From: Balneolia bacterium
Lineage (GTDB): Bacteria > Bacteroidota > Rhodothermia > Balneolales > Cyclonatronaceae
DNA: 64,000 bases
Direction: 5' to 3'
NCBI GenBank assembly: GCA_022565795.1
Contig: JAIUMA010000006.1
Span: forward strand, 1-64,000
The translations under genes were made by a program, and so were the position numbers. The stretch's first letter is position 1. Every line of letters starts with the position of its first letter. The notes under the pieces were generated by a model. The model worked only from the letters and a program-made list of their open reading frames with translations. It was not told the origin of the DNA and ran no database searches. Positions 1 through 64,000 of the stretch are shown one piece after another.

Positions 1-2196
1 CTCCGGATCATCGCCGTTAACGTGTAAAATCGGGGCAAGAATCATTTTGGCCAAATCCGAAGCGTAACGTGTAGACCGGCCGTCAGACGGCAGAGTTGTA
101 AAGCCAATTTGATTATTGATAATCAGGTGGATGGTCCCGCCTGTTTTGTAGCCTTCAAGCTGCGACATGGTTAGCGTTTCTGCTACCACGCCCTGCCCGG
201 CAAAAGCGGCATCGCCATGGATGAGAAGAGGAATGACTTTGCTTCCGCTGTCTTCCTTCATACCATCTTCGCCAATCAAATCCTGCTTGGCGCGCACGGC
301 TCCTTCAACTACAGGATTAACGGACTCAAGGTGCGAAGGGTTTGGCATCAGCTCAAGCTTGATTTTCTTGCCGGAACGCGTTTCGAATGTGCTCCGGGTG
401 CCTAAGTGGTATTTCACGTCGCCGGAACCCTGTGCGGTATCCGGATCGATATTACCTTCGAATTCAGAGAAAATCTGTTTGTAGGATTTGCCCATGATGT
501 TCACAAGCACGTTCAGACGGCCGCGGTGGGCCATACCGAATACAACTTCCTCAACGTCGAAATCTCCGGCGCGCTCAAGCATGTGGTTAATCGTCGGGAT
601 TACAGACTCAGCACCCTCGAGGGAGAAGCGCTTATGGCCAATGTACTTTTTGTGAAGAAACTCTTCGAAAGCGGAAGCCTGATTGAGCTTTTTCAGGATC
701 AGGCGACGATCATCCTTGTCGAGGTTTGGCGCGTTCAGCGAACCTTCCATGGTGTCGGAAAGCCAGTGGCGCTCCGACAAGTTTTGGATATGGGTAAACT
801 CAGCGCCAATTTTGCCACAGTAAGTATCACGAAGCAGGCTAACAATATCGCGTAGCGGAGCTTTTTCGTGCCCGCCAAGACCACCGCAGTAGAACTCACG
901 GTCCATGTCCCACATGGTGAGGCCATGATATTCGTAGTCGAGCTCAGGGTGATGTCCCGGACCGTGCTTAAGCGGATTGATGTTCGCCAGCACATGCCCG
1001 TGCGTGCGATACATATTGATGAGCTTCATCACCGAAACGGCTTTTTTTGTAGCGGCGATGTTATCGGCGTTACCACCCATCAGGCCGGCATAATTGTCGC
1101 GTCCGTACGGGATCGGGTCGTACGGGATATTGAGGTCGCTGAAAATCGTATCGTAAAAATCACCGTCACCGATAAGCAGGCTGTGAATTTTCGACAGAAA
1201 CTGTCCGGACTCCGCACCCTGAATTATTCGGTGATCGTACGTGCTTGTCACCGTCATCACCTTGCTTATTCCAAGGTGGTTTAGAAGTTCCGGCGACATT
1301 GACTGGAATTCAGCCGGATAATCCATGGCGCCGGTCGCAATGATGGCGCCCTGACCTTTCATTAGGCGGGGTAGTGACGAAACCGTGCCTATAGTTCCTG
1401 GATTGGTGATACTGATTGTAGTACCCTGGAAATCGGGAATGTCGAGTTTCCCTTGCCGCGCCTTTGATATCAGCTCGTAGTAGGCGTGCAGAAACTCGTT
1501 GAAGTTCATCTTGTCTACAGCCTTAATATTTGCGACTACAAGATTACGTGAACCGCCTTTACCCGGAAGGTCGATAGCAATTCCGAGGTTCACATCCTCA
1601 GGATAAACTTTAACCGGTTTCCCGTTTTCATCCACATCATAATAGGCGTTCATCGACGGTACTTCCTTCAGCGCCTGAATTATTGCCCAACCGATGAAGT
1701 GAGTAAACGTAGCTTTAGGATCACCGCGCTCAACAAGCTGCTTGTTGATTATGTTGCGGTCTTCAACAAGCATTTTAACCGGAATTACGCGAAGAGAGGT
1801 AGCCGTAGGTATCTCGAGGCTCTGATCCATATTCTCCGCGATTTTAGCCGAAGCTCCGCGAAGTGGTTCAATTTTTGGTCCGGCCTTCTCGTCGGAATCT
1901 GACGGAGCAGCTTTCTTAGCAGGAGCCGGTTTCGGTTTTTCTTTTGCAGCAGGCTTTTCGGGGGCCGGAGTCTCCCTTTTTACTTCTTTAGGAGCCTCTA
2001 CTTTGGCTGGCGCGGGAGCAGGCTGGCTCTCGGTTGCCGAAGGAGCCGCGGCCATGCCTTCTTCAAGCTCATTGATGTTTTCGTCGAAATAATTTTTCCA
2101 ATATGGAGGAACTGAATCCGGATTTTCCTGATACTGCTTTAAAAGTTCCTCAACTAAGGCTGCGTTCGGTCCGAATAATGATTCAATTGACTTCAA
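1..2196 (-). CDS. kgd: Kgd-type 2-oxoglutarate dehydrogenase E1 with fused E2-like domain (C-terminus cut off by window)
   Basis: TCA-cycle enzyme that decarboxylates 2-oxoglutarate with thiamine diphosphate. My translation of the minus strand gives 732 codons open to the window edge. Order of parts: a short E1 N-terminal segment (SLFGPNAALVEELLKQY, about residues 4-20), an Ala/Pro/Lys-rich linker (about 50-100), an E2-type succinyltransferase catalytic domain (about 105-340) ending in TYDHRIIQGAESG with His near 322, then the E1 domain with HGDAAFAGQG and NNQIGFTT thiamine-diphosphate motifs. No lipoyl domain is visible, as in actinobacterial Kgd. The start is uncertain: the only usual start codon in frame before the conserved N-terminus is TTG at 2194-2196; no clear ribosome-binding site is seen. 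The remaining C-terminal E1 part lies outside the window. Sure of the family, less sure of the start. Confidence 0.93.
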   Translation of the reverse strand, partial: MKSIESLFGPNAALVEELLKQYQENPDSVPPYWKNYFDENINELEEGMAAAPSATESQPAPAPAKVEAPKEVKRETPAPEKPAAKEKPKPAPAKKAAPSDSDEKAGPKIEPLRGASAKIAENMDQSLEIPTATSLRVIPVKMLVEDRNIINKQLVERGDPKATFTHFIGWAIIQALKEVPSMNAYYDVDENGKPVKVYPEDVNLGIAIDLPGKGGSRNLVVANIKAVDKMNFNEFLHAYYELISKARQGKLDIPDFQGTTISITNPGTIGTVSSLPRLMKGQGAIIATGAMDYPAEFQSMSPELLNHLGISKVMTVTSTYDHRIIQGAESGQFLSKIHSLLIGDGDFYDTIFSDLNIPYDPIPYGRDNYAGLMGGNADNIAATKKAVSVMKLINMYRTHGHVLANINPLKHGPGHHPELDYEYHGLTMWDMDREFYCGGLGGHEKAPLRDIVSLLRDTYCGKIGAEFTHIQNLSERHWLSDTMEGSLNAPNLDKDDRRLILKKLNQASAFEEFLHKKYIGHKRFSLEGAESVIPTINHMLERAGDFDVEEVVFGMAHRGRLNVLVNIMGKSYKQIFSEFEGNIDPDTAQGSGDVKYHLGTRSTFETRSGKKIKLELMPNPSHLESVNPVVEGAVRAKQDLIGEDGMKEDSGSKVIPLLIHGDAAFAGQGVVAETLTMSQLEGYKTGGTIHLIINNQIGFTTLPSDGRSTRYASDLAKMILAPILHVNGDDPE

Positions 2197-2497
2197 GGCT
2201 TGTTGTGATGTGGAGTTAATAATAATAAGTACTTCCGGATCGGCCTGAAATGTGAATAACCGTAACCGGAAAACGTAGTGAAAAGCGCTTCGTTTATTAA
2301 ATTAAAGCCATAAAATAATTAATATAAATCTTAAAAACGACATCAATAATAGGGAACATGCATGCTGAAAGTGTGATTTTTTCAGTGGTTGGTAATCACA
2401 AACTGAATTAAACAGCACCTTCGTAAAATTCATCATTTAAGCGTACATTCCTTAACTTTCTTACTTCCAAATTTTCAATCGCGAACAAACGCATATT
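2197..2497. other. Divergent intergenic region between kgd and pepF
   Basis: About 300 AT-rich bases between two divergently oriented genes, so it should hold both promoters. I see no ORF, strong hairpin or convincing TTTG/TAnnTTTG pair that I would assign to either gene. Confidence 0.5.
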
Positions 2498-4294
2498 ATG
2501 CCAAAGAACACAGGTGCAGAGCAGATTAAGTGGGACCTTTCTGATCTATATTCCGCCCCGGACGATAAAAAACTCAGCTCCGATATGGAGCTTGTAATAG
2601 AGAAATCGAAGCAATTTTCATCTGACTACAAGGGCCGGGTTGCATCTTTATCAGCTTCTGAGCTTCGCGATGCGCTTAGAGATTATGAAGAAATCCACGA
2701 TCTGGCTCAAAAAATCGGTTCATACGCCTACCTGAACTGGAGTACGAATACAGAAGACCCCGTTCTGGGGAAACTGGTTCAGCAGACCAACGAGCTTGGC
2801 TCTGAAATTAATCAGCTGCTCGTTTTTTTCGATTTGGAATGGCTCGCAATCGAAGAATCTGATGCGGAAAAAATGATCAATTCGGAAGAGCTGGCGTTTT
2901 ACCATCATTATCTGAAGGTCTCCCGGAAGTATAAGCCTTATATGCTTTCGGAAGAGCAGGAGCAGCTTCTTTCGGCGAAGTCGGTTACAGGATCCCGGGC
3001 GTGGGTTCGGTTTTTCGATGAGACCCTTGGGGCTGCGCGTTTCAAGCTGGATAAAAAGACCTATACCGAACAGGAAGTGCTCAGCCGTCTGCATGAGTCA
3101 AACCGGGACGTGCGGCGTAAAGCATCAGAGTCGCTTACGGCTGGTTTTAAAGAAATGAGGCGCACGCTCACCTTTATTTTTAATACGCTGCTTGCCGATA
3201 AGGCGACCAACGATAAGCTTCGCAAGTATCCTTCGTGGATCACTTCCCGGAATTTGTCCAACGAGATTAAAGATGAAACCGTAGACTACCTGGTGAAGGC
3301 GGTGCAGTCCGGATATCCGGTCGTGCAGCGCTACTACAAGCTGAAGGCGAAACTCCTCAACATCGATAAGCTGAAAGATTACGACCGGTACGCTCCAATT
3401 CATCAGAATGAGGCCACTATCAGCTGGAATGAAGCCCGGGAAATGGTTGTCGATGCCTACACCAAATTCAATCCGGAGATGGGAAGCGTTGCATCAACCT
3501 TCTTTGAGAAGAACTGGATAGATGCAGCTATTCGTCCGGGAAAGCGGGGTGGTGCCTATTCGGCTTCAACAGCGGTTTCGGTCCACCCGTATGTTTTTAT
3601 GAATTATGATGGCCGCGTGCGCGATGTTCAAACGCTGGCTCATGAGCTTGGTCACGGTGTGCATCAGTACGTGAGTCGCGACAGGGGAGTGCTTCAGTCA
3701 GGTACACCGCTCACCACGGCTGAAACGGCATCCGTTTTTGGTGAAATGCTCGTTTTTCAGGATTTGATGGAGCGTCTCGAAAAACCGCAGGACAAATTGG
3801 CCCACCTGATGGGCAAAATCGATGATTCGATTGCAACGGTATTTCGCCAGGTTTCGATGAATCGTTTTGAAGATGCCATCCATAATGCCCGAAGAACGGA
3901 AGGCGAATTGCCGGCAGAACGTTTCGATGAGCTTTGGATGAAAACCCAAACCGACCTCTACGGCGACTCGGTTGAGCTGACGGATAATTATGCGGGCTGG
4001 TGGTGCTACATCCCTCATTTTCTGCATACGCCGGGATACGTGTACGCCTATGCATTTGGTGAGCTGCTGGTTCTGGCCCTATATGAAAAATTCCGCACGC
4101 AGCCCGACGGCTTTGCAGAAAACTATATGGATGTTCTCCGTGCCGGAGGTTCGAAATCGCCCGAACAGCTTACATCTGCGATGGGCGTAGACATCAACTC
4201 GCAGGAATTTTGGCTGGGTGGGGTTAAGCTGATTGAAAAGCTGGTGGACGAAGCCGATGCCCTTGCTGAACAGGTTTTTCAAGCAAAAAGCTAA
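2498..4294 (+). CDS. pepF: M3B-family oligoendopeptidase F
   Basis: Cytoplasmic zinc metallopeptidase that cuts oligopeptides. The 598-residue length is normal for the family. The N-terminus begins with the typical WDLSDLY segment; the zinc site HELGH lies at residues 382-386 and the third ligand is probably the Glu of AETAS near residue 409. No signal peptide is present. The ATG start fits the conserved N-terminus. The next gene begins 36 bases after the stop on the same strand, so the two may be co-transcribed. Confidence 0.95.
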   Translation: MPKNTGAEQIKWDLSDLYSAPDDKKLSSDMELVIEKSKQFSSDYKGRVASLSASELRDALRDYEEIHDLAQKIGSYAYLNWSTNTEDPVLGKLVQQTNELGSEINQLLVFFDLEWLAIEESDAEKMINSEELAFYHHYLKVSRKYKPYMLSEEQEQLLSAKSVTGSRAWVRFFDETLGAARFKLDKKTYTEQEVLSRLHESNRDVRRKASESLTAGFKEMRRTLTFIFNTLLADKATNDKLRKYPSWITSRNLSNEIKDETVDYLVKAVQSGYPVVQRYYKLKAKLLNIDKLKDYDRYAPIHQNEATISWNEAREMVVDAYTKFNPEMGSVASTFFEKNWIDAAIRPGKRGGAYSASTAVSVHPYVFMNYDGRVRDVQTLAHELGHGVHQYVSRDRGVLQSGTPLTTAETASVFGEMLVFQDLMERLEKPQDKLAHLMGKIDDSIATVFRQVSMNRFEDAIHNARRTEGELPAERFDELWMKTQTDLYGDSVELTDNYAGWWCYIPHFLHTPGYVYAYAFGELLVLALYEKFRTQPDGFAENYMDVLRAGGSKSPEQLTSAMGVDINSQEFWLGGVKLIEKLVDEADALAEQVFQAKS

Positions 4295-4330
4295 AATTCA
4301 ACAGAACGTTACCAAGTTACCAGAATACAC

Positions 4331-5839
4331 ATGTCTGAAGATACCGGATCCGGGATATACAGCGATTTCAATTTGATTGACAGGCAGCGGGAAGAGCGTG
4401 CGCTGAAGCGGTTTAAAAAAGCAGTGGAGCAAATGGTCACGCTCCTGCGGGTATCCACCAATACGCATACGGCCTATGTGTACTGGATTAACCGGTCCAG
4501 AGGTCAGTTTGTGCTTGAAAGCGCCGTAACCGTGCAGGATAACGTTGTTTTTGATGACCGCATGCCGATTGAGCACCATTTCCTCAGCGAGTGGACTGAG
4601 CTTGAGGAGACGACCATGCTCTATTCCGGCGCTCAGTTCGATCCCGAAGATCTGGTACATCATACGGCAGCCAAACCAACTGAAAGTCTCATCATCATAC
4701 CTTTCAAAAATAATGATGAAACCGTTGCGCTCACTGTAATAGAACAGGCAAATGCTGAAGAATTGCACCAGGATCAGCTCTATGCGCTTGAGGCGTATCA
4801 GGAGGCATTGACCAATATTCTCAAGACCTATCTGGAGCTGAGTGATATGCTTGGTGAAGAGTCTCAGTGGATTGCTTTCGACGAAGTGGTTAAAAGCTTC
4901 TCGGATCGCTTCACCAGATACACATTGTTTCGGAAACTGCTCAATGAGTGCGCTAAAATGGTGCCGGGCGGAGGCGCCGTACTGGTCACCCGTGGCATGG
5001 AGTCCTGGAACGCCGTTCTGAAGGCAGGCGATGCTTCCTCCGCGATTCGATTGGGGATGAAGATGTCTGAAAATTCGCAGGTGAACCGTGCGTTAAAAAC
5101 GGGTGAGTCGCAGTTTTCTCTCCATTTCAATGGAAATCCCAAAAGGCTTAATGCCTCGGAGTCGCGTACGGAAGGAGCCTCTATCGCCGTGCCAATTGAA
5201 GTCCACGACAGAAGGCAGGCCGTGCTGCTGGTTTGGGATGAAAATCCGCTCGTATTTCGCGAGTCTGTAAAGCACATGGTAACAACGATGGCTCGCCTCA
5301 CCGGGCTGCACCTCAGCCAGACCCGCTACCGAATTTCCAGTGATGAAGATTCCACCAGCACGGAGTCCGGAGCGTACACAATCGAATTAATGGAGCACGC
5401 CCTTGAATGCCAGATTGGTCGGTACAAAGAAAAAAAAGGAGTACCAAGCAGCTGGCTGGTATTTGTGAGTCCGAAAGATTACCAAAGCCTGAGAACGAGC
5501 CACCGTTTGGAGCGTCTCAAGCATATGCAGCAGGAAATGGCCATTGATCTCAACCCGAATCTAAGAGGGCTGGCGGGTTTTGTCTCGTTCTATTCCGATA
5601 GCCTGTTTGTTGTTTATATTCAGGCGGAGGAAGAGCACTTAAAAGAGTGGCTGCAGGGTTTCAGCCAGCAGGTGGCTGAAAAAGCTTCAAGCGGTAGAAA
5701 CTACGTTCCGGGAATGGACTTTTATATCGGAAGCCATCGCCTCTCCTTCGAGAAGGGCAGCGCTTATGATGTCATTCAGGAAGCGAAACAAATTTTCAAT
5801 CAATCCGTAAAGCAAGAAATTACGCTTAGTAAAATATAG
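4331..5839 (+). CDS. GAF-domain protein with degenerate GGDEF-like C-terminus
   Basis: Not recognised as a named family. The 502-residue soluble protein appears to hold two GAF-like sensory domains (about residues 20-165 and 185-330), followed by a C-terminal domain (about 345-495) laid out like a diguanylate cyclase, but without a GGDEF or GGEEF active-site motif. I therefore expect a ligand-binding or protein-interaction role, not c-di-GMP synthesis. There is no membrane segment. The stop is one base from the deoB start (TAG-T-ATG), so the two genes are almost surely in one transcript and probably coupled in translation. The domain calls rest on sequence texture, not on a profile search. 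Confidence 0.6.
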   Translation: MSEDTGSGIYSDFNLIDRQREERALKRFKKAVEQMVTLLRVSTNTHTAYVYWINRSRGQFVLESAVTVQDNVVFDDRMPIEHHFLSEWTELEETTMLYSGAQFDPEDLVHHTAAKPTESLIIIPFKNNDETVALTVIEQANAEELHQDQLYALEAYQEALTNILKTYLELSDMLGEESQWIAFDEVVKSFSDRFTRYTLFRKLLNECAKMVPGGGAVLVTRGMESWNAVLKAGDASSAIRLGMKMSENSQVNRALKTGESQFSLHFNGNPKRLNASESRTEGASIAVPIEVHDRRQAVLLVWDENPLVFRESVKHMVTTMARLTGLHLSQTRYRISSDEDSTSTESGAYTIELMEHALECQIGRYKEKKGVPSSWLVFVSPKDYQSLRTSHRLERLKHMQQEMAIDLNPNLRGLAGFVSFYSDSLFVVYIQAEEEHLKEWLQGFSQQVAEKASSGRNYVPGMDFYIGSHRLSFEKGSAYDVIQEAKQIFNQSVKQEITLSKI

Positions 5840-5840
5840 T

Positions 5841-7010
5841 ATGGGAAATTTCTATCTGATAATTCTGGATGGAGTAGGTTGCGGACATCAGGAGGATGCG
5901 CATCTTTATGGTGATGTGGGCAGTAATACGCTCGGGCACACCGTCAATCAAATTAAACCGCTGCTGCCAAACTTCGGTAAGCTGGGTTTGGGCAACATCA
6001 TCCCTCTCGATACGGTCCCGCCGGTGCTCGATGCACTTTGTGCCTGGGGCAAGATGCGGGAGGTTTCACCGGGCAAAGATTCGACAACCGGACATTGGGA
6101 AATTGCCGGAATCGAAATGAATCAGGCTTTCCCGACTTATGCCGATGGTTTCCCGGAAGACGTACTCCGCGCTTATTGTGATGGCACCGATGTTGATGGT
6201 GTTCTGTCCAACAAGCCTTATTCCGGCACCGACGTTATTCGGGACTTTGGCGATGAGCACTTGAAAACCGGAAAGCCGATAGTTTACACTTCGGCTGACA
6301 GCGTCTTCCAAATAGCCACGCACACCGATGTTGTTCCTCTCGAAAAGCTGTACGAATGGTGCACATTTGCACGGGATAACGTTATGGTTGGCGAACATGC
6401 CGTTGGTCGTGTTATCGCAAGGCCTTTTGCCGGTGAGCCGGGTAATTTCTATCGTTTGAGCGATCAGCGTAAGGATTTCTCGCTTCAGCCACCGGAGCCG
6501 AATGTATTGACCGAGCTTCAGAAAAGCGGAGTCAAAACCTATTCGGTTGGCAAAGTGATAGATCTTTTTGGAGGAGTTGGTTTTACGCAGTACCGGAAAA
6601 CAAAGAGCAATGCTGAGGGTATATCTCAGCTTTTGTCGTTGATGAGCGCAGTTGAAAACAGCTTTGTTTTCGTAAACCTGATTGATACTGACCAGCTGTT
6701 CGGCCATCGTGGTGATCCGGAAGGTTTTGCAGGATCACTTGAAGAGTTCGACCGTGCAATTCCGGCCATAATCAACAAGCTGAAGCCCGATGATGTAGTT
6801 GTTATCACGGCTGATCATGGAAACGACCCGACTACAGGGAGTACCGACCATGCACGAGAGTTCGTACCTCTGCTTGTTTATCCGAAGGAAGCAGCAGAGC
6901 AGGATAATTTATCGACCCGGGCGAGCTTCAGTGATGTGGCATGTTCGGTGATGCATCATTTCGGAAAAGAACATTTATTCAAAGGAAACTCGTTTTTGAA
7001 AAATGAATAA
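5841..7010 (+). CDS. deoB: Phosphopentomutase
   Basis: Interconverts (deoxy)ribose 1-phosphate and 5-phosphate, linking nucleoside salvage with the pentose phosphate pathway. The length of 389 residues is typical. Alkaline-phosphatase-superfamily metal sites are visible: ILDGVG with Asp10, the KDSTTGHWE segment carrying the phosphorylated Thr (around residue 80), a DTDQLFGHR motif, and TADHGNDPTTGSTDHARE near the C-terminus. It is joined to the preceding GAF-domain gene with a one-base spacer. Confidence 0.96.
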   Translation: MGNFYLIILDGVGCGHQEDAHLYGDVGSNTLGHTVNQIKPLLPNFGKLGLGNIIPLDTVPPVLDALCAWGKMREVSPGKDSTTGHWEIAGIEMNQAFPTYADGFPEDVLRAYCDGTDVDGVLSNKPYSGTDVIRDFGDEHLKTGKPIVYTSADSVFQIATHTDVVPLEKLYEWCTFARDNVMVGEHAVGRVIARPFAGEPGNFYRLSDQRKDFSLQPPEPNVLTELQKSGVKTYSVGKVIDLFGGVGFTQYRKTKSNAEGISQLLSLMSAVENSFVFVNLIDTDQLFGHRGDPEGFAGSLEEFDRAIPAIINKLKPDDVVVITADHGNDPTTGSTDHAREFVPLLVYPKEAAEQDNLSTRASFSDVACSVMHHFGKEHLFKGNSFLKNE

Positions 7011-7058
7011 TCAGAAGGATACGATTTGTAAATGCAACTCGTTAGACAAATCCATTAA

Positions 7059-7091
7059 TTTGCTCTGCATAGGCTAAAATTGCTATCTTGG
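7059..7091 (+). promoter_or_regulatory. Bacteroidota-type promoter of rpoD
   Basis: TTTG at 7059-7062 is followed after 21 bases by TATCTTGG at 7084-7091, one base off the Bacteroidota consensus TAnnTTTG. The start codon of rpoD lies 46 bases further on. Pattern match only; no transcript data. Confidence 0.55.
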
Positions 7092-7137
7092 CGAGTTATT
7101 GAATAATGCTAATTGAACACCCTAAGCGGAAATTTAA

Positions 7138-8022
7138 GTGGCCAAAAAGAAGAAAAAAGATCCCAAAAATCCATCACCAAGTGGAATTTCAACCAGAGAG
7201 AGCCAGTCACTCGATCGCTATCTGCAGGAAATCGGTAAAGTAAGCCTTATTACACCCGACGAAGAAGTTGAGCTGGCAAAGCGTATTCAGGCCGGTGATC
7301 AGGAAGCGCTTGAGAAGCTAACCCAGGCTAACCTCCGTTTCGTGGTTTCTGTAGCAAAACAGTATCAGAATCAGGGCCTTTCATTAGGTGACCTCATCAA
7401 TGAAGGTAACCTTGGTCTCATAAAAGCAGCTAAGCGTTTTGACGAAACACGTGGTTTTAAGTTTATATCATACGCTGTATGGTGGATTCGTCAGTCTATT
7501 CTGCAGGCACTTGCCGAGCAGAGCCGTATCGTAAGACTGCCTCTTAACCGTGTTGGCGCGTTGAACAAAATTGGTAAAGAACTTTCTAAGCTGGAGCAGG
7601 AGTACGAAAGACTGCCTTCCGCAGCTGAGCTTTCGGAGTCTTTGGATATGACGGTATCAGAAGTTGCTGATACCCTCAAGATTTCCGGTCGTCACCTTTC
7701 TGTTGATGCGCCTTTTGCACAGGGTGAAGACAACCGACTTCTCGACGTTCTTGAAAATGAAGAGACTCCGAATCCGGATCTCGAGCTAATGAGTGAATCG
7801 CTAAAGGTAGAAATCGAGCGCGCATTGTCTAAGCTAAGTACTCGCGAAGCCGAAGTAATTCGTTTGTATTTCGGTATTGGCCGAGAACATTCACTCACAC
7901 TTGAAGAAATCGGTGAGCGTTTTGACCTCACTCGTGAGCGTGTGCGTCAGATTAAAGAAAAGGCACTCAGGAAGTTAAGACACCACAACAGAAGCATGGC
8001 GCTACGGGCGTATTTGGGCTAG
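7138..8022 (+). CDS. rpoD: Housekeeping RNA polymerase sigma factor (RpoD/SigA)
   Basis: Primary sigma-70 factor that directs RNA polymerase to housekeeping promoters. At 294 residues it is the short form seen in Bacteroidota and relatives: region 1.1 is missing and the protein starts with a Lys-rich tail. Region 1.2 ([10 protein letters not shown]), region 2 with the core-binding and -10 recognition helices ([33 protein letters not shown]), region 3 and region 4.2 ([18 protein letters not shown]) are all intact. The start is GTG at 7138, which keeps the basic N-terminus. A strong terminator follows at 8091. Confidence 0.97.
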
Positions 8023-8090
8023 AGCCCATGGAACAAAACAGGCTGTTGTACGTTTAATTAATTGGTACACGGCTTGCAGATTTTTTCCTC

Positions 8091-8124
8091 AGGGGATGTG
8101 CAGTTATGTACATCCCCTTTTTTT
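8091..8124 (+). terminator. Rho-independent terminator after rpoD
   Basis: AGGGGATGT (8091-8099) pairs with ACATCCCCT (8110-8118) around a 10-base loop and is followed by a T run to 8124. The rest of the gap to the next gene (8125-8329) is AT-rich leader with no ORF. Confidence 0.88.
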
Positions 8125-8329
8125 GTGTAATAATATGGCAGGAGAGGTCAGGAATTTGCCTTTACACTTAATTAAAGGTAATTTATTAACACAAGGAATC
8201 AGAAGTAAAAAGTCTTGCCTGCCTAAATTATTCGCATGAGATCAGCGTTATAATAATTGACATACCATCACCGGAACATCAAAGCCTAAATAAGGTTTAA
8301 GTCTATATAAGTACAATGAGGTTACCATT

Positions 8330-9388
8330 ATGAACTACAAATTTCTAATCTTACTGATTGCGGGTTCTTTCCTCGTTTCCGGTTGCTATACCCAGCTTGA
8401 AACAATAGAAAGAGAACGCCCAAGTCGTGCATACACACCTCAACAGAATGTGACCAGCGCCTACGATACCTATTATTCTGAAGATGAGTACCTTGCGTAT
8501 GAGGAAGGCTATTATGATGGCGTCTTTGATGCACATCTCGGATTCAGATCCTACAATCATCGCCGCTCCACGGCAACGCTGGGATTCCACTGGGGCAGAC
8601 CATTTTTTGGCTATGGATTCAGCTACGGCTATTATTATGATCCGTTTTGGCACCACGCCCAACTTTATGATCCGTTCTATTTTAGCTATTATGGCTTCTA
8701 TGGAGCACGATTTCACAATCGATTCCGTCACTTTGGTCATTTCCACAGTCCTTTCTGGGGTGGATGGGGTAACAGTTATTTCATCGTATACGGAAATTAC
8801 TACAACGTCGGGGGCAGTTTCACAGGTGGAGGGTCTTCACCAATTGTGAGAGGTCCGAGAAGCTCAGGAGTTCACAGAGGTACCATCACTAATACACGTG
8901 ACAACAGAGTTGCAACCCGTGGCGTAGCCTCGCGTGATGACAGATCCAGAGTTCGTGGCGACGGTACACTCCCTGCGGGTTATGTGAATGCGGCAAACAC
9001 CCGAGTTCGTACTTCGCAAACTCCGGTAGTGAACCGTGGTGAGGCCCGGACAGCTCAAAGAGCAACGCCAAACCGCTCGACGGTAGACCGTCGCAGAGCG
9101 GCACCGCCACCACAGCAGCGGGCGCAGCCTAATCGTACGCGAAATACGAATAATGCAGGCACGGTAAACAGAACCAGAGGTAATACCAACAACTCCTCGG
9201 GCACAGTAAACCGAACACGCGGAAACAGTTCAAACAACTCCGGAAACGTAAACCGATCCAGAGGTTCGAACAACTCATCCGGTAATGTAAACCGTTCGCG
9301 TGGAGGTAGTAACACCCAGGCGGCTCCTGCTCGCTCAAGAAGTAGTAACAACTCCGGTAACAGAAGCCGTAACAGAAACGACGATTGA
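8330..9388 (+). CDS. Aromatic- and Asn/Arg-repeat-rich lipoprotein
   Basis: Function unknown. The signal peptide ends in a good lipobox (LVSGC, Cys19), so it is probably a membrane-anchored envelope protein. Residues about 60-160 are extremely rich in Tyr, Phe, His and Gly. The C-terminal third (about 245-352) is low-complexity and basic, with several imperfect repeats of the form TVNRTRGN / NVNRSRG separated by Asn/Ser runs. Such regions often bind polyanions or surfaces, but that is inference. It stands alone between two terminators. Confidence 0.75.
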   Translation: MNYKFLILLIAGSFLVSGCYTQLETIERERPSRAYTPQQNVTSAYDTYYSEDEYLAYEEGYYDGVFDAHLGFRSYNHRRSTATLGFHWGRPFFGYGFSYGYYYDPFWHHAQLYDPFYFSYYGFYGARFHNRFRHFGHFHSPFWGGWGNSYFIVYGNYYNVGGSFTGGGSSPIVRGPRSSGVHRGTITNTRDNRVATRGVASRDDRSRVRGDGTLPAGYVNAANTRVRTSQTPVVNRGEARTAQRATPNRSTVDRRRAAPPPQQRAQPNRTRNTNNAGTVNRTRGNTNNSSGTVNRTRGNSSNNSGNVNRSRGSNNSSGNVNRSRGGSNTQAAPARSRSSNNSGNRSRNRNDD

Positions 9389-9457
9389 TTATCGTTCTTA
9401 AAGCTCCTTGTATGAGAGCTTCAGGAATGCAGATGTTTCACTAATTTTTAACTGAAA

Positions 9458-9489
9458 GCAGCCAAGCCGTTTGTTTGGCTGCTTTTTTT
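9458..9489 (+). terminator. Rho-independent terminator after the repeat lipoprotein
   Basis: GCAGCCAA (9458-9465) and TTGGCTGC (9475-9482) form a stem followed by seven T. The distal arm overlaps the candidate promoter of the next gene. Confidence 0.85.
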
Positions 9490-9507
9490 CATCTTACCTT
9501 ATTTTAA
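9474..9507 (+). promoter_or_regulatory. Candidate promoter of the outer-membrane protein gene
   Basis: TTTG (9474-9477), 22 bases, then TATTTTAA (9500-9507), close to TAnnTTTG. It begins inside the terminator of the upstream gene and would put the transcript start very near the ATG at 9519. Weak call. Confidence 0.3.
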
Positions 9508-9518
9508 TCAATAGCTGT

Positions 9519-10991
9519 ATGAGATACGCACTATTTGTTATCCTTGGCTTGTTCATGATTCCTGACCTTGCGCAGAGTCAGAACAGATTCGACGCCCTGC
9601 GGTTTTCAACACAATTCCCCGCCGGAGACGCCTTCACGCTTTCATCGGGAGGTTCGTCATCGGCGGCCTACACCGGCTACGGTTCAGCTCTTTTGAACCC
9701 TGCAACGCTTGGGATGGCTCAATCATCGAATTTTAATATCGGGCTTGGTCTTCGGGATGTAAATGAAGACGCTACCTATTTGGGGTCGACTGCATCATAC
9801 GACGACTCCCAGACTTCTTTTACCAACGTTGGTTTTGTGTATGCCTTTCCGACCGTGCAGGGAAGCCTGGTTTTTGGTGGTGGATACAATCAGATTGCTG
9901 ATTTCAACCGTGCCTACAGAATTAATGCGTTCAACGACCGCAGCTCGATAACAGACCTGTTTTTCGATAACGATTTCTATTTCGATACGGCATTCAATGC
10001 GTTTGCTATTGAAGAAGACGATTTTGGTCTATTCCCAATTTTCAGAGAAGGTTTAGACGCAAATTTCCTCGGGGTAGATCAAACGGCTACGGTTACCGAA
10101 TCAGGTCAGCTAGGCGAGTTTACCGTTGCCTTGGCTACAGAATTTGTTGAGGGCCTCTACGTTGGGGCTATGCTCGGCATTCCTGTGGGGTCGTATTCCT
10201 ATCGCCGTGATTTCCTGGAAAGAGATACACAGGGACTGTACGGACCAATTGAAACCTTTATCGGCGGTGAGCCATTTACAATTCCGGCTCCTGATAATGT
10301 GATTCTACGCGAAAGAATTGATGCCGATATTACTGGCTTTTCAGCCCGTGTTGGCGCTGTGTATCGTTTTCTGCCCCAGCTTAGCGTAGGTCTGAGCTAC
10401 TCATTGCCTACACAATACAACATTGAAGAAAGCTATTCTGTATTTATTCAGACCAGCTACGAGCAGGGCGGATCAGAGAGTGACGAATTCCGCGGAGAAA
10501 CATCATACAAAGTGAAAACCCCGTCACGCTTCAATATTGGCCTTGCTACTCATGATTTGCCGGTTAACTTTACGGCCTCCGTGGAGCGTGTTGGAAACAG
10601 CAGTATACAGTTCCGCGATTTTGGTGATCTTGGTCTGGAAGTTGCAGAAAATGACGCCATACGCGATGACTTCCGCGATGTGTTTAACATCAGATTAGGA
10701 GCCACGCTCAACATTTCCGAAACGATTCAGCCTTCCGTAGGATATGCGTTTTTACCTGCAGTGAGCCGCACCAACGATAATGATGTGCAGTTTGTAAGTG
10801 GAGGCGTTCGTATTGGTGTAAATCAAAACCTGAGCCTGGATTTTGGCCTGCAGTATGCCTTTTTTGATGATGACCAGGTTGTCTACGATTTCTTCGATTA
10901 TAACGCCATGGATGGCAGCTTTCAGTCAGAGACGGTTCGAAGTTCAGTCGACAGGTTCCATGCGGTACTTGGTGTAAACTTCAGATTTTAA
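9519..10991 (+). CDS. Outer-membrane beta-barrel protein (OmpP1/FadL-like)
   Basis: Predicted outer-membrane barrel. The ATG at 9519 gives a clean signal peptide ending near LAQSQ and 490 residues; an upstream TTG in the same frame would add 16 residues inside the terminator and is rejected. After the signal comes a Ser/Gly/Ala-rich stretch with SALLNPATLGMA, typical of Bacteroidota OmpP1/FadL-type proteins, where an N-terminal plug precedes the barrel. Alternating amphipathic strands continue to a C-terminal Phe (NFRF). A role in uptake of hydrophobic compounds is the family expectation, not shown here. Confidence 0.72.
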   Translation: MRYALFVILGLFMIPDLAQSQNRFDALRFSTQFPAGDAFTLSSGGSSSAAYTGYGSALLNPATLGMAQSSNFNIGLGLRDVNEDATYLGSTASYDDSQTSFTNVGFVYAFPTVQGSLVFGGGYNQIADFNRAYRINAFNDRSSITDLFFDNDFYFDTAFNAFAIEEDDFGLFPIFREGLDANFLGVDQTATVTESGQLGEFTVALATEFVEGLYVGAMLGIPVGSYSYRRDFLERDTQGLYGPIETFIGGEPFTIPAPDNVILRERIDADITGFSARVGAVYRFLPQLSVGLSYSLPTQYNIEESYSVFIQTSYEQGGSESDEFRGETSYKVKTPSRFNIGLATHDLPVNFTASVERVGNSSIQFRDFGDLGLEVAENDAIRDDFRDVFNIRLGATLNISETIQPSVGYAFLPAVSRTNDNDVQFVSGGVRIGVNQNLSLDFGLQYAFFDDDQVVYDFFDYNAMDGSFQSETVRSSVDRFHAVLGVNFRF

Positions 10992-11026
10992 GACCCCGGG
11001 AATAATGTATTCGGGCTTGTAACTAT

Positions 11027-11062
11027 GAAGCCGACCCTTTTCGGAGGGCCGGCTTCTTTTTT
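11027..11062 (+). terminator. Rho-independent terminator
   Basis: GAAGCCGACCC (11027-11037) pairs with GGGCCGGCTTC (11046-11056) apart from one mismatch, followed by six T. It ends the outer-membrane protein transcript. Confidence 0.88.
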
Positions 11063-11110
11063 GTAATAGGTTATTTGTACTGTCGCTGTGCTATTTAGCT
11101 ACTCACTCTG

Positions 11111-12025
11111 TCAGGAGTGTTCTTCCTCGAACGTTTTCCGTTTCATCTCGGCATGCTTTTTAGGGTTTACGCTCAGAACGGCGCATTTCACCATTCGTGC
11201 AACGTTAGAAGTTGTGCTGCCGAGCATCAGGTAGTCGAGGCCTGTGCGCCCAATCGTAGACATCACAATTAAACTGTAGTGCTGTTCCTGCGTTTGTTTA
11301 AGCACGGCTTCATGAGCCGAGCGATTAGTGGTGATTACTTTAGTATGTACTTTGCCGGGGATACCGTCAAAGTGTGTTTTCGCGAGAATCTGAAGGTTCT
11401 CGAGTCGCATATCGTAAGTAGATTCAGCTTTGGCGAGCGAATCGAAGTTGTCATACATAACGGCGTGGAAAAGCTCGATATCGGCACCAGTCGCCTCCGC
11501 GAATGCTCGAGCCACCGGGAAGGCTGCTTTTGAGTTTTCCGAAAAGTCGGTGGTTACCAGAATGCGCTTTACCGGTGTGTAGGTTGTATGATCTTCCACA
11601 ATCATTACCGGCTTGTCTGCCATTCTAAGCACCTTCTCAGATACAGAACCCAGCAGGAAGCGTTTGAACCCGGTACGGCCATGCGTGCTCATGACAATTA
11701 AATCATACCCGGAGCTCATCTCTACAATGGCATGTGCGGGGTTACCAATCCCGATAAGGCTTTTTTCCAGTAAATGAGCATCTACGTGTTCCGCAGCAAG
11801 ATCATCGAGCCTTACTTTTATGCTCTCTTCAATATCGGTAAGGTTTTTCTGAGTTGCGGCTCCGGTGCTCATATAGTGGAAGCCGTCAAGATCTGTAATC
11901 GGAATGTAGGAGTGAAAAGGAGTAACGCTTCCGTTCATGGAAGTAGCAACCTCATTGGCGATATCCAGAGCTTTCTTGCTGAGGTCAGAAAAGTCTGTGG
12001 GTACAAGAATCTTAGGATTTTTCAT
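11111..12025 (-). CDS. Tandem universal stress protein
   Basis: Cytoplasmic protein of two UspA domains (about residues 1-145 and 150-290). Each has the nucleotide-binding signature: GRTGFKRFLLGSVSEKV in the first and GRTGLDYLMLGSTTSNV in the second, both of the G-2x-G-9x-G-S/T type, so ATP binding is expected in both halves. Family members act in stress survival by unknown partners. It is transcribed away from the DUF432-mscS pair, with a perfect inverted repeat in the shared upstream region. Confidence 0.93.
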   Translation of the reverse strand: MKNPKILVPTDFSDLSKKALDIANEVATSMNGSVTPFHSYIPITDLDGFHYMSTGAATQKNLTDIEESIKVRLDDLAAEHVDAHLLEKSLIGIGNPAHAIVEMSSGYDLIVMSTHGRTGFKRFLLGSVSEKVLRMADKPVMIVEDHTTYTPVKRILVTTDFSENSKAAFPVARAFAEATGADIELFHAVMYDNFDSLAKAESTYDMRLENLQILAKTHFDGIPGKVHTKVITTNRSAHEAVLKQTQEQHYSLIVMSTIGRTGLDYLMLGSTTSNVARMVKCAVLSVNPKKHAEMKRKTFEEEHS

Positions 12026-12110
12026 GGCTGACTCCTTTTATGAAAGAAAGAAATGATGGATAAGAACTCTACCGTAATTTGTGAAAAAAATGGAACATAC
12101 TCAACTTAAT

Positions 12111-12128
12111 TCTAATAGTAATATTAGA
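12111..12128. repeat. Perfect inverted repeat, possible operator
   Basis: TCTAATA (12111-12117), GTAA, TATTAGA (12122-12128) lies between the divergent stress-protein and DUF432-mscS genes. Its position suits a shared operator; no matching regulator is seen nearby. Confidence 0.4.
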
Positions 12129-12227
12129 TTTTTGTGTCCCGCTTTGGAATTACACATTAAATCGTAAATTGTGCACAGTGTACTTCCGGAACTAACTTTC
12201 AGCCAAAATATTAACGATACCAATTTT

Positions 12228-13094
12228 ATGATCTGGGGCGATTACAAGCTTAAGAAAAACCATGAGCTGGATCTCAGCATTAAAGACGTGCTGGATCTCC
12301 ACATAGCCAGAAAAGAGCAGGAGGTATGGATTTCGTATGAGCGGCTTTCAAGTATCTTCAGCGATACCGGTTCAGCTCCTGAAGTGCATACAGAAGCTGC
12401 TTCTGAAGCGCAACAGCAGACACACTTGCACGCCGACTCAATCACTGAGGAAATGCAGGATGAAATTATTCATGACCTTCCGGAGCGGGACTGGTCGCGT
12501 TGGGCACTTCGTTCGAAAAACCCTGAGCTGTCGTTAAAACCAGTATTTCCTGATCTATCTTTTATCGTAAGGCCCGATTACCCTTTCAGGCTTGCGCCTG
12601 GCGCTGAAGCCAAAATTTATACCCGAATTCCGCTGGCTATCGGTATCTACGATAAAACAGACGGGATGATTAAGCTTTGCGAGATTAATACCGTCGATAT
12701 GGTGCAGTCGTGGTTTGGTACGTTTGAAAACGGCGAATTGTGCTACTGGTTAAAAACTACGGCCAGCCAGATAGTACGAAATGAAATGTTTCGCGCTCAC
12801 CGCTGCTACTGCCCGGTTCATATCAAAAATAACTCATCGGAATTTCTCCATGTCGAGAAACTTTGCCTGCGCGTGGATCGTCTGTCAATTTTTGAACAGC
12901 AAAAAAAGCTCTGGTCGGATGAAATGAAGATTGTACATGAAGGCGGCGATAATTTCAGCGATTTGATCGTCTCCGGACAGCCGCCTGCTGAAGCTTCAAA
13001 TGCCAGGCTCATTTCCGGACCCAGAAATCCGGTCAAAAAGGGAATAGCTGAGCGTACCTTCAGATTACTCCACATGCCGTCACTTAAATTCTGA
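12228..13094 (+). CDS. DUF432 family protein
   Basis: Uncharacterised family that is often next to mechanosensitive channel genes, as here: mscS starts 30 bases after the stop. I chose ATG 12228, which puts the conserved IWGDYKL segment at the N-terminus and gives 288 residues; GTG 12171 in the same frame would add 19 residues and cannot be excluded. No signal peptide or membrane helix is visible, so a soluble partner or ligand sensor of the channel is plausible but unproven. A cluster of acidic and Gln residues (about 50-85) looks like a flexible insertion. Confidence 0.75.
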   Translation: MIWGDYKLKKNHELDLSIKDVLDLHIARKEQEVWISYERLSSIFSDTGSAPEVHTEAASEAQQQTHLHADSITEEMQDEIIHDLPERDWSRWALRSKNPELSLKPVFPDLSFIVRPDYPFRLAPGAEAKIYTRIPLAIGIYDKTDGMIKLCEINTVDMVQSWFGTFENGELCYWLKTTASQIVRNEMFRAHRCYCPVHIKNNSSEFLHVEKLCLRVDRLSIFEQQKKLWSDEMKIVHEGGDNFSDLIVSGQPPAEASNARLISGPRNPVKKGIAERTFRLLHMPSLKF

Positions 13095-13124
13095 TGCTCT
13101 TAAATCACATTACCGCCAGTTATC

Positions 13125-13970
13125 ATGTTTAGTTATCAAATTGAACCTGACCAAATAATAAGGGTGATCCTGCTTATGGCCATTGGCCTGCCGCTGCTGG
13201 GTCTGCTGAGAGGTCAGATACGAAAAATCATAACCGAGAAGTACAGCCCCCATTATGCTATGCTGATTGCGAAGACCTTCTTTTATGTGGGTTTTGCAAT
13301 CCTCTTTATTCTGGTGCTCCATGAGTTTGGTTTCAGTCTGGGGCCACTACTTGGTGCTGCGGGCATTTTGGGCGTGGCCATCGGATTTGCATCACAGACT
13401 AGTGTGTCGAACATCATAAGCGGCTTTTTCCTTATTGGAGAGAAGGCTTTTATAGTCGGAGATATTATCACGGTAAACAATACCACAGGGGTAGTGCTGT
13501 CGATTGATACGATGTCTGTGAAGATGCGTGCTTTCGATAACCACATGGTACGAATTCCAAACGAAATGATGCTGAAAAGCCAGGTAACCAACATTACACG
13601 CTATCCGATTCGTCGTGCAAGTATTAAGCTTTCTGTAGCCTATAAGGAAGATTTGGAAAAAGTGCGGAAAATTATAATTGATGTGGTGGATAAAAACAAG
13701 TTCGCGCTTCAGGAACCGGCATGTATGGTGCATTTCGATTCGTTTGCGAGTTCATCTATAGATATGAATCTTCGCGTCTGGTGCCAGAAGCAGCACTTTG
13801 TTGATATGACAACCAGCCTCAATTTTGAGATTAAGCGCCGTTTCGATCAGGAAGGCATCGAGATTCCTTATCCGCACCTTTCGCTTTATACCGGTGAAAA
13901 AACCAAGCCTTTACCTGTTGCGATGGCTAAAGACGATACTCCGGAAATGTTCAAATCTGATGAAAAGTAG
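13125..13970 (+). CDS. Small-conductance mechanosensitive channel (MscS family)
   Basis: Inner-membrane channel that opens under membrane tension and protects against osmotic down-shock. Three N-terminal helices are visible (about residues 10-30, 43-65 and 70-100); the last contains the Gly/Ala-rich pore pattern LGVAIGFASQTSVSNIISG. The beta domain (GEKAFIVGDIITV, then the RIPNEMM segment) and the C-terminal alpha/beta domain follow. The length of 281 residues is close to E. coli MscS. The gene follows a DUF432 gene in a probable two-gene operon. Confidence 0.95.
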   Translation: MFSYQIEPDQIIRVILLMAIGLPLLGLLRGQIRKIITEKYSPHYAMLIAKTFFYVGFAILFILVLHEFGFSLGPLLGAAGILGVAIGFASQTSVSNIISGFFLIGEKAFIVGDIITVNNTTGVVLSIDTMSVKMRAFDNHMVRIPNEMMLKSQVTNITRYPIRRASIKLSVAYKEDLEKVRKIIIDVVDKNKFALQEPACMVHFDSFASSSIDMNLRVWCQKQHFVDMTTSLNFEIKRRFDQEGIEIPYPHLSLYTGEKTKPLPVAMAKDDTPEMFKSDEK

Positions 13971-14023
13971 CGTGAAGAATTCAATAATCTATACCTAAAA
14001 CATAAACCCTGAGTGAGATCATC

Positions 14024-14332
14024 ATGATTTACGCGGTTACCGTACACATTGAAAAAGAGAGTGAGCACGCTTGGGTTGTCTGGATGAAAAGCAAACACAT
14101 CCCGGACGTGATGGCAACGGGTTTGTTTTTGAACTGCAGGATGATGCGTTCCGAGCTGGTGCTCCAAAAAGGCTACATCACCTACATGATGCATTATGAG
14201 CTGGCAGACAAAGAGAAGTTTAAAGAGTATGAGGATAAACATGCGGCCCGCCTTCGCAACGATGTGATCCTCAATTTCGACGGCCGCTTTATCGCCAGCC
14301 GCGATCTTCTCGAAATCACAGCCCGCTTTTAG
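14024..14332 (+). CDS. DUF4286 family protein
   Basis: A 102-residue soluble protein of a Bacteroidota family without known function. It begins with the typical MIYAVTVHIEKE strand, has W-VWMKSKHIPDVMATG after it, and ends in a segment around LRNDVILNFDGRFIASRD, giving a ferredoxin-like alpha/beta layout. It has its own spacing from mscS (53 bases) and is closed by a bidirectional terminator. Confidence 0.82.
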   Translation: MIYAVTVHIEKESEHAWVVWMKSKHIPDVMATGLFLNCRMMRSELVLQKGYITYMMHYELADKEKFKEYEDKHAARLRNDVILNFDGRFIASRDLLEITARF

Positions 14333-14361
14333 CTTATTCCTGATTTTGATCAACAGGCATA

Positions 14362-14400
14362 AAAAAAGGAATCCGCTCATTAAGATCGGATTCCTTTTTT
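14362..14400. terminator. Bidirectional terminator between convergent genes
   Basis: AAAAAAGGAATCCG (14362-14375) and CGGATTCCTTTTTT (14387-14400) form a perfect 14-bp stem with A and T tracts on both sides, serving the DUF4286 gene and the subtilase on the other strand. Confidence 0.92.
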
Positions 14401-14454
14401 AATTTCCTAAGCAGCTGCAGTACAGAGTACTGTTCACTGCTCACTGAAGTGCTG

Positions 14455-17400
14455 TTACTTAACCAGCATCATCTTTTGGGTTTGTGTGAACGAGCCTGCT
14501 GTCAACCTGTATAGGTAAACCCCGCTTGAGAGGCGTTCGGCATCGAAGGTGGCCATGTGGTAGCCCGCGCTTTGTTCGCCGTTTACAAGCGTAGCCACGC
14601 GCTGTCCCTGCACGTTAAATACTTCCAGGGTTACGTGTGCCGCCTCTGGTATAGCGTATTCAATCTGGGTAGTAGGGTTAAACGGGTTCGGATAGTTCTG
14701 GCTCAGCGCGAAGTCTGTTGGTACGTCCATGTCGGTATCCGACGAAGTGCTTGTTACAACATTCATCGTGAGCTGCACAACCCGCTGAGGAGTTCCCGGA
14801 TCATTAGTACTAATAATCATATCGGCCGTGTATTCACCCGGCTCAACAATCCCGCGGAAGCGAACGGTAATTTCGCGGATCTCGGCTGGTTCAAGTACGC
14901 CCTGACTCTGTACGAACAGAATCCATGAGGGTGTTGAGTCGAGGTCTTCGTCGGTTTCACGGGTTTCACCTGATTCAGCTGCGGCGGTTCCGGTCGCTCC
15001 CGGAGTCGTTTCCGAGAAGGAGACGCTGTATGAAAGATCGCTGCCACCTGCATTGCGGAACGTCATGGTCTCACTCACCATGCCATCAACCTCAACTTCA
15101 GCAAAAAGCTGATTGCGGTTCAAACGCAGATCCGGAGCTCCTGCTCCTTCACCGGTGAGGGCAATTTCGATTTCCGGATTATCCGGATCGTCGGTTTCCA
15201 GGATGATTGACGTATCGAGCAGGTCGTCTTCAGCCGGATTATAGGTGATGGACATGGTCACGCTTGAGAGCGCGGCAACTTCCATCTCTTCCGGAAAGCT
15301 GATTTCAACTGCAGGATTATCAACATTAATGGAGGTAATCCCAAGGGCTGCCCGTCCTTCATTGGTGAACTCAACATTAAGCGTTTCAGGGTAGTCGATA
15401 TATACCAGGCCAAAGTCGAGAACGTCTTCACTTAGCGTGATGTCCGGAGTTCCGCCTGTAGCCTCAATGGTTACGGGGATCTTCACAAACGGGTTTTCAA
15501 GATCGTTGTTTATGAAAACCATGCTGGTTTCATATATGCCGTTTACCAGGGATGAAGCATCAGCCGTGGCCGTTACTTCCACAGACTGACCAGGCTCGAT
15601 AACGGCTGTGTTTGGCGCTAAATCGAACCACTCAGGAAGACCAGACGAAATATTTACAGCCTTCATGCTCACGGTATAGTCCGAGTTGTAGGCTACCTGC
15701 AGCGCATCCGTTGCGTTATCAGCTTGTACGCCAACAGTGGCATGGTTAATATCACCACTCATATTAAGGTACTGAAAGGTGATGTTTCCGGATTCAGAAA
15801 GTATCGCCTGGAACGTATATGACGTATTCTCAGCATCACCGCTTCTGTATACATTGTTCCACTGTATGGTGAACGTGCCGGCGCTTTCATCATAAGCGGT
15901 GAATACTCCACCGCCGTTATCTTCAGAAATGACCAGGTTAGTCCAGAACGGGGCTATCAAATCACGCGGGAGGGCCGAGTTGTTCGGCAGCGGGACGTTG
16001 TTTGGGGAACCTGTTGTCTGGATGGTGCGGAATGAGGCAAAACCATTTATGGCGATGCCAATAGATTCCTTCATTTCACCATAGAACGGGAAATCAAACG
16101 GAAGTTCTGCAACGGCATGTCCGTTGCTTAGATTGGCAAACTCAAGCTCTTCACCAGACTCAGATATGTCGATCCAGCTAAAGGTGAGTCCCTGGAGCTC
16201 CTCATCATCGAACCAATAGTAGCCGAAGTTATCCGGGCCGCCTGCGCCAAAAAGTACGGGATTGCCGGATTCTGTGCCGTCAGCTTGTTCCGTAAGGCTG
16301 AATCGCTCGTCGAGTGCATTAACAGGGTTTCCTGCACGAAGAGCTTCTTCACTCATGCGTGTAGGAACGACATAGCGCAGCGTACCGCTTCCGTTGTTTG
16401 TAACGGTGAAGGTATAATCCTGCGTAGCGTCGAGCTCGATTTCATCAGTGATAGATGCGATAGATATATCGATTTCAGAAGGGGAATCGGTGGTAGCTGT
16501 TACGATGTTGCTAACATCGGCTTCATTTCCAAAAACGTCTATTGCGCGAATGGCAAAGTAGTACTGAGTCTCAGGCTCCAGTCCGCGAACGAAATAGCTC
16601 TCTTCGTTACCGGCAGCCTGCGGGCGTGGTATACCATCAACAAGTTCAGCAGCATCAAAATTAGAATCGGAGATGGGCTCTGTACTGAAACGAATCTCGT
16701 AAGAGCCGGCACGGCCTTCAGTACCGGAGTTGCCCGGGGCGGTCCAGCTTAACGAGGCGAACGTTTGTCCGGCAACATCGACACTTAAGTCGGAAATAGT
16801 TGCCGGTGGTAGGCCGTCGTCTACAAGTACTGAGTTTGCAGCATTAACACGGCCGCCTGAAATGGAGATATTTTCAAAAGCAGGTAGCACATCTACGCCT
16901 TCCATAATGCGGTCACGTATAAAGTGATAATCGGCATCGGGGTTTGCAGAAAGAATAAGCCCTGCTATACCGGCCACGATAGGAGAGGCCATTGATGTAC
17001 CGGTAAGGTAGGTATAGGTGTTGTTTCTGGCTGTAGAGGCGATTTGAGTGCCCGGCGCAAAAACGTGTACAGTTTCTGCACCAAAGCATGAACCCGCGTT
17101 TCTGGTATCGAATCGTGTAGAGTTTCCTACGGAGAAAACGTTATCGAAATCGCGCATCAGGTTGGCTGGATACACATTCAGGATATCGTTATTGTTGTTG
17201 GAGTTTCCGGCAGAGGTGATGAAAAAGTGACCGGCTTCCTGTGCAGCTTCCATCATGGCTACATATGCAGGCGGTGGTCCCGCTGATGTTGGCGTTTGAG
17301 TACCGTAGCTGTTGTTGGAGATCATCGCACCGTTCTCGATAGCAAACCCAAGACCCTGAACGATTGCAGTCTGCGGACAACCGTTGTTGCCGCAAACGCG

Positions 17401-18180
17401 TATGGCCATAATTTGGGCATTCCACATGGTTCCGGCAACGCCAATTCCATTATTGCCAACGGCTGCAACCGTACCGGCAACGTGCGTGCCGTGGCTCGAA
17501 CTTGCAAGATCCATAGGGTCAGTTACATCGCCACCGGCAAAATTTGCACCAAAGTGGCCTTCATCGTTTTGCCACATATTAGGAGCAAGGTCGGGATGCG
17601 TATAGTCGACTCCGGAGTCCAGAACTGCAATAACTACGTCGGAAGATCCTGTTTCCATAGCCCATGCCTGCTCTGCTGAGATATCGGCTCCCGGAGTACC
17701 GCCGGATTGGCCGGTATTTCTTTTCGCCCACTGCACTTCATAAAATTGATCGTTAGGGACGTTTCCATCATCGTCGAGAAGTCCCTGCTCACGCATCACG
17801 TCTTCTATGCTTTCTTCAATTACGTCTGGCAAATCGAAAACAATATCCGGCTGGATAAAGTCTACGGACGCATGGGAAGAAAAAGAGGTGATAACATCGT
17901 TCATGCCGCGGTCTCTGAAAGACCATACCTCTGCGTTAATTAAATCCAGATTAAATTCGTGTTCAGCGTTCATTTCCTGACGTATCTGGGCAATTTCAGC
18001 TGATTGAACACCGGGGTTAAACCGTATGATAACTCGATTGGGTATAAATTTGATTTCACCAAAACCTTCGATTTCCGAGGTCATGGTTTCGAACTCCTGC
18101 GCCTGAACCGGCTTTTCCGTAAAAAGAAACAGTCCCGTAAACACAAGAGCACCAATAATTAATGGTACTATTTTGTTCAT
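14455..18180 (-). CDS. Secreted subtilisin-like protease with T9SS sorting domain
   Basis: Extracellular S8 serine protease of 1241 residues. A signal peptide (to about VQAQ, residue 28) and a propeptide-like region precede the catalytic domain with Asp188 (VLDSGVD), His230 (HGTHVAG) and Ser396 (GTSMASP). Then come a fibronectin-III domain (about 455-560), a beta-rich domain containing an IAINGFASF segment, two choice-of-anchor/HYDIN-like Ig domains, and the C-terminal T9SS type A signal ([17 protein letters not shown] through KMMLVK). The T9SS signal predicts export across the outer membrane and surface attachment or release. It is transcribed divergently from the curli operon and is a paralogue of the protease at the other end of that operon. 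Confidence 0.95.
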
Positions 18181-18641
18181 CTTGTAGATATTGTTAGAGT
18201 TAGATATAGATTAGTAGGGAGTAAAAATACCATTATGAGTTGCCTTATCCAAAAAGCACCGCAACAACTCCGGGATTTTAACGAGTCGTAAAAAAGTATA
18301 AACATGAAAACGAAAAAGCGGAGGCGAAATGCCTACTGGTTTAAGGAAATGTTAGGTTAAATTTGTCTAACACTTCTTTCAGAAGGCAAAATAATAAAAA
18401 ATATTAATGTCATATCATGCTGCGATTCATAGCTTTAGAAGCTAAACAATCGATTGAATTTATTCCCACATTATAATTTCTTTAGCATGCTTGAGACTTA
18501 ATATTAAGCTTTTAAATTAATGTCGCAACAAGAAATGATCGCACCTTTACTCACAAAATCATCACAAAAAAAATCTTAGGCTATACTAAGAAAACACGAG
18601 TTCGCAATCAGAACTCTATTCGACTTGTTGAATTTAGCTCA
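18181..18641. promoter_or_regulatory. Divergent control region of subtilase and curli operon
   Basis: 461 AT-rich bases without a gene. Near the curli side are two inverted repeats: CTTAG-GCTATA-CTAAG (18575-18590) and GAGTTC-GCAATCA-GAACTC (18598-18616), the second 25 bases before the csgE start. They could be operator sites or leader hairpins. No CsgD-like regulator gene is near. I could not fix a -33/-7 promoter pair with confidence. Confidence 0.45.
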
Positions 18642-19358
18642 ATGAAAACATTTGCACTTATATCCATTGCAATTTTTATCGCCAGCTCGTCTGCAGTAGC
18701 TCAGCAGAGCGCAGGATGTGAATATAACTATGAAATTTTCGAGAGCAATCAAACTGTTAGTGTTGAAGATTTAGCTGAATTCTTTGGCAGTCTTTCATTT
18801 TCTGAGATTATAAGAGAGTCTAATGCTGAAGTGCTAAATGAAGACGGCGTGATTCCTGCAGGCGTTCAAATTCAGGTTCCGATGAATATAGCCAGATATA
18901 ATTCAGGAGATATGCCTCTTGAGTATGCGCTTGACAATCCTTACTGCGATCCGGACGAGGATGAAGACACCATGGAAGCTTTCAGAAGAGCGTTTGAATC
19001 GCTTGTAAACGAGGAGCAGGGTGCTGCTGTCCAGCAACAGCAGCAGGAAAGGCAGTTAATTATGGAAGTAGATGGTATGATTTATGATGAAACTATGAGC
19101 AAAATAGGTCGTGATTTCTATGATGTGTTCTACACTTACTGGCAGTCTCCTCCCGATGCATATAATTACTCTATTGTAGTTTCAGAGCAGCCGGCACCGG
19201 GCATGGGAACAATCGTGAGCATTCGGGTAAATGATCATTTAATGTTTAACACACGTCTGCAGCCCCGCTTCGATTTTATTGAAGAAGTCGGGCGTCAGGC
19301 TGTGCAGGTTACCTATAACTTTCTTCAGAACGGGCAGTATCAACAACAGATTTATTAA
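18642..19358 (+). CDS. csgE: CsgE-like curli assembly protein with LysM-like N-terminal domain
   Basis: Periplasmic factor that in curli systems guides subunits to the CsgG pore. The C-terminal half (about residues 140-235) is clearly CsgE: SKIGRDFYDVFYTYW, then SEQPAPGMGTIVSIRVND and FNTRLQPRFDFIEEVG. E. coli CsgE is only about 130 residues; this protein has 238. Its N-terminal half, after the signal peptide (to about AVAQ), resembles a degenerate LysM domain (SVEDLAEFFG, then IIRESNAEVL, then VIPAGVQIQVPMN) and is followed by a Gln-rich linker. The start ATG gives a good signal peptide. csgF begins 2 bases after the stop. Confidence 0.9.
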   Translation: MKTFALISIAIFIASSSAVAQQSAGCEYNYEIFESNQTVSVEDLAEFFGSLSFSEIIRESNAEVLNEDGVIPAGVQIQVPMNIARYNSGDMPLEYALDNPYCDPDEDEDTMEAFRRAFESLVNEEQGAAVQQQQQERQLIMEVDGMIYDETMSKIGRDFYDVFYTYWQSPPDAYNYSIVVSEQPAPGMGTIVSIRVNDHLMFNTRLQPRFDFIEEVGRQAVQVTYNFLQNGQYQQQIY

Positions 19359-19360
19359 AT

Positions 19361-19789
19361 ATGAAATCAAGATTTTTGCTAACGTTATTTAGTATAGTAG
19401 CACTGTTTTTTTTCTTTACAGTACAGGAGGTAAAGGCGCAACAAATGGTGTACAGACCACTTAATCCGGCCTTTGGTGGGAACCCCGGCAATTATGGCTG
19501 GATGCTTCAAAGCGCCAATGCGCAAAATCGTTTTTCAGCTACAACAGGAGCGGGGTTTCAGCGTGATCCGCTTGCTGATTTTCAGGCATCTTTGCAGAGA
19601 CAAATTTTGTCGCAGCTTACGCGCGATATTGTGAATCAGCAGTTTGGTGAAGACGGTGAAGTAAGCGAAAGAAGGTTCGACTTTGGTGAGTTCTCCATAG
19701 AGGTGGTTCCCGGGCTCGATGGAGTGGATATTCTAATTACGAATATCTTAACAGGCGATCAAACAACGGTTTCAATTCCGAGCTTCTGA
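19361..19789 (+). CDS. csgF: CsgF curli assembly protein
   Basis: In known curli systems CsgF plugs into the CsgG channel at the cell surface and helps the nucleator. The 142-residue protein has a signal peptide (to about VKAQ) and the diagnostic mature N-terminus MVYRPLNPAFGGNPGNYGW followed by MLQSANAQN, the part that inserts into CsgG in E. coli. The C-terminal strands (FSIEVVPGLDG, then TGDQTTVSIP) also fit. Two bases after csgE and five bases before csgG. Confidence 0.94.
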   Translation: MKSRFLLTLFSIVALFFFFTVQEVKAQQMVYRPLNPAFGGNPGNYGWMLQSANAQNRFSATTGAGFQRDPLADFQASLQRQILSQLTRDIVNQQFGEDGEVSERRFDFGEFSIEVVPGLDGVDILITNILTGDQTTVSIPSF

Positions 19790-19794
19790 AACAT

Positions 19795-21204
19795 ATGCTA
19801 AGAGTATTGAAAACATATTATTCATCAATTTTGCTTTTGCTCTCCGGCGTGATTCTGATGTCATGTGCCGGAACGACTACCCCTATGTACACCGAGCCGG
19901 TGCGGCCAGGAACAGTAAGCAAGGCTCATGAATCGCTTCGTACGCTGCCAGAGCCTACCGAGAAAATTGTCGCTGCCGTGTACCGCTTTAGGGATCAGAC
20001 TGGTCAGTATAAGCCAGCTGATCAGATTGCGAGCTGGTCTACGGCTGTAACACAGGGGGCGACTTCCATTCTCATAAAATCTATGGAAGACTCAGGCTGG
20101 TTTACACCCATCGAGCGTGAAAGCATTTCAAACCTGCTTAACGAGCGTCAGATTATTCAGAATATTCGTCAGCAGCATTCTGGTCCGGAAGGTCCGCAGG
20201 CGCTTCCACCTCTTCTTTTTGCCGGCGTAGTGCTTGAGGGTGGCATCATTGGTTACGATACGAATGTAATAACGGGTGGATTTGGGGCCCGCTATCTGGG
20301 AACAGGAGGTGCTGCTCAGTACCGTAAAGATGAAGTGACGGTTTATTTACGCGCCGTTTCTACCCAAAGCGGGCGGATTTTGAAAACGGTTCACACGACA
20401 AAATCTATTATATCACAGAAGCTGGACAGCGGTGTGTTTCGCTTTATCGATGCTAACAGGCTGCTCGAGGCTGAAGCCGGATATACTTACAATGAACCGC
20501 CGGTTATGGCCGTGACTGAGGCAATCGATGAAGCCCTGAAAATGCTCATTCTTGAAGGTATCGAAGACGGAGTGTGGAGCGCCAGAAACCCGCAGGAAGT
20601 TGTAGAATTCCGGGAAAGGTTTGATTATGAAAAAGCGCTCGAAGAACAGATGCAGCGTGACTACTTCGGATTTATAGCCCATCGAAATCTTCGTCAGGGT
20701 TTTTACCTCTCCACAAATCTAGGTATTAACAGCCATATTGGTAATTATGCCAATCCGGATTTTAATTCCGGTCTCACGGTTCAGGCTGAGTACTTCCTGC
20801 TTCCTTCTCTTTCCCTGAGTGCAGGTCTCGAGCGTACGCGTATAAGCGCAGGAAGCGCATATAGTGCCCCGGTTAACTCAGCCGACCTGAAGCTGAACTA
20901 TTTCGTAACACCCCAATACCCTCTTTCACCCTTTTTGTCTGCAGGTATCGGATCTTTTTCCAAGCGTACCCTTCTTTACAGGCACAGCTGGGATACCATT
21001 TCAGACGGGATGTTCCCTTTTATTGGTTTCGAGGGGGGATTCGACTATAAAATCGACCATCGCTTTGGTGTCCGGATCGGAGCAGGCTACAGATATTTGC
21101 TTAAAGACGGGTTAGATGGCGTCTCGCTCGGGCAGTATAACGATCAGCATTGGGGAATTAACGTTGGATTCGTTTTTAAACCGGTTTGGTCGTCAACGAA
21201 TTAG
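19795..21204 (+). CDS. csgG: CsgG curli secretion channel with extra C-terminal beta-barrel domain
   Basis: Outer-membrane lipoprotein forming the nonameric curlin secretion pore. Lipobox ILMSC (Cys24), then the CsgG domain (about residues 40-290) with VAAVYRFRDQTGQYK, WFTPIERESISNLLNERQI and LEGGIIGYDTN. E. coli CsgG has 277 residues; this one has 469. The additional residues 300-469 show alternating amphipathic strands (GFYLSTNLGINSHIG, then FGVRIGAGYRYLL and WGINVGFVF), typical of an eight-stranded OmpA/OmpX-like barrel. The spacer to the first curlin gene holds two hairpins. Confidence 0.93.
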   Translation: MLRVLKTYYSSILLLLSGVILMSCAGTTTPMYTEPVRPGTVSKAHESLRTLPEPTEKIVAAVYRFRDQTGQYKPADQIASWSTAVTQGATSILIKSMEDSGWFTPIERESISNLLNERQIIQNIRQQHSGPEGPQALPPLLFAGVVLEGGIIGYDTNVITGGFGARYLGTGGAAQYRKDEVTVYLRAVSTQSGRILKTVHTTKSIISQKLDSGVFRFIDANRLLEAEAGYTYNEPPVMAVTEAIDEALKMLILEGIEDGVWSARNPQEVVEFRERFDYEKALEEQMQRDYFGFIAHRNLRQGFYLSTNLGINSHIGNYANPDFNSGLTVQAEYFLLPSLSLSAGLERTRISAGSAYSAPVNSADLKLNYFVTPQYPLSPFLSAGIGSFSKRTLLYRHSWDTISDGMFPFIGFEGGFDYKIDHRFGVRIGAGYRYLLKDGLDGVSLGQYNDQHWGINVGFVFKPVWSSTN

Positions 21205-21227
21205 CATAAGTATCATGCAGCACAGAG

Positions 21228-21256
21228 CTTCCTTAAGGAAGTCATCCATTGGATGA
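21228..21256 (+). repeat. Two adjacent palindromes between csgG and the first curlin gene
   Basis: CTTCCTTAAGGAAG (21228-21241) is directly followed by TCATCC-ATT-GGATGA (21242-21256). Both are perfect. No T run follows, so they look more like RNA-processing or stability hairpins than a terminator. Confidence 0.6.
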
Positions 21257-21289
21257 ACAAATAATTAGCACCTTTAATTAACTAAAACC

Positions 21290-22252
21290 ATGAAAACATT
21301 AACAACTGCCATAGCCGCAGTTCTGTTAACGGCGGGCATTTCATTTGCCCAAAGTAACGAGGCCGAAATTACCCAGCTGGGTAATGATAACGACGGCACC
21401 ATAACACAGAATGGCGGCCAGAACTGGGGAGCGATAGACCAGTTTGGCGATCAGAATAAAGGTACGATCGAGCAGGGCTTCGATTATGTCACACAATTCG
21501 ACGGTATCGCACTGATTGGTCAGGTTGGTGGAGGAAATGAAGCGTTTATTAAACAGCGCGCATTTCAGGATGATGAGTTCAATCATCATTTCACTCTGCA
21601 GGAAGGGACCGGTAACCATTCTGAAACCTTAGTTTTTAACGGCAATAACAGCGGTTTAACTATTCAAATTGGTGATAACAATCAGGCCCGTATGCAGCAA
21701 GCGCAGCGCGGCCATGAGTCTGCCATACTGCAGTTTGGTAATTCCAACAATGCAAACAGCTGGATTCAGAATGAGTCTCATAATCAATCGTTGATTGTAC
21801 AGGGCTTTTCAGGACTCGGCGCACCTGGTAACGGAGGATTAAATCCTATTCAGTCTATTGATGGTCCGATGCCGCAGGGTGGGGGATCAGCTATCCCTGT
21901 TATCGATGGTTTTGAACTGCAAATCGTTGGTTTCGTTCTTGGAAATATGCAGGGGAGCGGAAATAACAATGATGCCAGCATCAAAATTGCGGGCGGAAAC
22001 AACCGTGCGGCCATCATACAGCTGGGCGATTATAACAGCAGCGCAGCGCGTGGTGATTTCGACCGCGGTATCCGTCTCGACGGAAACGATAACGACGCAT
22101 TGGTTCTTCAGGCCGGTTTTGATCATGAGGCCAATATTCGTGCTAACGGTGATATGAATACCGCCGTTGTTACCCAAGCCGGAGATGCCCACTCCGCTAT
22201 GATTAATATTAACGGAAGCGGCAACACAGCAACTATAACACAGTCTAATTAA
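21290..22252 (+). CDS. Curlin-repeat fibre subunit
   Basis: Secreted amyloid-type subunit. Signal peptide to about SFAQ, then many curlin repeats with the pattern x-I-x-Q-x-G-x-x-N-x-A (for example AEITQLGNDNDGTITQ and AAIIQLGDYNSS). Repeats are interrupted by longer loops, including a Pro/Gly-rich insert around residues 180-215. The protein is rich in Asn, Gln and Gly and nearly free of Lys and Cys. The N- and C-terminal ends match the next gene in pattern, so the two are paralogues. Confidence 0.9.
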   Translation: MKTLTTAIAAVLLTAGISFAQSNEAEITQLGNDNDGTITQNGGQNWGAIDQFGDQNKGTIEQGFDYVTQFDGIALIGQVGGGNEAFIKQRAFQDDEFNHHFTLQEGTGNHSETLVFNGNNSGLTIQIGDNNQARMQQAQRGHESAILQFGNSNNANSWIQNESHNQSLIVQGFSGLGAPGNGGLNPIQSIDGPMPQGGGSAIPVIDGFELQIVGFVLGNMQGSGNNNDASIKIAGGNNRAAIIQLGDYNSSAARGDFDRGIRLDGNDNDALVLQAGFDHEANIRANGDMNTAVVTQAGDAHSAMININGSGNTATITQSN

Positions 22253-22404
22253 ATGTTGGCACTGTGAAATACAAAAACTTCACAACGTGGAGCAAGCGAA
22301 ACAGGCCAGACTACTAAATAAAGATCCTGCCTGTCTAACACATAAGCACCTGCAGCAAATAAGCTGCTTAGAAATAAAAATCAAATACATAAATACATAC
22401 TACT

Positions 22405-23634
22405 ATGAAAAAGTTAAGCACACTTATACTCGTAACGCTCATTTCAGCAGGCATGGCCTTTGCGCAAAGCAATGAGGCTTCAACAACTGTTAATGGCAAT
22501 GGTAACGACTCTGAGGTAGTTCAAGTCGGTACATCTAACGATGCCGATGTTGATCAGCTTGGAAATGATAACGAAGCTAATGCCACTCAATTCGGTAATA
22601 TGAATATTGCCAACATACTTCAAGGTGGTTTTGGCGGAGATGGAGTTCAGTCGAACAACGCTACAGCGACTATCTACCAAAGTGGTGGAACGAACGAAGC
22701 TACCATAAACCAGCGGCAGGGGTTTTCTTCAGGTACTGCTGCCAGTGAACACTCAATAACTCAGCTTGGTGACGCCAATGAGGCATTGTTTACTACCTTC
22801 AATGGTGGTAATTCCGGCGAAATTACTCAGGACGGTGTTGATAACTATGCAAGAGGTCAGCAGTCAAGCGGACCTGATAATGACATTCAGATTTCACAGG
22901 CTGGATTAGATAACCATTTTGATGCTGATCAGCTTGTATCACAGGGTTCTTCAGTGGATGGAAGTCAAAATGGTGCAGACAATATTGCAGAGACAACACA
23001 AAGAGGAAGCGACAATAGTATTGTATCCGCGCAAAATGGCTCTGATAATTCAGTTGAAGCATTCCAAGAGGGCTCAGGAAACTTTGCAGAGTTCTACCAA
23101 AACGGAGTTAATAATGAAGCTCGCGTCGATCGCCAGCAAGGTGATGACAACTCTGCTGACATTTACCAGCAAGGTATTAATAATAACAGTAGTCAGTGGG
23201 TAGTTGGAAATGGCAATAGCGTAGATCAAAGTCAAGATGGCGATAATAACCGTCAGAGAGTAGAAGTTACTGGCTCTGGTAACGAGTATGAAGTTGATCA
23301 AGCAGGATACAATAACCGTACTTATGTCAACTCAAGAGGTACAAGCCCTGGAAGCAATAGCCTGAACGCTTTTAATTCAAGCCTTGATATTACTCAAAGT
23401 GGAGCTCATAATTTAATAAGTGGCTCCATGGGTGGTGATAATAACAGCCTTACTATTGACCAGAACGGATCTGGTAATATTGTAACTGGTGGTTTAGGAT
23501 TTTGGGATGCTGGCGGTTTCAACATCGAGGGTGATGGTAACACAGCTGCAATAACGCAAGGTGGTAATGACCACTCAGCTATACTGAATATGTTCGGAAA
23601 CGGCAATTCTGCTTCAATTAGCCAGCATAACTAA
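22405..23634 (+). CDS. Curlin-repeat fibre subunit (large)
   Basis: Secreted curlin-like protein of 409 residues with a signal peptide to about AFAQ, then a nearly continuous run of roughly 20 curlin-type repeats (for example ADVDQLGNDNEANATQFGN and SVEAFQEGSGNFAEFYQNG). It is much longer than E. coli CsgA (151 residues, five repeats). Codon composition appears more AT-rich than in the preceding paralogue. A strong hairpin just after the stop may limit read-through, in keeping with a major-subunit role; which of the subunits is the major one is not decided by sequence. Confidence 0.9.
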   Translation: MKKLSTLILVTLISAGMAFAQSNEASTTVNGNGNDSEVVQVGTSNDADVDQLGNDNEANATQFGNMNIANILQGGFGGDGVQSNNATATIYQSGGTNEATINQRQGFSSGTAASEHSITQLGDANEALFTTFNGGNSGEITQDGVDNYARGQQSSGPDNDIQISQAGLDNHFDADQLVSQGSSVDGSQNGADNIAETTQRGSDNSIVSAQNGSDNSVEAFQEGSGNFAEFYQNGVNNEARVDRQQGDDNSADIYQQGINNNSSQWVVGNGNSVDQSQDGDNNRQRVEVTGSGNEYEVDQAGYNNRTYVNSRGTSPGSNSLNAFNSSLDITQSGAHNLISGSMGGDNNSLTIDQNGSGNIVTGGLGFWDAGGFNIEGDGNTAAITQGGNDHSAILNMFGNGNSASISQHN

Positions 23635-23656
23635 TTATTTCTAATTGGATGATTAC

Positions 23657-23699
23657 TCATATCTCCTGAGGCGCAATTTTGTGCCTCAGGGCGATATGA
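23657..23699 (+). terminator. Strong hairpin after the large curlin gene (attenuator or stabiliser)
   Basis: TCATATC (23657-23663) and CCTGAGGC (23665-23672) pair with GCCTCAGG (23683-23690) and GATATGA (23693-23699): fifteen pairs with one small interior loop and a 10-base apical loop, followed by TTTTAATATT. It may be a partial terminator or an mRNA 3-prime stabiliser inside the operon. Confidence 0.6.
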
Positions 23700-23748
23700 T
23701 TTTAATATTCACGATGTAGTACTTTTCAAAACCTAAAACAGGCAGCTT

Positions 23749-24180
23749 ATGGCTTACAAAATTATTGCTTTAAGTCTTCTTATTTGCTGCTGTATTTCTG
23801 GTTTTAGTATGGATGCATCAGCAGCCGCAGAAGAAGGTGCTATCTCAACTGAACGCGTAATGGCATCAGCCGACTCACTTGCAGAGAAATCTGCCGGAGA
23901 TATGGAAAGAGATGAATCCTCCAACACTATAGTTTTGTTCCAATGGAACAGCATTCTGCCGTTTAGCAGCTGGATATATCAGCAGGCGGCCGGAGGGCAA
24001 CAAGCGTTATACAGAAACACCCGGAAAAGTGAGTACACCGTTAAACAAAATGGTGATCAGAATACCTCTGTGATTATCAACCTTGGCGGCATCAGTTCAG
24101 ACAAAGAAAACGACAAGCAAAATCAGGCAACGATTCGACAATCGGGCAGCGGAAACAGCGCAACCATCATACAGAATTAG
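23749..24180 (+). CDS. Small curlin-like protein with atypical N-terminal region
   Basis: 143 residues. The signal peptide is followed by about 75 residues without curlin repeats (charged, then the aromatic WNSILPFSSWIYQQAAGG). Only the last 50 or so residues carry repeat units (YTVKQNGDQNTSVIINLGG and ATIRQSGSGNSATIIQN). A nucleator role like CsgB is possible because it differs from the main subunits and sits in the same operon; this is inference. Confidence 0.72.
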   Translation: MAYKIIALSLLICCCISGFSMDASAAAEEGAISTERVMASADSLAEKSAGDMERDESSNTIVLFQWNSILPFSSWIYQQAAGGQQALYRNTRKSEYTVKQNGDQNTSVIINLGGISSDKENDKQNQATIRQSGSGNSATIIQN

Positions 24181-24197
24181 GTCCGATAGGAAAAAAA

Positions 24198-24230
24198 TGC
24201 GCAGATGCTTATGTTGAGCAATACTGCGCA
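24198..24230 (+). repeat. Intergenic inverted repeat in the curli operon
   Basis: TGCGCAG (24198-24204) and CTGCGCA (24224-24230) can form a 7-bp stem in the spacer between two curlin-like genes. No T run follows. Confidence 0.5.
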
Positions 24231-24280
24231 CCTGAAACAGATACAGACTTTTTTATCATTTTAGCAACACAGGTACCATT

Positions 24281-24844
24281 ATGAAGACAATCAGTTTATT
24301 CCTCGTACTTATTTTACTGGGCACTACCCTGGCCGTGGCGCAATCTACACCAAACAGAGAAATTTACCCGGATCAGGCCGAGCATGTTGAGCACAATCAG
24401 GCTGTGATCGGTTTTAGTGGTGATTTTGTTACCGGTTTCAGAACATCGCTTCTTCCACTTCCCACCGGAGAAGGCACTAGTGTAACAAATAATGCTGCTC
24501 AGATTAACATTTCAGGCGCTTCCAACTCAGCGAATATCTCGCAGTTTGGCTTCGAAAACCGCGCTCTTATCAGTATTAATGGTGCAAATAACGAGGCTTC
24601 ACTTACGCAGGATGGTAATGAAAACCTTTCGGTAATCGATATCAACGGGAGCAATAACTTTATTGACTACACGCAGCAGGGGAACAACAATTATCTGGGC
24701 CTTTTTCTGCGCGGAAGTAATTTCAATCAGACCTATATGCAGCAAGGGGATAACCATTCCGTTCAAATGATTGGTATCGGGCTGCCTATTACGGTTGAAC
24801 AGACAGGTGGGGCTGGAATGTCTGTCATCATCACAAATGAATAA
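24281..24844 (+). CDS. Curlin-repeat protein (minor subunit or nucleator)
   Basis: 187-residue secreted protein; signal peptide to about AVAQ. A non-repetitive segment (residues 22-70) precedes five or so curlin-like repeats (for example SANISQFGFENRALISING and ASLTQDGNENLSVIDING). It is shorter than the two main subunits and its repeats alternate short and long spacing. Probably a minor fibre component or nucleator. Confidence 0.82.
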   Translation: MKTISLFLVLILLGTTLAVAQSTPNREIYPDQAEHVEHNQAVIGFSGDFVTGFRTSLLPLPTGEGTSVTNNAAQINISGASNSANISQFGFENRALISINGANNEASLTQDGNENLSVIDINGSNNFIDYTQQGNNNYLGLFLRGSNFNQTYMQQGDNHSVQMIGIGLPITVEQTGGAGMSVIITNE

Positions 24845-24890
24845 TCCCGAGCATTTAAGTAACTCAAATTTAATTTATTTCAATTTTTGC

Positions 24891-25553
24891 ATGTTCAAGC
24901 CACGCGTTGCGTTAATCGCTGTATTAATCTCTTCATTCTTAATTCTTAACCATTGTGCTAAAGATACAATCGAACCTGAGCTGTTCGGCGCTATCGAGGG
25001 TGTGGTAATTAATGGCGATACCGGTGATGCTATAAGCGGCGTAAGTATAACAACCAGCCCGGCGACCAGTGCTATTCTTACGGGCAGTAATGGAACCTTT
25101 GAATTTGACGAGGTCACTGCCGGCAACTACACGATTTCTGCACGAAAAAATGATTTCCAGAATGCAAGCGTGAGCGTAAACGTCCGGGATGGCCGTACAG
25201 CTTTCGCAAGCATCATCATGAATCCGGTTGAGGAGGAAGAGGAAGATTTGCCTCCTCCGGTGCCAACGATTGATGATTTGAACGCAATAGTAACCTCCTA
25301 TTTTAACATCTCCCAGGGCGACAGTTCGCTGGTTGATGTTTACTACAGAGTGGAGAACATCAGTGAAGAGCTGGACATCTCCCGATACGAAGTTTACTTT
25401 GAAATCGAAACCGATGGCGCCAGCTTTTTTTTTGATGTGGCCGGTGATTCCCTTCGGGTAGGGCAGGTTCGCCACAGACAGTTTCAAAAGTATATCCAGC
25501 AAAACACCGCAGTAAATGTTGAAGTAGTCGGCGTTTGGATACCCGGCTCCTGA
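24891..25553 (+). CDS. Lipoprotein with carboxypeptidase-regulatory-like domain
   Basis: I chose ATG 24891, which gives a lipoprotein signal (SFLILNHC, Cys22) and 220 residues; an earlier in-frame start would run through the end of the preceding gene. Residues about 32-110 form a carboxypeptidase-regulatory/CnaB-like beta sandwich (AIEGVVINGDTGDAISGVS, then TAGNYTISARK). An acidic-Pro hinge (EEEEEDLPPPVP) leads to a second beta domain. As the last gene of the curli operon it could be an envelope-side chaperone or anchor, in the position where CsgC/CsgH-type proteins occur elsewhere; no homology to those is visible. Confidence 0.7.
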   Translation: MFKPRVALIAVLISSFLILNHCAKDTIEPELFGAIEGVVINGDTGDAISGVSITTSPATSAILTGSNGTFEFDEVTAGNYTISARKNDFQNASVSVNVRDGRTAFASIIMNPVEEEEEDLPPPVPTIDDLNAIVTSYFNISQGDSSLVDVYYRVENISEELDISRYEVYFEIETDGASFFFDVAGDSLRVGQVRHRQFQKYIQQNTAVNVEVVGVWIPGS

Positions 25554-25626
25554 TTGTTGTCTCATCCCCAAAAATGGACAAAAAAATCTCTACCAGACTG
25601 TAGACCCTGTTAGAAACAATAGTCCC

Positions 25627-25663
25627 AAAAACCGCTGTGTTTCAAAGCACAGCGGTTTTTTTA
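25627..25663 (+). terminator. Terminator of the curli operon
   Basis: AAAAACCGCTGTG pairs with CACAGCGGTTTTT around TTTCAAAG and is followed by a T run. The 25664-25841 stretch behind it holds no recognisable gene. Confidence 0.9.
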
Positions 25664-25841
25664 TGTTGTCTTTACATGACTACTATTGGGCTCTTCTTTA
25701 GCTGGGATTCCAATACAGGTGACAGCAAACGCAAGGTGAAGCAAGGAACTCCACAAACTTAGCCGTATTCAGGCCGTACTGTCCGGTAGTTCGTAGCCCA
25801 GAAGCATGCAGTGCCCGTACTCTTTAACGTACTATCCTAAA

Positions 25842-25876
25842 ACAAAAAAGGGAACCCGACGTGCAGCCGGATTCCC
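25842..25876 (-). terminator. Terminator of the large T9SS subtilase
   Basis: On the minus strand GGGAATCCGG (25876-25867) pairs with CGGGTTCCC (25858-25850) with one wobble, then a T run (25849-25843). Confidence 0.82.
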
Positions 25877-25947
25877 TTCAATAAGTAATCAGCATCATCA
25901 GTAAACAGATTTAACTGCTTACTGATTCCTGCTTAATGCTGTGTTGA

Positions 25948-28900
25948 CTACTTCAACAACATCATCTTGCGGACGGCCGTGAAGCTTCCCGCCTGAATTC
26001 TGTACAGATACATGCCTGATGACAGCCTGTTGGCGTCGAAGCTCACGCTGTGTGAACCGGCATTCTGCTGACCGTTCACCAGTACTGCCACCAGCTGCCC
26101 CTGAACATTGTAAACCTCAAGCGTTACATTGGCTGCCTCAGGAATTGAGTAGCTGATTTGTGTGGTTGGATTAAACGGATTCGGATAGTTCTGCTCAAGC
26201 ACAAACTCGGTTGGAACGTCAGTTTGTTCGTCGCCGGAGCTGGTTGCGTCCCGCGGCATGAGAACTTCACCGCTTGGAAGTACAGCGAGCATTGCCAGAC
26301 TGCTTCCGTTCATGTTGTTTCCGGGGTCAGCGAAGCCGCTTAGCAGCATGGTTGCTGACTCACCGGCCAGAACAGAAAAGTCGGCTACGAAAATGGACAT
26401 GAACTGGCTCATGCCTGTTTCGAAGATGTCGAAGATCTGCTCATCAGCTCCGGCGTAGAAGTATTCACCAAACTCTCCGTAAGCCAGATTTTCGGCCAGA
26501 AAGTCCGAGTCGCGGAAAGAAATGTCCACATTCGGAGCGTCCGTTACGCCATGGAAGAACACCGCAGAGATGCTTTCGCTGTCGTCTGATTCACGCATAG
26601 GGGATTCCAGTACGTAGAGATTAAACTCTGTATCGGAAGGCACTCCGGCAAACTCAGCCGGGTTTAGCACGCCGTTAGCGATGATGGTATAGTTCTCGTT
26701 GCGGTCCAGCGTGAGGTTCACATCAAATAGTGAAGCAGCTGTGCTTTCGCTTCCGGCAGGGAGGATGCTTATTTCCAGCTCAGTTTCAGCCGGTGCCGGA
26801 ACAAATGCGGTTGCCTCACGGAAGGAGAATCCTTCAGCAAATAGCTCGCCGTTCACGTATACATCAACCGACTCAGCCGCCGGATCTGCTGCGTTATGAA
26901 TGAGCTGTACAAACGCTTTGGCTTCACCAAATACCTGCACTTCAAACGGCACAACAATCATCTCGGCGAGAGGGTCGTTGGTATAAACCTGAAGCTCAAG
27001 ATCGTAGTCAGCCGGGCTTATTTCTGAAGCATCTACACTGAGCGTTCCGGTGATGGAGGCGTTACTGCCTACGGATCCGCTTTCCGGATCGGTCTGAATC
27101 CAGTCGCTCAGACTCTGAAGTCCTTCAGCGGGCATGCTAAACCAGCCGGTTTGTAGATCACTACGGCTGATTGTCTCGAATGAAGCCGTCATCATATTAA
27201 TATGAACCAGCTCAGACGACTCAGAGGTATTAAACGCTCCGATAAGAAGACCGTAATCATGGTTCCACTCGATTCCTGCCAGCTGACCAGAGTGCGCAAG
27301 TTTTCCGTTGCGCTGAAGTTCGTATTCTGATGCGGAATCTTCTGTTTGCGTTACCAGCCTGTATAGCTCCCCGGAAGAAGTAGCCAGGATCAGATTTCCT
27401 GACGGAAGTTCGGTCATGTAGCGGAATGCAACATCAAGCTGGTGTTGCAGGGTGATGCCCTCATCGTCAAGCCTGTAGATGCTGGAGCCTGTCTCACTTC
27501 CGGCAAGCACGAGAATCTCGCCGCTTTGTGAAATGCTCAGATCGCTGGCATAGCCGTTTAGTGAACCGAGTTCTGCCACTGTGCGGCTGTTTCCACTTAT
27601 GATGTTCTGACGCTCGAGCGTTCCATCACGGGTGATACCGTATAGAACAGAGGCTGAGCCTTTTGCAAAGACGGCTGTCCTGAAATCAGTTCTGAGGTCA
27701 GATTCGTCCATTTCAACTCCGTAGGATGTCGCGTCGCTGAACAATGAGAACGAGTCTCTTTCATTCACGAACGAGCTGAAAACCCGGAGTCCGCTTGTCT
27801 CTTCGGCCTTGGTTTCGCCGGTGATTGCACGAAGCATGGATGCGTCGGCAACTGCGATTTCGAACTCGAGCGGCGGATAGGAGCTGTTGCTGATTTCAAA
27901 CGAGCTTTCGGCGGTTTCACCTGTAATCAGATTAAAACGGCTATCAGCGAGCGAAAAACCGGCCTCCGGAGCCAGTAATGAGCGTCCGAACAGGGAAACC
28001 TCGAACGGCTCGCTGTCTTCAATATCTGTTTCAATGGTGATGGTACCGCTGTAGGTACTCACCTGGTCGGGGTTGAACGTAACCGGGATTTGTTTGCTGC
28101 TGCCCGGTGCCAGACTGAAGCTGGTTTCTCCAGGAATAAACGCGTCATTGTCTGAAGTAATTGAGGTCACTTCAGCAAGCCCGTTTCCGGTGTTTTGGAC
28201 ATTGATGAACTCTGTAACTGAGGCGTTTGCGAATATGCTGCCAAAGTCGATTTCACTGGTGTTGAAAACAAGGTCACCAACAATGTCACCAATCTGAAAA
28301 TAGACAGGGACCGTTTTAGTGGTCATACCCACGGTATTGTTCGAAAAGCGCAACTCATCGGTATAAAAACCGGTGGCGAGACCTTCAGGATCGAAAAAAG
28401 CGGTGAGCTCAAGTGTTTCCCCGGGCTCTACGCTTCCTGAAGTCTGGTCGAATGTAACCCACTCCGGCCCTGATGAGAAACGAACGGCCAGCCCGTTTTC
28501 CAGATAGCCGGTGTTGAAAGCAACCTGAAGCCCGTCGGTTCCGTCCTGATTTTCGATTCCCACGGTGTTTTCAGAAGTGTTACCGCTCAGTTGTTGATAC
28601 TGATAAGTAACGCTGCCACCCTGTTCGAGGATGGCCTGGAATGTAAAGCTGCTTCCATTGCTGAATGACTTCGGTACCGCGTTCCACTGAATGATAAAGC
28701 GGTTGGCGCTTTCATCGTGATAGGTGTATACCGTTCCTGTCGTCCGCATGTCGAGATCATCCCACAGCACAGCCAGTAAGTTGCTTGGCTGCTGGGTGCT
28801 TGGAATCTCACGGTTGCTGAACGCATCGCCGGTAAATGAGCCGAAGTGAATCCAGCCGTTTACGGAAACGCGAGCAGTTTCATATTCTTCACCATAAAAC

Positions 28901-31164
28901 GGAAAGCTGAACGGAAGATCGATGGATGTATTATCATCCCATGTGCCTGACAGTGCCGTAAGCGGCGTACCGACATCGGAGATTTCAACCCAGTCGAAAA
29001 CTACGCCACTATCATCATTGCTGTCGGTCCAGCTGTAGCCAAACTCATCGGGCCCGCCGGCGCCAAGTATAACCTCATGTCCTTCGCGGAAATCAGCGGC
29101 ACCTTTTTCAAGGGTGATGTCTTCATACTGCAGACTTGTTTCGTTATGCAAACCGCGTGAAGCCAGTAGTTCTGCCGCATTCGCACCCGCAATGCTGAAG
29201 TCCAGGGTTGCATTACCTTCATTTGATACAGAAATAGTTCTTGTAACGACATCACCATCCTCATCGGCCTGTGCGTTAAGCTCCGATGGCTGAATTACGA
29301 TTTCGGGACTTCCTTCTGTTGTGGCAGAAGTAGTATTTGAAATTTCAGACTCGTTTCCGAAGAAGTCGGAAGCTTTGATCGCAAAGTAGTAGTCGGTTGA
29401 ATGATCCAAACCGGTAACAAGAAGAGACTGCTCTGTTCCGGCAGCAGAAGGACGGAAAGACGTTTCAAACCGCTCTGCGCTGCTGAAATTACCACTGTTG
29501 ATCGGGCTGGTTGAATAGCGAATATCATACTCAAAAGCCTGTCCCTGGTCACCGCTTGAGCCTGGTGCGGTCCACTCGAGACGTACAGCTGTCTGCTGGC
29601 TTTCCGTTGCGGCGAGATCAGCAATTGTTGAAGGCGCAATGCCATCATCCTGCTCAAGGGCTCGGAACGCGTTAATTCGACCATCACCCATATCGAACTG
29701 TGGATTGAGGTCGCCAATCGGATCAACAGTCGCCATCATGCGTTCAAAAATTCCATCGCCGGTTATGCCGTCGTCTTTAAAGCTGGAGGCGATAAGCGCA
29801 GCCAGACCGGAAGCGTGTGGTGCCGCCATCGATGTTCCCTGGTAGAACTGATAGTTGCCGTTGGTGACAGTACTTAAAACACCACGGGTTCCACCTGCAA
29901 TCAGATTGCCACTGGGGTCTGTTGTTTCACCGCCGGGTGCGGACAGGTGAATCCAGTCACCGTACTGAGAAAACCACGATTTTTGGTCATTGTGATTGGT
30001 TGAAGCTACGGCCATAACTTCCGGGTTGGAAGCAATCGGATGGCTGGCTGTAGCTGAGCCATTGTTACCTGCTGCAAAAATCACCAAACCGCCTTGAATC
30101 GGTCCCTGAGGATTACCGTTTTCATCGAAACCAGCGGTTTCAATGAAGTAAAGAATGGCATCGCGCAGTACCTGGGAAGCACCTCCGCCGCCCCAGCTGT
30201 TGCTCGAAATAACGGCTCCGTTATCAGCGCCGTATACGATAGCCTCAGCAAATCCACCACCGCCGGTTGCTCCAACAAATACACGGCTGGTCATAATGCG
30301 TACCCCGGAATCTTCAGAACCATCGCCTCCGGCAACGCCGGCTACTCCAATACCATTATTATTTTGGGCAGCAATGGTTCCGGCGCAGTGGGAACCGTGG
30401 CCGTTAACGTCCTGAATGTCGCTGCTGCTTGTAACGTGGCTCCAACCGTGTATGTCGCCGTCGTATCCGTTTTCCGGACCGGGAAACGGATTGATCCAGT
30501 GCATATTCTGAAGATCCGGATGATTGATATCAATACCGGTATCAACTACCTGTACGATAATATCTGATGTGCCTTGTTCTATTTCCCAGGCTGGGAAAAG
30601 AGAAATATCAGCTCCCGGAGTTCCATCTGTTTGGCCGGTGTTATTGTAATGCCATTGTTCATCGAGACGGGGATCATCGGTCGGAAGATCACCGTTCATG
30701 AGCTCTGCCAGTTCCTCAGCGGAAAAGGGGTCGGAAGCCGGCATTCCAAGCGTTTCATACTTGTAGGAGGGCTCAGCATAGCGGATATACTCGTCGAGGC
30801 TGTACATCTCAACCACTTCTGATACGCTAAGGGAGGCATCAAACTCGATGGTGTACCAACGGTCGAGTCCGTATGCGGTGTGCTGGGCGGCATACCGGGG
30901 GTCGGTACGGATTGTCTGCGTCATGGAAACGACGTTAAGCTGCTGGTGCAGCGCGTCGATAGAAGAAATTGATGTTCGTGCCTGTGTTTCGGCCATCCCG
31001 CGGTTTAGCAGGGGGAGGGCGTCTTCACTAAACTGAACGATTACTTTATTGGGCTCTTTGGCAACTGTATCCTGTGCCAGCGTCTGTCCGACAAACGCTG
31101 AGACCAGAAACAGCAACGCCATTAATCCTGTTGTGAGGATTTTGGTTGTATTGCCTGGTAGCAT
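25948..31164 (-). CDS. Very large secreted subtilisin-like protease with DUF4397 and T9SS sorting domains
   Basis: Extracellular S8 protease of 1738 residues. Signal peptide (to about TLAQ), an inhibitor-like propeptide (about 32-175), then the catalytic domain with Asp208 (VVDTGID), His256 (NGHGSHCAG) and Ser445 (GTSMAAP). Beyond it lie a fibronectin-III domain (about 510-610), a beta-rich domain with a VNGWIHFG segment, HYDIN-like Ig domains, a long unassigned part with beta-propeller-like strands (about 1170-1340), a DUF4397-type domain (FVQLIHNAADPAAESVDVYV, from about 1420) and a T9SS type A signal ([17 protein letters not shown] through KMMLLK). It shares catalytic-domain order and sorting signal with the protease at 14455-18180, so the two look like an old duplication on both sides of the curli genes. 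Confidence 0.95.
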   Translation of the reverse strand: MLPGNTTKILTTGLMALLFLVSAFVGQTLAQDTVAKEPNKVIVQFSEDALPLLNRGMAETQARTSISSIDALHQQLNVVSMTQTIRTDPRYAAQHTAYGLDRWYTIEFDASLSVSEVVEMYSLDEYIRYAEPSYKYETLGMPASDPFSAEELAELMNGDLPTDDPRLDEQWHYNNTGQTDGTPGADISLFPAWEIEQGTSDIIVQVVDTGIDINHPDLQNMHWINPFPGPENGYDGDIHGWSHVTSSSDIQDVNGHGSHCAGTIAAQNNNGIGVAGVAGGDGSEDSGVRIMTSRVFVGATGGGGFAEAIVYGADNGAVISSNSWGGGGASQVLRDAILYFIETAGFDENGNPQGPIQGGLVIFAAGNNGSATASHPIASNPEVMAVASTNHNDQKSWFSQYGDWIHLSAPGGETTDPSGNLIAGGTRGVLSTVTNGNYQFYQGTSMAAPHASGLAALIASSFKDDGITGDGIFERMMATVDPIGDLNPQFDMGDGRINAFRALEQDDGIAPSTIADLAATESQQTAVRLEWTAPGSSGDQGQAFEYDIRYSTSPINSGNFSSAERFETSFRPSAAGTEQSLLVTGLDHSTDYYFAIKASDFFGNESEISNTTSATTEGSPEIVIQPSELNAQADEDGDVVTRTISVSNEGNATLDFSIAGANAAELLASRGLHNETSLQYEDITLEKGAADFREGHEVILGAGGPDEFGYSWTDSNDDSGVVFDWVEISDVGTPLTALSGTWDDNTSIDLPFSFPFYGEEYETARVSVNGWIHFGSFTGDAFSNREIPSTQQPSNLLAVLWDDLDMRTTGTVYTYHDESANRFIIQWNAVPKSFSNGSSFTFQAILEQGGSVTYQYQQLSGNTSENTVGIENQDGTDGLQVAFNTGYLENGLAVRFSSGPEWVTFDQTSGSVEPGETLELTAFFDPEGLATGFYTDELRFSNNTVGMTTKTVPVYFQIGDIVGDLVFNTSEIDFGSIFANASVTEFINVQNTGNGLAEVTSITSDNDAFIPGETSFSLAPGSSKQIPVTFNPDQVSTYSGTITIETDIEDSEPFEVSLFGRSLLAPEAGFSLADSRFNLITGETAESSFEISNSSYPPLEFEIAVADASMLRAITGETKAEETSGLRVFSSFVNERDSFSLFSDATSYGVEMDESDLRTDFRTAVFAKGSASVLYGITRDGTLERQNIISGNSRTVAELGSLNGYASDLSISQSGEILVLAGSETGSSIYRLDDEGITLQHQLDVAFRYMTELPSGNLILATSSGELYRLVTQTEDSASEYELQRNGKLAHSGQLAGIEWNHDYGLLIGAFNTSESSELVHINMMTASFETISRSDLQTGWFSMPAEGLQSLSDWIQTDPESGSVGSNASITGTLSVDASEISPADYDLELQVYTNDPLAEMIVVPFEVQVFGEAKAFVQLIHNAADPAAESVDVYVNGELFAEGFSFREATAFVPAPAETELEISILPAGSESTAASLFDVNLTLDRNENYTIIANGVLNPAEFAGVPSDTEFNLYVLESPMRESDDSESISAVFFHGVTDAPNVDISFRDSDFLAENLAYGEFGEYFYAGADEQIFDIFETGMSQFMSIFVADFSVLAGESATMLLSGFADPGNNMNGSSLAMLAVLPSGEVLMPRDATSSGDEQTDVPTEFVLEQNYPNPFNPTTQISYSIPEAANVTLEVYNVQGQLVAVLVNGQQNAGSHSVSFDANRLSSGMYLYRIQAGSFTAVRKMMLLK

Positions 31165-31556
31165 ATATGATATAGAATTAGTTGATTCGGTTGATTAGTA
31201 ATGGGTTCTGTACAGCAAGTCCCGGCGGCTGAATTACGGTTTACAAATCGAAACTCCGGAGGCTGGAGCGGGTCTACAGTCTTTCAAAAGTTGATGTAGA
31301 TGTATAGGTTGAAAACCAGAAAATGTATCAGAAGGATAGTCCAAAATGGCGGGAAGTTGTTGTTTTTTTAGAATGAAATAAATATAAACTTTTTGCCGGG
31401 TTATAAAAATTAACTTCCGGAGAAGCTATTCATAACGTTTTTCAGCCAGAAGGGCTGAGGCTGCAGCCTTCTGCAGATTAAGGGAAAAGTCTATTGATAT
31501 CATAAAAAATCCGTAATTTATCCCATCTTTTGAATCCTCATATAAATAGAAGCACT
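31165..31556. other. Divergent intergenic region
   Basis: About 390 bases between the subtilase and the DUF4920 gene. It holds a hairpin CAGAAGG-N13-CCTTCTG with a nested GGCTGCAGCC palindrome near 31445-31475, and AT-rich sequence before the next start. No ORF is credible. Confidence 0.45.
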
Positions 31557-32054
31557 ATGAATCGCCTTTTGTTGTCTGCACTCTTTCTAACTCTGGTTTT
31601 TACACTGGCAGCCTGCTCATCCGAAACCGAGGGACCTGCTCCTGCTCCCGATGCAGAAACAGCCGAGCTCTCACATTTTGGAGAATCATTCACCCCGGCT
31701 GATTATATATATGTAGTGGATATGCTCCCGCTGGTAACTGAAGAGGAAAGCGCACCCATGCAGGTAAGAGGCGAAATCGTTGAAGTGTGCCAGTCTAAAG
31801 GATGCTGGCTAACACTTGCATCCGAAAGTGACATTATGGTTAGGGTTACCTTCAAAGATTATGAGTTCTTCGTGCCGAAAGATATTGCCGGACGCGAAGT
31901 AATACTTGAAGGTATTGCCTGGCTGGATGAAGTATCCGTTGCGCATCAGCAGCACTACGCCGAAGATGCCGGTGAAAGCGAAGAAGAAATTGAGGCCATA
32001 ACAGAGCCGAGCATGAGCTATTACTTTGAGGCCACCGGAGTAATCCTGCTCTGA
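31557..32054 (+). CDS. DUF4920 family lipoprotein
   Basis: 165-residue lipoprotein; the ATG at 31557 gives a clean lipobox (FTLAAC, Cys20), whereas an earlier TTG at 31530 only adds nine residues before it. The core has an OB-fold-like pattern with a conserved Cys pair (VEVCQSKGCWLTL), then VRVTFKDYEFFVPKDIAG and the terminal YYFEATGVIL strand, as in DUF4920. The Cys pair suggests a redox or metal role in the envelope. The following cytochrome-like gene starts 14 bases after the stop. Confidence 0.85.
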   Translation: MNRLLLSALFLTLVFTLAACSSETEGPAPAPDAETAELSHFGESFTPADYIYVVDMLPLVTEEESAPMQVRGEIVEVCQSKGCWLTLASESDIMVRVTFKDYEFFVPKDIAGREVILEGIAWLDEVSVAHQQHYAEDAGESEEEIEAITEPSMSYYFEATGVILL

Positions 32055-32068
32055 TCCTGACCCTGATA

Positions 32069-32500
32069 ATGAAACGCCTTTTTCTGCTCTCTTTTCTTTT
32101 TTTGATGCTCTCTGCAGGCATAACCTGGTCTTGTACACAGGATGCCGGAGAGCAGCACCCTACCTTGTCGGAGCTTATGAGGGAGCGGACCAACCAAATT
32201 CGTGATATCCGGGCTGCCATAGAATCGGGTCAGCAGCCGGACGCCTCCCTTTTTGAATATGATGTGTTCACAAACGGTGAGCCCTCACGCGATGCACTTA
32301 AAGAACCGGGCGTGCAGGGGCAGCTCATGGCATTCGATACGTTTTATGCCCGCTTTGCGGAGAATCCAACGCCCGCGAATTACGATATCATGATTAAGAC
32401 CTGTATTAGCTGTCATGAAAGACTTTGTCCCGGACCACTGCGCCTTATACGCAGCCTGTCGATTGAAGAAATGGAAGAACCCGGTTTTCAGATGTTTTAA
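32069..32500 (+). CDS. Small periplasmic protein with a single c-type haem motif
   Basis: 143 residues; signal peptide with a possible lipoprotein Cys22 (TWSC, a weak lipobox). The only haem site is CISCH at residues 112-116 near the C-terminus, followed by ERLCPGPL. A C-terminal CxxCH after a helical region fits class II-like (c-prime) cytochromes, but 143 residues and the extra Cys are unusual. Probably co-transcribed with the DUF4920 gene. An electron-transfer or sensing role is inference. Confidence 0.75.
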   Translation: MKRLFLLSFLFLMLSAGITWSCTQDAGEQHPTLSELMRERTNQIRDIRAAIESGQQPDASLFEYDVFTNGEPSRDALKEPGVQGQLMAFDTFYARFAENPTPANYDIMIKTCISCHERLCPGPLRLIRSLSIEEMEEPGFQMF

Positions 32501-32540
32501 AATGCCTTTGATTTGGCATAAAATTAACAAATAAAGGAAT

Positions 32541-34229
32541 ATGAAGTTTGTTACTTCACTAATAACTGCATTTATGCAGGAGAAAGACGCGAAAACGAAC
32601 ATTAAAGGACTACTTAAGTTCTTTGCGTTTCTCCTGTTTATAATCATCACCTACACTATCCTGTTCCATTTTATTATGGCGCTGGAAGACAGGGAATACA
32701 GCGTGGTAACCTCTTTTTACTGGACCCTCACTGTTATGTCGACTCTTGGCTTTGGAGATATCGTCTTTCAGTCGGATCTTGGCAGGACTTTCTCGATGGT
32801 GGTACTGTTATCGGGAGTAGTGCTTCTGCTGATTATGCTGCCCTTTACCTTTATCAAGTTCTTTTATGCGCCATGGCTGGAGGCTTACAATAAAACAAAA
32901 GCTCCAAGCGAACTATCCGCTGAGATAAAAAATCATGTAATTATCACAAATTACGACTCAGTAACCCGCTCACTCATTGAGAAGCTGAAGGACTTTGGTC
33001 ATCCCTATTACATACTGTGCAGCGATCATGGAAAGGCCATCAATTTATATAATGATGGCTATAAAGTGGTTGTTGGCAAGCTGGATGACCCGAATACCTA
33101 CCGCAGAATACGGGTGCAACAGGCGGCAATGGTTGTGGCAAGCTGTAACGATATGGTGAATACCAGCGTAGCTTTCACGGTGCGTGAAATTTCTGAAGAT
33201 GTTCGTATTGTTACTCTGGCAAGCTTTGAAGATTCTGTAGATATCCTGAGGCTGGCCGGAAGTAATACGGTTATTCAACTGGCCAAGATGCTTGGTCAGT
33301 CACTTGGACGGCGCACATTGGGAGGAAGCGCCCGCGTGCACGTAATAGGGCGCTTCGATCAGCTGGTAATTGGTGAGGCTCCGGCCATCGATACGCCATT
33401 GGTTGGTAAAACCATAGCAGAAAGTAAGCTTCGTCAGCAAACCGGTGCCAGTATAATAGGTGTATGGGAGCGCGGTGAATTTAAAGCTGCAATGCCCGAT
33501 ACCAAAATCCAGCGGCACACGGTTCTGGTGATGGCCGGTAAGGTAGATCAACTCCGTAACTACGACGAGCTTTTCGGGATTTATCACAGCGACGACAAAC
33601 CTGTAATTATTATTGGAGGAGGCCGGGTAGGTTTGGCTACTGCTAAATCGCTTGAAGACCGCCAGATGGATTATGTTATCGTAGAAAGAGACAGAACGCG
33701 GCTTAGAGATCCGGAAAAGTTTATTCACGGTGATGCTGCCGATATAAAAACGCTTAAAAAAGCGGGAATTGATGATGCTCACACGGTTATCATTACGTCC
33801 AACAAAGACGAAATCAATATTTACCTGACGCTCTACTGCAGGCGACTCCGCCCTGATATTCAGATTACGGCCCGTGCTACCGATGATCGGAACGTAAGCA
33901 GTCTTCACCGGGCAGGTGCCGATTTTGTGATGTCTTACGCCACAATGGGAGCAAACGCCATATATAATTCTCTGGATTCATCCGAGATACTTACGCTAGC
34001 CGAAGGTCTGGATATTTTCAGAGTTCCTGTCCCTCAGAAGCTGGTAGGCGTTACGCTTATTGAGAGTGATATACGAGCCAAAACGGGCTGCAGCGTTATT
34101 GCCATTAAAGTTAACGACGAGATGGTAGCCAATCCTGATCCCGAAAATCCAATCCCGGAAGAGAGTGAGCTTGTACTGATTGGAGATTATAATTCGGAGC
34201 AGAAATTCATGAAATATATAAATGAATAA
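32541..34229 (+). CDS. Potassium channel with two RCK (TrkA) modules
   Basis: Inner-membrane two-helix potassium channel. Helices lie at about residues 24-48 and 84-108; the selectivity filter is TLGFGD (68-73), a variant of TVGYGD. A first RCK N-domain (about 130-250) lacks the GxGxxG nucleotide motif (it reads HVIITNYDSVTRSL), and a TrkA-C domain follows. The second RCK has a good nucleotide site (VIIIGGGRVGLATAKSL, near residue 355) and its own TrkA-C domain. Full-length two-RCK channels gate by ligand binding in a cytoplasmic ring; here one site per subunit may be inactive. Its last 8 bases overlap the next gene. Confidence 0.93.
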   Translation: MKFVTSLITAFMQEKDAKTNIKGLLKFFAFLLFIIITYTILFHFIMALEDREYSVVTSFYWTLTVMSTLGFGDIVFQSDLGRTFSMVVLLSGVVLLLIMLPFTFIKFFYAPWLEAYNKTKAPSELSAEIKNHVIITNYDSVTRSLIEKLKDFGHPYYILCSDHGKAINLYNDGYKVVVGKLDDPNTYRRIRVQQAAMVVASCNDMVNTSVAFTVREISEDVRIVTLASFEDSVDILRLAGSNTVIQLAKMLGQSLGRRTLGGSARVHVIGRFDQLVIGEAPAIDTPLVGKTIAESKLRQQTGASIIGVWERGEFKAAMPDTKIQRHTVLVMAGKVDQLRNYDELFGIYHSDDKPVIIIGGGRVGLATAKSLEDRQMDYVIVERDRTRLRDPEKFIHGDAADIKTLKKAGIDDAHTVIITSNKDEINIYLTLYCRRLRPDIQITARATDDRNVSSLHRAGADFVMSYATMGANAIYNSLDSSEILTLAEGLDIFRVPVPQKLVGVTLIESDIRAKTGCSVIAIKVNDEMVANPDPENPIPEESELVLIGDYNSEQKFMKYINE

Positions 34230-34602
34230 AACTCAGTCGGCTGATATAATGATATTTATTGGGTCGTTCAGCTTTAGGGCTGCAGAGGGCTCCGATGGCA
34301 AGTTTGAGATTATCAGCCGCAATAAAAGCCTGCACGAGGCCGAAAACGCCTTTAGGTCTAAGATTAAAGAGTACTTTGCATCACAGCCCGGTTTACTGCC
34401 GGCAAAAATTTATCTGCTGGATATTATCGAAATAGAAGAGACAGCCAAGCCCGCCCTGCTGTTCTTCGAAAAAGTGAGCGTAGGGGAAGACGAGGAAAAA
34501 AGCGCTGTATTTTTCAGCCCGCTACCGCTGAGAGAGTCTCACGCTACTACCTGGTCGGCCAGCATGCCTGGAAACCCGGAGCTCTTTCTGGAAATAGAGT
34601 AG
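34222..34602 (+). CDS. Small unknown protein coupled to the potassium channel
   Basis: 126 residues, no recognised family, no signal or membrane segment. Its start overlaps the channel gene by 8 bases, so translation is probably coupled. The sequence alternates strands (IMIFIGSFSFRA, AKIYLLDIIEI, ALLFFEKVSV) with one helix (EAENAFRSKIKEYF), an alpha/beta pattern. A cytoplasmic partner of the channel is possible. Confidence 0.65.
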   Translation: MNKTQSADIMIFIGSFSFRAAEGSDGKFEIISRNKSLHEAENAFRSKIKEYFASQPGLLPAKIYLLDIIEIEETAKPALLFFEKVSVGEDEEKSAVFFSPLPLRESHATTWSASMPGNPELFLEIE

Positions 34603-34691
34603 CATTAAGACTCTTTAAAGTTTAATCCGGGTTAATCGGGGTTTCGTAAAGTAGAGCAAGTGGTGCAGTAAAACGCCCAAAAAATCGCTTC

Positions 34692-34714
34692 TGGGAAGTA
34701 TTCCCAACTTTTTT
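34692..34714 (+). terminator. Short terminator-like hairpin
   Basis: TGGGAA-GTA-TTCCCA (34692-34706) is a perfect palindrome followed two bases later by six T (34709-34714). It would separate the channel operon from the ECF-like promoter that follows 12 bases later. It could instead be an operator. Confidence 0.5.
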
Positions 34715-34725
34715 CAAGAATTTTG

Positions 34726-34763
34726 AAAAAAAAGTGTAACAAATCGGGGGTTCGTGCATCATA
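34726..34763 (+). promoter_or_regulatory. 38-bp element, copy A (ECF-like promoter reading into the receiver-domain operon)
   Basis: Eight A, then a 30-base stretch beginning GTGTAACAAATCGGGGG and ending GTGCATCATA. It is identical base for base to the reverse complement of 40605-40642. Read as an ECF-type promoter it has a -35-like TGTAAC (34735-34740), a 16-base spacer and a -10-like CATC (34757-34760), 40 bases before the ATG at 34800. The whole spacer is also conserved, which is unusual for a simple promoter. Confidence 0.7.
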
Positions 34764-34799
34764 TCAATAACAACACTCAATAACTCTACTTTCAAAACA

Positions 34800-35390
34800 A
34801 TGCGAGTTCTCTTTCCAAGTACACTACCAAATATAGCTCAGGCGCCTGACGTCTCCGCTGCTTCCTACTCTCCAATTCAGCTTTGGGAAGTCTTTTTGGA
34901 GCCTTCTTCTTACGGCCCGCCTTCGACATTAGGCGAAAACTATATGATCCATCCGGCCTCCCGACTGGGTTCGTTGTCTGATGTATCTGAGTTTGGCCGC
35001 AAGCTAAAGACACAGCGCAAGCTTAAAGTACTTCACATCGAGGACACTCCTGAGATTCGCCTCATCGCAAACATTTTCCTGAAGGATGAATACGACATCC
35101 AAAGCGCATCATGTGGTGAAGAAGCCGTAGAGAAAGCATCGAAAGAGAAGTACGACATCATCCTTATGGATATCAACCTTGGAGAGGGTTGTGATGGTTT
35201 TGAAGTTAGTGAGCAGCTTAGACAGCTGCCGGGTTATGAGAATGTTGCAATCATCGCAGTTACCACGAGCAACTACCTTGAAGTAAGAGGCAGATGCATT
35301 GAAACGGGTTTCAATGCCTTCATTCAGAAGCCATTCGAAAAAAGAGACCTGAAAAATACGATTACCCAGCTCATGAGGTACTCACGTTAA
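34800..35390 (+). CDS. Stand-alone response-regulator receiver protein
   Basis: 196 residues. The receiver domain spans about residues 75-195 with the acidic pair Glu-Asp (LHIEDTPE), phosphoacceptor Asp124 (ILMDINLG), Thr (AVTTSN) and Lys (IQKPF), so all catalytic residues are present; no output domain follows. The N-terminal 75 residues are Ser/Pro-rich with no known fold; an internal start at the Met of YMIHPASRL is possible. It is the first gene behind 38-bp element copy A. No histidine kinase is adjacent; candidates would be elsewhere. Confidence 0.85.
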   Translation: MRVLFPSTLPNIAQAPDVSAASYSPIQLWEVFLEPSSYGPPSTLGENYMIHPASRLGSLSDVSEFGRKLKTQRKLKVLHIEDTPEIRLIANIFLKDEYDIQSASCGEEAVEKASKEKYDIILMDINLGEGCDGFEVSEQLRQLPGYENVAIIAVTTSNYLEVRGRCIETGFNAFIQKPFEKRDLKNTITQLMRYSR

Positions 35391-35439
35391 TATCATCGAC
35401 TAAAAACACACCTCATAGTATCCAAACTTCTTAACTAAT

Positions 35440-36240
35440 ATGTCCGCAACGAACTCACATACCTACGACCTGATTGAAGAGTATCTGTCAGGCAGTCTCA
35501 GCGAAGAGCAGACCGATATGCTCTGGGCTGAACTTCTGAGCGACGGAGATGCAATGGATTACCTTCAAACGATGTCAGCCATGAAAAAACTGGCCGGCAA
35601 CGGAGAATTCACGGTTGAAAATCCTCTGTCTGAAATAGATTTTGATTACGACAAATCCGCTTTTGAAACACCCGATTCCGAATCTGATAAACTTGCCGGT
35701 TCCATCACATACGGAAATGGTGGTTTTACCTGGAAATGGATTGCCGCAGCCCTGGTTATGATTATGGCTGCTGCCGGAATAAGCTATATGGTGCTCCAGG
35801 AAAGCACCAACGGTCAGACAGGCCCCATCGCTATGATCGAGTATGATATTTTCAGATCAGCCGGCGATGAACTGGCGCTGATGCCAAGCCTTGATGATGT
35901 CATAATGCTTTCGGCTTCAGGAGAACATGAGCAGGCGCTTGGCGTGCTTGGCGAAATACGGGCCGAGTCTGGTCTCGAAAATGATCCTCAGCTTGCTATA
36001 CTTGAAGGTTCACTTCACTTCAACGCCGGCGAATTTGAAATGGCTCTGAGCGTTTTTTCTTCAATCGATCGGTCTGTATTAAGCAGTCGTGAATACGAAG
36101 AAGTGCTCTGGTACAAAGCAAACGCAAACGTTCATGCAGGACAGACTCTTGAGGCAACCAATACGCTGCAGCAAATCATCCAAATGGATGGTTCATACAG
36201 CAGAGTCGCAAAGAACCTGTTAAACAACCTCGGCAGCTGA
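35440..36240 (+). CDS. One-TM protein with TPR-like periplasmic domain, candidate anti-sigma factor
   Basis: 266 residues. The N-terminal 60 residues (LIEEYLSGSLSEEQTDMLWA) resemble the helical cytoplasmic part of anti-sigma and FecR-like proteins, where a YLsGeLs.ee pattern is common; no zinc-binding HxxxCxxC is present. A single membrane helix (about 99-119) is followed by a periplasmic region with two or three TPR-like helical pairs (about 150-260). Next to an ECF-like sigma and a CHAT peptidase regulon, a role as membrane anti-sigma or receptor is a reasonable inference. It follows the receiver gene by 49 bases. Confidence 0.6.
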   Translation: MSATNSHTYDLIEEYLSGSLSEEQTDMLWAELLSDGDAMDYLQTMSAMKKLAGNGEFTVENPLSEIDFDYDKSAFETPDSESDKLAGSITYGNGGFTWKWIAAALVMIMAAAGISYMVLQESTNGQTGPIAMIEYDIFRSAGDELALMPSLDDVIMLSASGEHEQALGVLGEIRAESGLENDPQLAILEGSLHFNAGEFEMALSVFSSIDRSVLSSREYEEVLWYKANANVHAGQTLEATNTLQQIIQMDGSYSRVAKNLLNNLGS

Positions 36241-36303
36241 TTCATGCTGCCGGATAACAATCCAACAACCAATTTTAAGCTTAGCACCTTACTGATAGTG
36301 TAG

Positions 36304-36328
36304 ACCGGCAGGTTTTGCAGCCGGTTTT
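36304..36328 (+). terminator. Terminator after the receiver/TPR operon
   Basis: ACCGGC (36304-36309) and GCCGGT (36320-36325) pair around a 10-base loop, followed by T. A 14-base perfect palindrome TGCAGCGCGCTGCA follows directly, and CAGCGCGC recurs inverted 23 bases later as GCGCGCTG. Confidence 0.6.
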
Positions 36329-36448
36329 ATATGCAGCGCGCTGCACCGACACCTAATAAATAATGCGCGCTGTATTCTTTTCTCTTGATAAAAAACACTC
36401 GTTGACCCGAGTTCTTAACTTGCTCCCAGGACGGCTATTACCTACATT

Positions 36449-36519
36449 AGCGGTTGTTTCTTCAACGTACAACGCGAGCTTCGGCCCGCACTGTGCCAGG
36501 AGAAGCAGCCGCTTTTTTT
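36449..36519 (+). ncRNA. Possible structured RNA end or terminator in a long gene-free stretch
   Basis: The 36241-36885 gap (645 bases) has no credible ORF. Within it AGCGGTTGTTTCT (from 36449) pairs with AGAAGCAGCCGCT (to 36513) using G-U pairs, encloses a GC-rich loop of about 36 bases, and is followed by seven T (36513-36519). This looks like the 3-prime end of a small RNA, or a second terminator of the upstream operon. I see no matching known RNA family. Low confidence. Confidence 0.3.
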
Positions 36520-36885
36520 GTGTAGGTGTAAGGGAATGAGCCGGCATTTCCAGTCAGACAATTCAAACCTTTGATGATTCAGGCTAGGGTGAAAGCGCCC
36601 GATACCACGCGAACAGACAATAGGATTGGTATATTTGACAGGTATTCTTAGAATCTGCCTTAACAGGATAAGGAATCCGATTCACGTGGATGAAGAGAAA
36701 AGTACTCCAGAAATATCCGGGTAAATGGCTGACCTGAGACATCAATTGCCCGCTTCGAAAAGTAATGGTTTCAACTTTCTGCAGATCGTTCTACCAGACA
36801 TGCAGAGGTATGGCGAATTTACCGATTCGATGAGGATTGGGTAAGATAAGCTGCCTTTCAAACGGCTCAGACTGTCTTGTGTAAA

Positions 36886-39800
36886 TCAGGCAGCTTGTGA
36901 AGAGCTGTTTTTTCTGAGTTTTACACGTGCAAGCTGAAGCAGAATCAGTATACCGGCTATGCTGAGGGAGACAGCGGCTATTTTTATAAACCCGGTTCCA
37001 GAGTGTACGGGCGCAATATTACCATGCATTACATAGCCGCCCCAAAGAAAAGGGTCGCTGTTCACATTATTCAGATAGTCCAGACGCGCCTGTCTGAGCG
37101 ATTCTGCCTTATTTGATCCGGTATCGAGATTCGCAAAGAAGCGGCTCGTAATTTGTGATGCGGTTTGATCTTTAACCGGCCAAAGGTTCATTAACAGGCT
37201 TTGGGCTCCTGCGTATGAAAATGCCCTGGAAAGCCCCAGAATTCCTGAGCCGGCCAGATATTCGCCCTGGGCCGATTCGCAAGAGCTGAGCACAACCAGG
37301 TCCGCGCTGAGGTCAATATCGAAGAGATTATAGGCCCGAACGATGCCGTCGTCGGTAGTCTGATTGCCGTTACCTGCTTCGTAGATTGCCTGGTGCAGAT
37401 AAAGAGCCGAAAACAGCGGGTCTTCGTCCTCAACGACACTGTGCGTGGCAAGGTGCAGTATGCGGGAATTGCCGGCGACCTCATAAAATCTGCTGCGCGT
37501 GCTTTCTTCATTCAGAAAAGTTAAAGCGGGCTGAATTTGCTGAAGACTTGAGGCGCTTCTGTAAATTTCCTGTGGCGCAAAAGGAAGATTGGAAAGCGTC
37601 TGATGTCCGGCCGTTCTGAAGTCACTTAGTCCGAATCCGGCATATCCGTAGGTGAAGTCAGTTCGTCTCTGCTGAGGTTTGGTTAGCAGTTCGTTTGCCG
37701 TATTAAGGTAGCTGATGGATGTTTTCTCCAGCAGAAAGGTTGTCGAGCCAAAACTGTTTGCCGAGTTAGGCGGGGCAACTGGCAGAATTTCGAAAGGAAT
37801 CTGGTAAAAGCTTCCGTCAGGAACAATGTAGATATGACGATAATCTTCAGGATTGAGATTGGCGAATACGATGCGGTAAATTTCGTGCAGCTTGTTGAGG
37901 TCCGTCGTTCCGGGTCCAAAGCTCAGCTGTGCATCGCGTATAAGCTGGTATAATCGGGCGGAATCGTCGTGCCTTACAGATTCAATATTTCTTCTGGTGA
38001 TATGGGTTTGAAACACCTGCTCATTTTGGATGGAGAAGTAAAGAATGATTTCCCCACGGCCGAGCGAGCGCTGTACGCCGGATATTTCGAAGCTCTCCTG
38101 ACTTTCCGGCACAAACGGCGAGATGCGGTCAAGCAGCTGGCTTCTTCTGTTAACTGCATTGAGTAGATCGTTGCTTATTTGAATGCGTTCGGGTCCTTCG
38201 GCATCGGCCAGCTGTCGGCGAAGCCGCTGAATTCTGTTTCCAAGGGCAAAGTCCAGCAGCAGCTCCTCTTCATTAAGGATAGTTGACTTCAACAGTGGAT
38301 TATTGAAAAATGCGGAGCGTGAGATAGTCCGAAACTGCTCGTTTACCGCAAGAAGCTCCGCATAGAGCCCATTTTCGTACAGCAAATTGTGGTGAATACG
38401 GTAGGCTTCGGAGAACTCCGGATCTAGCCTCATCTGTCCGGTTTGGGAGTCGGCACTTTCACGAAGCCAGGCGGTAATTTCTGCAATTAAATAGCGTGAT
38501 GACTCCAGAGCCTCCTCAATAAGCCCGCGTTCCAGAAGCAGTTTATGCTGCACATTCTGTGAGGTAACCGCAATATTAAAAGAGAGCATATCCGGCGAAA
38601 CTGATGCATAACGCGATGTAAGCTCCCGGGCCTCATCGTAAAGTCCCGCTTCAACGTAAAGATCGGCCAGGCGAAACGCGGTGGATGCGGCACGAACAAC
38701 GTCATCCCGCTGCTCGCTTACGGATAGTGCCTGTAAAAAATAGGATGATGCCATCTCGAAATTATCTTTACGGCTGTAGGTTCGCGCAATTTCGATGAGT
38801 GACTGTATGTTATCGAGATAGCGGTCCATCTCTTCGGTAATTTGTCTGGCTTCAGTCAGGTACTCAAGGGCCTGATCGTACCTGCCGAGACTCTCCCGGG
38901 TATGTACACCCATGGATATGAGGATGGATGGGATCTCAGACCGAAGTTCATTTCTGCTGGCAAGGCTAAGGGCTTCGGATATGTAGTTAAAAGCAAGCTC
39001 AGGATTGCGGTTTCTGCGGTAGAAAATATGCAGGTTTCGAAGGATGGAGAGCTGGTACTGAAGATTGTTTTCCTGAACGGCAATATCATAGGCCTCAAGC
39101 TGGAACTCAATGTACCGGTCGAAGCTGCCGGAATTAAGGTAGGTGATAGCCAGGTTATTAAACAGGGCTGTACGGTAGCGGCTGTCTACAAGGAACTCTT
39201 CCAGTTCATAAACGGCCTCGTACTCCTGCCGGGCCAGATTCACGTTGCCCAGGCGAAACAGCACGCCCGCATAGTCCATGCGTGAATTCAGAAGTTCTGT
39301 AACGTCGCCCAACTCCTGAGCAAGCGGTATGATTTGCTCATTATACATACGCAGCGCCTCATGGTAATATCCGGAGACGGTAGAAGAAAACGCGATGTAG
39401 TTGAGGAAAAAGAGGGTATCGTAGGAAGGGGGGAGTTGGTTCGAATTAAGAAAATAACGTCCGAGTGAGTGAACTTTTTGGAAGTCATTTAATCTATAAT
39501 AACCAGTGATAATAGTTCTGGCTTTTAAATTCCCCCACAATTCATTCAATCTGAATGCTTCATCTAAAGAATCAGTCCAATGATTAAGTAGACTGCGAAT
39601 ATCGGAGACTTGATTAGAATCAATGTCGAGTCTATCAAATAAATGGAAGTGGCAAGGCGAGAAATCTACAGTATTAAAGCTATAAGAAATTTCAGTGTTT
39701 GGGTCGAACTTAGCAAGAGTATTTACTAATTGTGAGGCATGAGAACTTGATAAAGCTTCAATAATTGACTGGCGGGTATTGAAATCGGCTTGATAGATCG

Positions 39801-40077
39801 CAAAATCTAAGTAGACTAAGTCACCTTTCTTCTCATAATGATTTATGAAGTTTGATGTTACCAGTTTTAAAAACTCATCCTCATACTCGGGGTAATTGAA
39901 GTTTTTAAAGTCAAGGTTTGCTAATTCTTTTGAAGCGTCAGAAAAAGCTTTGGCCCAATTCTTTGAAACAGCAATGTAGTCAGAAGAAGTTGAAAGGCTA
40001 TGGCACGCTTGATTCCAACCAAAAACTGAGACTGGTAACAATGCGAAAAGTAAAGCGATAAGGAATCTATTCAGCAT
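36886..40077 (-). CDS. Secreted, membrane-anchored TPR-CHAT protein (predicted cysteine peptidase)
   Basis: CHAT domains are caspase-like cysteine peptidases. ATG 40077 gives a signal peptide (MLNRFLIALLFALLPVSVFG) and 1063 residues; GTG 40101 would add eight. A unique N-terminal region (about 20-180) precedes a long array of TPR helices (about 180-560) and the CHAT domain (about 690-1010). The catalytic dyad is visible: His879 (ILHLATHS) and Cys933 (VVLSSCESAQGEYLAGSG). A C-terminal membrane helix (about 1016-1036) and a Lys/Arg tail follow. Topology: TPR and CHAT parts in the periplasm, anchored in the inner membrane, unlike the cytoplasmic CHAT proteins of CRISPR and defence systems. It lies behind the small lipoprotein and 38-bp element copy B. 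The N-terminal 560 bases are more AT-rich than the remainder. Confidence 0.92.
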   Translation of the reverse strand: MLNRFLIALLFALLPVSVFGWNQACHSLSTSSDYIAVSKNWAKAFSDASKELANLDFKNFNYPEYEDEFLKLVTSNFINHYEKKGDLVYLDFAIYQADFNTRQSIIEALSSSHASQLVNTLAKFDPNTEISYSFNTVDFSPCHFHLFDRLDIDSNQVSDIRSLLNHWTDSLDEAFRLNELWGNLKARTIITGYYRLNDFQKVHSLGRYFLNSNQLPPSYDTLFFLNYIAFSSTVSGYYHEALRMYNEQIIPLAQELGDVTELLNSRMDYAGVLFRLGNVNLARQEYEAVYELEEFLVDSRYRTALFNNLAITYLNSGSFDRYIEFQLEAYDIAVQENNLQYQLSILRNLHIFYRRNRNPELAFNYISEALSLASRNELRSEIPSILISMGVHTRESLGRYDQALEYLTEARQITEEMDRYLDNIQSLIEIARTYSRKDNFEMASSYFLQALSVSEQRDDVVRAASTAFRLADLYVEAGLYDEARELTSRYASVSPDMLSFNIAVTSQNVQHKLLLERGLIEEALESSRYLIAEITAWLRESADSQTGQMRLDPEFSEAYRIHHNLLYENGLYAELLAVNEQFRTISRSAFFNNPLLKSTILNEEELLLDFALGNRIQRLRRQLADAEGPERIQISNDLLNAVNRRSQLLDRISPFVPESQESFEISGVQRSLGRGEIILYFSIQNEQVFQTHITRRNIESVRHDDSARLYQLIRDAQLSFGPGTTDLNKLHEIYRIVFANLNPEDYRHIYIVPDGSFYQIPFEILPVAPPNSANSFGSTTFLLEKTSISYLNTANELLTKPQQRRTDFTYGYAGFGLSDFRTAGHQTLSNLPFAPQEIYRSASSLQQIQPALTFLNEESTRSRFYEVAGNSRILHLATHSVVEDEDPLFSALYLHQAIYEAGNGNQTTDDGIVRAYNLFDIDLSADLVVLSSCESAQGEYLAGSGILGLSRAFSYAGAQSLLMNLWPVKDQTASQITSRFFANLDTGSNKAESLRQARLDYLNNVNSDPFLWGGYVMHGNIAPVHSGTGFIKIAAVSLSIAGILILLQLARVKLRKNSSSQAA

Positions 40078-40126
40078 AGATTCCAATATCGCAAATTTCA
40101 CATTATTAGTCTGAAAAAATTTTTAA

Positions 40127-40384
40127 TTATCTGTCTCTGTATCTATCGCGAGGAGTTACAATGATAATATCTTCCTGGTCGCCGTCGCCGAAGATTACTT
40201 CACCATCTTCTTCTGTTGCGCGTGTTACCTTGTGGCTGTTGAAATCGATCTCAGTAATTACAGCTTCGTCCTGTACGCTGCCGTCGATGTCAGAAAGGTT
40301 GGCATCGGAAATACCAGCACAGCCGGTGAAGAAAAGAGCAGCAAGAAGAGCAACAGAAACGCGAGAGTTGAAGAAATTTTTCAT
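40127..40384 (-). CDS. Small lipoprotein upstream of the TPR-CHAT gene
   Basis: 85 residues from ATG 40384. Lipobox FFTGC (Cys22) followed by Ala-Gly, then an acidic mature part with EVIFGDGDQEDIIIVTPRD and an Arg-Asp tail. No known family. It is the first gene behind 38-bp element copy B and 49 bases before the CHAT start, so it could be a ligand, substrate or partner of the CHAT protein. A longer in-frame start upstream was rejected because it has no signal peptide. Confidence 0.75.
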   Translation of the reverse strand: MKNFFNSRVSVALLAALFFTGCAGISDANLSDIDGSVQDEAVITEIDFNSHKVTRATEEDGEVIFGDGDQEDIIIVTPRDRYRDR

Positions 40385-40604
40385 GACTAATATGGATTTG
40401 GTATAGAGTTGTATTGAATTAAGTTCGTTGAAAAAGAAGCCATCCCGGATACCGGAACATTCTTCCTTTGGATAAAAACGAAAAGGTAATTCACATACTG
40501 AGAGAATGTGTTGCACACAGTCCTTGTATGTTTACCACGACATTTTATTCCAAAGGCTGAAATGTCAGCATTCGGATGAACCCTTTTTTTGTGTTACTTA
40601 CTAC

Positions 40605-40642
40605 TATGATGCACGAACCCCCGATTTGTTACACTTTTTTTT
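40605..40642 (-). promoter_or_regulatory. 38-bp element, copy B (ECF-like promoter reading into the lipoprotein-CHAT operon)
   Basis: Reverse complement identical to 34726-34763 over all 38 bases. On the minus strand TGTAAC lies at 40633-40628 and CATC at 40611-40608. It would give a leader of a little over 200 bases before the lipoprotein ATG at 40384. The match ends sharply on both sides. Confidence 0.7.
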
Positions 40643-40758
40643 AAACTTTTTTTTCGAAATAAATGACAGACTCGAATTGCTGGTTTGTAAGTACAAATAA
40701 ATCAATTATATCGGCTTCTGTTTTTTTTCTTATTTTTTTCAAAAAAAAATCTCCAAAG

Positions 40759-40789
40759 TTTGTTAATTCGGCGCCCGACCTTATTTTAG
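40759..40789 (+). promoter_or_regulatory. Housekeeping promoter of the ECF-like sigma gene
   Basis: TTTG (40759-40762), 19 bases, TATTTTAG (40782-40789), one base off TAnnTTTG. It lies 50 bases before the sigma start and reads away from element copy B. The remainder of the 454-base gap (40385-40838) is AT-rich leader without a gene. Confidence 0.55.
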
Positions 40790-40838
40790 AGCCGTGAGTA
40801 ACAACCATATCACCTTACCTTAACGAGCCAACAAAACG

Positions 40839-41411
40839 TTGAGCGACGCTAAAATTACAAGTACCTATTTTGCCGAACTGATTCGAGAGAACAGGACTGC
40901 CGAGCTTAACAGAGTTTCAGTGCTCTTGTGTGAGAGGATGTCCTTATTTCTACGAACCGTTTACAAAGCCACTCCGTCTCTCTCTGATGAATGTGCCCAG
41001 GCGGCATTTGAGAAAGTTTATACCGGCGTGAAGTCAGGCGAAATAAAAGATCTTGAGAATATGTTCGGATACTGTATTAATGCAGTAAAGAATGAATACA
41101 AGATGGCGCTTCGAAAGGATAGCAAGAGTAAAGAGTTCGACGCGGAGGAAGTTGAGTCGGAAGGATATATCCAGCCTCCGGATATCTTTGATGTGCTGAG
41201 CGACAGAGAACGGGAAATAGCCCTCAAATCCTGCGTAAGTCAGCTCAAAGACAGCAGAAGGGATTTATTTTTGCGTATATTATCCCTTATTAACACCCCG
41301 GAAAAAGAAGCCGCTGCCAAACTGAATATGTCGCATGCGCAGTACCGGACCCAAAAGTCACGGATTATATCAGTATTAAGAGAATGCGTGAGTCAGAAGC
41401 TTGGTAGCTAG
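40839..41411 (+). CDS. ECF-like RNA polymerase sigma factor (divergent from the CHAT operon)
   Basis: 190 residues with TTG start at 40839 (no in-frame ATG nearby). A diverged region 2 (about 30-100: SDECAQAAFEKVYTGV, then MFGYCINAVKNEYKMALRK) and a region 4 helix-turn-helix (about 135-185: TPEKEAAAKLNMSHAQYRTQKSRI) are separated by an acidic linker. It differs strongly from the second ECF factor in this window. Its gene faces away from the lipoprotein-CHAT operon; no anti-sigma gene follows, and pgk starts 33 bases after the stop. It is the best candidate to read the 38-bp elements. Confidence 0.82.
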   Translation: MSDAKITSTYFAELIRENRTAELNRVSVLLCERMSLFLRTVYKATPSLSDECAQAAFEKVYTGVKSGEIKDLENMFGYCINAVKNEYKMALRKDSKSKEFDAEEVESEGYIQPPDIFDVLSDREREIALKSCVSQLKDSRRDLFLRILSLINTPEKEAAAKLNMSHAQYRTQKSRIISVLRECVSQKLGS

Positions 41412-41443
41412 CTGTAAATCATCACAACAAATAAAGTATTGCT

Positions 41444-42637
41444 ATGTCGAAAATGACAATTGAAGACCTTCAGTTGAAGGGGAAGAGTGTGGTAATGAGA
41501 GTGGATTTCAATGTTCCGCTTAAAGATGGTACTATTACAGACGATAACCGTATCGTGCAGGCATTGCCAAGTATCCGCTATGTACTTGATAACGGTGGCA
41601 AGTTAATCCTTTTAAGTCACTTAGGCCGTCCCAAAGGAGAGCCGGCTCCCGAATTCAGCCTCAAACCGGTTGCCGAATACCTCGAGAAGAATCTCTCACA
41701 AAAGGTTCACTTCGCAAGCGATTGTATTGGTGATGTGGCCCAAAAAGCTATAGAGGCCGCCGGATATGGAGAGGTTGTGCTACTCGAAAACGTGCGTTTC
41801 CATGCCGGTGAAACTAAAAATGACGCTGAGCTTTCAAAAGCTTTTGCCGCACTTGGAGATGTTTTTGTAAATGATGCGTTCGGCAGCAGCCACCGAGCAC
41901 ACTGCTCGGTAGCGGGCATCACCGAATATCTGAATCCTGCTGCGGCCGGTTATCTGCTGGAAAAGGAGATTAAGTTCCTCAGTGAGAGCATCAACGATCC
42001 GAAGCGTCCGTTTGTCGCGGTGCTTGGCGGGGCAAAAGTATCCGATAAAATCGGCGTTATCCGCAACCTGATCCCAAAAGTGGATACCATTATTATTGGC
42101 GGCGGTATGGCCTACACGTTTATGAAGGCAAAGGGGCTGCCAATCGGCAGTTCTTTGCTTGAAGCAGATAAGGTAGACCTCGCGGGTGAGCTAATCGAAG
42201 AAGCCGCCGCGCACAACGTGAAGCTGCTGCTTCCTGTAGATTCTGTTGTTGCCAAAGAGTTCAGCAATGACGCTGAGTTCAAGACTGTATCTGAAGACGG
42301 CATCGAAGACGGCTGGATGGCGCTCGATATAGGCGCAAAAACAACCGAGCTTTTCAGTACTGAAGTGCGTGAAGCAAAAACGGTTATCTGGAACGGTCCG
42401 ATGGGCGTATTCGAAATGGCAAACTTCAGCAAGGGAACATTTGCTCTTGCTCAGGCAATGGCCGATGCAACCTCAGAAGGTGCCATCACCATTATCGGCG
42501 GAGGAGACTCTGCTGCGGCTATCAAGAAGGCCGGCCTTGACGATAAGGTTAGCCACGTATCAACCGGCGGCGGCGCGTCTCTGGAGTACCTTGAGGGTAA
42601 GGAGCTGCCCGGCATCACTAGCCTGACCGATAAATAA
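41444..42637 (+). CDS. pgk: Phosphoglycerate kinase
   Basis: Glycolytic enzyme making ATP from 1,3-bisphosphoglycerate. 397 residues. Motifs: VMRVDFNVPLKDG at the N-terminus, LSHLGRPKG, DAFGSSHRAH, VLGGAKVSDKIGV, WNGPMGVFE and the GGGDSAAA / STGGGASLE loops near the C-terminus. All expected substrate and nucleotide residues are present. The short 33-base spacing suggests it may share transcription with the sigma gene upstream. Confidence 0.97.
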   Translation: MSKMTIEDLQLKGKSVVMRVDFNVPLKDGTITDDNRIVQALPSIRYVLDNGGKLILLSHLGRPKGEPAPEFSLKPVAEYLEKNLSQKVHFASDCIGDVAQKAIEAAGYGEVVLLENVRFHAGETKNDAELSKAFAALGDVFVNDAFGSSHRAHCSVAGITEYLNPAAAGYLLEKEIKFLSESINDPKRPFVAVLGGAKVSDKIGVIRNLIPKVDTIIIGGGMAYTFMKAKGLPIGSSLLEADKVDLAGELIEEAAAHNVKLLLPVDSVVAKEFSNDAEFKTVSEDGIEDGWMALDIGAKTTELFSTEVREAKTVIWNGPMGVFEMANFSKGTFALAQAMADATSEGAITIIGGGDSAAAIKKAGLDDKVSHVSTGGGASLEYLEGKELPGITSLTDK

Positions 42638-42656
42638 TCTGTCAGTAACGGAATAC

Positions 42657-42694
42657 AAAAAGCCCCGGCTTGCATATGCAAACCGGGGCTTTTT
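42657..42694. terminator. Bidirectional terminator between pgk and the GNAT gene
   Basis: AAAAAGCCCCGG (42657-42668) pairs with CCGGGGCTTTTT (42683-42694), with an inner TTGCATATGCAA that can extend the stem. A and T tracts serve both strands. Confidence 0.93.
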
Positions 42695-42735
42695 CTTTGG
42701 TATTAAGCTTGGAGGCAGAACGAACCTGCTAACAT

Positions 42736-43332
42736 CTATGTGTGATGTTTTAGCCAAAACATCATCTCTTTCGGTGATGGCCGGCTTTCATCCAGATCCT
42801 GCCACTCGAAGTGGGTTGTCATCTGTGGCTGCTTTTCGTAGCCCATTTTTTCCCAGAAGGTGTTCAAAGGCCGGTAGCCTTCAGGTTTTCTGGGATGATC
42901 ATCCGGGCGGACTACTCCGCAAAACGCAGTGATGCTGAATCCATGCGAGAGGGCGTGCTTTTCACGCTCCAGAATGAAAGACTTCCCTATGCCAAGACCG
43001 CGATACTCAGAAAGTAGTACCGATTCGCCAAAATAAAAGACATCATCCACAGGAATTGCGTTTTCAGTAAATGGCTTTTTAACCTCATTGGTCTCTTTGC
43101 TGAGCGGCATACCTGAAGCTGCTCCCACCACTTTTTGCCCGTCCAGAGCCAGTACAAAAATACTTTTTTCACTTTTGGTATACGTGCGGAGATAAGCCTG
43201 CTCATATTCGTCTGACCCGTCATACAGGTACGGAAACTCGTGAAACACCGTCCTCCTGAGCCATGCCAAAGATGGAATGTAACGCTCGATTTCCGAACCT
43301 GAAACGGTTTTTATATCAATATTACGCGACAT
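42736..43332 (-). CDS. GNAT-family acetyltransferase
   Basis: 198-residue cytoplasmic protein. The acetyl-CoA-binding motif A is clear (VLLSEYRGLGIGKSFI) after the motif D-like IFVLALDGQKVVGAASG, and FWEKMGYEK is the usual motif B end. The substrate cannot be told. It stands between pgk (convergent) and the ECF/anti-sigma pair, with 39 bases to the anti-sigma stop, so it may be the third gene of that operon. Confidence 0.88.
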   Translation of the reverse strand: MSRNIDIKTVSGSEIERYIPSLAWLRRTVFHEFPYLYDGSDEYEQAYLRTYTKSEKSIFVLALDGQKVVGAASGMPLSKETNEVKKPFTENAIPVDDVFYFGESVLLSEYRGLGIGKSFILEREKHALSHGFSITAFCGVVRPDDHPRKPEGYRPLNTFWEKMGYEKQPQMTTHFEWQDLDESRPSPKEMMFWLKHHT

Positions 43333-43371
43333 ACAAAAAGCTATAACTAAAAACTCAGACCGCTTTGAAAA

Positions 43372-44178
43372 TCAGGATGATGGCGTACCAAGAAGGAACA
43401 TTTCACCGGTTGGCTGCGGCATTCCGCCCTCAGGCTCGAGGGTGATGGCTACAGCATCGACTCCGGCAAGGTCGGCTTCAACAAACTGTTCGATTGGATA
43501 GAACCGGAACCGCTCGTCATCATCCACGTTAAATACGCCGGCGCTAACCGGGGTTCCGTCACGTATAACCCAAAGCTGATAATCCTTGTCGGCCGGAGTA
43601 GCCGGAAGTCCGGCAATTTGCAGAAGCGCAGACTGTGTTTCCGGATCGAAGAAAATACGTCCAAATCCGGATGGGGAAGGGTCAAGCCCGTCCATGGAGA
43701 CCAGGTACGTTTCACGCGAGCCAATGATATCGAGATAGCGCTCGGTAGCCAGCAATCTGTCTTCGAGGTTGAGCAGCTCCAGACGCTGTATTTCAACCAC
43801 TTGCTGAAGCTCGTTACGCTCATCGGTGAGATTAAGCGTGAAATAAGCCAGACCTAGCGATATTGCGGCCAGAATAACGGCGGCCAGCCGAACCCAGGAG
43901 GGGGTCGCCGGAGCTAAAGGTGTTACATTTGCCTCATTTGCTGCTCCGCTATCTGTTTTAATGCGCTCAAACAACTTGTTTTTAACGTTGTCAGCGGGAG
44001 TAAGCTGCTCCACGGAGGCCGGTAGTGCCTGTGCGGTATTCACAATTTCACGCAGCGTAGCAAGCTGCTCCGGACGCTGCTGTTTAAGTTCCTGCTCCAG
44101 CTCTTTCATCTCTTCCGGCTCAATTACGCCAAGGGCATAGGCAGAGCACAGCTCTTCAAAACGTTCCTGATTCATCAT
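43372..44178 (-). CDS. RskA-like anti-sigma factor
   Basis: 268 residues. A cytoplasmic N-terminal anti-sigma segment (about 1-75, FEELCSAYALGVIEPEEMKE), one membrane helix (about 97-117), a short coiled coil, and a periplasmic RskA-type C-terminal domain (about 165-268: KDYQLWVIRDGTPVSAGVF and AVAITLEPEGGMPQPTG). It overlaps the sigma gene by four bases (ATGA), the classical arrangement for a cognate pair. It binds the sigma factor at the membrane until a signal frees it. Confidence 0.93.
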   Translation of the reverse strand: MMNQERFEELCSAYALGVIEPEEMKELEQELKQQRPEQLATLREIVNTAQALPASVEQLTPADNVKNKLFERIKTDSGAANEANVTPLAPATPSWVRLAAVILAAISLGLAYFTLNLTDERNELQQVVEIQRLELLNLEDRLLATERYLDIIGSRETYLVSMDGLDPSPSGFGRIFFDPETQSALLQIAGLPATPADKDYQLWVIRDGTPVSAGVFNVDDDERFRFYPIEQFVEADLAGVDAVAITLEPEGGMPQPTGEMFLLGTPSS

Positions 44179-44786
44179 AGCTGCTCCTCCTTACCGGCTA
44201 ACATGTGCTGTAGCTTAATGAGGCCTTGTCTCATGCGCGATTTTACGGTACCAAGCGGCAGTCCGGTCTGATCGGCAATCTCGGTTTGGGAATACCCTTC
44301 AAAATAGGCCGCAACAAGAACAGAGCGCTGTTCGTCGGGTATGGCTTTTAGAATAGTTTGTATCATTGATGACCGCTCCTTTGCCACAGCCGCGCTGTAC
44401 GGGCTGGGTTCATCAGAGGGTAAAAAAGGCAGGATGATGTCATCGGTGTCGTTATCCGTAATTTGATTTTCTTTGTAAGACCTTGATCTGAGGATATCGA
44501 TTGCCTTGTTGCGGGTCATGGTAGTGAGCCACGCATAAGGCGTTCCCTTAGAGCGGTCGAAACCGGATGCTTTTTCCCAGACCTGGACAAAAATTTCCTG
44601 AAGCAGCTCTTCGGCTTCGGCTCTGTCTTTAACGATGGAGACACATAAGCTGTATAGCAGCGATTTGTATAAATCGTAAAGCTCTGATAAAGCTGCTTCG
44701 TCTTTCCGGCCAATCCGGTGCAGGAGTTCCGTCTCTCTGTCGGAATCGGCCGTAAGTTTTTTAAGTAAGGCAAGGAGTATGAACAT
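44175..44786 (-). CDS. ECF sigma factor (SigK-like)
   Basis: 203 residues with standard region 2 (SLCVSIVKDRAEAEELLQEI, YAWLTTMTRNKAIDILRSR) and region 4 (YSQTEIADQTGLPLGTVKSR). Translation is coupled to the RskA-like anti-sigma by a four-base overlap. A possible autoregulatory promoter lies just upstream. It is a conventional system and clearly separate from the diverged sigma at 40839. Confidence 0.95.
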   Translation of the reverse strand: MFILLALLKKLTADSDRETELLHRIGRKDEAALSELYDLYKSLLYSLCVSIVKDRAEAEELLQEIFVQVWEKASGFDRSKGTPYAWLTTMTRNKAIDILRSRSYKENQITDNDTDDIILPFLPSDEPSPYSAAVAKERSSMIQTILKAIPDEQRSVLVAAYFEGYSQTEIADQTGLPLGTVKSRMRQGLIKLQHMLAGKEEQL

Positions 44787-44801
44787 CGGGTTACACAGAT
44801 A

Positions 44802-44831
44802 AATACGAAAAAAACATCATATCGGATTACA
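44802..44831 (-). promoter_or_regulatory. Possible ECF-type promoter of the sigma/RskA operon
   Basis: On the minus strand TGTAAT (44831-44826), 18 bases, CGTATT (44807-44802), 16 bases before the ATG. It fits the general ECF layout only loosely. The rest of the 315-base gap to ndk (44787-45101) has no ORF. Confidence 0.3.
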
Positions 44832-45101
44832 GAGAGCCGAACATTGGATTAGTATTGTTATAACACATCAATAGAGAACCTTGAGTGAGCGTTCTTAGTG
44901 GTTACGCCTTAGGAAGACGGGATTACCCGTTTGTCAAAGCCTTTTGAGTACCGTTTCAGATATACACCCACGAAAGAATTGAAAATAAGATTTTTAACGA
45001 TATTTCAAGCCTTTAATTTAAAGAAGCGTTCATTTTGCCGTATATTAGGCCCGTAATATTTAGCATTAAACCTTCACAGAAATAATTAGAGTACTTTACT
45101 T

Positions 45102-45533
45102 ATGGCATCAAACAGAACACTGACGATCCTCAAGCCCGACTGCGTACGCAAGAATCTTGTTGGTGATGTTATTGCTCACATTCAAAAAGCCGGCTTCAAA
45201 ATTGTAGCTATGAAAATGACCCGCCTCACTGCTGATACGGCTGGTGGTTTTTATGATGTTCACAGAGAGCGTCCGTTTTTTGGAGAGCTTTGCGAATTTA
45301 TGAGCTCAGGCCCGTGTGTGCCTATCATTCTTGAAAAAGACAATGCCGTAGCTGACTTCAGAAAGCTTATTGGCGCTACCGACCCGGCCGAGGCCGATAA
45401 GGGCACCATTCGTGAGCTGTATGCCGACAGCAAAGGCGAAAATATCGTTCACGGTTCCGATTCCGACGAAAATGCAGCTATCGAATCGGCTTACTTTTTT
45501 GCAAAATCCGAAGAAGTAGCTAATCTGGCATAA
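45102..45533 (+). CDS. ndk: Nucleoside diphosphate kinase
   Basis: Transfers the terminal phosphate between nucleoside triphosphates and diphosphates. 143 residues, typical. ATP-binding start [16 protein letters not shown], and the active-site His117 in [15 protein letters not shown]. The NamZ-type gene starts 35 bases after the stop. Confidence 0.97.
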
Positions 45534-45568
45534 TAGATTAGCCACTTCCTCAGTTATACTACTATTGG

Positions 45569-46867
45569 ATGAAAGTTCCCGGTTTCCGCATCAGTAGCTT
45601 GCATTTACTTGCAGTATTGTTTTGGTGTACTGTTAGTTGTGCGGGCCGGGAACACTCCTCTAACGCCGGCAGCGCTTCGGATAATTCCCTGACCACCGAA
45701 GTGAACAGCCCATCTCTTAAGACCGGCGCACAGCTTCTTACCGAACGCTATTTGCATGAACTCGAAGGCAGAAACATCGGCCTCATAGCAAACCCAACGG
45801 CTCGCGTTGGTAATTCCCATCTGCTGGACCTGCTTACAGAAAATGGCGTCAGAATCAGCTCGCTGTTTGCCCCTGAGCATGGATTCCGCGGAGATCAGCC
45901 CGCCGGTGAGGAAATACGCGGTGGAGTGGATGTAGAAACCGGCCTCACCGTTCATTCATTGTACGGATCTACGCGTAAACCAACGCCAGAAATGCTTCAG
46001 GATGTGGATCTGCTCATATTCGACATGCAGGATGTCGGCGTGAGGTTTTACACCTACATCTCGACTTTGGGACTGGTGCTGGAAGCCGCCGCTGAACAGG
46101 ATGTCGAGGTATGGGTGCTCGATCGCCCCAATCCGCTGGGTGGTGAATATGTATCCGGCTGGATGATGCAGGATGAGCACACATCATTTGTTGGCGCATT
46201 TCCGATTCCAGTTGTACACGGGCTGACAATGGGGGAAATAGCCATTATGATTAATGAGGAGGGCTGGACCGGTGCAGAGAAGAAGGCATACCTCAGGGTG
46301 ATCGAAATGGAAAACTGGAGCCGGAGTCAGCACTGGACCGAAACCGGACTGGACTGGCGTGCTCCCTCTCCGAACCTGCCTCATTTTACGAATACGCTGG
46401 TCTATCCGGGCACCTGCTTTTTTGAAGGAAGCACGATGTCGGAGGGAAGAGGTACCACCGATCCGTTTATGCTGGTAGGCTCGCCCGGGCAACAGTTCAC
46501 CGATGAGCAGCTTGAAATCATTACCAACCGCTATCCGGTTTCCTTGCAGCGCGTTGAGTTTGTTCCCGATGATATCCCCGGCATGGCAGTGAACCCAAAA
46601 CATAAAGGTGAAACAGTTATTGGCGTTCGGGTTAGTCCGCTTACCGTAGACCCCATGCGGCTTCGACCACTGGAGATGGGGCTCGAACTCTTCCGCTTAA
46701 TGCTGCATTCTGATCCCGATGCCGAAACAAACCGATTTCTGTACAATCTCGCCGGGACTACTCAAATTGATCATTTTCTGGAGCATGACAATCCTGCCGC
46801 CGTTTACTGGCAGGAGGAACTGGACTTATTCAGGGAGCTGCGCGAAAATTATCTGCTGTACGAATAA
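45569..46867 (+). CDS. DUF1343 / NamZ-type exo-N-acetylmuramidase lipoprotein
   Basis: 432 residues with a lipoprotein signal (TVSC, Cys24), so probably anchored in the envelope. Family signatures: NIGLIANPTARVG, SLFAPEHGFRGDQPAGE, LLIFDMQDVGVRFYTYIST, VWVLDRPNPLGG and YPGTCFFEGSTMSEGRGT. DUF1343 enzymes (glycoside hydrolase family GH171) remove terminal N-acetylmuramic acid in cell-wall recycling. Length and motifs are complete. Confidence 0.92.
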   Translation: MKVPGFRISSLHLLAVLFWCTVSCAGREHSSNAGSASDNSLTTEVNSPSLKTGAQLLTERYLHELEGRNIGLIANPTARVGNSHLLDLLTENGVRISSLFAPEHGFRGDQPAGEEIRGGVDVETGLTVHSLYGSTRKPTPEMLQDVDLLIFDMQDVGVRFYTYISTLGLVLEAAAEQDVEVWVLDRPNPLGGEYVSGWMMQDEHTSFVGAFPIPVVHGLTMGEIAIMINEEGWTGAEKKAYLRVIEMENWSRSQHWTETGLDWRAPSPNLPHFTNTLVYPGTCFFEGSTMSEGRGTTDPFMLVGSPGQQFTDEQLEIITNRYPVSLQRVEFVPDDIPGMAVNPKHKGETVIGVRVSPLTVDPMRLRPLEMGLELFRLMLHSDPDAETNRFLYNLAGTTQIDHFLEHDNPAAVYWQEELDLFRELRENYLLYE

Positions 46868-46879
46868 GTGGGGTGGTGC

Positions 46880-47986
46880 TTAAACCCTTTTCTTTCGGTT
46901 TCTCACGTAGTCTTCAAGAACAAACCCACCCAGATTATCAAGGCCTGAAAAGTACGCTCTGCCTTTGTTTGCTTCGGTCATTTCGCGCACGAAATTCTGC
47001 AGGTAAGGATCCTGTGCAATCATAAACGTGGTGATGCTTATTTTCTCTTTTTTGCAGTTGGTGGCCTCATTCAGCACTTTGTTCACAATTTTACGGTCCA
47101 GTCCAAAGCTGTTTTTGTAGAGCTGGCCGTTTTCATACATGGCGGAAGGTTTGCCGTCGGTTATCATCAGAATTTGTTTGTTGGCATGTTTTTTTCGCTG
47201 AAGAATATGACGCGCAAGCTCGAGGCCCGCAAGGGTATTGGTGTGATACGGGCCTACTTTCAGGTAGGGTAGTTCCTCTATGGTTACCGGCCAGACGTCG
47301 TTTCCGAACGCAATAATATCGAGGCTGTCTTTTGAATAGCTGCTTAGAATTAGCTCCGCCAGCGCCATAGCTACTTTTTTTGCCGGGGTGATGCGGTCTT
47401 CACCGTAAAGAATCATGGAGTGGCTGAGGTCAATCATCAAAACAGTCGCCATGGAAGTGTTGTGGTCGGTTTCATAGACCTGAAGATCGTCTTCGGTCAG
47501 CCTGAAATCGTCTATCGGGTTATTTCTGAGCGCGTTCAGAATCGTGCCCGGGCTGTCGAACTGATTGAAATCATCGCCATGCTGCCATTTTTTGGTTTCC
47601 GGATGTCGTTCGCGCCCTTTGCCTTCGTATGAGGTTTTATGATCACCTGACTCACCTTTCTTCAGATTCCTGAAAATTTCCTCAAGCGCTTTGGTACGCA
47701 GCTCGCGCTCTGATTTCCGGGTTAACACAACCTCAACCGCCTCTTCATCATACTTAATGTACCCTTTGTCCTCAAGATCTTTTATGAAGTCAGCAATGCC
47801 GTAATTTTCATTATCGGCCGTTAAATTGTACTCCTTGTCAAGTTCAGTAAGCCACTTGAGTGCCTGACTCACATCTCCGCTTGAGATATATAAAAGCTGC
47901 TGAAATATTTCGTTCAGCCGGTCGAAAATCGGGAGGTTCTTGTCATTGTTGAACCGGGGATCCCATTTTTGGTATAAGAAGCGCAT
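46880..47986 (-). CDS. VWA-domain protein
   Basis: 368 residues, no signal peptide. A helical N-terminal half (about 1-175) of unknown role is followed by a von Willebrand factor A domain with an intact metal site (MIDLSHSM: Asp186, Ser188, Ser190) and ILMITDGKPSAM. Such cytoplasmic VWA proteins often work with MoxR-type ATPases, none of which is in this window. It is convergent with the NamZ-type gene with only 12 bases between the stops. Confidence 0.87.
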   Translation of the reverse strand: MRFLYQKWDPRFNNDKNLPIFDRLNEIFQQLLYISSGDVSQALKWLTELDKEYNLTADNENYGIADFIKDLEDKGYIKYDEEAVEVVLTRKSERELRTKALEEIFRNLKKGESGDHKTSYEGKGRERHPETKKWQHGDDFNQFDSPGTILNALRNNPIDDFRLTEDDLQVYETDHNTSMATVLMIDLSHSMILYGEDRITPAKKVAMALAELILSSYSKDSLDIIAFGNDVWPVTIEELPYLKVGPYHTNTLAGLELARHILQRKKHANKQILMITDGKPSAMYENGQLYKNSFGLDRKIVNKVLNEATNCKKEKISITTFMIAQDPYLQNFVREMTEANKGRAYFSGLDNLGGFVLEDYVRNRKKRV

Positions 47987-48221
47987 TGTGTAGACTTTTT
48001 GGAAGTGAGTTCAGTTCGTTCAACAACGCTGTGGTTGGAATCATTCTTTGGGGAGAACGAATTTAGCGCATATTTGATTTCAGGCAGCATAGTATTCAGG
48101 CTTTGTAAACGGGAATTCAGGACAAGAAAAATTGAATTACGTTATACCGGAGATCACAAACAGGCCGAATATTTAGAGGCTTCTAATTTTGTTATTAATT
48201 GACGAATACTGATTTTTGGTC

Positions 48222-48887
48222 ATGCAAAAAACAGAGATGAACGGACAGCCCGATATTCTGAAATTCGAAACGGAGCTCTGGGCTGACGGGTATTCCCGTA
48301 TTATTGGACTGGATGAAGTTGGCCGTGGATGTCTGGCAGGCCCTGTCGTAGCCGCCGGAGTCGTTTTGTCGCCGGATTTTAACATCAGGGAGATAACCGA
48401 CAGCAAGCTTATTAAATCGCCCGAGCATCGCAGGCGGATTTCTGATCGAATCAAGAGTGAGGCGTTGTGGTGGGGCATTAAAGAGTGTTCGCCATCAGAG
48501 ATTGACGAGCATAATATTCTGAAGGCCTCATTAATGGCTATGAGCCGATGTGTCGACGCCTGTGACCCACAGCCAGACTATCTGCTGATAGACGGCAATA
48601 AGTATCTTCCTGAGATTATACCACACAAGTGTATTGTGGGTGGAGACGGTAAATCAGCCTCTATCGGTGCAGCTTCAATCCTTGCAAAAGTCCACCGTGA
48701 TGAGCTCATGCTTTCGCTACATCAGCTCTATCCCTGGTACGGCTGGGATACAAACGTAGGCTATCCTACAAACAAACATTATGAAGGCTTACTTGAGTAC
48801 GGCATCACAGAATTACATCGGAAGAGCTTCAGCCTGCGAACGAATAAAGTTCTAAGAACCGGACCGAGAGAAGGAAATCAGGCGTAA
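48222..48887 (+). CDS. rnhB: Ribonuclease HII
   Basis: Cuts RNA in RNA-DNA hybrids and starts ribonucleotide excision. ATG 48222 gives 221 residues; a TTG two codons earlier is also open. Active-site residues: Asp31 and Glu32 (IIGLDEVGRGCLAGPVVAA), the Asp of LLIDGNKYLPE and that of VHRDELM. The C-terminal NVGYPTNKHYEGLLEYG is standard. Its end overlaps the end of convergent rodA by 10 bases. The 235-base gap before it shows nothing notable. Confidence 0.95.
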   Translation: MQKTEMNGQPDILKFETELWADGYSRIIGLDEVGRGCLAGPVVAAGVVLSPDFNIREITDSKLIKSPEHRRRISDRIKSEALWWGIKECSPSEIDEHNILKASLMAMSRCVDACDPQPDYLLIDGNKYLPEIIPHKCIVGGDGKSASIGAASILAKVHRDELMLSLHQLYPWYGWDTNVGYPTNKHYEGLLEYGITELHRKSFSLRTNKVLRTGPREGNQA

Positions 48888-50122
48888 ATACTGAAGTCCC
48901 GCTCGTAAAAGTAGAAATTCAGGCATAGGCCTATCATAATGGAAAAGCTTAAAAACGACGAGCCTCCGTAGCTTATGAGCGGAAGGGGAATTCCGATTAC
49001 GGGCAGGAGTGCAGTTGCCATCCCGAGATTCACCATCACATGTATGAGAAAGACGGATGCAACGCCTACCATTACAATACGGGCGTACGGGTGTTTATGA
49101 GTTGCCGACATGAACAGTAATCGAGAAAGCATGATCAGAAACAGCAAAAGGGTGATGCCTGCTCCAACCAAGCCGAACTCCTCGCTGATAACACAGTAAA
49201 TAAAGTCGGTTTGCTGTTCAGGCAGGAAGCGAAGCTGGGTTTGGGTTCCCTGCATAAATCCCTTGCCGTAAAGCCCTCCCGAGCTGATGGCCGTCTTGGC
49301 CTGAATTACGTTCCAGCCGGCACCCTGTGGATCGACCTGCGGATTCACAAAGGCTTCAACCCGGGCCCTCTGATGCGGCTGAAGCACATCAGTAAGAGCA
49401 ACATTCACACCAATTACGACGAGCACGCCAAGAACAAATCCCGCTATAGTTATGCCGGGTCGCTTTTCAATGATAAAAACTGCAATGGTAACCACTACCA
49501 CCGATACGGCCGCCGCGTAGATGTTGACGACCGTGAGGTATGCAAACAGCGCCGGAGCAACCATTATAAGAGACAATCCGTAGGGGAGTCCGGCCCAGAA
49601 TAAAATGAATGGAATAAGCGCGATATATACGAGACTGGTTCCGGTATCCCCGTGCAGGGTGATGAAGCCCACGGGCAGCGCAATCAGCAAGCCGATTACG
49701 AAAATTGTTTTAAAATCCTGTGCGCTCAGGTTCCGCTGATTGGAAAGAAAGCTTGCCAGAGCCATGATGGTGGCAATTTTCATGAATTCACTGATCTGCA
49801 GCCTGAAGCCGAAAATGTTCAGCCAGTTACGCTCACCGCCAACCTCGATTCCAAAAAATACGGTGAGGAGGGCGATAAAGAGGCATAATATGTAGAGCGG
49901 CCACGTCAGGCCCACGTAGGTCCTTGGAGAGATGAACTGCATTACCACGATAATAACAAGCCCTATTCCCAGGTGTATAATCTGACGGAAAAAGTTGCCC
50001 GCGATATGCGTGCCCTGATGAAGCGGACCCTGCGTTGCGCTGTAAATAGCAACAAGGCCTATAACGCTAAGAAGCAGCCATGTTAAAAAGAGCGTCCAGT
50101 CAAAACGGGTGTACCACTTCAT
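48878..50122 (-). CDS. rodA: Rod-shape peptidoglycan glycosyltransferase RodA
   Basis: SEDS-family enzyme that polymerises lipid II during side-wall elongation with PBP2. 414 residues, about ten membrane helices. Signatures: HGDTGTSLVY (with the catalytic Asp of the loop), GWNVIQAKTAISSGG, GTQTQLRFLPEQQTDFIY and the C-terminal IGIPLPLISYGGSS. It overlaps mrdA by one base (TGATG), so the glycosyltransferase and its transpeptidase are translated together. Confidence 0.96.
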   Translation of the reverse strand: MKWYTRFDWTLFLTWLLLSVIGLVAIYSATQGPLHQGTHIAGNFFRQIIHLGIGLVIIVVMQFISPRTYVGLTWPLYILCLFIALLTVFFGIEVGGERNWLNIFGFRLQISEFMKIATIMALASFLSNQRNLSAQDFKTIFVIGLLIALPVGFITLHGDTGTSLVYIALIPFILFWAGLPYGLSLIMVAPALFAYLTVVNIYAAAVSVVVVTIAVFIIEKRPGITIAGFVLGVLVVIGVNVALTDVLQPHQRARVEAFVNPQVDPQGAGWNVIQAKTAISSGGLYGKGFMQGTQTQLRFLPEQQTDFIYCVISEEFGLVGAGITLLLFLIMLSRLLFMSATHKHPYARIVMVGVASVFLIHVMVNLGMATALLPVIGIPLPLISYGGSSFLSFSIMIGLCLNFYFYERDFSIYA

Positions 50123-51960
50123 CAGTTTCTGTTCGGGTTGAAGGGTGCCGGCTCGAAGTCGAGCATCATTTGGTAGACGTGTGGACGCAGAATTTCGCCA
50201 TGGAAGTAGTATTCGTACATCATACCTGCAATAGGAGCGGCCGTTGTAGAACCAAAGCCCGCGTTTTGGAGCAGTACCGCAATCACAATTTCAGGATCAT
50301 CGTAGGGCGCGTAGGAGATAAACCACCCGTGATTTTGTCCGTGAGGATTTTGTGCAGTCCCGGTTTTTCCTGCTACGGCCACATCACGAATATTCGCATA
50401 AAACCTTCCGGAACCTTCCGTTACGGCTTTGCGCATGCCTTCCTGTACGGCGCGAAGGTGATCCGGTCTCATCCACTCTACGCGTTCAGGATCCGGGCGT
50501 ACAATTTCTACGGTACCATCATCGTAGGCCACGCGTTCAACAACGCTTGGCTGAACGCGATAGCCGTTGTTGGCAATTACAGCGGTGGCCGTTGCCATCT
50601 GAAGCGGCGAAGCACCCATAGCGCCCTGACCAATGCCGAGGTTAATCATATCACCAAGTCCCCACTGACGCACGCCAAATGCCCGGTTAAAGTAGGTGCT
50701 GTCGGGAATGAGGCCACGAATCTCACCGCTCAGGTCGATATCATTCCGGATGCCCATCCCGAAGTCGTTCATCATGCTGGTCCAGGTGTTCAGCCCGAAG
50801 CGATTCACGATCTGATCCATCATCCAGTAGAAAAAGGTATTGCAGGAGGTCTCAATCGCCTCTTTGATATTGATGTCACCATGACTTCTGAGGCAGCGGT
50901 AGAATCGACCGCGCTGGTATCCGCCGGCACAGTGCACCGTGGTGTGCTCGGTAATGAGACCAAGCTGCATGCCGATAAGTCCCATCATAGGCTTGGTTGT
51001 GGAACCCGGAGGCTGTGCAGTGGCAACGGCCCGGTTGAAAAGCGGGGTGAGGGAATCGGAGTTCACGGCTCGCCAGTAATCGCGGTCAAGCTGACCTGCC
51101 AGTCGCGAGTTGTCGTAGTCCGGGGAGCTGGCAATAGCCAGTATGCCGCCCGTCTTTGGGTTCAGAGCGACGACCCCGCCGACTTTTCCTTCAAGCAGCT
51201 CCTCGGCAATCTGCTGAAGGCCGATATCCAGCGTGGTGTGGATATCCACTCCTTTGCCGGGGTCTACATCAAGGGCGCCCCCGCTGAAAGGCCCGAGTGA
51301 GCGCCCGAAGGCGTTTACCGTTACAAACTGTGTGCCTTTTGAGCCTCGCAGATCGTCTTCATAAATACGTTCAAGTCCGCTTCGCCCAATCAGATCCCCG
51401 AGGCGGTAGTGGGGAGAGCGGTTCATCTCATCGCGGGTTACTTCGGCAAGGTACCCAAGCGCATGAGAAAGGCGGGCCTCTGACGGATAGCTTCGTTTTC
51501 CTTCTACCTGATGATTAATGCCGGGAAGCCGCCACAGGTTTTCCTGGATATTTGAGAAAACTTGAAAATCCACATCCCGGAGCAGCCTGCTTTCTCTGTG
51601 GAGTGAATAGGTTCGGGCTTCCTGCACAAGCGCCTCGATTTCCTCTTCTTCCTGCTGAGTGAGTTCGGCGAGCAAAGGAATGCTCGACATATCAAAACTT
51701 AACGGAGTAATTGTAATGGTGAACGAAGGCTCGTTGCCAACAATCAGGTCGCCGTGACGGTCAAAAATGAGTCCGCGCGCCGGATTCACGATCTGCTGGC
51801 GAATACTGTTGCGTTCGCTAATCGGGCTGTACACATCATACTGAAAGACCTGCAGGTAGATAACTCTGCCAAATAAAATGATAAAAACAGCGGCTACGAG
51901 CAGCTGAAGCACGATAACGGCTACGCGTGCGTGCTGTGTATTTCTGTCTTTAACGGGCAT
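50122..51960 (-). CDS. mrdA: Penicillin-binding protein 2 (elongasome transpeptidase)
   Basis: Membrane-anchored peptidoglycan transpeptidase, partner of RodA. 612 residues: one N-terminal membrane helix (about 15-35), a dimerisation/pedestal region (NPARGLIFDRHGDLI, then the segment around GRSGLERIYEDDLRG), and the transpeptidase domain with catalytic Ser320 in PPGSTTKPMMG, the SCN motif (ETSCNTFFY) and KTGTAQNPHG. All three active-site motifs are intact. Confidence 0.97.
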   Translation of the reverse strand: MPVKDRNTQHARVAVIVLQLLVAAVFIILFGRVIYLQVFQYDVYSPISERNSIRQQIVNPARGLIFDRHGDLIVGNEPSFTITITPLSFDMSSIPLLAELTQQEEEEIEALVQEARTYSLHRESRLLRDVDFQVFSNIQENLWRLPGINHQVEGKRSYPSEARLSHALGYLAEVTRDEMNRSPHYRLGDLIGRSGLERIYEDDLRGSKGTQFVTVNAFGRSLGPFSGGALDVDPGKGVDIHTTLDIGLQQIAEELLEGKVGGVVALNPKTGGILAIASSPDYDNSRLAGQLDRDYWRAVNSDSLTPLFNRAVATAQPPGSTTKPMMGLIGMQLGLITEHTTVHCAGGYQRGRFYRCLRSHGDINIKEAIETSCNTFFYWMMDQIVNRFGLNTWTSMMNDFGMGIRNDIDLSGEIRGLIPDSTYFNRAFGVRQWGLGDMINLGIGQGAMGASPLQMATATAVIANNGYRVQPSVVERVAYDDGTVEIVRPDPERVEWMRPDHLRAVQEGMRKAVTEGSGRFYANIRDVAVAGKTGTAQNPHGQNHGWFISYAPYDDPEIVIAVLLQNAGFGSTTAAPIAGMMYEYYFHGEILRPHVYQMMLDFEPAPFNPNRN

Positions 51961-51982
51961 TCAGGGGGGAAGTAGGGATAGA

Positions 51983-52453
51983 TTATTCTGATGTAAGCAG
52001 GTAGAATATAATACCGACCAGCGCTGTATAAACGCTGTTTCCAATCCAGTATTTGATGAACATGAGATTTGTATCGTAAATACCTGCAAAAGAGGAAACA
52101 AGCAAAAAAATCAGGTTATAGGCAATAGCGATGCTAAAAATTAACATAAATGTTTGTCCGGGCAGTAGCTTGTTTTCTGCCTGCTGAGACACAAGCCGGT
52201 GGGCCCCTAAAACCAGCAGCGTCTTGGAAAAGAGATGTACGCCCCAGGTATCTGTGAGAATATCCAGCAAAAGGGCAACAATAGCTGTAAAACCAAGCGC
52301 ATAGGTGCGATTTCTGCGCGCACAAAGCCAGAGTACAAAAAGAAAAACGATATCAGCCTGAAGCCCCCAGATGTCGAGATGGCGAAAAAACATGATCTGC
52401 ATCAACAGGAAAATAACGGCGATGATGAAGTCAAAGCCTAAAGTTTGCTTCAT
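51983..52453 (-). CDS. mreD: Rod-shape protein MreD
   Basis: 156-residue membrane protein with five predicted helices, the usual MreD size and layout (LDIWGLQADIVFLFVLWLC, LLLDILTDTWGVHLF). I chose ATG 52453 because it overlaps the mreC stop in an ATGA arrangement; a GTG at 52471 would add six residues. Part of the elongasome with MreB, MreC, PBP2 and RodA. Confidence 0.9.
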   Translation of the reverse strand: MKQTLGFDFIIAVIFLLMQIMFFRHLDIWGLQADIVFLFVLWLCARRNRTYALGFTAIVALLLDILTDTWGVHLFSKTLLVLGAHRLVSQQAENKLLPGQTFMLIFSIAIAYNLIFLLVSSFAGIYDTNLMFIKYWIGNSVYTALVGIIFYLLTSE

Positions 52454-53292
52454 CGGAACGCCTCCCGCCACTGATCCTCAAGCTGGGTTATTTCCGGATC
52501 GGGTCTGAAAAGCAGCACGTGGGCTTCAGCCAAACTGTTGAAATTTACGTACGGCCTCACATAAATTCGCTGGGTTTCACGACCGGCTTCAGGCTCGATA
52601 CGCACCACTTCACCAACCGGGATATTTGGCGGCATCTGAGCGCTCAGCCCTGAGGTATGCACACGCAGCCCTTCCGAAACGGGAATGGTCTGGGGGACGA
52701 AGTTAATGACAAGTTCTGCCAAATTATCCGATTCCCAGGAGATGATGCCAAAAGCCCGGCTTTCTTCAACATTTACGCTGGCGCGAAACTGTCTGTTGAA
52801 GAGCGGAAGAACCTGCGAATGGTTTCGAGCGGTGATGATGACCGTGCCTATCAGGCCCTCGTGGTTCACAACCGGCATGCCGACTTCCACGCCCTGATCA
52901 GAACCGGCATTTATTAGAATATTGTTGTTAATGCCGGTCAGATTTTTTGTGACAATCCGCACGGGCTGCATTTCAAACTCTGAGTCTTCTCTCATCTCAA
53001 GCAGCGCGCGAAGGGCGTCGTTTTCATCCCGGAGCGACCGAAGGCGGCTCACTTCATCCTGCAGCATGATGGCATTTTGCTCCAAAGCCGCATTTGTGCG
53101 CAGGGCAGAGCGATAGACCCTAACGTTCGATAAGGGAGCCTCAACGTAGCTGATTACCGTCAGGGAGGCTTTGCGCACGTTCTGGAAGGCATCATCCTGA
53201 CGCGCAACCATTAGCGTAAGCGCAATGATGAGGAGCCCGACCCCGATCAGATGATCGCGGATGTCACCAATTTTGGTAAAGACTATCCTCAT
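52450..53292 (-). CDS. mreC: Rod-shape protein MreC
   Basis: 280 residues: one N-terminal membrane helix (about 14-32), a coiled coil (about 60-100: LQDEVSRLRSLRDENDALR), then the two beta domains (ILINAGSDQGVEVGMPVVN, GLIGTVI, PNIPVGEVVRIE) exposed in the periplasm. MreC activates PBP2. Located between mreB and mreD in the usual order. Confidence 0.95.
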   Translation of the reverse strand: MRIVFTKIGDIRDHLIGVGLLIIALTLMVARQDDAFQNVRKASLTVISYVEAPLSNVRVYRSALRTNAALEQNAIMLQDEVSRLRSLRDENDALRALLEMREDSEFEMQPVRIVTKNLTGINNNILINAGSDQGVEVGMPVVNHEGLIGTVIITARNHSQVLPLFNRQFRASVNVEESRAFGIISWESDNLAELVINFVPQTIPVSEGLRVHTSGLSAQMPPNIPVGEVVRIEPEAGRETQRIYVRPYVNFNSLAEAHVLLFRPDPEITQLEDQWREAFR

Positions 53293-53323
53293 ATGCTGGC
53301 GGGATGTAGCGGGTTTATTCTTA

Positions 53324-54379
53324 TCAGGTTAGAACGCTCTTGTAGTACTCGATATCTTCGAGTATGGCGCCTGTTCCGCGCACTACAGCCGTTAGCGGAT
53401 CTTCTGCAATATGTACAGGTAGTTCGGTTGTTTCAGTAATCAGGCGATCCAGGTTTTTGAGCAGGGCCCCGCCACCGGTAAGCATGATGCCGCGGTCGAG
53501 AAGATCTGATGAAAGCTCCGGAGGCGTTTGCTCAAGCGACTTGGTTACTGATTCTACAATAGTATTGACCGTTTCAGACAGCGCTTCACGTACGTCGCGG
53601 GATGTAACCACGCGCGTTTTCGGTACGCCGTTGATAAGATCACGGCCTTTAGCGTACATCTCAATCTCTTCATCAAGCGGTGTGGCTGAACCGAGAAGCA
53701 TTTTTACCTCTTCGGCTGTGCGTTCACCAATTAAAAGATTGTGATTGCGTCTGAAGTAGTTGATGATAACATCGTTGAGTTTATCACCACCGATACGAAC
53801 GGACTGCGAGTAGACAATACCGGAAAGGGCAATCACGGCGATTTCGGTGGTACCGCCACCGATATCAACAATCATATTTCCCACGGGCTCGTGAACGTCC
53901 AGACCGATACCGATTGCGGCCGCCATAGGCTCATCAACAAGAAATACTTCCTTTGCTCCGGCGCGCTCGGCACTGTCGCGAACGGCGCGCTTTTCTACCT
54001 CGGTAATTCCGGAAGGCACACAGACGACCATTTTGCGGGTTGAAGAGTACCAGCGCTTCTTCACCTTTTTTATCATGCCGCGAATCATGTGCTCGGCCAC
54101 CTCAAAATCGGCAATTACGCCGTCGCGAAGCGGGCGAACCGTGCGGATATTTTTGTGCGTTTTTTCGTGCATCAGCCGGGCTTCGTGACCGATTGCAACA
54201 ACGCCGCCCTGAGAATCCAGAGCTACAATAGAGGGTTCATTCAGCACGATTCCTTTGTTCCGCTCGTAAATGAGCGTGTTGGCGGTTCCAAGATCGATTG
54301 CGATGTCGGTGTAGAGCCAGTCAAAGGCGGATTGCTTTTTCGGACGTTGCTTTTGGTCGGTAGCTTGAGCTGCTTGCAT
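53324..54379 (-). CDS. mreB: Rod-shape actin homologue MreB
   Basis: Cytoskeletal ATPase that orients side-wall synthesis. 351 residues with the actin-fold phosphate and adenosine motifs: IDLGTANTLIY, VVCVPSGITEVEKRAV, NMIVDIGGGTTEIAVI and IMLTGGGALLKNLD. About 17 extra N-terminal residues rich in Gln and Lys precede the family core. It begins the mreB-mreC-mreD-mrdA-rodA block; purH lies 93 bases upstream. Confidence 0.97.
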   Translation of the reverse strand: MQAAQATDQKQRPKKQSAFDWLYTDIAIDLGTANTLIYERNKGIVLNEPSIVALDSQGGVVAIGHEARLMHEKTHKNIRTVRPLRDGVIADFEVAEHMIRGMIKKVKKRWYSSTRKMVVCVPSGITEVEKRAVRDSAERAGAKEVFLVDEPMAAAIGIGLDVHEPVGNMIVDIGGGTTEIAVIALSGIVYSQSVRIGGDKLNDVIINYFRRNHNLLIGERTAEEVKMLLGSATPLDEEIEMYAKGRDLINGVPKTRVVTSRDVREALSETVNTIVESVTKSLEQTPPELSSDLLDRGIMLTGGGALLKNLDRLITETTELPVHIAEDPLTAVVRGTGAILEDIEYYKSVLT

Positions 54380-54472
54380 AGATTGAGAAACGGAAAACGG
54401 TTTAGAAAAAAGATTCAGGATACGATGCGGCCTTGTTTTTGCCGGAAAGCTGTACAGTTGCTGTTGAAGAGG

Positions 54473-56044
54473 TTAGTGTTTAAAATGCCTGCGCCCGGTG
54501 AGAATCATACAAATCCCGTGTTCGTTGGCAGCTTTAATCACCTCTTCGTCGCGGATACTGCCTCCGGGCTGGATGATGGCTGTTGCGCCGGCTTCAGCTG
54601 CTGCGTCTATTCCGTCTCTGAACGGGAAAAAAGCATCTGAAGCGACAACAGAGCCACCTATATCATGGTTGAATTTGAGGGCTTTGTGTACCGCAAATTC
54701 AGAAGAATCGAGCCTGCTTGGCTGTCCGCACCCTATCCCCAGCGTTTGCAGATTTTTGGCGAAAACAATTGCGTTGGAATTTACCCTTTTTACTACCTTC
54801 CATGCAAATAGCATATCTGCCATTTCGGTCTCTGTGGGCTGTTTTTTTGTAACAACGCGGAATGTCTTCGGTTCGGGGGGAACCGTATCGGGCTGCTGGC
54901 ACAACAAACCTCCGAAAATCGTCCGGTAGGTATAGCGCGGATGAACAAGATCAGCATTGAGGATTTTTACCAGCCTGCGGTTCGGCTTTTCCTTCAGTAG
55001 TTGGAGGGCTTCCTCCTCAAAATCGGGGGCTACGATAATCTCGGTGAAAATAGAGTCGATTTTGATGGCCGTATCTAAGTCGAGCGGTCTGTTCATCGCA
55101 ACGATTCCGCCAAACGGGCTGATGGTATCGGTGGCGAAAGCTGCTTCCCATGCGTCGCTGAGACTGCCTCTTGTGGCGACACCGCAGGGTAGGGTGTGCT
55201 TCACAATGGCGCATGTCGGCAGATCATTCTGATAATCGGCTATGATGTTGAGCGCTGCATCCACATCCAGGTAGTTGTTGTAGCTAAGCTGCTTGCCGTG
55301 GAGTACTTCAACAATATCCTGCTGATTGCCGTAAACCGCTGCCGCCTGATGGGGATTTTCACCATAGCGAAGAGAGCTGGATTTCGGCAATTGCATGCTG
55401 ATGACATCCGGAAAGCCACTTTTGAGCTCGTTGCCAAGATAGTTCGATACAGCCGTATCGTACGATGAAGTCCGGTAGAATGTCTTCAGCGCAGATTCCA
55501 GCCTGAAATTATAGCTGATTGCTTTATGCTCCTTCAGCTCCTCCATAAACTCCTGATACTGATCCGGTGAGCTGAGTGTGCAGACGTCATCCACGTTTTT
55601 AGCTGCGGCGCGGAGCATCGCAGGGCCGCCAATGTCGATATTCTCAATGCAGGTTTCCAGCGTAGCGTTTTTCTTAACGGTCTGCTCGAATGGATAGAGA
55701 TTGACGACTACAAGGTCAATATCCTTATAACCGTGCTCCTTGAGCGACTCCTGATCTGATTTCACGTTTTTTCGTGCAAGCAGCGGCCCGTGAATGGCGG
55801 GGTGCAGCGTCTTTACCCTTCCGTCGAAGCTTTCCGGAAAGCCCGTGAGTTCATCTACCGGGGTTACGGGCAGTCCGGCTTCTTTCAGGACTTTGGCCGA
55901 TCCGCCTGTGGAAACAAGCTCAACTCCGTTTTCATGAAGAAAGCTGCCGAGTTCGGTAAGTCCATGCTTGTCGTAAACCGACAAAAGCGCCCGTCTGATT
56001 TGAAGTGGATTTTTCTGAAATGCTGCTGATGCCTTAATACTCAC
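54473..56044 (-). CDS. purH: Bifunctional AICAR transformylase / IMP cyclohydrolase
   Basis: Catalyses the last two steps of IMP synthesis. 523 residues. The N-terminal cyclohydrolase has RRALLSVYDKHGLTELG, VSTGGSAKVLKEAG and FPESFDGRVKTLHPAIHG; the C-terminal transformylase has SLRYGENPHQAAAVYG, IVKHTLPCGVA (with the catalytic Lys-His) and QPGGSIRDEEVI. Both halves are intact. Four bases separate it from purN. Confidence 0.97.
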   Translation of the reverse strand: MSIKASAAFQKNPLQIRRALLSVYDKHGLTELGSFLHENGVELVSTGGSAKVLKEAGLPVTPVDELTGFPESFDGRVKTLHPAIHGPLLARKNVKSDQESLKEHGYKDIDLVVVNLYPFEQTVKKNATLETCIENIDIGGPAMLRAAAKNVDDVCTLSSPDQYQEFMEELKEHKAISYNFRLESALKTFYRTSSYDTAVSNYLGNELKSGFPDVISMQLPKSSSLRYGENPHQAAAVYGNQQDIVEVLHGKQLSYNNYLDVDAALNIIADYQNDLPTCAIVKHTLPCGVATRGSLSDAWEAAFATDTISPFGGIVAMNRPLDLDTAIKIDSIFTEIIVAPDFEEEALQLLKEKPNRRLVKILNADLVHPRYTYRTIFGGLLCQQPDTVPPEPKTFRVVTKKQPTETEMADMLFAWKVVKRVNSNAIVFAKNLQTLGIGCGQPSRLDSSEFAVHKALKFNHDIGGSVVASDAFFPFRDGIDAAAEAGATAIIQPGGSIRDEEVIKAANEHGICMILTGRRHFKH

Positions 56045-56048
56045 AATG

Positions 56049-56630
56049 TCACGCGTTTAGAGATTCAAGATACTGTTGGATGGTTCGGGCGTAAAGCTGA
56101 TGCTCTTCCCTTAGAATTCGTGCAGCGAGGTCAATGGGTTCATCATCGTGCCTGACCTCCACCGTCTTTTGTGCCAGGATGCGGCCCTGATCATAATCTT
56201 CATTTACCAGATGGACGGTGCATCCGCTATGCGTTTCGCCGGCGTTTATTACTGCCTGATGTACGCGAATTCCGTAAAACCCTTTCCCTCCGTATTTGGG
56301 AAGGAGTGAAGGATGAATATTCAAAATTCGGTCGGAGTACTTTTGGATGACTTCTTCAGGAATCTTACGAAGAAATCCTGCCAGTACGAGCAGTTCGCCT
56401 CCAAAATTTTCCATCGCTTCAAGGATCTGATCACCAAGTGATGAGGGCTCGTTCTTAAGCACGTAAACGGGAATAGCTGCCTGTATGGCAAACTGAACAG
56501 CTCCGATATCTTCCCGTGATGCGATTAATCCGGAGATTTTTGCATTGAGGATGCCTGTTTGCGTAGCATCAATAAGCGCTTTAAAATTGGATCCGCTGCC
56601 GGAAGCAGCGACCACGATGTTTTTTTTCAA
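56049..56630 (-). CDS. purN: Phosphoribosylglycinamide formyltransferase
   Basis: Transfers a formyl group from 10-formyltetrahydrofolate to GAR in purine synthesis. 193 residues with VAASGSGSNFKALIDA, LAGFLRKIPEEV, the catalytic Asn-His-Asp set (LNIHPSLLPKYGG, SGCTVHLVNEDYDQG). It overlaps the LD-carboxypeptidase gene by four bases and sits directly before purH. Confidence 0.96.
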   Translation of the reverse strand: MKKNIVVAASGSGSNFKALIDATQTGILNAKISGLIASREDIGAVQFAIQAAIPVYVLKNEPSSLGDQILEAMENFGGELLVLAGFLRKIPEEVIQKYSDRILNIHPSLLPKYGGKGFYGIRVHQAVINAGETHSGCTVHLVNEDYDQGRILAQKTVEVRHDDEPIDLAARILREEHQLYARTIQQYLESLNA

Positions 56631-57577
56631 TGCTCAAAAATGGTTTTCCGGGTTCGCATTACGCTTTGGTCGCCTAAAGATAAGGATATAGGGACACCCG
56701 TGGGTAATGAAATTTTTTCCGGAACGTGCCCGTAGTCAAAGCCTTTCACAACCGGGTAATTTCCACGACCAAATGCACGGTCGAACACAAGGTCACGGCT
56801 CGGGCGATCGGGATACTCTTCTTTCTCGGCTGGCGTGAAGCGCCCCAGAACAACGCCGCTGAGCTGGTTCAAATGTCCGCCAAGCTTCATCTGCTGAAGG
56901 TAGGCCTCCACTTTATGCTGTTGTTCGTTGACGTCTTCGAATATCGGAATGGTTCCATTCAGGTCAGGGAAATAGCCTGATCCCAGCAGCATGGCCGCAA
57001 CGGAAATCGTTCCGGGCATGGAGATACCATGTACTTCCCGGGGTTGATCCGTCTGATAATCCAGCGGTAAGTCGACTTCGCCGCTATGGAGGAGCTTCCA
57101 GAAGTGTTCTTCAAACTGCGGTACAAGCGGTGTTTTTGCTAAATCGGTACCCACCATTCCGGCTGAAATAGTCGGCAGTCCGGATTTCCTGTAAATGGCC
57201 CACTGCAGCGCGGTGACGTCGCTGAATCCTAAAATGATTTTCCGGGCTTTGCCAATTTCCTCGTAGTTGAGCCAGGGAAGCATCATAATACTGCCAAATC
57301 CGCCGCGCGTGCTGAAAATTGCATCCACCTGCGGGTCATTTACGAGCGACATCAGATCATGGGCACGTTCTTCCCCGGTTCCTGCGATATAGTTCAGGCT
57401 GGCGTAGCAGCTTTTTGTCGTTTTTGTTCGGTATCCGAGAGATTCGAGGTAGCGGATGCCGCGCTCCAGTTTTACACTGTCTACAGGTGATGAAGGGGCA
57501 AAAATCCCAATAATGCCTTTTGCAGGCAGCGGTTTAAGCGGTATTAAAGAATCAGGTTTTGTCTGATTTGAAGACAT
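56627..57577 (-). CDS. LD-carboxypeptidase (S66 / MccF-like family)
   Basis: 316 residues, cytoplasmic. Family signatures: IGIFAPSSPVDSVKLERG at the N-terminus, the nucleophile Ser in LGFSDVTALQWAIY, Glu in FEDVNEQQHKVEAYL and His in KGFDYGHVPEKISLPTG. These enzymes remove the terminal D-Ala of murein tetrapeptides during recycling; relatives (MccF) cleave microcin C. In this cell-wall neighbourhood a recycling role is more likely. Overlaps its neighbours on both sides. Confidence 0.92.
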   Translation of the reverse strand: MSSNQTKPDSLIPLKPLPAKGIIGIFAPSSPVDSVKLERGIRYLESLGYRTKTTKSCYASLNYIAGTGEERAHDLMSLVNDPQVDAIFSTRGGFGSIMMLPWLNYEEIGKARKIILGFSDVTALQWAIYRKSGLPTISAGMVGTDLAKTPLVPQFEEHFWKLLHSGEVDLPLDYQTDQPREVHGISMPGTISVAAMLLGSGYFPDLNGTIPIFEDVNEQQHKVEAYLQQMKLGGHLNQLSGVVLGRFTPAEKEEYPDRPSRDLVFDRAFGRGNYPVVKGFDYGHVPEKISLPTGVPISLSLGDQSVMRTRKTIFEH

Positions 57578-58619
57578 GATAGTTTTTGATACTCCAGGAT
57601 ATTTCAGTGATGATCACGCGTAAAATGGTGGCGGTAGGGATGGCAATCAGCATTCCAATGAGGCCCGCCAGTTCCGCTCCTATCAGTATGATGAAAAGCA
57701 CATAAAGCGGATGGATATCGGCTGATCGCGAAAAAATGGCCGGCTGGAAAATGATGTTGTCCATAATCTGAACGAGCATTACAGCCAGAATACAGTTTAT
57801 GACCAGAGAAAAATCTCCCGTTTCAATAATAGCTATAACGATGGACAGCAGATAGCCCAGTACAGGTCCGAAATAGGGAATGGTGTTCGAAATACCGATA
57901 GCAGCACCAACGGCAACGGAGTTGTTAAGTCCGGCAATGCTGAGGAACAGCCAGCCAAACACACCAACCAGCGTACTTTGGATCGCAACCGCCCTGAAAT
58001 GCGTGCCGAGCCTGGTCTCAATTTTTGAGATAATGCTGATGATAGTTTCGAAATACTTGTTGGGCACAAGCGTGAGAATCTGTCTGCGTAACTTGCTTCC
58101 GTCCTTGAGGAAAAAGAAGGTCATGAAGGGCAGGATCAGCACCGCCCAGAACAGATTGGTAAACAGCCCGAGCAGGTTGGTAACAACCGACTGAATATTG
58201 TCAACATCAAAAAAGCGGTCGAAAAACGTATTTACGTTGCTCGTCAGGTAGCCTTCGGGCAGATAGGGAATTACCTGAATGGTGTAATCCTCTATGGTAC
58301 GCGTAATGAAGGTGATGGTCTCAATGTTGAACTGCTGTGCAAGACGGAGAATCTGATTTCCGATATTAGGGATGATGGTAGTCGAGACCCAGATCAGCAG
58401 AAGAAGCAGGGAAAAAATTACGAGAAGGGCGGCTAAAGTCCGATTCATGCCGTTTGCCTGCATCCGGCTCACAAGCGGATTAAGCAGGTAGCTCAAAATC
58501 AGCGAGACAACCACATAAACGAGCAGCCCGGAGAAACGCCATACAAGAAAGCCGACCAGACCTGCAACAAGCGAGTAAACGATAAACCGTGTTACCTTTT
58601 CGGCTGTAATTGTTTGCAT
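57552..58619 (-). CDS. AI-2E family (PerM-like) membrane transporter
   Basis: 355 residues with about eight membrane helices, an internal loop with LVPNKYFETIISIISKIE, and the FGWLFLSIAGLNNSVAVG / NTIPYFGPVLG family motifs. Members include quorum-signal exporters and sodium-proton antiporters, so the substrate cannot be assigned. It overlaps the carboxypeptidase gene by 26 bases and follows recX by 16. Confidence 0.92.
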   Translation of the reverse strand: MQTITAEKVTRFIVYSLVAGLVGFLVWRFSGLLVYVVVSLILSYLLNPLVSRMQANGMNRTLAALLVIFSLLLLLIWVSTTIIPNIGNQILRLAQQFNIETITFITRTIEDYTIQVIPYLPEGYLTSNVNTFFDRFFDVDNIQSVVTNLLGLFTNLFWAVLILPFMTFFFLKDGSKLRRQILTLVPNKYFETIISIISKIETRLGTHFRAVAIQSTLVGVFGWLFLSIAGLNNSVAVGAAIGISNTIPYFGPVLGYLLSIVIAIIETGDFSLVINCILAVMLVQIMDNIIFQPAIFSRSADIHPLYVLFIILIGAELAGLIGMLIAIPTATILRVIITEISWSIKNYHVFKSDKT

Positions 58620-58635
58620 TCAGAACCTTGCGTGG

Positions 58636-59355
58636 CTAAGTGTCGTCGTTTGATAATTGCTTGAGAAAAAGATCGAGATGCTGCAGTACCTCACCGGCTG
58701 AGTAGCCCTTGCGAACCAAGTGATCGAATACCTTTTTTCTGCGTTTTAATATATCAGATTCGCGCAGGAATCGCTTATGGTTTTTTTGAACGAGCAGCTT
58801 CATAGTTTCGAACTGATCGTCGGGCAGTTCGTCCTCAAGCGCATGCTGAATTTGGGCATCCGGAACGCCGCGTTTTTTCAGCTCCATACGAATGCGTGCT
58901 GCGCCCCACTTTTTGTTCCGGTGCGTTTCGCGGATGTAGGCGCGGGCATACGCTGATTCATCTATATATTTCTTCTCTCTGAACTCGCTTAGGAGCTCAT
59001 CATAAAAAGAATTGCTGAATCCTTTTTTCATGGCTTTTCGCCTGAGCTCGGTTCCGGTGTGGGCCCGGCGTGAGAGCAGGTCCAGCCAGTATTCGCGAAG
59101 CCTGAACCGCTCCTCCATCAGCATTAGCTTTTCGTAAGCGGGAACGGTGAGCTCCTGCGATTTGCGAAGGCCAGACTCCAGGAAAACGGCTTTGTAGCAG
59201 CCAAAGCGAAACGTTCCGTCTATAAACACAGAAACCCGCGATGCATTGCGGGTTTGCGTGTTTAAATCGGTGATGATGCCGGGCAGGAATGAATCCGGCT
59301 CCGGCTTTTCATCTTCTTCGTTTTTCTTTTTGTATGAGCCTCTTCGGGATCTCAT
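58636..59355 (-). CDS. recX: RecX, regulator of RecA
   Basis: 239 residues: a basic, charged N-terminal tail (about 1-30) absent in many homologues, then three-helix RecX repeats (LLSRRAHTGTELRRKAMKKG, YIDESAYARAYIRE, KKWGAARIRMELKKRGV). RecX blocks or ends RecA filament growth. Directly after recA with 28 bases between, which supports the call. Confidence 0.93.
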   Translation of the reverse strand: MRSRRGSYKKKNEEDEKPEPDSFLPGIITDLNTQTRNASRVSVFIDGTFRFGCYKAVFLESGLRKSQELTVPAYEKLMLMEERFRLREYWLDLLSRRAHTGTELRRKAMKKGFSNSFYDELLSEFREKKYIDESAYARAYIRETHRNKKWGAARIRMELKKRGVPDAQIQHALEDELPDDQFETMKLLVQKNHKRFLRESDILKRRKKVFDHLVRKGYSAGEVLQHLDLFLKQLSNDDT

Positions 59356-59383
59356 AGCTATGCTCCCTTAAACGGCAGGGACG

Positions 59384-60439
59384 CTACTTGTCCTCGCCGT
59401 TGGTAGCGGCAACCTTTTTCGTTTCAGCTGCATCACCTTCATCGGCGAAGTCGGGCATCAGCTTGGCACGGACGATTTTCTCAATCTTATTGGTGAGCTC
59501 CGGATCTTCGGTGAGGAACTGAATCGCGGAATCGGCGCCCTGACCAATCGGCTCATTATCGTAGCGGTACCAGCTGCCGCGCTTCTGTATGATCTCATAC
59601 TGAACGGCAAGGTCAAGAAGTTCGCCGAGTCGTGAAATTCCTTTTCCGTATTCGATATTGAACTCAACCTCGCGAAACGGTGGGGCAACTTTGTTCTTCA
59701 CCACTTTCACCTTGGTGCGGTTACCGATTACTTCGTCCGCTTTTTTGATGGTACCGATGCGGCGGATATCAATACGTACGGAGGAGTAGAACTTCAGTGC
59801 GCGTCCGCCGGTGGTGGTTTCGGGGTTACCGAACATCACGCCGATTTTCTCACGAATCTGGTTGATGAAAATCACACAGGTATGCGTTTTGTTCACGATA
59901 CCGGTGAGTTTACGCAATGCCTGCGACATCAGGCGGGCCTGCAGACCCATGTGTGAATCCCCCATCTCGCCATCGAGCTCGGCGCGCGGCACAAGAGCGG
60001 CCACGGAGTCGATTACAATAACGTCAAGGGCGGCTGAGCGAATAAGCGTTTCGGTAATTTCGAGCGCCTGCTCACCGCTGTCCGGTTGAGAAACAAGCAG
60101 CTCTTCTGTTTTAATACCGAGCGCTTTGGCATACTTGGCATCGAATGCGTTCTCCGCATCCACAAAGGCCGCGTAGCCGCCTTTTTTCTGAGCTTCAGCA
60201 ATCACGTGCATTGCAAGCGTCGTTTTACCGCTGGATTCCGGCCCGTAGATTTCAACGATCCGGCCTCTCGGGAAACCGCCGACTCCGAGCGCGGAGTCTA
60301 TCATCATAGATCCTGAAGAAATTACAGGAATGTTCACGATGGGGTTGTCGCCCAGGCGCATGATGGTGCCTTTACCGTGCTGTTTTTCAATCTGGCCCAG
60401 GGCCAGGTCGATTGCTTTTAGTCTGTCTGAATTTGCCAT
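59384..60439 (-). CDS. recA: Recombinase RecA
   Basis: 351 residues. Walker [10 protein letters not shown] at residues 66-74, Walker [16 protein letters not shown], the DNA-binding loop 1 [19 protein letters not shown] and loop 2 [20 protein letters not shown]. The acidic C-terminal tail ([11 protein letters not shown]) is typical. First gene of the minus-strand block that runs to rodA. Confidence 0.98.
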
Positions 60440-60462
60440 AAGATTGGTTATTTAAGATTTTG

Positions 60463-60495
60463 ATAAAGTATATGTATAAAATATGTGAATGCAAA
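60463..60495 (-). promoter_or_regulatory. Possible promoter of recA
   Basis: On the minus strand TTTG (60495-60492), 21 bases, TACTTTAT (60470-60463), a partial match to TAnnTTTG, 24 bases before the recA ATG. No LexA-type palindrome was recognised. Confidence 0.3.
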
Positions 60496-60642
60496 GCGCC
60501 TTTTCACATATTCTTCCGGAAGAATTTTGCTGTCCCGAACAGCGGATTCAGCGGCCTTCATTCCGGCTATCGTTTTTCTTAATGAGCGGCCAAAAGCAAA
60601 AACCTTTCACAAAAAAATCAGATTTTTTTAAAAAAGATGTCA

Positions 60643-61437
60643 TTACAGCTGTGCCCGGATAGCCCATAAATCGGGGAATATAGGCTTGTGGGTGGTGTTT
60701 CTGAGGTACTGAACGCCATCCGATCCGCCGGTTCCTTTTTTTGTGCCGATGGTGCGTTCAACCATTTTTACGTGGCGGTATCTCCACTCCTGAAGCCCTT
60801 CGTCGTAGTCGACCAGCAGTTCGCAAAGCAGGGCGGCTTCAGGGTCGTTATGCATTATATGTACAAGCGCTTTTTGGTTATGCTCGCTCTCTTCATACAT
60901 AATTCCCTTTTCATTCACTCGCTCCGGGGTTACGATGTCGTGTCCTCTTTGCTGAAGATAGCTGCAGAATGCCTCCCAAATGGTTTGTTCCTCCATGCGC
61001 GATTTTATAGTTGTGAGAGCAGGCATATTCTCTTTATGCGCTTCTTTCATAAGCGGAAAGCGCAGGCCGCATAAAATCTCCATTTCTCTGAACTGAACCG
61101 ACTGAAACCCGCTCGAGCTGTCGAGAAACTTTCGGAACTGATTAAAAGAGAGGGGCGTCATGGTCTCGAGTATGTCGATTTGCCCGACCAGCGTTTTCAT
61201 GATGGTGAGGATGCGCCGCATTGTTTTGATGGCCGACCATGTGTGGCCCGCGTTCATATCTTCTCTGAGCTTGCCGATTTCGTGCAGGATTTGCTTAAAC
61301 CAAAGCTCATAGGTTTGATGAATAATGATAAACAGCGTTTCGTCGTGTTCTTCAGGGCGGGATTTGCACTGCTGCAAACCGAGCAGCTCATCAATTTTCA
61401 GGTAAGATGTGTACGTAAGTGATTTGGAAACGGACAT
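60643..61437 (-). CDS. kynA: Tryptophan 2,3-dioxygenase
   Basis: Haem enzyme opening the indole ring of tryptophan to N-formylkynurenine. 264 residues, the bacterial size. Motifs: TYTSYLKIDELLGLQ, FIIIHQTYELWFKQILHE (distal His region), PLSFNQFRKFLDSSSGFQS, and the proximal His region EWRYRHVKMVERTIG followed by KGTGGSDGVQYL. No other kynurenine-pathway gene is in the window. Confidence 0.96.
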   Translation of the reverse strand: MSVSKSLTYTSYLKIDELLGLQQCKSRPEEHDETLFIIIHQTYELWFKQILHEIGKLREDMNAGHTWSAIKTMRRILTIMKTLVGQIDILETMTPLSFNQFRKFLDSSSGFQSVQFREMEILCGLRFPLMKEAHKENMPALTTIKSRMEEQTIWEAFCSYLQQRGHDIVTPERVNEKGIMYEESEHNQKALVHIMHNDPEAALLCELLVDYDEGLQEWRYRHVKMVERTIGTKKGTGGSDGVQYLRNTTHKPIFPDLWAIRAQL

Positions 61438-61672
61438 AAGCAGTTAGCAATAGTGGGTTAGTTCAATAATTCATCAGCTTGCTAGAAATAGCTGATACAG
61501 TCGGATACTTAAATTAAGCCTGTCAGGCTGGGAATTGCCTGGGTTGTGCACGCTAAGATAGCATCTTTAAGACTAATGCACTGAGGCCGATTACGTACGG
61601 GAAGCTACTGCGGTATATCAACTTTAACAATTAAGCCGTCATTAATCTATCCTAACCACTAATTGTTTCTTT

Positions 61673-61701
61673 TTTGTAAATTTTTTCCGTATCTATGTTT
61701 C
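61673..61701 (+). promoter_or_regulatory. Candidate promoter and long leader of the GAF histidine kinase
   Basis: TTTG (61673-61676), 17 bases, TATGTTTC (61694-61701), one base off TAnnTTTG. The leader to the start at 61885 would be about 175 bases and contains the small hairpin GCCC-CGAAA-GGGC inside an outer TGCT/AGCA pairing (about 61721-61757). The rest of the 61438-61884 gap has no ORF. Confidence 0.45.
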
Positions 61702-61884
61702 GAGCAAGAGAATAGACAGAATGCTGTCTGAAAAGCCCCGAAAGGGCAACTGGAGCAGTTAAATACTACAAGCCTTTCTTTACTTTGTATAGATCACAAC
61801 GTTAGTAGCGAAGGGGTAACGCACTTTTATCAATTCTTTTATTTAGGGTGATGATGTTTACAGCACCCGAACAACTGGTGTACT

Positions 61885-62991
61885 ATGGGAGAAATTCTCA
61901 ATCTACATAACTATGCGATTGTTACGCCCGACATGGAAAGGTCGTGGCAGGAAATTAGCGATGTACTGGCCGAACTATTCGACGCAAAGGCCGCCCTGGT
62001 TATGAAGGCCGATCTGGATGAAGACGAGATGGAGGTCCTGGTAAAAAGCTCAAATGCAGACAATCCTTACCCAAAAGGGCATAAAGATCCAATCAAAGAC
62101 TCTGGCTTCTACTGCGAATATGTGCTGAAAAATAAAAAGAAACTTCACGTAAAAAACGCTCTCAGAGAAGATATCTGGAAGGATAATCCGGATATTGAGC
62201 TGGGACTGGTTTCCTACCTTGGCTATCCGATTAAAAAACCTGATGGAAGCCTTTTTGGCACCATTTGCATACTCGACTCAGAAGAGATACATATAAGCGA
62301 AAAGCAGGATTTACTCCTTAAGAAATTCCGCGACCATATCGAGCTTGATCTTGTTGCTCACGAAAAATCGCGTGCAGAACGCCGTTTGATTACCGAAAAA
62401 AACCTGCTGATGCGCGAAGCGAACCATCGCCTGAAAAATAACATGAGCACCATTTACGGCCTGCTCTTTCTGCAGGCAGAGTCTACCGACCATGAGAGCG
62501 CCAAAGAAGTGCTTAACGATGCCGCACGGAGAGTGAAAAGCATGTCAATTCTGCACGATAAGCTGTCCAGGAACTCATTCGACGATGAAGTAAACGTTCG
62601 GGAGTACACGGAGCTGCTGGTAGATGATGTAATAGAGTTTTATGAAGGCATCAAAACCGTGAAAATGCATCTCGATATAGATGATTTCAGTTTGGACTCG
62701 CGAACTATTTCGGCTCTTGGCATCATAACCAATGAACTGGTAGTGAACTCTATGAAGCATGCGTTTAATGAAAACCACAAAGGTGAAATTAAGCTTGCTA
62801 TAAAAGAGACAGATGATGTAATCAATCTTGCCTATGGCGACAGTGGCGACGGTTTTAAGGTTTCGACTCACGGCTCCAAAACGTTCGGGCTACAGCTCAT
62901 CGAGCAGCTGTCTTTCCAGTTGGGGGGGGAGCTGGATTTTAGCGGTGAAGACGGGTATCATACGGTTATCAATTTCCCCCGGAATCAGTAG
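61885..62991 (+). CDS. GAF-domain histidine kinase (HisKA_2 type)
   Basis: 368-residue soluble sensor kinase. An N-terminal GAF domain (about 15-155: LVSYLGYPIKKPDGSLFGTIC) is followed by a HisKA_2 dimerisation domain with phosphoacceptor His181 (REANHRLKNNMSTIYGLL) and an HATPase domain (NELVVNSMKHAF, GDSGDGF, FGLQLIEQL). No membrane helix or receiver domain is present. It could phosphorylate a stand-alone receiver such as the one at 34800, but nothing in the sequence links the two. Confidence 0.93.
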   Translation: MGEILNLHNYAIVTPDMERSWQEISDVLAELFDAKAALVMKADLDEDEMEVLVKSSNADNPYPKGHKDPIKDSGFYCEYVLKNKKKLHVKNALREDIWKDNPDIELGLVSYLGYPIKKPDGSLFGTICILDSEEIHISEKQDLLLKKFRDHIELDLVAHEKSRAERRLITEKNLLMREANHRLKNNMSTIYGLLFLQAESTDHESAKEVLNDAARRVKSMSILHDKLSRNSFDDEVNVREYTELLVDDVIEFYEGIKTVKMHLDIDDFSLDSRTISALGIITNELVVNSMKHAFNENHKGEIKLAIKETDDVINLAYGDSGDGFKVSTHGSKTFGLQLIEQLSFQLGGELDFSGEDGYHTVINFPRNQ

Positions 62992-63028
62992 ACTGTAGAG
63001 TTTACGCTATTTATAGCAGCAGGTGTTT

Positions 63029-63643
63029 ATGCAAAATTACGTTATGAAAATATCTGTAGTGCTGGTTGTGGTACTCGTTACCTTCAGCCTAATGCGCCTG
63101 TGTACGGCTCAAACCTTCACAGACTATGGGCCTGGACCGGTCGCGCCGAACGAACCTGTGCAAACGAATATCCAAAATGGCGCCCCGTTTGAGCTGAATG
63201 GTTATACCATCACGCCATTAGCTACTTTCGAGTCAGAGTCCCGTGTACTTTCTGCCCGGGAGTACAATCGCGGCAGAGAAGCCGATCTTTCTCCTATTGA
63301 TCTGGCGCTCGGCTGGGGCGAAATGTCGGATCAGCAGGTGCTCAGGCAGATAAGCATCCGGCAGATGAACCGCTTTTATTTTTGGAACGTAGAGCAGTTT
63401 CCGATTCCGAGAAGAAATATTGAGACCCAAAGTGCGAACATGCACATGATACCCGCTAACAGGGATATTGAGAGAAAAATGAAGCTTGCCCGAAGAGGAG
63501 ACGTGGTTCGTTTCAGCGGGAGTTTGGTTCGTGCTGACGCCCCTGACGGCTGGAGATGGGTGAGCTCCCTAACTCGCGATGATACCGGAAACGGCGCCTG
63601 TGAGCTGGTATACGTGGAGGAGTTTGAGTTTGTAAGGCCGTGA
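63029..63643 (+). CDS. Secreted protein of an uncharacterised conserved type
   Basis: I chose ATG 63029 (AGG six bases upstream); ATG 63044 and GTG 63023 are alternatives. The signal peptide ends near LCTAQ. The mature protein has no Pfam name I know, but its core (WGEMSD, an RFYFWNVEQFPIP segment, ANMHMIPANRDIE, RRGDVVRFSGSLV, DGWRWVSSLTRDDTGNGACE) matches a pattern I recall from hypothetical proteins of several phyla. Conserved His, Trp and Cys suggest a specific function. Transcribed 31 bases after the kinase. Confidence 0.65.
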   Translation: MQNYVMKISVVLVVVLVTFSLMRLCTAQTFTDYGPGPVAPNEPVQTNIQNGAPFELNGYTITPLATFESESRVLSAREYNRGREADLSPIDLALGWGEMSDQQVLRQISIRQMNRFYFWNVEQFPIPRRNIETQSANMHMIPANRDIERKMKLARRGDVVRFSGSLVRADAPDGWRWVSSLTRDDTGNGACELVYVEEFEFVRP

Positions 63644-63811
63644 CCGTGAATAGGGCTGCAGTATTTAGGGCTACAGGTGTGGGTACACGTTGATGATTAA
63701 GGTTTTAAAATGAGTAAATTAATCCTCTGACAACTGCGAAAAAGTATAGTTGAATAGCTGATTTTCCTGCATATATTAAGAGGGTATAATATTTTCGACG
63801 CTGATAAGCAG

Positions 63812-64000
63812 ATGGGGGAAAAAACTACAAATACACCTGGGAGCAACGGCAATAGTATGGGCAATGAGACCCCTGATAAAGCACGCTCTGCGCTTTCAGG
63901 AGATGCTCTTGATTCTGCCGTTTTTATGTACTCCGTGCTGGACAGCGCATCAGTTGCAATCTGCATATCAAACCCTGAAGCACGCATTCTGGAAGTGAAT
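63812..64000 (+). CDS. PAS-domain sensor protein, N-terminal part only
   Basis: Open from ATG 63812 to the window end (63 codons, my translation). After a polar, Asn/Gly-rich start of about 35 residues the sequence reads FMYSVLDSASVAICISNPEA, the usual opening of a PAS domain. Signalling output is outside the window. Confidence 0.6.
   Translation, partial: MGEKTTNTPGSNGNSMGNETPDKARSALSGDALDSAVFMYSVLDSASVAICISNPEARILEVN

Follow-up and report, generated by a model that had tools for sequence, protein, structure and literature searches.

A conserved ECF sigma factor locus of the Balneolales suggests CRISPR-independent envelope signaling through a periplasmic TPR-CHAT peptidase

Most of the Balneolales genomes that were searched keep together an ECF sigma factor, a one-TM protein that is probably its anti-sigma factor, a secreted, inner-membrane-anchored TPR-CHAT peptidase, and one to six short lipoproteins. 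We consider it somewhat better than an even bet (a probability of about 0.55) that this locus is an envelope-signaling regulon in which the CHAT peptidase cuts the anti-sigma factor, freeing the sigma factor to act on both operons of the locus and on distal genes. The locus was analyzed in a 64-kb window (64,000 nucleotides) from a Balneolia bacterium, where its features are as follows.

34726 to 34763, + strand: predicted sigma-type promoter element of the REC/anti-sigma operon, with the core TGTAACAAATCGGGGGTTCGTGCATCATA (38-bp repeat; motif conservation)
34800 to 35390, + strand: receiver-only (REC) protein, 196 aa, with the phospho-acceptor Asp and the C-terminal Lys-Pro kept
35440 to 36240, + strand: probable anti-sigma factor with an invariant Arg139 (model, alignments, weak family matches)
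35854 to 35859, + strand: Arg139-Ser140 codons, the predicted scissile bond in a juxtamembrane periplasmic loop (conservation and model; cleavage inferred)
36886 to 40101, − strand: periplasmic TPR-CHAT peptidase (PF12770, conservation, structure model)
40127 to 40384, − strand: short lipoprotein, 85 aa, with a lipobox TGC and a conserved C-terminal tail (family comparison)
40605 to 40642, − strand: second, identical predicted promoter element, of the lipoprotein/TPR-CHAT operon (38-bp repeat; motif conservation)
40839 to 41411, + strand: ECF sigma factor, 190 aa, TTG start (profile matches; orthologues)

Every gene claimed by a first-pass annotation of this window is present where it had been placed. 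That gene list overlooked the short-lipoprotein family and the wider regulon, and it counted the receiver as a core part; the receiver gene is missing from many of the loci that we designate f2 and therefore falls outside the core.

The gene set is ancestral to the order. A full-length TPR-CHAT orthologue (>450 bits) was present in ~94 of 129 Balneolales genomes and in none of some 390 non-Balneolales genomes of the same phylum that were searched. In relatives, the REC and anti-sigma genes run toward an oppositely oriented operon of one or more lipoprotein genes followed by TPR-CHAT, beyond which the sigma gene points away, and the TPR-CHAT gene and the convergent anti-sigma gene adjoin in virtually all loci whose flanks were long enough. 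Conserved co-occurrence in related genomes, on which the first-pass proposal had been staked beforehand, thus held order-wide in the Balneolales.

The TTG start codon of the sigma gene is shared by most orthologues. Profile searches matched the protein to RpoE, SigH, and SigW chains, with RpoE (2q1z) aligned over residues 4 to 175 at 6e-6. The window sigma alone scored 39.9 bits against TIGR02937, just below the 42.9-bit cutoff, and some members of its family matched Sigma70_r2 and r4. With ECF sigma factors taken as proteins of ~190 aa that have sigma-70 regions 2 and 4 and no region 3, the 40839-41411 product belongs to this class.

As had been noted at first reading, identical copies of one 38-bp element precede the two operons. 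No such repeat was found in shuffles of the window, and the 30-bp core of the element had exactly two matches (≤3 mismatches) in the 3.6-Mb genome. The element conforms to a conserved ECF-type promoter motif, TGTAACA-N15/16-[CA]TCNT, which stood upstream of the REC/anti-sigma operon in 60 of 74 loci (shuffle mean, 0.14) and upstream of the lipoprotein/CHAT operon in 39 of 45 (shuffle mean, 4.2). Furthermore, the wording of the −10 element covaried between the two operons, with a same-locus Hamming distance of 1.45 versus 2.66 when loci were permuted (0/5,000 permutations). Autoregulation of the sigma gene was rejected, the motif being directed at it in 0 of 45 loci. The window genome has six sites of this promoter class, two at the locus and at least four elsewhere, and two congeners without the locus have no TGTAACA-type sites. 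In terms of sequence motif, the locus has the common −35/−10 element upstream of target operons that marks an ECF regulon. We predict that these sigma-dependent-looking motifs are promoters, and their presence on both operons agrees with the earlier proposal that the sigma factor acts on both.

Beyond the locus, the regulon varies between genera; its other members include envelope proteins, and DUF1573 proteins are named among them. The CHAT gene itself carries the regulon promoter and could therefore encode an effector. On that reading, the sigma/anti-sigma pair runs the regulon, CHAT acts on other periplasmic proteins (e.g., the lipoprotein or DUF1573), and another site-1 protease removes the anti-sigma factor. 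Such an arrangement would fit the presence of the promoter on the CHAT operon in almost every genome and the envelope nature of the remaining regulon members, and a general proteolysis route exists because the genome encodes a homologue of the site-2 protease RseP. We nevertheless regard it as unlikely, since CHAT and the anti-sigma gene are the tightest neighbors within the locus and converge in virtually all genomes, the anti-sigma factor keeps a single invariant Arg in a flexible loop, and DdvA of Myxococcus, the nearest known system, unites anti-sigma and TPR-CHAT in one chain.

A membrane anti-sigma factor is expected to combine a cytoplasmic sigma-binding domain, one TM segment, and an extracytoplasmic sensor. 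The model of the 35440-36240 protein has a matching architecture, as the claim that it is an anti-sigma factor would require: a cytoplasmic three-helix N domain (residues 1 to 55), a disordered linker, a TM segment (98 to 121), and a periplasmic TPR region (148 to 265). Family matches were weak (zf-HC2, 6/21; anti-sigma models, 3 and 2 of 25), a Foldseek search with the model returned TPR proteins only, and a profile of the N domain matched no anti-sigma chain in the PDB. In nearly every locus fetched, paralogues of this protein immediately follow a second sigma gene. The protein is probably the membrane anti-sigma factor of the locus sigma.

Its most telling feature follows the TM helix, where the motif (I/L)(E/D)x(D/E)xxR↓S (IEYDIFR↓S in the window) lies in a disordered, low-confidence periplasmic loop of the model. 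Arg139 was kept in 77 of 77 orthologues, with Ser or Gly next to it in 73, and is the only non-TM residue between positions 41 and 166 that is kept at a level of at least 90%. Separase cuts after Arg with acidic residues upstream. This conservation makes the loop a plausible cleavage site. The Arg is not strictly tied to a neighboring CHAT gene, because eight paralogous anti-sigma factors with no CHAT inside the fetched flanks also carry it; exclusivity to CHAT neighbors was rejected, the paralogue counts (10/10 with versus 8/11 without) being consistent with an association and not significant. In many relatives, a secreted TPR-CHAT is also encoded close to the second sigma/anti-sigma pair.

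The putative protease has a signal peptide, TPRs at ~160 to 660, a CHAT domain at 738 to 1028 (PF12770, E = 4e-52), and a C-terminal TM segment at 1037 to 1055; its start may be an ATG eight codons inside the GTG open reading frame. The signal peptide and membrane anchor are kept, a topology that supports the envelope location first proposed for it. The His883/Cys941 dyad was invariant in all orthologues aligned, and this dyad in a CHAT fold places the protein among the CHAT peptidases. In Foldseek searches, its structure model matched DdvA, separase, and the Craspase TPR-CHAT protein Csx29, with DdvA best; one weak match was found among phages. The dyad bears on a reading in which CHAT is a scaffold that does not cut the anti-sigma factor, with the periplasmic TPRs of the two proteins binding mutually or competing for lipoprotein tails and signaling through conformation. 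TPRs bind C-terminal peptides, both proteins have periplasmic TPRs, the C-terminal tail of the lipoproteins is conserved, and DdvA offers the precedent of a fused protein; catalytic residues invariant in every aligned orthologue would, however, be superfluous in a pure scaffold, and we hold this reading to be quite improbable. For the proposal that CHAT cuts the anti-sigma factor, the invariant Arg in a disordered loop, the invariant dyad, and the DdvA precedent provide indirect support, from which we infer cleavage.

One to six tandem copies of the short lipoprotein were present in 45 of 45 testable loci, always just upstream of CHAT; the family had no match in the libraries searched. The presence there of as many as six near-identical lipoproteins whose C-terminal tail is basic might suggest that CHAT acts mainly on these proteins, their released peptides being the signals that the sigma pair reads. 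This we judge very unlikely: the conserved tail has, in most cases, (R/K)-Pro, a bond that Arg-specific proteases cut poorly, some tails (L082, L100) have no basic residue, and the Arg motif of the anti-sigma factor is better conserved. The idea that the tail simply duplicates the cleavage motif of the anti-sigma factor was also unconvincing, because the residues around the Arg differ and a Pro follows. A more tentative extension of our preferred reading, and on balance a doubtful one, is that this separase-like periplasmic protease is a dedicated site-1 protease that cuts after the invariant Arg, with its activity set by the tails of the regulon-made lipoproteins.

In the regulon as we envisage it, the one-TM protein would hold the sigma factor at the membrane, and an envelope signal would reach CHAT, probably relayed by the short lipoproteins via the periplasmic TPR domains. 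CHAT (His883/Cys941) would then cut the juxtamembrane loop of the anti-sigma factor after Arg139, and RseP would complete the release of its cytoplasmic part. The free sigma factor would activate both operons of the locus, with the REC/anti-sigma operon providing negative feedback, as well as envelope and helix-turn-helix genes at distal sites; its own gene gives no sign of autoregulation, and the receiver protein may be an optional extra input.

To our knowledge, bacterial TPR-CHAT proteases are known mainly from the CRISPR-associated Craspase, where the link to an ECF sigma factor was found. Type III-E systems have a Cas7-11/gRAMP effector and a CRISPR array beside the TPR-CHAT gene. The window genome had no match to RAMP family proteins, no repeat array was found in the 64-kb window, and PADLOC gave matches to TPR-type models only. 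The locus is not a Craspase, because the genome lacks RAMP genes, and the CRISPR independence proposed in the first-pass annotation is borne out. Like Craspase (Csx29/Csx30/CASP-sigma), in which inhibitor cleavage is proposed to free the sigma factor (PMC10028731), the locus pairs a TPR-CHAT peptidase of matching fold with an ECF sigma factor and an inhibitor. Csx29, however, is cytoplasmic and bound to an RNA-guided effector, whereas the locus peptidase is secreted and membrane anchored, and the locus inhibitor is a one-TM TPR protein in a genome without a CRISPR effector.

Closer is DdvS/DdvA of Myxococcus xanthus (PDB 8rot, 8rw5), in which an ECF sigma factor is under a transmembrane anti-sigma factor linked to a TPR-CHAT region in which the His and Cys of CHAT are retained; a CBASS/CRISPR island is under DdvS control (PMC12288465). 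DdvA-type proteins have the anti-sigma domain, TM, TPR, and CHAT within one polypeptide, whereas all loci here have two separate genes, in convergent operons, accompanied by conserved genes for short lipoproteins and, optionally, by a receiver gene. The RseA/DegS/RseP sigma-E pathway likewise has a one-TM anti-sigma factor and RseP, and its scheme of a periplasmic site-1 cut followed by an RseP site-2 cut is hinted at here by the RseP homologue and the candidate juxtamembrane site-1 motif; the candidate site-1 protease is, in contrast, a cysteine CHAT peptidase with TPRs instead of a serine PDZ protease. Separase (peptidase C50) shares a related fold with a helical-repeat platform; unlike the locus CHAT, it is eukaryotic, acts on cohesin, and is not secreted.

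The conservation of the locus and the common promoter of its two operons suggest that a caspase-like protease could switch on genes according to envelope state by a route independent of CRISPR. The three-part logic of Craspase would here operate outside CRISPR, facing the periplasm and order-wide; the promoter is defined, and the scissile bond and catalytic residues are predicted. This makes the substrates of non-CRISPR CHAT proteases directly testable and gives a conserved short-lipoprotein family a likely pathway. Considered alongside DdvA, the locus suggests that regulation of ECF sigma factors by CHAT proteins is a more widespread theme in envelope signaling, and the CRISPR version may be a relative of it. 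If lipoproteins do tune a site-1 CHAT protease, tandem-amplified tiny lipoproteins, products of the same regulon, would set CHAT activity through their C-terminal tails, and the cell would gauge its own lipoprotein or envelope state through caspase-type proteolysis.

The first-pass annotation had described an ECF-like sigma gene, a TPR-CHAT gene, a receiver gene and a candidate anti-sigma gene as one locus whose two operons carry the same 38-bp upstream element. All of these elements were found where it had placed them, and the two copies of the 38-bp element are identical. The parts of the locus, with the outcome of family searches for the coding sequences, are as follows.

34726-34763, plus strand: 38-bp element
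34800-35390, plus strand: REC protein, receiver domain
35440-36240, plus strand: probable anti-sigma factor, weak TPR matches and nothing else
36886-40101, minus strand: TPR-CHAT protein, CHAT (E 4e-52) plus TPRs
40127-40384, minus strand: short lipoprotein
40605-40642, minus strand: 38-bp element
40839-41411, plus strand: sigma factor, ECF-type sigma similarity

In the window, 645 bp (36241-36885) separate the stop codons of the convergent anti-sigma and CHAT genes, a gap much longer than in many relatives, in which these ORFs adjoin directly.

Sigma and anti-sigma queries against 129 genomes of the same order retrieved 40 neighbourhoods with a common layout, in which a REC/anti-sigma operon converges on a TPR-CHAT operon headed by one or more lipoprotein genes, with the sigma gene divergent from the latter. 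The co-occurrence in related genomes that had been looked for was thus borne out in families f1, f2, f3 and f5, many f2 loci being without REC. A CHAT profile detected full-length orthologues (>450 bits) in ~94 of the 129 genomes and in none of the other genomes searched from the class and phylum, where the top score was 307 bits; the carriers in the named genome collection are Balneolales (Rhodohalobacter, Fodinibius, Aliifodinibius, Gracilimonas, Balneola and MAGs). Wherever a locus had sufficient flanking sequence, the gene converging on CHAT from next door was essentially always the anti-sigma gene. Two complete congeners that lack CHAT (G093 and G096) matched both queries at paralogue level only.

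No chance matches to the 38-bp element arose in shuffles, and its 30-bp core occurs twice in the 3.6-Mb genome, even with three mismatches allowed. Upstream regions yielded the motif TGTAACA-N15/16-[CA]TCNT, and the 38-bp element is an example of it. Of the 74 distinct regions that precede the REC/anti-sigma operon, 60 contain the motif (0.14 in shuffles), as do 39 of the 45 that precede the lipoprotein/CHAT operon (4.2 in shuffles, a figure that is probably too high because the shuffler can give back its input); in the sigma sense it was present in 0 of 45 regions. Its −10 forms vary by lineage (GCATCMT, ACTCTTGT, ACTCCT), and those of one genome's two operons agree (mean Hamming distance, 1.45 versus 2.66 permuted; 0 of 5,000 permutations as low as 1.45), an agreement that owes something to shared ancestry.

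The promoter pattern has six sites in the window genome, against none for the reversed control pattern. Four lie outside the locus.

Contig C16, one site: 5' of a lipoprotein operon with DUF1573
Contig C17, one site: 5' of a gene for an AraC-type helix-turn-helix protein
Contig C109, two places: one 5' of a lipoprotein/DUF1573 operon homologous to that on C16

The C109 and C16 operons are paralogous, each downstream of a regulon promoter, and encode a 383-aa lipoprotein, a protein with a conserved CxxSxCMFTEGEG and DUF1573. Between one and seven sites were present in each of 11 of 12 other genomes tested, and none in two congeners without the locus. The ACTCTTGT form gave 59 sites in 12 Fodinibius-like genomes versus one control match, upstream of varied genes (lipoproteins, small helix-turn-helix proteins and pilin-like proteins). 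Three regulon promoters in one genome (G060) each precede a small protein starting MKNGDKQ, in which a common leader is followed by differing helix-turn-helix domains (LuxR-like, AraC-like), that is, by swapped DNA-binding parts. In three genomes, a pilin-like protein, MGQQQLLLVILVTIIVGIATVVAINIFG, is encoded ~390 bp downstream of the motif.

Conserved features of the CHAT protein are a signal peptide, TPRs, a CHAT domain whose His and Cys are invariant, and a C-terminal TM helix. This arrangement puts the protease domain in the periplasm, next to the inner membrane, in keeping with the envelope location first suggested for it. Between promoter and CHAT, 45 of 45 testable loci carry one to six short lipoprotein genes, whose copies are nearly identical within a genome and whose products usually end in a hydrophobic-hydrophobic-x-(R/K)-Pro tail. 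We infer a role for these lipoproteins, which are the best candidates for a ligand of one of the periplasmic TPR domains. At five loci, three to six near-identical tandem copies per genome, divergent between genomes, occupy the sigma-CHAT intergenic region, a pattern that suggests concerted evolution.

The sigma family profile matches RpoE, SigH and SigW chains across regions 2 and 4. Most sigma orthologues start with TTG, the first start codon of the ORF in 47 of 59 calls (40839 in the window included), which may hold sigma translation low. In the anti-sigma model, a confident three-helix N domain leads through a disordered linker to a TM helix, which is followed by a TPR domain. Paralogues of the same architecture lie directly downstream of a second sigma gene at almost every locus fetched, sigma gene then anti-sigma gene being the classic order, but the N domain has weak matches only, to zf-HC2 and anti-sigma models. 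The protein would bind sigma.

Arg139 of the 266-residue anti-sigma factor, the candidate cleavage site, is invariant in 77 orthologues, within the pattern (I/L)(E/D)x(D/E)xxR|S, and is followed by Ser or Gly in 73 of them. It lies in a low-confidence loop ~18 residues past the TM helix, and no other non-TM residue among positions 41-166 reaches 90% conservation. Separase cuts after Arg preceded by acidic residues. The loop Arg was present in 10 of 10 paralogous anti-sigmas near a secreted CHAT and in eight further paralogues with no CHAT nearby; three paralogues without it had no CHAT within the available sequence, two of these contigs being short. This distribution is consistent with cleavage at the loop Arg but does not prove it. 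One of the three paralogues without the Arg is the anti-sigma of the window genome's second sigma/anti-sigma pair (contig C13), which has Glu at this position and no CHAT nearby. At nine other loci, the second sigma/anti-sigma operon lies ~0.25-3.5 kb from one or two TPR-CHAT genes whose products have a signal peptide without a C-terminal TM helix, a recurring second CHAT/sigma association.

The best structural matches to the CHAT model were the Myxococcus anti-sigma factor DdvA, human separase and Craspase TPR-CHAT. A CHAT-only sequence profile also found DdvA (E 8e-5), which retains the CHAT His and Cys and has anti-sigma and TPR-CHAT fused in one protein; its partner DdvS controls a defence island (PMC12288465). 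Craspase has the same peptidase/sigma-inhibitor/sigma logic as this locus (PMC10028731), and in the open literature searched CHAT domains and ECF factors were co-mentioned nowhere but in that work. Unlike Craspase, the window genome has no RAMP proteins, and the window has no CRISPR array, in line with the CRISPR independence proposed earlier.

Synteny, promoters, topology, catalytic residues and the conserved loop Arg are seen directly in the sequences and models, whereas sigma binding, the cut, the signal and what the lipoproteins do are inferred. It is possible that CHAT is an effector only, or that it is a scaffold. Regulated proteolysis is the likeliest explanation, in which the CHAT peptidase, presumably on a signal, would cut the membrane anti-sigma factor and RseP, which is encoded in the window genome, would then act on it.
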